Positions 1-22,989 of a DNA stretch of 22,989 nucleotides are shown piece by piece. A model generated the notes under the pieces. That model saw only the letters and a program-made list of their open reading frames with translations. It ran no database searches and was not told where the DNA came from. Position 1 is the first letter of the stretch. The number at the start of each line of letters is the position of its first letter. The translations under genes and the position numbers were made by a program. The DNA comes from Tieghemiomyces parasiticus (taxonomy: Eukaryota > Kickxellomycota > Dimargaritomycetes > Dimargaritales > Dimargaritaceae), in the NCBI GenBank assembly GCA_027575765.1, contig JANBPT010000787.1:1-22989 (forward strand), in the 5' to 3' direction.

Positions 1-1317
1 TTCGAAGGCCCGATTGACCTCAAAAACCCCGACGCCTTCTTTATCGTTTACGAAGACTACGGGGCCGACCCGAACGTACATCGCTTCCAGACTGGGCCAG
101 ATACTATCTATTTCGGCCGACTGGTAAGTACCTACTCCGTCCTTGGCTGCATATGTGAGGACCATACCTACCTAGGCATTACTCGAATTCAAGGACATCA
201 GGTCTGTCTGGTGTGTCTGCCGTGCCAATTCAACCACACCTCATTAACACATCCGCCGGACAACACTGCCCTCTACGTCGGCCCCTTTTGTTCTACGTAT
301 TACCCACGTCACCCCTGCCCCTAGATCGCTCGTGGCAATCGGGAAGTCGTCCAGACCTATAATTTGAAAAAGCGGGCCTACCTAGGCACCACCTCCATGG
401 ACGCCGAACTGTCCCTGGTCATGGCTAACCAGGCCCTGGCCCGCCCAGGCGCGCTTGTATATGACCCCTTCGTTGGCACTGGTAGTTTTCTGCTGACCTG
501 CGCACACTTTGGGGCCTTCACCATGGGTTCCGACATTGACGGTCGGCAGATTCGAGGTAGCCGCAAGCCCAACACCTCCGGCATCCGTACCAACGTGACG
601 CAGTATAATCTGGGTCACCGCGTGCTGGATACGGTGGTGTTCGACTTGTGCCGCAACCCCTGGCGCGAGGCTGACGTCCCGCGCCCGGCTCCGGCTTCCG
701 GACGGGGCGGCCCCTGGTTCGACGCGATTGTCACCGACCCGCCCTACGGAGTCCGAGCTGGCGCTAAGCGTCTCGGTCGCAAAACCGGCCTGGTTCCGGA
801 GCACAGCTTTAAAGTGGTTGAAGGGACGATGAACCACCTCCGCCACGACTACTACCCACCCACCGTGCCGTACGAAATGTCAGAGGTCCTGACCGACCTC
901 CTGGAGTTTGCCGCGCGCCATCTGGTGGTTGGCGGTCGGTTAGTGTACTGGCTACCCACAATCGTTGACGAGTACACCCCGAATGAGGTCCCTACTCACC
1001 CTTGCCTGCAGCTGATGGCCAATAGCGAACAACCCTTCGGATCATGGAGTCGGCGGCTCATCACCATGGAGAAGACCCGGGACTGGGAACCGATCCTGGA
1101 TAGGGCCACCCCGCATTATGTAGTCCCACCCGCCCAAACGGCGGCTCGGGCGAGCGCAATGGTGGCGTCGACAGATGACAGCCAAACCGTGGCTGAGAAT
1201 GTTGAACCTTCTTCTGATGCGGCCTCTGAGGAGGTATCAACTCCCAAGTCACAGGCAGGACATTTTAATTTCCGCGAAAAGTACTTTGCCAAACCCGACG
1301 AGACCTCCCCACAGTAA
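1..1317 (+). CDS. TRM11: tRNA (guanine-N2)-methyltransferase TRM11, 5'-truncated by window edge
   Basis: Catalytic subunit of the Trm11-Trm112 complex, which makes N2-methylguanosine at position 10 of cytoplasmic tRNAs. The visible exons are 1..123 (41 codons, phase 0, donor GTAAGTAC) and 325..1317 (acceptor CTAG at 321-324, stop TAA at 1315-1317). Joined, they read in frame as ...YFGRL-IARGNREVV... The SAM-binding motif I, DPFVGTGSF, lies at 463-489, followed by an acidic SDIDGRQIRG motif. The N2-guanine methyltransferase catalytic motif DPPYG is at 736-750. The phrase KKRAYLGTTSMDAELSL just upstream is typical of Trm11. The THUMP-containing N-terminal half must lie to the left of the window. 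The last 70 or so residues are Ser/Thr/Glu-rich and probably disordered. An AATAAA at 1426-1431 is a likely poly(A) signal, and the gene converges with the SANT gene. The family call is secure; the full length is unknown. Confidence 0.93.
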
Positions 1318-1425
1318 AAACTAATAATCGCTAGGATGGTGAACGTTGTCCATGGGGTAGCGGTTTCACCGCCGCATTGTATAGATCACTATGTGCTGCC
1401 GCGTCTAAAAGTCTAAATCGTCTGG

Positions 1426-1431
1426 AATAAA
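1426..1431 (+). terminator. Poly(A) signal for TRM11
   Basis: A canonical AATAAA hexamer lies 109 bases downstream of the TRM11 stop codon, inside the 199-base convergent gap before the SANT gene stop at 1517. Confidence 0.5.
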
Positions 1432-1516
1432 ATTACATTTATAACATCTACGGGTCGAGTAAGGTATGGCCAAACAATTAAGAGCCGTAGGCGGTAAGGG
1501 TCCTCGGTACTTGGTT

Positions 1517-2077
1517 CTAATCAATCTCAATGTTGTCCTCCGCTACGGCCGCCGTTGCCGCCGAAGGTTCGCTAGCGAGGATGGCCTGCAGGACCTGGCC
1601 GTCGTCGTCGTAGACCAGGCACCCATTCTTCCACATGTCGAACCGCTGGGCGATTTCCCGGTTACGGGCGTTCTCCCTGAGTATAGCTGCCTCGTCACCC
1701 TTCCAATCCTTGTACAGCTGCATGTTCTGGCGGCCAATCAGGCGGATGGTCTTGATGCGGAGGTCGTTGGGACTCCACCCGGGCAGCAACTCCTCGCTGA
1801 TGGCGCGGAAGTGGCCGATACCGTGGGTGGAGATGCCCTGGATAAGTAGGCTGCGTTCACGGTCGGTCCACTTGCGTGCTCCCCCGCCGTGCCCGTCGGC
1901 GTCGGGCCGCGGGGCGTCCTTGGGCGGGCGGAAGTAGTCCTGGTTGAGAGTGCCGTCCGGGTGGATAATGTTGCGGGTGACTTCAAACTCGGGCCGTACA
2001 CAGAACTGGAGGCGCATCTGACGGACCCACTCCTGTTTGGTCCGGAAGAGTTCGGTCGGGTCGTTGCTGGCGGCCAT
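1517..2077 (-). CDS. Small SANT/Myb-domain protein, function unknown
   Basis: Single-exon gene for 186 aa. The start at 2077 was chosen because the minus strand reads CCACC-ATG-GCC there. The frame stays open upstream to 2230, with another Met at 2113, but that extension is Pro-rich and looks like leader sequence. Residues 1-55 hold a conserved-looking segment (ELFRTKQEWVRQMRLQF). An acidic/Gly-rich linker follows, then one SANT/Myb-type helical repeat at about 69-118, starting at KWTDRERSLL with aromatic positions W70, F90 and W101. A charged helix runs on to W149, and the tail is acidic and Ala-rich. A single repeat without a clear basic recognition helix could bind histone tails or proteins rather than DNA. 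The match is to a domain class; I do not recognise a named orthologue. It converges with TRM11 and its 5' side faces the U6 gene. Confidence 0.75.
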   Translation of the reverse strand: MAASNDPTELFRTKQEWVRQMRLQFCVRPEFEVTRNIIHPDGTLNQDYFRPPKDAPRPDADGHGGGARKWTDRERSLLIQGISTHGIGHFRAISEELLPGWSPNDLRIKTIRLIGRQNMQLYKDWKGDEAAILRENARNREIAQRFDMWKNGCLVYDDDGQVLQAILASEPSAATAAVAEDNIEID

Positions 2078-2480
2078 GGTGGAAGGGTTGGCGGACGGCG
2101 TGTCGGCGAGCATCGTGGCGGGAAGGAGGGGGGTCGGTGGGCCGCGGAGGCAATGGGAGAGCGTAATGCAGAAGGCACCAATAAGCGGAATGCAAATAGC
2201 CAGGGGGTAGCTGACAGGGTGGGTGGGCAAGGTGGCTATGGAACAGGGTCCCTGGCCGTGCCCACCACGTCTACAGTAGAGACCGAGGAGTTGGGGCGGT
2301 CCAAACTCGGAGACATCAGCGGTGGTGTTGTGTCAATACCGCCTCCCCCCTAAAAAAAAGAATAACAATGGGCGGGTCCGCAACACCGGGGGCTAGCAGT
2401 CAGGTGACCACTGCACCGTGCGGAAGACCCCTCGTACCATCAATCCCACAAGTCAGCAGAGACCCCGTCTTATCATAGAA
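2078..2480. other. Intergenic region between SANT gene and U6 gene
   Basis: This divergent control region of about 400 bases includes the leader of the SANT gene. The first part is GC-rich. A C-rich tract and an A-rich tract (TAAAAAAAAG) lie near 2343-2362. I see no further gene; open frames here are antisense to the SANT leader. Confidence 0.6.
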
Positions 2481-2487
2481 TATATAT
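2481..2487 (+). promoter_or_regulatory. TATA box of the U6 snRNA gene (pol III type)
   Basis: TATATAT begins 26 bases before the expected first nucleotide of U6 at about 2507. This spacing is standard for TATA-dependent pol III U6 promoters. I found no convincing downstream B box; GTTCAA at 2732-2737 is only a partial match. Confidence 0.75.
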
Positions 2488-2506
2488 GGATTTTCCCCAT
2501 ACCCTA

Positions 2507-2528
2507 GTGTCACTTAGTGACACTTGAA

Positions 2529-2559
<31 letters not shown>

Positions 2560-2618
2560 GGCCCCTGCACAAGGATGACACGTAAATCTTGAGTGGATAC
2601 CTCTACGGAGGAAGTTTT
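2507..2618 (+). ncRNA. U6: U6 spliceosomal snRNA
   Basis: The sequence from about 2530 to 2580 is nearly identical to the universally conserved U6 core. It holds the ACAGAGA box (2543-2549), which pairs with the 5' splice site, the catalytic AGC triad (2555-2557), and the CCCCTGCACAAGGATGACACG stretch that forms the U4/U6 pairing region and the internal stem-loop. The 5' hairpin is an 8-bp perfect stem (2506-2513 with 2517-2524) with a three-base loop. The 3' tail carries a CCTC-TACG-GAGG hairpin (2600-2611) just before a nine-T pol III terminator at 2615-2623. There is no intron in the conserved core, unlike S. pombe U6. The 5' end is inferred from the TATA distance and the stem, and the 3' end from the T-run; both may be off by a few bases. 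Mature length is about 110 nt, normal for fungi. Confidence 0.96.
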
Positions 2619-2623
2619 TTTTT
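2615..2623 (+). terminator. Pol III oligo-T terminator of U6
   Basis: Nine consecutive T residues directly follow the U6 3' hairpin. This is a strong pol III termination signal and gives the 3' oligo-U bound by La and Lsm2-8. Confidence 0.85.
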
Positions 2624-3722
2624 CGGTTTACCTCGCCGATTATTGTGGATGGCACCATGGCCAACTGTAACTCTGATATCCATGCTCTGCAAGCGGTCAG
2701 CCTCTCCTTTCAGCGAACTGGGCCCTTGCCGTTCAATGTATACGGCTGGTACTTCTTGTCGGCTCACACGCACTTGCAATGGAATGCCTTGTTTAACATC
2801 CTGATTAACCAGTGCCTGATGTTGCTGCCTTTCATGGGTATCACTTGGTATCTATCAATCAGCATGGCGTCCATGAGCCATCATAATTTCGGAGAACAAG
2901 GACAAGCCTGCTTGACTGTCTTCCTAATGATAAACGGCGTGCGTCAAGATGCCCTCCAGTTTAGTCACAGTTTTAGAGTACAGGGTTGAAGTTGAAGGAT
3001 CTTTGTGGTGGATAGTGGAGCCTCTCATGGTGACGATACTTGTAATAGGTAGTACCAGCTGGCGGCAGTGATCATGCCAAAGGCCTTAGTATTCAGTTAT
3101 GGAGAAGAACGCCCCCCCTAACATAATTCAGCGCCTGCACGACAACTTATGTATGTCACCTCGGTACGTAATAGGTGGGAACTAGCTAACTTATTGGCCG
3201 GAGGAGGCCAAGAGAAAATCTAACAGAGTGGTTTGCAAGGCCGACCACCTCTCTATCTTGGATTGTCGTTGGGGCAATGCAGGCGGAGTACCCCATAAAA
3301 AAGACACCACTACATTCCTGTGGGCCCTGTGCTGTAGCTCAGCACTTGATTACCCAGTGCACTGGAAGAGTTCCCACGGAATAGTACTTTCTGATTGGCA
3401 GGCTAGATGGTTGGCAGTCACAGGCTCATGGTAGGGGTGGTGGGAAGGGCAGTGGTAATACCGGGCGGACAGTCCGCCCTAGCCTGTAGTGGCTTCCCCG
3501 CAACCCTGCCCCCACAACCTCGACCTCGGCTCTAGGCTGTCTTGGACCACGACTTTCTAGAGCGTATTATTTATTCTCTTTCCGCCTTAAAGTACCCGCA
3601 TCCACGTCCTTCTCTTCCTAGACCCTCCTCTATCTTGTACAAGCCTCTCATTCCTTGACACGTTTCTTATGCTGAAGCTGTCCTCCACCTCTATCATCCT
3701 TTCTTAGCCAGCATTGCCCACC
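2624..3722. other. 1.1-kb intergenic region between U6 and isovaleryl-CoA dehydrogenase
   Basis: No gene is recognisable. Open frames at 2645-2989 and 3228-3434 have no family resemblance and no supporting structure. The last 130 bases before the next ATG are pyrimidine-rich, as is common in fungal promoters. A CGG/CCG inverted repeat at 3463-3479 is listed separately. Confidence 0.6.
3463..3479. promoter_or_regulatory. Inverted repeat containing CGG-N5-CCG, candidate Zn2Cys6 factor site
   Basis: GGGCGGAC and GTCCGCCC form a perfect 8-bp inverted repeat around a single A, with CGG and CCG triplets five bases apart. Everted or inverted CGG half-sites are the known recognition pattern of dimeric fungal Zn(II)2Cys6 activators. 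It lies about 245 bases upstream of the dehydrogenase ATG. Assignment as an operator is inference. Confidence 0.35.
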
Positions 3723-4982
3723 ATGAATCTCCATATATTGCGGGTCGCACGCCCCATCGCCGCCCAGCCCCTGCGCAAGCCGGCGATAGCCACCCTGCGG
3801 GCCGCCCTGTCCACCTACAACAACCCTGTTGCCGGTCTGACCGAGTCCCAGATGGAATTCCGCGAGTCGGCGCACGGCTTCGCGCAGCGAGAGGTGGCGG
3901 ACCGAGCGGCCCAGATCGATCGGGACAATGCCTTTCCACGTGACCTCTGGCCAAAGATGGGCCAAATGGGCTTACTGGGTGTGACAGTCGCCGAGGAGTA
4001 CGGCGGCTTGGGTCTGGGCTACTTTGAACACGTTCTGGCCATGGAGGCCATCAGCCAGGCCTCTGGGGCGGTGGGACTTAGCTACGGTGCCCACTCCAAC
4101 CTATGTGTGAACCAAATTCACCGGAACGGTACCGCGGCCCAGAAGGAACAGTACCTACCTAAACTAGTCAGCGGCGAACACGTGGGGGCTCTGGCCATGA
4201 GTGAGGCCGGGTCCGGATCGGACGTCGTGTCCATGCGGCTGACAGCCGAGCATCGCGGGGACGGAACGTTCGTGCTGAATGGCACAAAGTACTGGATTAC
4301 CAACGGACCCGATGCCGACGTACTGGTTGTCTACGCCAAGACGGACCTCCAGGCGGGTTCGAAGGGGATCACGGCGTTCCTGGTGGAGCGGGGGATGCCC
4401 GGCTTTACCACGATGCCCAAGTTGGATAAGCTGGGAATGCGCGGGTCCAGTACTTGTGAGTTAGTGTTTGACAACTGCGTAGTGCCCGCCGAGAACGTAC
4501 TGGGCAAGGTTGGCGGCGGCGTCTACGTGCTCATGAGCGGCCTAGACCTCGAGCGCCTGGTCCTGGCCGGGGGCCCCCTGGGACTCATGCAGGCCGCACT
4601 GGACTGTGCCGTCCCGTACGTCCACCAGCGCCACCAGTTCAATGTTCCTGTGGGCCACTTCCAGCTCATGCAAGGGAAGATGGCCGACATGTATGTCAAG
4701 TCCAACGCAGCCCGGGCCTACACCTACGCCGTAGCCCGCGCCTGTGATGCCGGCCACGTTAGCCGGAAGGACTGCGCTGGCGTGATCCTTTACTCTGCCG
4801 AACGTGCCACCGAGGTCGCCCTGGACGCCATCCAGTGTCTCGGCGGCAGTGGATACGTTAATGATAACCCCACCGGCCGGATTCTCCGTGACGCAAAGCT
4901 CTATGAGATTGGCGCCGGCACCTCCGAAATCCGGCGGATGCTGATCGGCCGCGAGTTCAATAACGAGTGGCGTGACGTTTGA
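3723..4982 (+). CDS. IVD: Isovaleryl-CoA dehydrogenase, mitochondrial
   Basis: FAD-dependent acyl-CoA dehydrogenase oxidising isovaleryl-CoA to 3-methylcrotonyl-CoA in leucine breakdown in the mitochondrial matrix, passing electrons to ETF. It is a single-exon gene for 419 aa, the usual IVD length. The ATG at 3723 follows CCCACC. Residues 1-35 contain five basic and no acidic residues, fitting a targeting presequence that ends near RAALS. Acyl-CoA dehydrogenase signature 1 ([10 protein letters not shown]) is at 158-167 and signature 2 starts at QCLGGSGY (371-378). The IVD-specific catalytic base is present: Glu277 in [13 protein letters not shown]. The position that is catalytic Glu in most relatives (YEGT) is Ala398 here, in GAGTSE. 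That swap separates IVD from short- and medium-chain enzymes. S. cerevisiae lacks this enzyme, but many filamentous fungi have it. No defects seen. Confidence 0.96.
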
Positions 4983-5483
4983 ACATCAGCCGCGACACCC
5001 ACAACAAGCCTCCCCTTTCCAGATTATCACCTCCCGAGATTTAGTCTACGGCTGGCCACCATAGTTGCACGGGTGGTGTGTGCTCATTATGGTTCTCATT
5101 ACAGGGTGAATAAATGGATGATTGATATCTAATCCTCTCCCCCCCCCCTTGCAAACGAGATGTGACGCCTTCAAGTTAGCAGGACCGGTGGGTTGTGGTT
5201 GACCCGAGTCACCTTTACCCACAGTGGGGAGGGGTTGAGTTCTACAGATTAACCAGGAGGGAGACTGTAGGTCATGGTGGACATTTTGAGAACCGGTCGC
5301 TCAGTCCTACTTCAGTTGGCCTGAGAGGGTATATGGGGCCTTTTGCATCACTACCTTCCACATATCCGTCGTCCTCATCTCATTTGTCACCAGCTTTCTC
5401 CTTCTGTGGTCTCATTGCCGGTGCTGCCACTCTCATTACCATCCCCCCTTTTCATGTCCTACTCTATCGTCTGAGGTACTGAC
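4983..5483. other. Intergenic region between IVD and the KPWE-motif gene
   Basis: It contains the IVD poly(A) signal AATAAA at 5109-5114, 127 bases past the stop, and a run of ten C at 5139-5148. The part from about 5340 to 5470 is pyrimidine-rich and is probably the promoter and leader of the next gene. An open frame at 5195-5482 has no recognisable content. Confidence 0.55.
5109..5114 (+). terminator. Poly(A) signal for IVD
   Basis: AATAAA hexamer 127 bases downstream of the IVD stop codon, the only canonical copy in this gap. Confidence 0.5.
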
Positions 5484-6423
5484 ATGGACCGACCCGACCA
5501 AGCCGAGCTGGAAGCAACCTATCGTCAATATGACGAGTTCGATTTCGACCGAGACCTAGACTTTCGGGTAGGTGGTCTAGGGAATGCTCTTAACCAAGAT
5601 GGGCTAGCTGAATCTGCTTCACACCCGAGGCCGCACAGTACCTTAAGCCTGTTCCTGAATGCTTAGCAGAATCGCACCAACTCTGTATTTTTTTGATGGT
5701 TCCTGCTCCACCAGACGGGCTTGGCCCAACTCTTCCCGGGAGTGAACCTGGCCAGCATCCCAGCTGCAGATCTTGCCAAAGCCCGGTGGTTCTATTTTAC
5801 TAAGTACGTACCTGCTGACCACAGTAAGGAAGCCGAGGACCCGCACTTTAATATCTGCTTCATCATCTAGATTATTTCAGCTTGTTTCCCTGCCATTAAT
5901 TAACCACAAAGCCCCCCTACTCTGTGTATATATAACCACCCAAATACGGCATCTACCAGGCAAGTCCAGCCTTTCGATTACGCTGCCTATCTGGCATGGA
6001 AGCGGGGAGAAAGCTCTCCTCCAGCCATAGTAACCCCTGTCGTAGCGGCGACCATGGTTCTCCCGGGCGATACCGAGGATGCCCCGTCTAAGCCAAAGGG
6101 GTTTGCTGAACTGTGTGATTTTATACTGACAGGCAAGCCGGTTCCAGGTAGGTGCTCACTGTCCATGGCTGCAGTGCCTATAATGATTATATAATATGAG
6201 CCGTTTCCCAACTTGAGTTGCGTGCAATGTCTTCAGTGCCTAAAGGTTAAGTCGTATCCGCCCACATCTGCTTATGATTAACCATGGCAAACCCACGGGT
6301 CCCGGCACTGGACATGGCATAGGTATCCGGGATATACCCGAGACCATCAGTGATGCACCCGCTGCTAGCTCCCAGCTCAAACCGCGCCGTAAACCTTGGG
6401 AAAAGGGCCCCATCACCGACTAA
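5484..6423 (+). CDS. PEX39: KPWE-motif protein of the PEX39/DUF5572 family (PEX7-linked peroxisomal import), four exons
   Basis: Exons 5484..5567, 5715..5803, 5960..6147 and 6323..6423 join in frame to 153 aa. Donors are GTAGGT, GTACGT and GTAGGT; acceptors are CAG, CAG and TAG. The N-terminus is acidic (YDEFDFDRDLDFR). Residues 29-72 form a hydrophobic/aromatic segment including ARWFYFTK and FDYAAYLAWKRG. The family signature follows: F106-x2-L-x3-I, then GKPVPGI (116-122) with R-D-I-P next, a short linker, and the basic KPRRKPWE ending at E147, six residues from the C-terminus. This order (F..L...I..G...PGI..IP, then R-K-P-W-E) is that of the fungal and animal KPWE family, which includes human C6orf226 and yeast Yjr012c. 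These were recently named PEX39, with the KPWE motif contacting PEX7 and aiding import of PTS2 proteins. There is no membrane segment or PTS1. The family call is strong; function rests on the family. Confidence 0.85.
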
Positions 6424-7119
6424 TTAGGAAAGGGCTCGGGTGTGGGCTGATCCGTTTGGCCTATCCTCTACAGTAGGGTGCGTCCGTGTAAAATACAATA
6501 ATGTCTCGCAGAGAATTCCATGCTGGTCTGAAGACGTAATTGTTTCCATTTTGTCACCAGATAAATAAAGTTGGCGGGCCACGACATTTAATCAGGAGTG
6601 GTTGGCCTGGTGCCGCTAGTGCCTAGCAGGCTGGAAGGTTGCCTGTGGTAAGCACATACTTAATAAAATGAACAGACGCTTGGCTTTAACAGAGATGTGG
6701 ACTGTTAATTGGGTGATGAATGTCGTTCTATTGAATGGCGACCATGAGGTCCTTTATACTTGAATGATGATCGTAATCATCCATAGTAACTGTTTAGCCT
6801 AGGCTAGGAAAGCTAGGACGACAGGTAACGGCGGGACCAGGCGCCGGCGGGAAACGGAGGGACGACTAGGTAGCCGCCAAATCAGGAATGAAGAAGACAA
6901 GACCCTAAAAGAATTGAAGGCAGCACCCGGTTTGGATATTGAAGGTGATGAAAAGGTGGGGCCGCCGTGGGGATAGGAAGCTAGACTTTCCATTAATCAG
7001 TTACTATAAGGGGCAGCCACCAAGGTTGGGTGGCACCCCCTGGGACGGCTAAGGCAGCCGGCTGGCTTCACTTGGGGTATGGATCAAGGGGCGGGGGGGG
7101 TTTAGGCTATGACAACGCC
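6424..7119. other. Intergenic, no gene recognised
   Basis: About 700 bases with only short open frames on either strand. It contains the poly(A) signal of the preceding gene and an eight-G run at 7093-7100 just upstream of a TATA-like element. Confidence 0.55.
6564..6569 (+). terminator. Poly(A) signal for the KPWE-motif gene
   Basis: AATAAA hexamer 141 bases past the stop at 6423. Confidence 0.45.
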
Positions 7120-7127
7120 TATTTAAA
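7120..7127 (+). promoter_or_regulatory. TATA-like element TATTTAAA
   Basis: TATTTAAA, followed by GAGG, lies 50 bases upstream of an ATG at 7170 that opens a hydrophobic, signal-peptide-like reading frame. The arrangement looks like a compact core promoter for a small secreted peptide. Confidence 0.35.
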
Positions 7128-7169
7128 GAGGTTCAAAGCGTTCACCATTATCGATTCGTTAAGTGTGCA

Positions 7170-7425
7170 ATGAAGACTATCATGTATTCCATCGGCCTAC
7201 TCGCCTTGCGTCTCCCTCTTGGTCTTCTTCCTAGCCGTCCCTTCCCCTCAGGCCGCACCCTCCCTCTCCATCACACTACCATCAAGACCAAAGACCGCTT
7301 GCCATCAGGTTTATCGGCTTAGTCCGATAGGAGCTTGCAAAGGATATTTGACCCGAGCGTACGGTTGTTGCCCGTCTATTAATGCTGGCGAGGCAGCGAA
7401 CGGTAGTATACAATATAGGATATAA
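7170..7425 (+). pseudogene. Possible broken gene for a small secreted Cys-containing peptide
   Basis: The ATG at 7170 begins MKTIMYSIGLLAL, a typical start for a signal peptide. In that frame the protein turns Arg/Pro-rich and stops near 7322. The adjacent frame, open from about 7205 to a TAA at 7423-7425, continues as LLVFFLAVPSPQAAPS, which reads like the hydrophobic core and cleavage region of the same signal peptide. It then contains four cysteines (one, then GAC, then GCC). One extra base, or two missing, in 7200-7215 would explain the split, and no GT-AG intron fits. The reading could be chance, since pyrimidine-rich DNA often encodes Leu/Ser/Pro stretches. I do not recognise a family. 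The TATTTAAA element 50 bases upstream supports a real transcription unit. Confidence 0.25.
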
Positions 7426-7824
7426 TTCAGCATGCTTATCCGCGACCTTACGTTCCTTTAGTGTGTAAGCATTGGGCGAGATTCATCCTGTCATACTAGG
7501 TAAATGGGGGTTGGATTGGGGACTGATGATTGTGGCTCGGCTATGTCATAGGCCTCAAACGGTAGGCTGTAATACCAGGAGAGTCCCGATTATGGAATGG
7601 GCAAACCCAGAGAGCGCGTCATGGCTGATACTTTCAGATACAAACCCACAGGGGGCATGACCTGAAACGGACGGCCACATCTGTGTCAACTTTCACCAGC
7701 AGTTGTAGGGCGTTTTAATTAGTTATACTATCAATGAGGGCAAATATTCTACCGTCTGCAGCCCACTTCTCTATTACTCTCCCGAAACTGATATCCGGCC
7801 ACCCGACATCAACTCGAGGATCGC
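7426..7824. other. Intergenic, 3' flank of CYP51
   Basis: It contains the 3' untranslated region of the minus-strand CYP51 gene. No gene, RNA or repeat is recognised. The open frame at 7472-7660 has no family features. Confidence 0.55.
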
Positions 7825-9408
7825 TTAGGCCTTCGCTTCACGACGGGTGTAGATGACTTCGGCGGGAGTCTGGGGCAAGATGAACATTTTGGTGTAATCC
7901 GGGGCGGGCATACCACGGCTGGTGAGCTTGAAATCAAAGTCACGGACCAGGGTGGCAAGGATGGTCTTGATCTGGAGATACGCGAACGGTTCGCCGATGC
8001 AGCGGTGACGGCCGGCGCCGAAGGGGAGATAAGGGCTACGGGCACTGGTGGTACGGAGGACGCCAAAACCGTAATCCACCTCGTCGGCGGCGGTTCCGAT
8101 GGAGGCGGCGCTCTCCTTTTTGGCGTCGGCGAACCAGCGGGCAGGGTTAAAATTTTGCGGATCACGGTAAATGCTCGGGTCGGTCTGGGTGACTGCCGGA
8201 GAGGACATAAGGTAGTGGCCCGTGGGAATGACGTATTGGCTTCCGGGGTACTCGACGGGTTTGACGACCTTGCGGATGATTTCAATGATGGGTGGGCGGA
8301 GGCGCAGGACCTCGGTAACCAGATTGTCAAGGTGAGGCAGACGCTTGAGGACCTCAAAGCTGAGCGGGACGTCGAGCCCGCCCAGTTCGCGGATCTGCTC
8401 CTCACGGAGCTCGTCGGCCAGCTGGGGGCGCTCGGCCAAGAACATCAGGGCCCAGGCCGTGGTAGCCGAGCTGGTATGCTGACCAGCCATGAGCAGCGCA
8501 ATCATGATGGACGCGATCTCATTGTGTGACAGGGCCTCGCCATTCTTATAGGTACAGTTCATGAGGTGACTAATAATGTCGACCCGGTCCTCGTTGCCCA
8601 GGTCCTCACGCTTGCTCAAAATGTCCATGTAGATGGCCTTGAGCTCAATGTGGGCAGCGTCCCGGCGACGGTAGCTTTCAAGCGGCAAGTTCTCAAACAG
8701 GAAATTGATTGGAGTGAACCCGTTGTCCAGATCGTGGTAGAGATCAGCCACGCGCTCGTCGAGCTGAGCGCGGATCTCGGCACCGAATAGTGTGCGCGCG
8801 GCGGTCAGGGTGACGAGTTCGGCCATGCTCTGCACCACTTCAATGGTTCCCGTCTCGCCCTCCCAGCGTTGGATGTACTGGCTGGTCTCCTCTTCGATCA
8901 TCGGCACGTAGGCGCGCAGGCTATCGTTGGTCAGCGAGTTCTTCATGAAGCGCTTCTGCTCCATAAGCACGCTGTTGTGCACGTCGTATACAACGCCCTT
9001 ACCGAACACGGGTACGGTCAGAGTCTTGTAGGCCTCCTCGGCCGATACATGGGACAATTTAGCGTTGAAGAAGAAGTTGTTACCGTCAGGGCCAAGGCAC
9101 ATGGTCATACGCCGGCCGAACACCAGAAAGGTGTAGCAATCACCGTAGCGGGCCTGGTTCTCGCGGAAGAACTTGATCGGGTCCAAGCCGAAGGTGATCA
9201 TGCTCCCAAAGAACGGGAATAGGTAGGGCACCACCGGCGGGGCATGCGGATCGGCTAGCACGCGCTGCTCAATCTGGGCCCACAGTAGCGCTGTAAAGAC
9301 CAGGCCCAGGATGGTGGTGAGGATGAGAAGCACGGGCGATGGCCTCACCGATTCAACGTAGAAGGTGTGCAGGGCGTATAGGCCCTGGAAAAGAAGGTCA
9401 GTTAGCAT
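7825..9408 (-). CDS. ERG11: Sterol 14-alpha demethylase CYP51 (Erg11)
   Basis: Haem monooxygenase of the endoplasmic reticulum that removes the 14-alpha methyl group of lanosterol or eburicol in ergosterol synthesis; it is the azole target. Intronless, 527 aa, the normal fungal length. The ATG at 9408 was preferred to an in-frame 9516 because the extension is Pro/Arg-rich leader and because this start sits just before the N-terminal membrane region. A membrane anchor lies at about 25-44. The substrate-recognition stretch contains GKGVVYDV with Tyr141 (Tyr132 in C. albicans numbering) and Lys152 (Lys143). The I helix is AGQHTSS (308-314), the K-helix ExxR is Glu366-Arg369, and the haem loop is FGAGRHRCIGE with ligand Cys470. 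Positions I could compare with known azole-resistance sites are wild type. No frameshift or odd codon use seen. Confidence 0.97.
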   Translation of the reverse strand: MLTDLLFQGLYALHTFYVESVRPSPVLLILTTILGLVFTALLWAQIEQRVLADPHAPPVVPYLFPFFGSMITFGLDPIKFFRENQARYGDCYTFLVFGRRMTMCLGPDGNNFFFNAKLSHVSAEEAYKTLTVPVFGKGVVYDVHNSVLMEQKRFMKNSLTNDSLRAYVPMIEEETSQYIQRWEGETGTIEVVQSMAELVTLTAARTLFGAEIRAQLDERVADLYHDLDNGFTPINFLFENLPLESYRRRDAAHIELKAIYMDILSKREDLGNEDRVDIISHLMNCTYKNGEALSHNEIASIMIALLMAGQHTSSATTAWALMFLAERPQLADELREEQIRELGGLDVPLSFEVLKRLPHLDNLVTEVLRLRPPIIEIIRKVVKPVEYPGSQYVIPTGHYLMSSPAVTQTDPSIYRDPQNFNPARWFADAKKESAASIGTAADEVDYGFGVLRTTSARSPYLPFGAGRHRCIGEPFAYLQIKTILATLVRDFDFKLTSRGMPAPDYTKMFILPQTPAEVIYTRREAKA

Positions 9409-9732
9409 GGGCGATAAGCGGGGAATCACAGTTGGGGGACGATGCGGGCGGGGGAAAGGCTGGCGATACGTTATGGAGAGCAGAGGGGCGTGAAGTGGTC
9501 GGACGATGAGTACCAAAGGGGGGAGACTGGGTGCTGATTCAAGACGTTACGTCAAAGTTTAACACGGCAGGTGGTAGTTAGCAGAGGACCAATGGAACGC
9601 AATGGGGGGGGGCACGTCGAAGGGAAACGTAAAGTGTGCTATCTTTTAACAACAGGAAGATTATAGGGTGGTCAAGGCACCCGTAGGAACAGGATGATAT
9701 AGTGCAGGAGCAATTTATCGAACAAGGGGTTA

Positions 9733-9768
9733 GTGGGTGAGGTTTATTGGTAGTTTTTATGTGGGGTG
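9733..9768 (-). promoter_or_regulatory. Candidate sterol regulatory elements upstream of CYP51
   Basis: On the minus strand, CACCCCAC (9761-9768) matches the core of the SREBP/Sre1 element ATCACCCCAC, and TCACCCAC (9733-9740) is a near match 28 bases away. They lie about 325-360 bases upstream of the CYP51 ATG. Sre1/SREBP control of CYP51 is established in fission yeast, Cryptococcus and Aspergillus. Assignment here is by motif only. Confidence 0.35.
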
Positions 9769-10675
9769 CGCACCTGGCAATGATTGGAATCCGCGACTAA
9801 TGGCGTGGTCTGAGAGGGAGCAGGTCAGGCGATAGTGCCCGACGATAGGCCGGCACCGCGTACGTAGGCCAATGACAGCCACAATCCCACTGGTTTACAG
9901 ATGAGGGAAGGAGTCCAGCCTGTTGCGGAGACCAGGGGGGGAGGTAAGACGCTATGCCCGAGGATAAGGTCGGTAAACAGGCGACTCTTAGTGTTGCTAA
10001 GTTAATGGCGTGATGTGATACGTGGCACGGAGAGGTGAGGTAAGACCTCGACAGACATGGTGCAGATGATGTATATGAGCACAGGGAAACCGTGGGGACA
10101 GGCATTGGCGGAGATGCTTGGGTCAGTAGGTTCGGCCTTGCTAGCTATTCTACCGCCAGTCGTTGGCAAGAGCCTCGCCTCATAGGCCTGGTGCGAGGTG
10201 TTCCCTCCCCCCACTTTCCACAGGGCACATCGTTACTAACCGCCCTTACCTTGCATGATATGAAGAGTAAATATCGGCCCGCCGATCGACTCCGCAATTT
10301 TCACGTGCCTAAATCCGCGAGTGGGCCCACAAGCATGGAGTGTTACCTCTGTTGGCCCAAGGGACGATCGTCAGTGGCAATGAAGTGTCCAGAGCACAGG
10401 AAAATTATCGGCCCATTTATACAGGCAGGGGGTGACCAACTGGGCAAACCAGACGCCTTGGTAGAGTGTCCAGCCGGGCTTAACGAATGTTGACTAGCTG
10501 GCACCTGGGGAAATCCGTCGACCGTGTTGGCATCCAATGTCAAAAAGTTTTGGGAGGTGATTGGTGGACCTACATCAGACCACCTTCTTTTCCAATCCTA
10601 CCTTTAACCTGCTCTTTTGATCTGGTTCACTGAGCCTGGTAGGGATTAAAAATGATTGCCGCCGTAGCTGCGGTC

Positions 10676-10681
10676 TTTATT
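10676..10681 (-). terminator. Poly(A) signal for the TACC gene
   Basis: TTTATT on the plus strand reads AATAAA on the minus strand, 209 bases beyond the TACC stop codon. Confidence 0.35.
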
Positions 10682-10889
10682 GTCTCGACATTTCACCAGT
10701 AATACTGGCAATAAAAAGAAATAAACGATATGGAATACGAAGGATATGGGAGAGTATTGGTAAGTGAGTACAGCACACGGTGAAGTTTATACAGAAAGAA
10801 AGAGCGATGGTGAAAGATAAAAGATAGGGGTGCCGGCGGGATCATCGATGCGCTGGCAGGGTTGCCAAGGTCGACTTGGGATCACACGC

Positions 10890-13189
10890 CTACCCGCCCA
10901 TCTTGCCGAGCAGTTCGTTGCAGATGCTGGCCAGGTCGGCGTTTTCCTGGCTCTTGGTCTCGATACTGGCCTCGAGGGTCTTTATCTTGGCCTCGGCTTT
11001 CGACAACTGGATCTTCATCAGCGACACGTCCTTGTCTTTCTGGAGCCGCAGTTTGTTAATCTCTTCGTTGGCCTCCTCAATCTTTTGCTCGGCATGCTTC
11101 TTGAGGGTCTCAAAGTTACCGGTCGCCGTCTCCACATCCGCCTTGAGCGCTTCAATCTCGGCTTGGAGTCCGGTTTCCGTCATCACCAGTCGCTCGTTCT
11201 CATCCTGCCGTTCATTTAACCGCTGGGTGATCTCATCCAGTGACTTTTGCAACGTCTCTATGTTCTCCTGGGATACCAGTTTCTCCGCCTCGACCTCACC
11301 GAGGGCTGTGTTGAACTTGTCCTGGTCGTCAATGTTGCGTTCTAGCGGATAAGGTAGGGTGTTGGAAATAGGCAGTAATTGAGAGAGAGAGAGAGAGAGA
11401 GAGAGTTGTTGGTTAAAGGGAAGAGGGTGGAGCAGAGCTTTGGCTCAGTAGACCATGGCGGTCGTCCCTTCGTTGATATCCTGTGGCCCTTACCGTTTAA
11501 ATGCGTTACCAGGGCCGAGTACTCGTTAACAATCTCGGTCAGTTCCCGTTTCTCTTGGCGTTCGGTCAGTAGCACCTTTTGTAACTCCTGCAGTTCACGC
11601 CTGAACGACTCCTCTTTGGCCTTGAACTATGGGCGAATATGTGTATATATATATATATGGTGGAAGGACGAGGTGAGGGGAAGTAATAAAAAGATTACTC
11701 AAGCTGAAGGGTTAGATTTGATGTATGGTCTGGAACTCGCGTCCTGGCGAAACGACTCGGACGGAGATGGCGCGATTTACGAGGCCCGGATATACCAAGG
11801 CCATGGCCCATTCTCCCCACCTACCTTGTTCTCGGCGTGTCGCTTCACCTCCTCCATCTCTAAATAACTATACTTGGGGATCTTATCTGGCGACACAAAG
11901 TCATTGCGCACGGTATCCAAGAGTGTTGGGGCAGGCGTCACAGGGATCAACCACGTGGGTGGGTACTGGCGAGCGGATCCTTGGTTGGCGGCTAGGGGGA
12001 CGAAGCGGCCGCGGGCTGGGGCAGGGGTTTTGGCTAGGAGATCGATCGAGGGTGCAGTGTCTGCAGAACCCGTTGGTACGGCGGTCAGGACACCCGATTG
12101 GCTGCCACGTATTGGCGAGCCTTCTGGGCTAGAAGGGGCGGACAGGAGGGCCTGCATGCCCGTTGCAAGTTTGGCCGGTGCGGGAGTCTGAAACAGTATG
12201 AGCGGCGGGGGCTCCTCCCCGGTTTGGTCGGCGATCGGGGAGGCGTCGTGAGAGCTGGCCACTGGCCCTAGCAGCGAGTCACGGATTCGGGCCTGCTGGG
12301 CCGGGGTGGCGTTAAGCAGGGCATGGCTGAGGTTGGGATTCAACACGTAGGCCGTGCGGGCCTGCTTGCGGGGCGTCTTCAGGGCCAGTTCCTCGTCCTC
12401 GTCCTGGCGGATATTGACCACCTTTGGCTCCCCCGGCGACGAATGGTCGGACCCTTCGGTGTCCATGGCCCGCGGGGAAGAGTTGAGGGCTGGTTCAGCG
12501 GCCAGAGATACCTCATGTACTTCCGTGCTGTTAAGGAGCACAGTGGAGTCGTTAAGAAGGAGGGTAGCGGGTATGGCAGTGGGGACTGGGGCGGATGGCA
12601 TCTCCTCGTCCATAGCCGTACTCTCCGCACGTGGTGGAGAGGCTGAAACCGTGATCTCGGTTTCACCTTCCGATTCGTCACTCTCGTCGCCGAACGTGTG
12701 GATCGTATCGGGGGCCAAAGAAAACCGGACATTGGACTTGCGACGCTGGACCTTGGCATCCCGGAGCTTGGCCTCAGCCTGCCGCCGGACCTCCAAGGCG
12801 TCCTCTATCGCTGCGGGTGGGCTCGCCGGGGTCGGGGCCACCTCGGCGTAGTCGGTGGTGGGTTGGCTGATGACGCTTGTCTCAATGAGTACGTCTTCCG
12901 GTGCGGTCACGGACACCTGGACAGGCTCGGGAGATGGGCTGGGCTCGCTCATGTCCATCCGGTCCGGGTCCGAGAGCTCGGTGGCTGAATCGGCCCCTGC
13001 GACTGGGTCACTGGCGGGCCCACTGTCGTGCTGCATAGCCCACTCATTGGGGATGGAGAAGTCGCAGGTACGTCGCCGGTGGATCTTGGTAGTGGTGAAG
13101 ACGATATCTGCCGTTGGCGTAGTTGTGGTACTAGTCGTAGGTTCCTGTTCCTGCGCCTCGGGCGACGTTGGAGGTTTTTCTTCCAGCAT
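10890..13189 (-). CDS. TACC-domain mitotic spindle protein, three exons
   Basis: Exons 13189..11825, 11626..11494 and 11341..10890 join in frame to 649 aa; donors are GTAGGT and GTAAGG, acceptors TAG and TAG. The ATG at 13189 has the CCACC context; the open frame upstream to 13594 is leader. Residues 1-440 are Ser/Thr/Pro/Glu-rich and probably disordered, with CDK-type sites TPRK (272-275) and SPDK (433-436). From about 440 to 649 the protein is one long coiled coil. Its end, from LKKHAEQKIEEANEEI to ASICNELLGKM, closely follows the conserved C-terminus of TACC proteins (human TACC1-3, fission yeast Alp7/Mia1). TACC proteins load XMAP215/ch-TOG-type microtubule polymerases at centrosomes, spindle pole bodies and spindles. 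The domain is about 195 aa, normal for the family. Introns carry a GA tract and a TA tract. Divergent from the CIP2A-like gene, 890 bases away. Confidence 0.9.
11381..11405. repeat. GA dinucleotide microsatellite in TACC intron 2
   Basis: Twelve and a half GA units on the plus strand, read as a CT-rich tract in the transcript, upstream of the intron 2 acceptor at 11342. It could serve as a long polypyrimidine tract. Confidence 0.9.
11644..11658. repeat. TA dinucleotide microsatellite in TACC intron 1
   Basis: A 15-base alternating TA tract close to the acceptor side of intron 1 (11627-11824). Confidence 0.85.
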
Positions 13190-14079
13190 GGTGGATATGG
13201 GCAGGAGCGACAGGAGCCTGGAAGAGTGGGAGAGAAAGAGAAGTGATAACAACGGGGCAAGTGGTTGACGATGGAATGAGTCGGCGCTGGGTGGGGATGC
13301 GTTATGCAGGCTAAGCTGAAGCTTTGGCGGGCGGAGTGTGAAATGGTAGGGTGGTTTAAGGAGAGCGGGATTGGGCGCAAGGTTGGGCACTGATCCTGGG
13401 TAAATTTTGGTTATGGAATAGTTTTGGCAATTATGTGGTCGGAGTATGCCGAGTCGCCATGACAGGTGGTGTCCACGGCGCCGTCCAGGTCCATCAGAGT
13501 CGACTGGTGGGTTTTCCGCTCGGGTCACATTGTTTTGTTTTGGCCTTGGGCCGCACCTCCTTATTGTTTTTTTCAAGCTGGTTAGGTCGCCCAATGACTT
13601 GCAGCTTCCGTATACCTACAGTGGAGCCGGTTGAGACGGGGACCTGAACGGTAGTGCTGACACCCTACCACACAGGGGCGCTGCTTGGAAGGCAGAGATT
13701 ATCCCATGGGAAGAAATCCGGGCGCGATGGATTAGTCGCCACCGGCTTGGGCGGGCGGACCTGGAAATGGCAAAATGCCCGGTAGGTAGGCCCCACACAC
13801 CCTTTGGCAGATGCCCAGGTCAAATTGGCCGCAGCAGGGTGTCCGTGGCCCAAGTGTTCGCCGCAGCGCCGTTGTACCTGGCTTCTTTATACCTGGCCAA
13901 TAATTTGCCAAGCGAAGTTTGGCCCTCCGTTCCAGCTTGAAGTCTAACCTCACTTTCGTCACCTATTCAACGCTTTCGAGGCCCGTGGTCTCTTATTCGC
14001 TTATCCAGCCCCGCACTCCCCTTACCAGGTCACTATAGAATCCCCGTGCTCTCTCGCTCGGCCCCATCCGTTCCCAACG
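13190..14079. other. Divergent promoter region between TACC and CIP2A-like genes
   Basis: An 890-base gap holding both 5' leaders. The TACC side (13190-13390) is purine-rich on the plus strand, i.e. pyrimidine-rich on the TACC sense strand. Short open frames on both strands (for example 13435-13647 and 13616-13962) have no family features. I see no TATA box for either gene. Confidence 0.6.
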
Positions 14080-17000
14080 ATGCTCCAAGATGCCGGGGAG
14101 CTCGGCGTGGGCCTCAGCCAGTTCCTTTTACTCACTCAGAAGCTGACACAGCCATCCAACACGACCCTAACCCACCTGGTATCTGTTCTACGGGTAAGTC
14201 TAGTCGGTCGGTAGCCAAGCGTCTGGAGCAGGAACCCTACGGAGACCGGCCATTGCGGCGCCTTGGAAGCCTCGAGGGCGAGCCGACACGGGTCTAATAT
14301 TGCCACCATTAAACCTGCTACCTGCACCCTCGCTTTCGTATTCAGGCGCTGCTCTCACTCTTGGAAGATGTCCAGGTCTCCCGGTACCTCTGTTGTGTGC
14401 CGCCGGCCCACTGGTACGCGGCCTTACCATCGTCAACCGCTACTCAGCCCGCCCACGTCTGGGTGGTGCGTCTACTCAACCAGGTCTTGTTACCGCCAGC
14501 TATGCAAGGTTCCAATACCGGGGCATCCAGCCGGTCCATCGCCAATGCTACCCTCGCTCTGCTCTGCTGTCCAACTCTGGCAGTCGTTTACGAGGACATT
14601 CCGCCCACCGAGGCCGGGGCCCTTCTTGATCTGCTCTGCCGCCGGGCGGTCGATACCAGTCTTTGCCCTACTGCTTTAGACCAGTACCACCACCTCGTGG
14701 TCCTCCTGTTGTCTCGTGCGGGAATTCCGTTCCGGGGCACTTCGACCGCCCAGCGGGCCTTTTTGGAGTTTTGCATCGAGCAGCTCATGGGCACCCCGGT
14801 GGGCGCTGCTCCCGGGAAGGACGGCACCCCCCGGTCAACCGGATCGAGTCCGACGCACGCCACCGATCCAGACGCACCGTACCGATACTATCGGCTCTGG
14901 ATCCGCCTCCTCGACCCCCCGTGTGATGGATTCGACCGAGCCGTCCGCCGCTTGGAGGCACACCGCCGCACGGCTCTATATCGCTGCCTACTAACTCGCG
15001 TCAACCCGGCCCACTCAACCGTGACAATCCTAGCGCTCCGCTGCCTCGATATTCTCCTCCGCGATGATCCACTCGATGCAAAGGTCTTTAACCCAGCCAA
15101 CGCCCGCGAAACACTGCGGCTGGCATTTCACATGATTACCGCCACCCCAAGCGGTGCTCGAAGGGAGGACTTGGTTGCCGCGGTGGCCGTTGTTAGTACG
15201 CTATTACGACGGCCGGGTCTACGCAGCGTCATTGCGGACCACCCGCCTGTGCTCAAGGCTGTCTACAAGGCGGTAGCGTATCAGTGGCGGGAATCGGAGC
15301 ACCAAAACGAAGTCTACCTCCTTCTGGCTGAACTGCTAGAGCGCGAAGTATTTAGCACCGAGCTGATCGACCTGATCTACGAGTACAACCTAGTGCCCAC
15401 CGCTTTAGCGTCCGTGCGCCGGTTCCTCGGTACATGTCATCCCGAGACGAGCACGTTTAGCCCCGTTGATTTTTTAACTCAGGAGGAGCCAGTCTGGTGG
15501 GCGCCGGCGCAACTGCCCCATGCCTTTCGACTCTTGAATGCGGTGGCTCGTCTAAACAGTGAGAAGGTCTCAAGCAGCCCCCACCTACCTGCCCTACAGA
15601 GCGAAATTGGCGAGGTAGCAGGGCTAGCCTTAGCCGCCCTTCTGAGATGGAAACCAGCGCTCCCTACACCGGTTTTGCCACCACAGCTGCTACTACTGCA
15701 ACTGACACCCCTGGTGGTTTGTGTGGGCCAAACAATGCTTGGCAGCCGCTTCATTATCCCTACCTTGGTGTCCTCTCTTCCGCAGGCCGTCCAGGTCCTG
15801 CAATCATTCGGGGAGTTACCGGATACCAAACATCCGGACGCGCCTCCTGCCGTCGACTGTCCAACTGCCGGTCTGGCGCAGTCTGCTTACCTTGCTACTG
15901 CACTGTGGGGCCTCAATTTCGTTGATCGGTACACCCACGTGGCAACTTGCCCGGACTTGGTCTCCCTCGTAAGTGATAATGGAAAGGAACCCAGCTTGTG
16001 GCGAGTCGATTAGGACCAGGATTATGTGCGGTAGTCTGCGTAATTTAACCAAACAGCCTTCAATTGCAACCTTAACCCGTGCATCTACAAACCAGGACCC
16101 AAGTCTGCTAGAGCGGCCGGAAATTGAGCACCTGTGGCTGGAGCTGGCTTCTAACCTCGCCGTCAGCCCTCCGCATGCCCTACTGGACGATTTCCTTGTT
16201 ACCCGTTTCCCTGGAAGCATTACCCAGTAAGAGTTGCCCGCGGTGGATTAACACTTGGGCCAAATGAAACCCTGGTGGTGGTGGTTTGCGTGAATTACTG
16301 GAAGCCACTTGGCCCTGTCATGATTCTAACTTGATGTTCAAGCTTGGTTCACTTTCTACTTCCTCAATCACACTGTGCAGTGCAATCGGCCGCATGCAGG
16401 CCTTCTCCATTAGCCAGAGGCGGAGGCGGCTCGAGCAGACTACTCAGCTGGGTAGGTTATGAACAGCCGTTTCAAGCTGGCTGCCGGCGACGATAGTAGT
16501 CACTGGTGGACCGAAATATGTAGCCCATGGCCGTTTGAATTAACCCCCCCCCCCACGTATTTGACCACCAATTCGCTTGATCTTACCCTCCTTGTCGTGG
16601 ATACCATAGAAGCCATACAGCATTCAAAGGTAGGTCATGTATAAGTAAGAATCATGTTCTTCGTACTCTGTGTTTCAGCCTTAACGGGCCCATTCATGCT
16701 GTTGACTAACAGATGGGCCAATGGCTATTGTAACTACATACCGTCTCGTTTAATCAGTACCGTGCTGAAATCGAACGACTCAATGTTGATCTGGAGCGAA
16801 AACTGACAATTGAAGAATCTCAGCGCCAACAGGTAAGTTCTAAAGTTCGGTAACCCTTAATAGGCCCACCTTTTAAACGTATTTCAAAAATGGATTTTTG
16901 ACGAGTCATTGCTTTATCTTTCATCACCTTTCTAATGCCATTCACCAGAACCAACAACTCGAATTAGAAAACTGTCGCGTCAAGGCGGAGCTGGAATCCA

Positions 17001-18542
17001 TCCGCAGCACGGCAGAGATGTCAGATACCGCGTTGGCCAAGCACAGAGAACGGATAATGCAGCTCACTCAGGACAACCGCGAACTGACGGCGGCCAAGGG
17101 CAGCCTGGACAGACAATGTCGTGAGCTTACGGCGGCTCTCGAGGACCAGAAGCTCCAGGCAAAAGACGCCGTCCGAAATTATGAGGATGAACAGCAGGAG
17201 AGGCAAATATTGGAAGAGGAACAGGAATTGCAGCAGGAGAGGTATGTAAATATCTACCGTAGTCGGATGAACAAGTCACACACAGTTCAGCATTCACACT
17301 GGCTTCTGAGGCCATACACGACTAACCTGACGTTATCATCGCCTACACCTACATGTTACATTCTTCAGGTGGAGCCGTACCGTCCGGGAACTGCGTCATG
17401 TGACGGGCCAGTTGTCGGAGACAGAGGCGAGCCTCAAGGCGCGTTGCACCGAAAACCAGGAACAAGGTGCCGAAATCGAGAGGTGAGTAGTCCCCCGTGC
17501 TTCCGAGCCAGGCAGTCTAAATAGGTCAAATCTTGGTCTATATTTGCTTGGATGGGTCCCCGAACCTCGACGATGGACATACCGACTCTTGCAAACTAAG
17601 ACCTAGGATCTTGCTACGTACCACCTTCTCCCATACACCTAGACTGAAATCCGATCTTGATCGGCTGGCTCGCCTAGAGGCACAACTTGAGGATGGTAAG
17701 TCATATAGCCAAAATTAAACAGTCACGGGGCCGGTCCAGAGCCCGACCGCTGCTAACTGTATTCCCCACTCATTTATATTTCCTCCATGAATTCACCCTA
17801 TAGTGCAGGCGCAACTGGATGAGCAGCGAAACCTGGCCCAAGCCAAGACGCGGGAAGCCACACGTCTCTCGCAAGCCGTGTACACTGCTCAAACTGAAAG
17901 CCAAAGTAATGAAAAGCGCTGCAGCGAACTCCAGACGCAGGTATGTTATCAGCGGTTGGGTCGGCCGGTCACTAGTTAATATCGTTTGGAATCACCGCCA
18001 CAAGGACAACGACACCTCACCCCTCTTAACTCTCTGCTAACCTGAACTCCGCACTACACTCTTGCGTCCTTAACCCTGCAACGAAATCACAGTTGGACGA
18101 GGTAAAGGACACGCTACAACGCGAGAGCCAGCTGGTCATTCACTACCAGGAGTTGACGCGACATCAACAGGGCCAGCTCGTCCAACACGAACGGATCGCC
18201 GATATGGTTGTGGAAATGTACGCCAAGCGTCCCCGGTTTACCTCCGTGACCACCGGTCCAACCTCCATCGATACTGGTTGCCCTCCTGCCCATGTCATCC
18301 GCTCCTTCGAAACAACCACCCCTCACCCGCACTTAGCCACCACCGCCATAACCGTAAGCCGATCCAACCACCACGGCCTGGGTACGGATTCACCCATATT
18401 CGACATACCCTTCATCCGTGGTAGTGATGGTGGCCGTTTTAACCATGGGTATCGCCCCGGTCACTTTTCGGACACCTTGGTCCCACTGGCTACCGACAAC
18501 GGTAGAGAGGATGAATTCGGCCAACCAACTCAACAACTCTAA
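14080..18542 (+). CDS. CIP2A-like armadillo/coiled-coil protein, 11 exons
   Basis: Exons: 14080..14193, 14346..15968, 16057..16226, 16381..16451, 16610..16629, 16758..16832, 16949..17241, 17369..17482, 17643..17695, 17804..17940, 18093..18542. They total 3120 bases in one frame, 1039 aa, all with GT donors and AG acceptors. Residues 1 to about 635 are Leu/Ala-rich helical repeats of armadillo type, broken by a disordered Gly/Ser/Pro insert near 195-220. Residues about 650-925 are a coiled coil (ERLNVDLERKL, MQLTQDNRELTAAKG, LKSDLDRLARLEAQLED). The last 110 are Thr/His/Pro-rich. This layout matches CIP2A (human about 905 aa). The ARM segment AKVFNPANARETLRLAFHMI (283-302) resembles, from memory, the corresponding human segment in K-x-F...N...T..L.F..I. 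Animal CIP2A inhibits PP2A-B56 and tethers TOPBP1 in mitosis. The least certain exons are 4 and 5. Alternative: an unrelated ARM/coiled-coil protein. Confidence 0.7.
16544..16554 (+). repeat. Run of 11 C in intron 4 of the CIP2A-like gene
   Basis: An eleven-base poly-C tract about 55 bases upstream of the acceptor of the 20-base exon at 16610. It may act as part of a distant polypyrimidine tract, or be a simple homopolymer. Confidence 0.8.
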
Positions 18543-18849
18543 TATGGATTAAAACCAATTTGGCCAGATCTGTACATGTGTAGCGGCCCCAACTCAAACC
18601 ATTGTGCTCCATAAGTTCGGTATGTATTGTCTAACTTCGAATATACTGCTCACCACACAGGTGAGTATAAATTTATTACCTACGACAATGACGCTCCTAA
18701 TTTCAGAATGGAACCGGTGATTAGACCGCTTCATTCTCCAGTAAAGAGCCTCGGCGAGCCAGATGTTTGACAGACACAGTAACTGCGCAAGCCTATCGGC
18801 CCCACATCGAAGGGCTCCAAACAACAATTAAAAAACAAAAATCATTCGC
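18543..18849. other. Convergent gap between CIP2A-like gene and secreted peptide gene
   Basis: 307 bases between two converging genes. ATTAAA at 18548-18553 may serve the CIP2A-like gene. TTTATT at 18672-18677 reads AATAAA on the minus strand and may serve the secreted-peptide gene. No gene is seen here. Confidence 0.55.
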
Positions 18850-19176
18850 TTAGTAGTTGCAAATGATGAAGCTGCCGTTGGGGTAGCACTTGGTGCCGGT
18901 GGGGCATGCAAAGCTGACGGGGGAACCCCAATCGCAGACGGTGAAGCCTTCAGCATAGGAGCCGCCACAGGCCATGGTACCGGACAAGCAGTCCTCCGAA
19001 GTGGGCGATGGGAGCGGTTCCACCGAGATGGAAGCCGCGATCAGGGTGTCGTCGGACGGGGGAGGGGACGAAGTCGAATCAGTGTCGCGCTTGTGCGGGT
19101 GGGCAACGACGGGAGAGGCCAGGAGGGCCATAGCGGCGACAGCGGCGACGAGAAGGCGGGCGGTGGTGAACTGCAT
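18850..19176 (-). CDS. Small secreted CBM19-like (chitin-binding) peptide
   Basis: An intronless gene for 108 aa. The ATG at 19176 has the context CCGTCACC-ATG. Residues 1-25 are a classic signal peptide (Arg7, long Ala/Leu/Val core, cleavage expected at VVA-HP). A Lys-Arg pair at 29-30 is a Kex2 site, so the mature chain may start at Asp31. Residues 31-60 are a Ser/Thr/Pro-rich linker, probably O-glycosylated. Residues 63-106 hold six cysteines (63, 70, 81, 91, 97, 106), enough for three disulfides. The pattern C-x6-C-x10-C-x9-C-x5-C-x8-C, with FTVCDWG, CPTGTKCYPNG and FIIC, is that of CBM19 chitin-binding modules of fungal chitinases and small effectors. There is no catalytic domain, so it would act as a free wall-binding protein or effector. 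Convergent with the CIP2A-like gene. Confidence 0.8.
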   Translation of the reverse strand: MQFTTARLLVAAVAAMALLASPVVAHPHKRDTDSTSSPPPSDDTLIAASISVEPLPSPTSEDCLSGTMACGGSYAEGFTVCDWGSPVSFACPTGTKCYPNGSFIICNY

Positions 19177-19340
19177 GGTGACGGTTGAAAGCTTAGAGAT
19201 GTGGAGCTAAGGAAGGGGAGGGGTAGTGGATAGTTGGGCTTCAAGGTGGCCGAAGAGGTATAGAGGTAGTGATCTGACGGGTGCGGTCGAGTTGAGTTGT
19301 TTGATGTTGAGTTGGAACTGGTGGTCGGTTGGTCATCTAT

Positions 19341-19350
19341 TATATATATA
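19341..19350 (-). promoter_or_regulatory. TATA-like tract upstream of the secreted peptide gene
   Basis: A ten-base alternating TA tract lies about 165 bases upstream of the ATG at 19176. It is the only TATA-like element in the region and would leave a leader of roughly 135 bases. Confidence 0.4.
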
Positions 19351-19750
19351 CATGCAATGGGACCCCGCTGCGCAAGGGCGATATTTTGTAAAGGTTCCCT
19401 TGTGAGCTTGCTTGCCGAGTCACCTGGCCAGTTGCGAGCCCATGGCAGTCCGACGGAATTACGATCAGTGCGGATAGATGTCCTTCCTACCGACCGTATT
19501 TTTGCCGAGATTCCAAACGTCCGCCTCGGCCGGGAACTGGTATCACCAAAGATCATCTTGGGCAATTATCCGGGGCCAGTTCCCTCTCGTCATGGGAATC
19601 GTCGCGACCTCGGCTTACATCATTAGCCATTTCTGCCCCATTAAACTCCCAGGTAAATATCCGATACCAAAGTGAACCCCCCCCCCTTAATACCATCCCG
19701 GTAGCTACACAATCGTGGGGTCGGCAATGTATGACCAAAGGACTCTTGCA

Positions 19751-19764
19751 GGAACCCGGGTTCC
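19751..19764. repeat. Perfect 14-base palindrome
   Basis: GGAACCCGGGTTCC is its own reverse complement with no spacer. It lies in non-coding DNA. It could be a binding site for a dimeric factor or chance. Confidence 0.6.
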
Positions 19765-20127
19765 ACGGAACTAAAAATAGTGCACTTCCCAGCATGTTCG
19801 ACACGAACCAAAGTGTTTGCATGGGCGTTTCATCATACCCCTCCACCAGGTCTGGCCGTAAGGTCATCAACACTAGCACAACCGCCGCTCGTCTTTAGCT
19901 TTCCCTTAACAGCACCTTGAAGAAAAGTGGCCGGTGTTTACTCTCCAACTGCGGCGTCACTATTTTTAGATGCTTAGCCACCGCATAGAGCAGGAACTTG
20001 CCAATATGCACCCACGTTCAAATCAAGTTGGCGTGGGAAGTACACAAAGGCGGGGTCCGCTCGTCTTGGCCCACATCATGGTTTACCGCGGTCTTACCAA
20101 AACTCCCCTTCCCAATTTACACATATT

Positions 20128-20154
20128 CCGCCCCGCCCCGCCCCCGCCCCCCCC
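20128..20154 (-). repeat. G-quadruplex-type tract (C-rich on plus strand)
   Basis: The plus strand has C-runs of 2, 4, 4, 5 and 8 separated by single G residues. The minus strand therefore carries four or more G-runs of at least four with one-base loops, an excellent G-quadruplex pattern. It also resembles stacked GC boxes. Confidence 0.75.
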
Positions 20155-22989
20155 TCTGACATTGGAACTTAGTAGCGAACTCTTACATGGTAGCTAATAT
20201 CCCCTTACACGTCTCATGGGAGAGAGTGTGACGGGACGACACCCACTCTTGGCGAACTGCCTTGGCAGATGCGCCGTTAGAGCTCCTCCGGTTGCCGACG
20301 GCGGCTTACCAAGGGCTTCCCCAGTCGAATGATGATCTCCCGGCCTCCCTCCCCCCCCCGGAAACTTCTATAAACAGACACAGAACACCAGGTGAGTTGT
20401 GTTGGTGGCCGGGAATACGTGATCTACTGCTGAGGTCATAATGGGGCTGGCAGACAATGGTTGACAATACAGGTCGAATTTATTAATTCTCCGAACAGAT
20501 ATACCAGAGCCGCTTCCTTCCATCCTGGGCTGGCCATGGTAGCGGGAGGGGCGAGTCTGTGAAATGGGAATGGTTGGTCCGTAGCCACTCGGAAAAATAG
20601 GGAACCCGTCACTAAAGCCAAGTCCTACAGGTCCAACAACGTCACCGATACCCATCCAATGGTGATTTCCGCTTGACAGTTGTCACCAGGCAATGTAGGG
20701 CCAACCTATCCAGACTAACTTCGCCGGGGGTTATTCTTGTTCGGCGAGTCACCCAACGGACATGTAACACAGCCATCAATTGAGCTACTTCAACCACAAC
20801 CAGCCGTGGCAGCACATTTGGCCGTACCCCTCCTTCTCCACCCTGTGTTGTCTGCTGTACACGACACTACTTGTCGGGCTAACCTTTTGCAGCACATGAT
20901 ACCTCTTTCTTGTACTTGGTCAGCGTTCTTTTTCTGAAACTGATATTCGTGAATGGCATACTTGAGACGGTTGAGACCTGAGAGCCATCGTTAACCGAAG
21001 AGTTGGTGATTGTTGACTGCCTAGAATGCACTACATCTTCACCTCAACGAGCGTTACTACGTTCAACACGCTCGTATTAGTTTTCTTCCAAGTACCTGGA
21101 GCGTATCAATGTTTTCAATTTAACCGGGTACAAATTATATTATGCTGGTGACTTTGCGGAGCTCGCTGAACGTATAATATACCGGTATACTGTTCTTACG
21201 CTTCAGTTTTCATGTCTTCTTGCTGCTCATAAAGTATCAGAAGACAACAGGTACTTATTTATAGCAATATAAATACCAATCATCGAGTATTCCGTAATGC
21301 ATTTAAGCGGCGCATGGATGACTGGGTTGTAAATTGATCGCATAGAGGCCACAGAGAAGGAAAAGAGGATGTTGGATCTATTAAGATATATTATCTGAAG
21401 GCCCTAAATACTTGGAATCACCTCGTTACTCTGGGTCATGTGTGGTGACGTGATGCAAAGTCGAAAATCCCACTGCTTGATTTCAGAAGGCCATCGATCA
21501 ATTACAGATTCGGCCATACCCATAACCACCTAACCAAGGCTAGCCCATTTAATGTTTTACACTGTCTTACGGCACATATTTCATCCTGATCATTGCATCT
21601 TCTATTTCCACACAATAATCGCAATACTTATTATGTTTTGTACATCTCATTGTTGATGTTAACCATCTCCCTCAGCTTGAGTTTAACCTCCAGTGTGCCA
21701 GATATCAACTTACAGGCCACAACCAGCCCTTTAGTGGACCACTAGTGGCTAAAAGACGTTAATATGCCTCAGATTCGTCCACGCTACAAAGACCCCAACG
21801 GCACCTACTGAAATTATAACCAAGTCTTGATTCAATTACAAAGCCCCCTACCAATTAGCTACCCACCCCTTATTCTACTTTCAACTCAAAGCACTAATCA
21901 TGTCTAGCTTTATTCCGTTACTGTTATCACCCTGAAGCGTTGCCTGTGCGCATCATTCCCCCCCTCCCTTCCTATCCTGAGATATCCCCCATGTGTACCT
22001 TTCAAACGCCTTGGTTCCCTACTCTCCGTCTCTCACACGAGTCTATACATTTCGGAGACCCCCCTAACAATCATTATGGTAGGCAAATTCCTGGATCCTT
22101 AACGTAAGCAATCAACTACTGCGCAAAATGTTTATTGTAATTGGTACTGCCTTGGGACCTTTTATATATGGCAAGTCGAGCCCTGCTGTCTAAGGTCTTG
22201 TTGGTGTAGAGAGAAGTAAGGAGGAGTAGGGAAATATAGCAAAGGTTCTGTTGGAGGAGGGGCTGATCAGATGGCTGTGATAGGGCACGGAAGGATGGTT
22301 GGAACTGTTTTGACAATTGCTCCGTCCTGAAAGTGCCTAAGTGGGCAGATAAGAAAAGGAGACAAGATGTATTAGGTAATAATCACAAGTGCATGTGCAT
22401 GCGATCATTTGGGCGGCCACGATTATTATATAATTGTTAACATGATTACTTCTCCCTTTACCAATCCTTCAGTTGTATTTTTAACACCATAAAACGTCAA
22501 TTGTCACTACCGTTACTCTGCCATTAGAATTTCACCATTACACACACTTGTGGTCGCCTAAAACGACCTCACATCCTACTGCGCAAGGCAGCAGCAACTC
22601 ACAAGCTCACCATACCTTCACGCCGTCACTTATGCACCCGGCTAGAGCCATAGTCTATTCTACGACCTAATCCTCACCGACCCATCGCAGCCACCTAGGC
22701 TATCTCCTTTCGAACAGCACTTACGATACTCCCTAACGCTTCCCTACGATTCTATTATGATCTATTCACGCACTATACTGGTAAGGTCCATTATGAAGTC
22801 GCTACCTTATATCAGGTGCCTAGTCGGTACTAAAATTCATCAATCGCCCTTTCTTACTTATATTTCTTGGATTACGTTTACACATGCCACAACAATAACA
22901 TCCAATCACACTTATAAATACTATAACAACGCTTTCCCTCGTGGTCAGAATACTCGCCGCTACATGATGGTGTGACGGAGGGGTGCGGC

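Follow-up and report, generated by a model that had tools for sequence, protein, structure and literature searches.

CIP2A, known mainly from animals and studied mainly as a human oncoprotein, helps to hold broken chromosomes together in cell division. The Uso1/p115 vesicle tether has an ARM-like head followed by a coiled coil, the layout also of the fungal protein described here, and the structures of importin alpha, beta-catenin and designed ARM proteins have no coiled-coil tail. In human TOPBP1, segments 774–798 and 813–892 are described as mediating CIP2A binding, and the isolated CIP2A ARM domain as binding that region directly (De Marco Zompit et al., PMC9288427). The B56-binding head of CIP2A is described as highly conserved in animals, from human to lancelet (PMC9974998). 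Among the titles and opening lines of abstracts returned by a literature search on CIP2A in fungi or on the deep evolution of CIP2A, we found no report of a fungal CIP2A.

The window analysed here is a stretch of 22,989 nucleotides on contig C1128 of the 46.5 Mb assembly of Tieghemiomyces parasiticus, a parasitic, early-branching fungus of the Dimargaritales (Kickxellomycotina). A plus-strand gene at 14080–18542 has 11 exons in one open frame and encodes a protein of 1026 aa (Table 1). The exon number and the single frame had been proposed in the original prediction and are borne out by the frame and by GT-AG introns in both haplotypes; the proposed length of 1039 aa was not reproduced. The deposited entry for the gene is ‘hypothetical protein IWQ60_009432’ (P0001, 969 aa), and there is a second copy, IWQ60_008024 (P0002, 998 aa), on contig C890 (30,247 bases). 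The copies are 96% identical over exon 2 and ∼94% identical over 9 kb of aligned DNA. They are best read as two haplotypes, because the B56 gene, the TopBP1-like gene and Uso1 are also paired in the genome. All 10 introns are GT-AG in both haplotypes, the C890 copy contains no internal stop, and the divergence between haplotypes (dS 0.106, dN 0.022) gives a dN/dS of 0.20. The gene is real and is under purifying selection.

Table 1. Features of the CIP2A-like gene and its neighbour, with positions counted from the first letter of the window
Feature	Position	Strand	Evidence
Exon 1, residues 1–38	14080..14193	+	ATG 14080; GT donor in both haplotypes
Exon 2, residues 39–579, most of ARM domain	14346..15968	+	AlphaFold2 model all-helical, mean pLDDT 53.6
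CIP2A-like segment, residues 248–334 (matches CIP2A 188–271)	14973..15233	+	Sequence searches; haplotype changes
171 nt, intron in P0001, judged coding here	15615..15785	+	Third-position haplotype differences
Exon 3, end of ARM part	16096..16226	+	Splice sites in both haplotypes
Exon 4, ARM/coiled-coil linker	16381..16451	+	Splice sites; haplotype comparison
Exon 5, 20 nt micro-exon	16610..16629	+	Splice sites in both haplotypes
Exon 6, start of coiled coil	16758..16832	+	Gene model; composition
Exon 7, coiled coil	16949..17241	+	Gene model; composition
Exon 8, coiled coil	17369..17482	+	Gene model; composition
Exon 9, coiled coil	17643..17695	+	Gene model; composition
Exon 10, coiled coil	17804..17940	+	Gene model; composition
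Exon 11, coiled-coil end and ∼100-residue tail, stop 18540–18542	18093..18542	+	Gene model; composition; haplotypes
TACC-family gene, divergent neighbour	10890..13189	−	Pfam TACC_C E 1e-21; TACC3 in PDB E 1.7e-10

The protein is laid out as a predicted armadillo-type solenoid (residues 1–622), where CIP2A has an N-terminal ARM-repeat domain of about 560 residues, followed by a coiled coil (about 650–900); this order had been predicted, and the helical model and the coiled-coil composition bear it out. Residues 651–900 contain no prolines, have 38–50% E/K/R/Q in each 50-residue block and follow a heptad periodicity; the proline-free stretch of mammalian CIP2A spans 601–850. A C-terminal coiled coil after the ARM domain, which we took as a feature of membership in the CIP2A family, is thus present in the fungal protein. 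The all-helical AlphaFold2 model of exon 2 (mean pLDDT 53.6, pTM 0.46) and the model of a sub-domain (mean pLDDT 65.3) were each built from two near-identical sequences and are of low confidence. With the exon 2 model, Foldseek returned mostly ARM solenoids, with CIP2A at rank 35, and VIA-align placed CIP2A at rank 17. With the sub-domain model, CIP2A was absent from the 50 rows listed, which speaks neither for nor against it. The fold had been put forward as a check on the CIP2A identity: the ARM-type helical prediction is in keeping with it, but the structures retrieved by fold comparison were for the most part generic ARM proteins. The structure models say only that an ARM solenoid in general is predicted, and nothing more specific.

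The case for kinship with CIP2A depends mainly on one stretch, in which residues 248–334 align with CIP2A 188–271. A homologous ARM segment had originally been placed near residues 270–320; the segment was recovered but its position was not, since it lies here at 248–308 and extends to 334. Pairwise BLASTP with CIP2A gave an E-value of 3e-5, with 24 of 90 columns identical. At 75, the ungapped BLOSUM62 score of the segment exceeds what chance would give: the highest score among 514 further open frames, drawn from loci in this genome and from the window, was 25, although several of the genome's ARM and HEAT proteins were in the set. The frames scoring 25 are presumably of importin-alpha type. 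The score with CIP2A 188–250 was reached in 0/2000 shuffles, and hhalign with CIP2A gave P values of 0.0028, 0.0022 and 0.0012 at a probability of only 11–20%. Most of these sequence tests use one common alignment and are not mutually independent.

Outside this stretch the similarity fades. A weaker stretch pairs CIP2A 47–124 with residues 104–185 at the same offset as the main segment, and alignment of CIP2A 40–190 gave p 0.0115 (one of nine tests) at an offset of 57–61, collinear with the main segment's 60. Segment alignments with the N-terminal 60 residues of CIP2A (p 0.62 against fungal residues 1–80 and 0.55 against the ARM part), with CIP2A 250–330, 330–480 and 480–565, and with its C-terminal end (two tests) gave p 0.16 to 0.85. 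In a diagonal comparison only CIP2A 188–243 stood out; for other ARM segments no collinear diagonal came first, a near-collinear one ranking third for 244–275 and fifth for 40–110. The alignments gave no clear fungal counterpart of the B56-binding head (human CIP2A residues 1–43), and comparisons of the coiled coil gave no CIP2A-specific match. A C-terminal motif in common with CIP2A was dropped, as the end of CIP2A aligned best at another place in the coiled coil. As aligned, clear CIP2A similarity spans only about 60–85 of some 620 ARM residues.

Database searches placed CIP2A first for the ARM part, below the usual thresholds. With exon 2, CIP2A_N (PF21044) was the sole Pfam family reported (E 0.24) and CIP2A (5UFL) was the best PDB sequence (E 0.12), both sub-threshold. 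Residues 213–470 matched CIP2A_N in Pfam at E 0.076 (0.075 for the other haplotype) and CIP2A in PDB sequences at E 0.039; the ARM part of the fungal protein reaches 10.4–12.1 bits, where the CIP2A_N gathering score is 26.3 bits. CIP2A_N was not reported at E ≤ 10 for full-length P0001, full-length P0002 or residues 1–635, an NCBIfam scan returned nothing but coiled-coil matches of SMC/Rad50 type, and CIP2A in the PDB was missed by the two-row profile A3. The original prediction had named a profile search with only generic armadillo or myosin-like hits as the result that would count against CIP2A: sequence searches with the ARM part, which matched CIP2A first, did not give this result, but profile searches with the full-length protein returned nothing beyond coiled-coil or unrelated families.

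In the reverse direction, human CIP2A 188–311 had no matches in the whole genome other than this locus and its counterpart in the second haplotype (E 0.029). Full-length mammalian CIP2A (P0003) gave five matches, of which this locus and its copy were the best (E 0.64 and 0.66). In a comparison with CIP2A, the ARM part (1–622) reached 7.3 bits, whereas none of 1501 sequences made by shuffling or reversal did better than −1.7; by whole-sequence score the full-length protein, whose best domain scored 5.7 bits, lay outside the 12 best listed. A PF21044 search of the genome was uninformative, as no candidate was scored in this genome and none of 14 controls was detected; a reversed-segment control and a search with a 40-residue TOPBP1 piece, each with 0 candidates scored, were uninformative as well. 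CIP2A and the fungal gene are each other's best match with sub-threshold values throughout, and not when the full-length fungal proteins or the profile serve as query. The prediction of a CIP2A-like protein gains from this two-way match and from the layout, but is held back by database matches that are all sub-threshold and by similarity that lies mostly in one segment.

The stretch matched to CIP2A was also the most constrained among the windows compared between haplotypes. Residues 248–334 carry 10 synonymous and 0 nonsynonymous differences, and residues 229–378 carry 16 and 1, where the counts outside this stretch are 60 and 48 (Fisher p 0.0024). The corresponding window of mammalian CIP2A ranks 45th of 505 ARM windows for invariance.

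A gene on contig C587 matches TOPBP1 structures over its first two BRCT domains (E 8e-22) and again further on (E 6e-14), with more BRCT domains in the next open frame; the domains were read from unspliced frames and numbered by analogy with animal TOPBP1. In the linker that joins the BRCT5-like to the BRCT6-like domain the sequence is QFDLTGALSDLKTPTRPN, and we take its human TOPBP1 counterpart to be RFDVKDALAALETPGRPS. The F of the human motif is presumably residue 837, counted back from the C-terminus with a total length of 1522. In human TOPBP1, F837-D838-V839 is reportedly the key triplet (Adam et al. 2021); a literature search on the role of this triplet and on the human TOPBP1 letters found nothing. 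The score of a 20-residue human query against the fungal linker was reached by 0/20,000 linker shuffles, and a longer human linker gave p 0.005. The motif scored 47 in fungal TopBP1 against 35 for the best other frame, and was unchanged in the second haplotype of the gene. We thus describe a new finding, a fungal TopBP1 with an animal-like layout and a CIP2A-docking-like motif after its fifth-like BRCT domain. The constraint and the partner motif provide two supports for CIP2A kinship that are partly independent.

CIP2A is the best-supported identity for the gene, on account of the top Pfam and PDB-sequence match of the ARM part, the sole genome-wide match, the layout and the TopBP1 motif. The gene probably belongs to the CIP2A family, as a divergent fungal member. 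Whether the protein acts as a mitotic TopBP1 tether, as analogy with the human system suggests, we regard as evenly balanced. In such a mechanism the ARM head, probably paired via the coiled coil, would recognise the motif QFDLTGALSDLKTPTRP in the fungal TopBP1 linker that separates the BRCT5-like from the BRCT6-like domain, and the CIP2A-like/TopBP1 assembly would bridge broken chromosome ends during mitosis until repair, like human CIP2A–TOPBP1. Regulation of PP2A-B56 may be a second function, possible because a B56 gene is present, although the B56-binding head is not recognisable. If the fungal gene was inherited vertically, the CIP2A family arose before animals and fungi diverged. More tentatively, and at just under an even chance, the CIP2A–TOPBP1 tether itself may predate that divergence, with both halves retained in this fungus, the single slow-evolving ARM block of an otherwise fast-evolving CIP2A as the TopBP1 groove, and tethering, not B56 inhibition, as the ancestral activity.

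The protein could instead be a fungal ARM solenoid with a coiled coil but no kinship to CIP2A, its likeness in one or two repeats being due to chance or to general ARM-repeat constraints. Sub-threshold E-values, similarity mainly within about two repeats and fold matches to generic ARM proteins speak for such a protein, as does Uso1, which trails this gene only modestly on two mammalian CIP2A profiles, with 4.2 (5.4) bits where this gene has 7.4 (9.3). We nevertheless consider this origin unlikely, if still to be reckoned with, given that on the segment that scores 75 here no other frame from this genome exceeds 25, the sampled ARM and HEAT proteins included, that CIP2A is the top family in both search directions, that none of the other stretches compared is as constrained as the matched one and that TopBP1 carries the partner motif.

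A homologue of CIP2A by descent may also have changed its job, for example to that of a PP2A-B56 regulator or an MTOC scaffold without TopBP1 binding. B56 is present, as a pair of genes, most of the ARM surface has diverged, and the divergent neighbour encodes a member of the TACC family, whose proteins are mitotic. This TACC gene is the next upstream, about 890 bp from the CIP2A-like gene; the order of the two is kept in the second haplotype within the aligned DNA, where a 60-base inversion between them distinguishes the haplotypes. The linker motif kept in TopBP1 argues against a changed job, as does the B56-binding head being among the unrecognisable parts, and we think such a change rather improbable.

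It is very doubtful that the gene model joins exons from different genes. The available models do differ in length (969, 998, 1026 and 1050 aa), but splice sites and the open frame are conserved in both haplotypes at the dN/dS given above, and both deposited models agree on most exons, which they have in common with the 1026-aa model. P0001 has 969 aa as it treats 171 nt inside exon 2 as an intron; this sequence looks coding, because 5 of its 6 haplotype differences fall at third codon positions. An alternative exon at 16467–16629 (model B, 1050 aa) was set aside: its 12 haplotype changes in 143 bases (4, 5 and 3 by codon position) ignore codon position, as in an intron. Exons 4 and 5 are preferred in its place, as in the deposited models.

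That the gene is the Uso1/p115 vesicle tether has next to no chance: its gross architecture and length are similar and the genome's Uso1 is next best on the mammalian CIP2A profiles, but Uso1_p115_head is encoded at C1232 (E 1.7e-72) and C383 (E 2.1e-72), which refutes orthology, and searches at E ≤ 10 with P0001, with P0002 and with residues 1–635 gave no match to this domain.

A search of the protein database with the fungal query found only the protein itself and its second haplotype; the method needs exact shared 5-residue words, and one search scored only the candidates with most words, so that distant orthologues in other fungi could have escaped it. With human CIP2A, the best 120 of 820 matches were mammalian as far as named, with no invertebrate or protist CIP2A among the matches listed. 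Pattern scans of viral contigs and of bacterial and archaeal genome contigs gave no relative, and the phage records gave none either.

If the gene is a fungal CIP2A, the origin of the family would be pushed back to the ancestor that animals and fungi share, and its ancestral job could be better told from animal additions. Mitotic break tethering could then be studied in fungi beyond the yeast models, and the CIP2A-docking-like motif in fungal TopBP1 would be explained.

Of the described systems, importin alpha, beta-catenin and designed ARM proteins share the solenoid class of the fungal model (Foldseek, VIA-align) but have no sequence similarity of note to it (25 compared to 75 on the segment). 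Uso1/p115 differs in its head, for which the fungal gene has no reported Uso1_p115_head match. CIP2A (P0003; human 5UFL; PF21044) has the same ARM head followed by a coiled coil, in a protein of 906 residues compared to 1026 in the fungus. Unlike CIP2A, the fungal protein has a low-complexity stretch around 187–216 and a ∼100-residue tail after the coiled coil, and over the remainder of the ARM head, head domain 1–43 and the coiled coil its similarity to CIP2A is weak or absent.

The TACC-family gene and the CIP2A-like gene lie head to head, with their ATG codons separated by ∼890 bp. Between the two genes, a 60-base segment (window 13535–13594) is inverted in the second haplotype, the near-identical copy of the locus on contig C890. 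Within the CIP2A-like gene itself, the deposited model (P0001, 969 aa, ‘hypothetical protein’) splices out 171 bases at window 15615–15785 (+) which are in frame and look like coding sequence.

Features of the window and the TopBP1-like locus
Feature	Position	Strand	Evidence
UPF0020-type methyltransferase	window 325–1317	+	Pfam search
Myb-like protein	window 1517–2332	−	Pfam match slightly under its cut-off
U6 spliceosomal RNA	window 2509–2619	+	83.4 bits, E 3.6e-20
Acyl-CoA dehydrogenase	window 3708–4982	+	Pfam search
Cytochrome P450	window 7825–9546	−	Pfam search
TACC-family gene	window 10890–13189	−	TACC_C E 1e-21 (Pfam); TACC3 E 1.7e-10 (PDB)
Short ORF	window 18850–19206	−	Signal-peptide-like start, several cysteines (by eye)
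TopBP1-like gene	L016 1123–6369 (G000:C587:69122–74368)		

Judged from its sequence, the short ORF could possibly encode a small secreted protein; a Pfam search with it returned zero families over their cut-off.

Near-identical pairs of genes were seen across many contigs of the T. parasiticus assembly (G000), including B56, TopBP1-like, Uso1 and numerous ARM and HEAT genes, and the CIP2A-like locus is likewise present as such a pair. Because of this pairing, two haplotypes are apparently represented in the assembly.

The TopBP1-like gene, located on another contig (C587), has an animal-like BRCT layout. One of its linkers carries a putative CIP2A-docking motif, identical in the second haplotype, which appears to match the docking motif of human TOPBP1.
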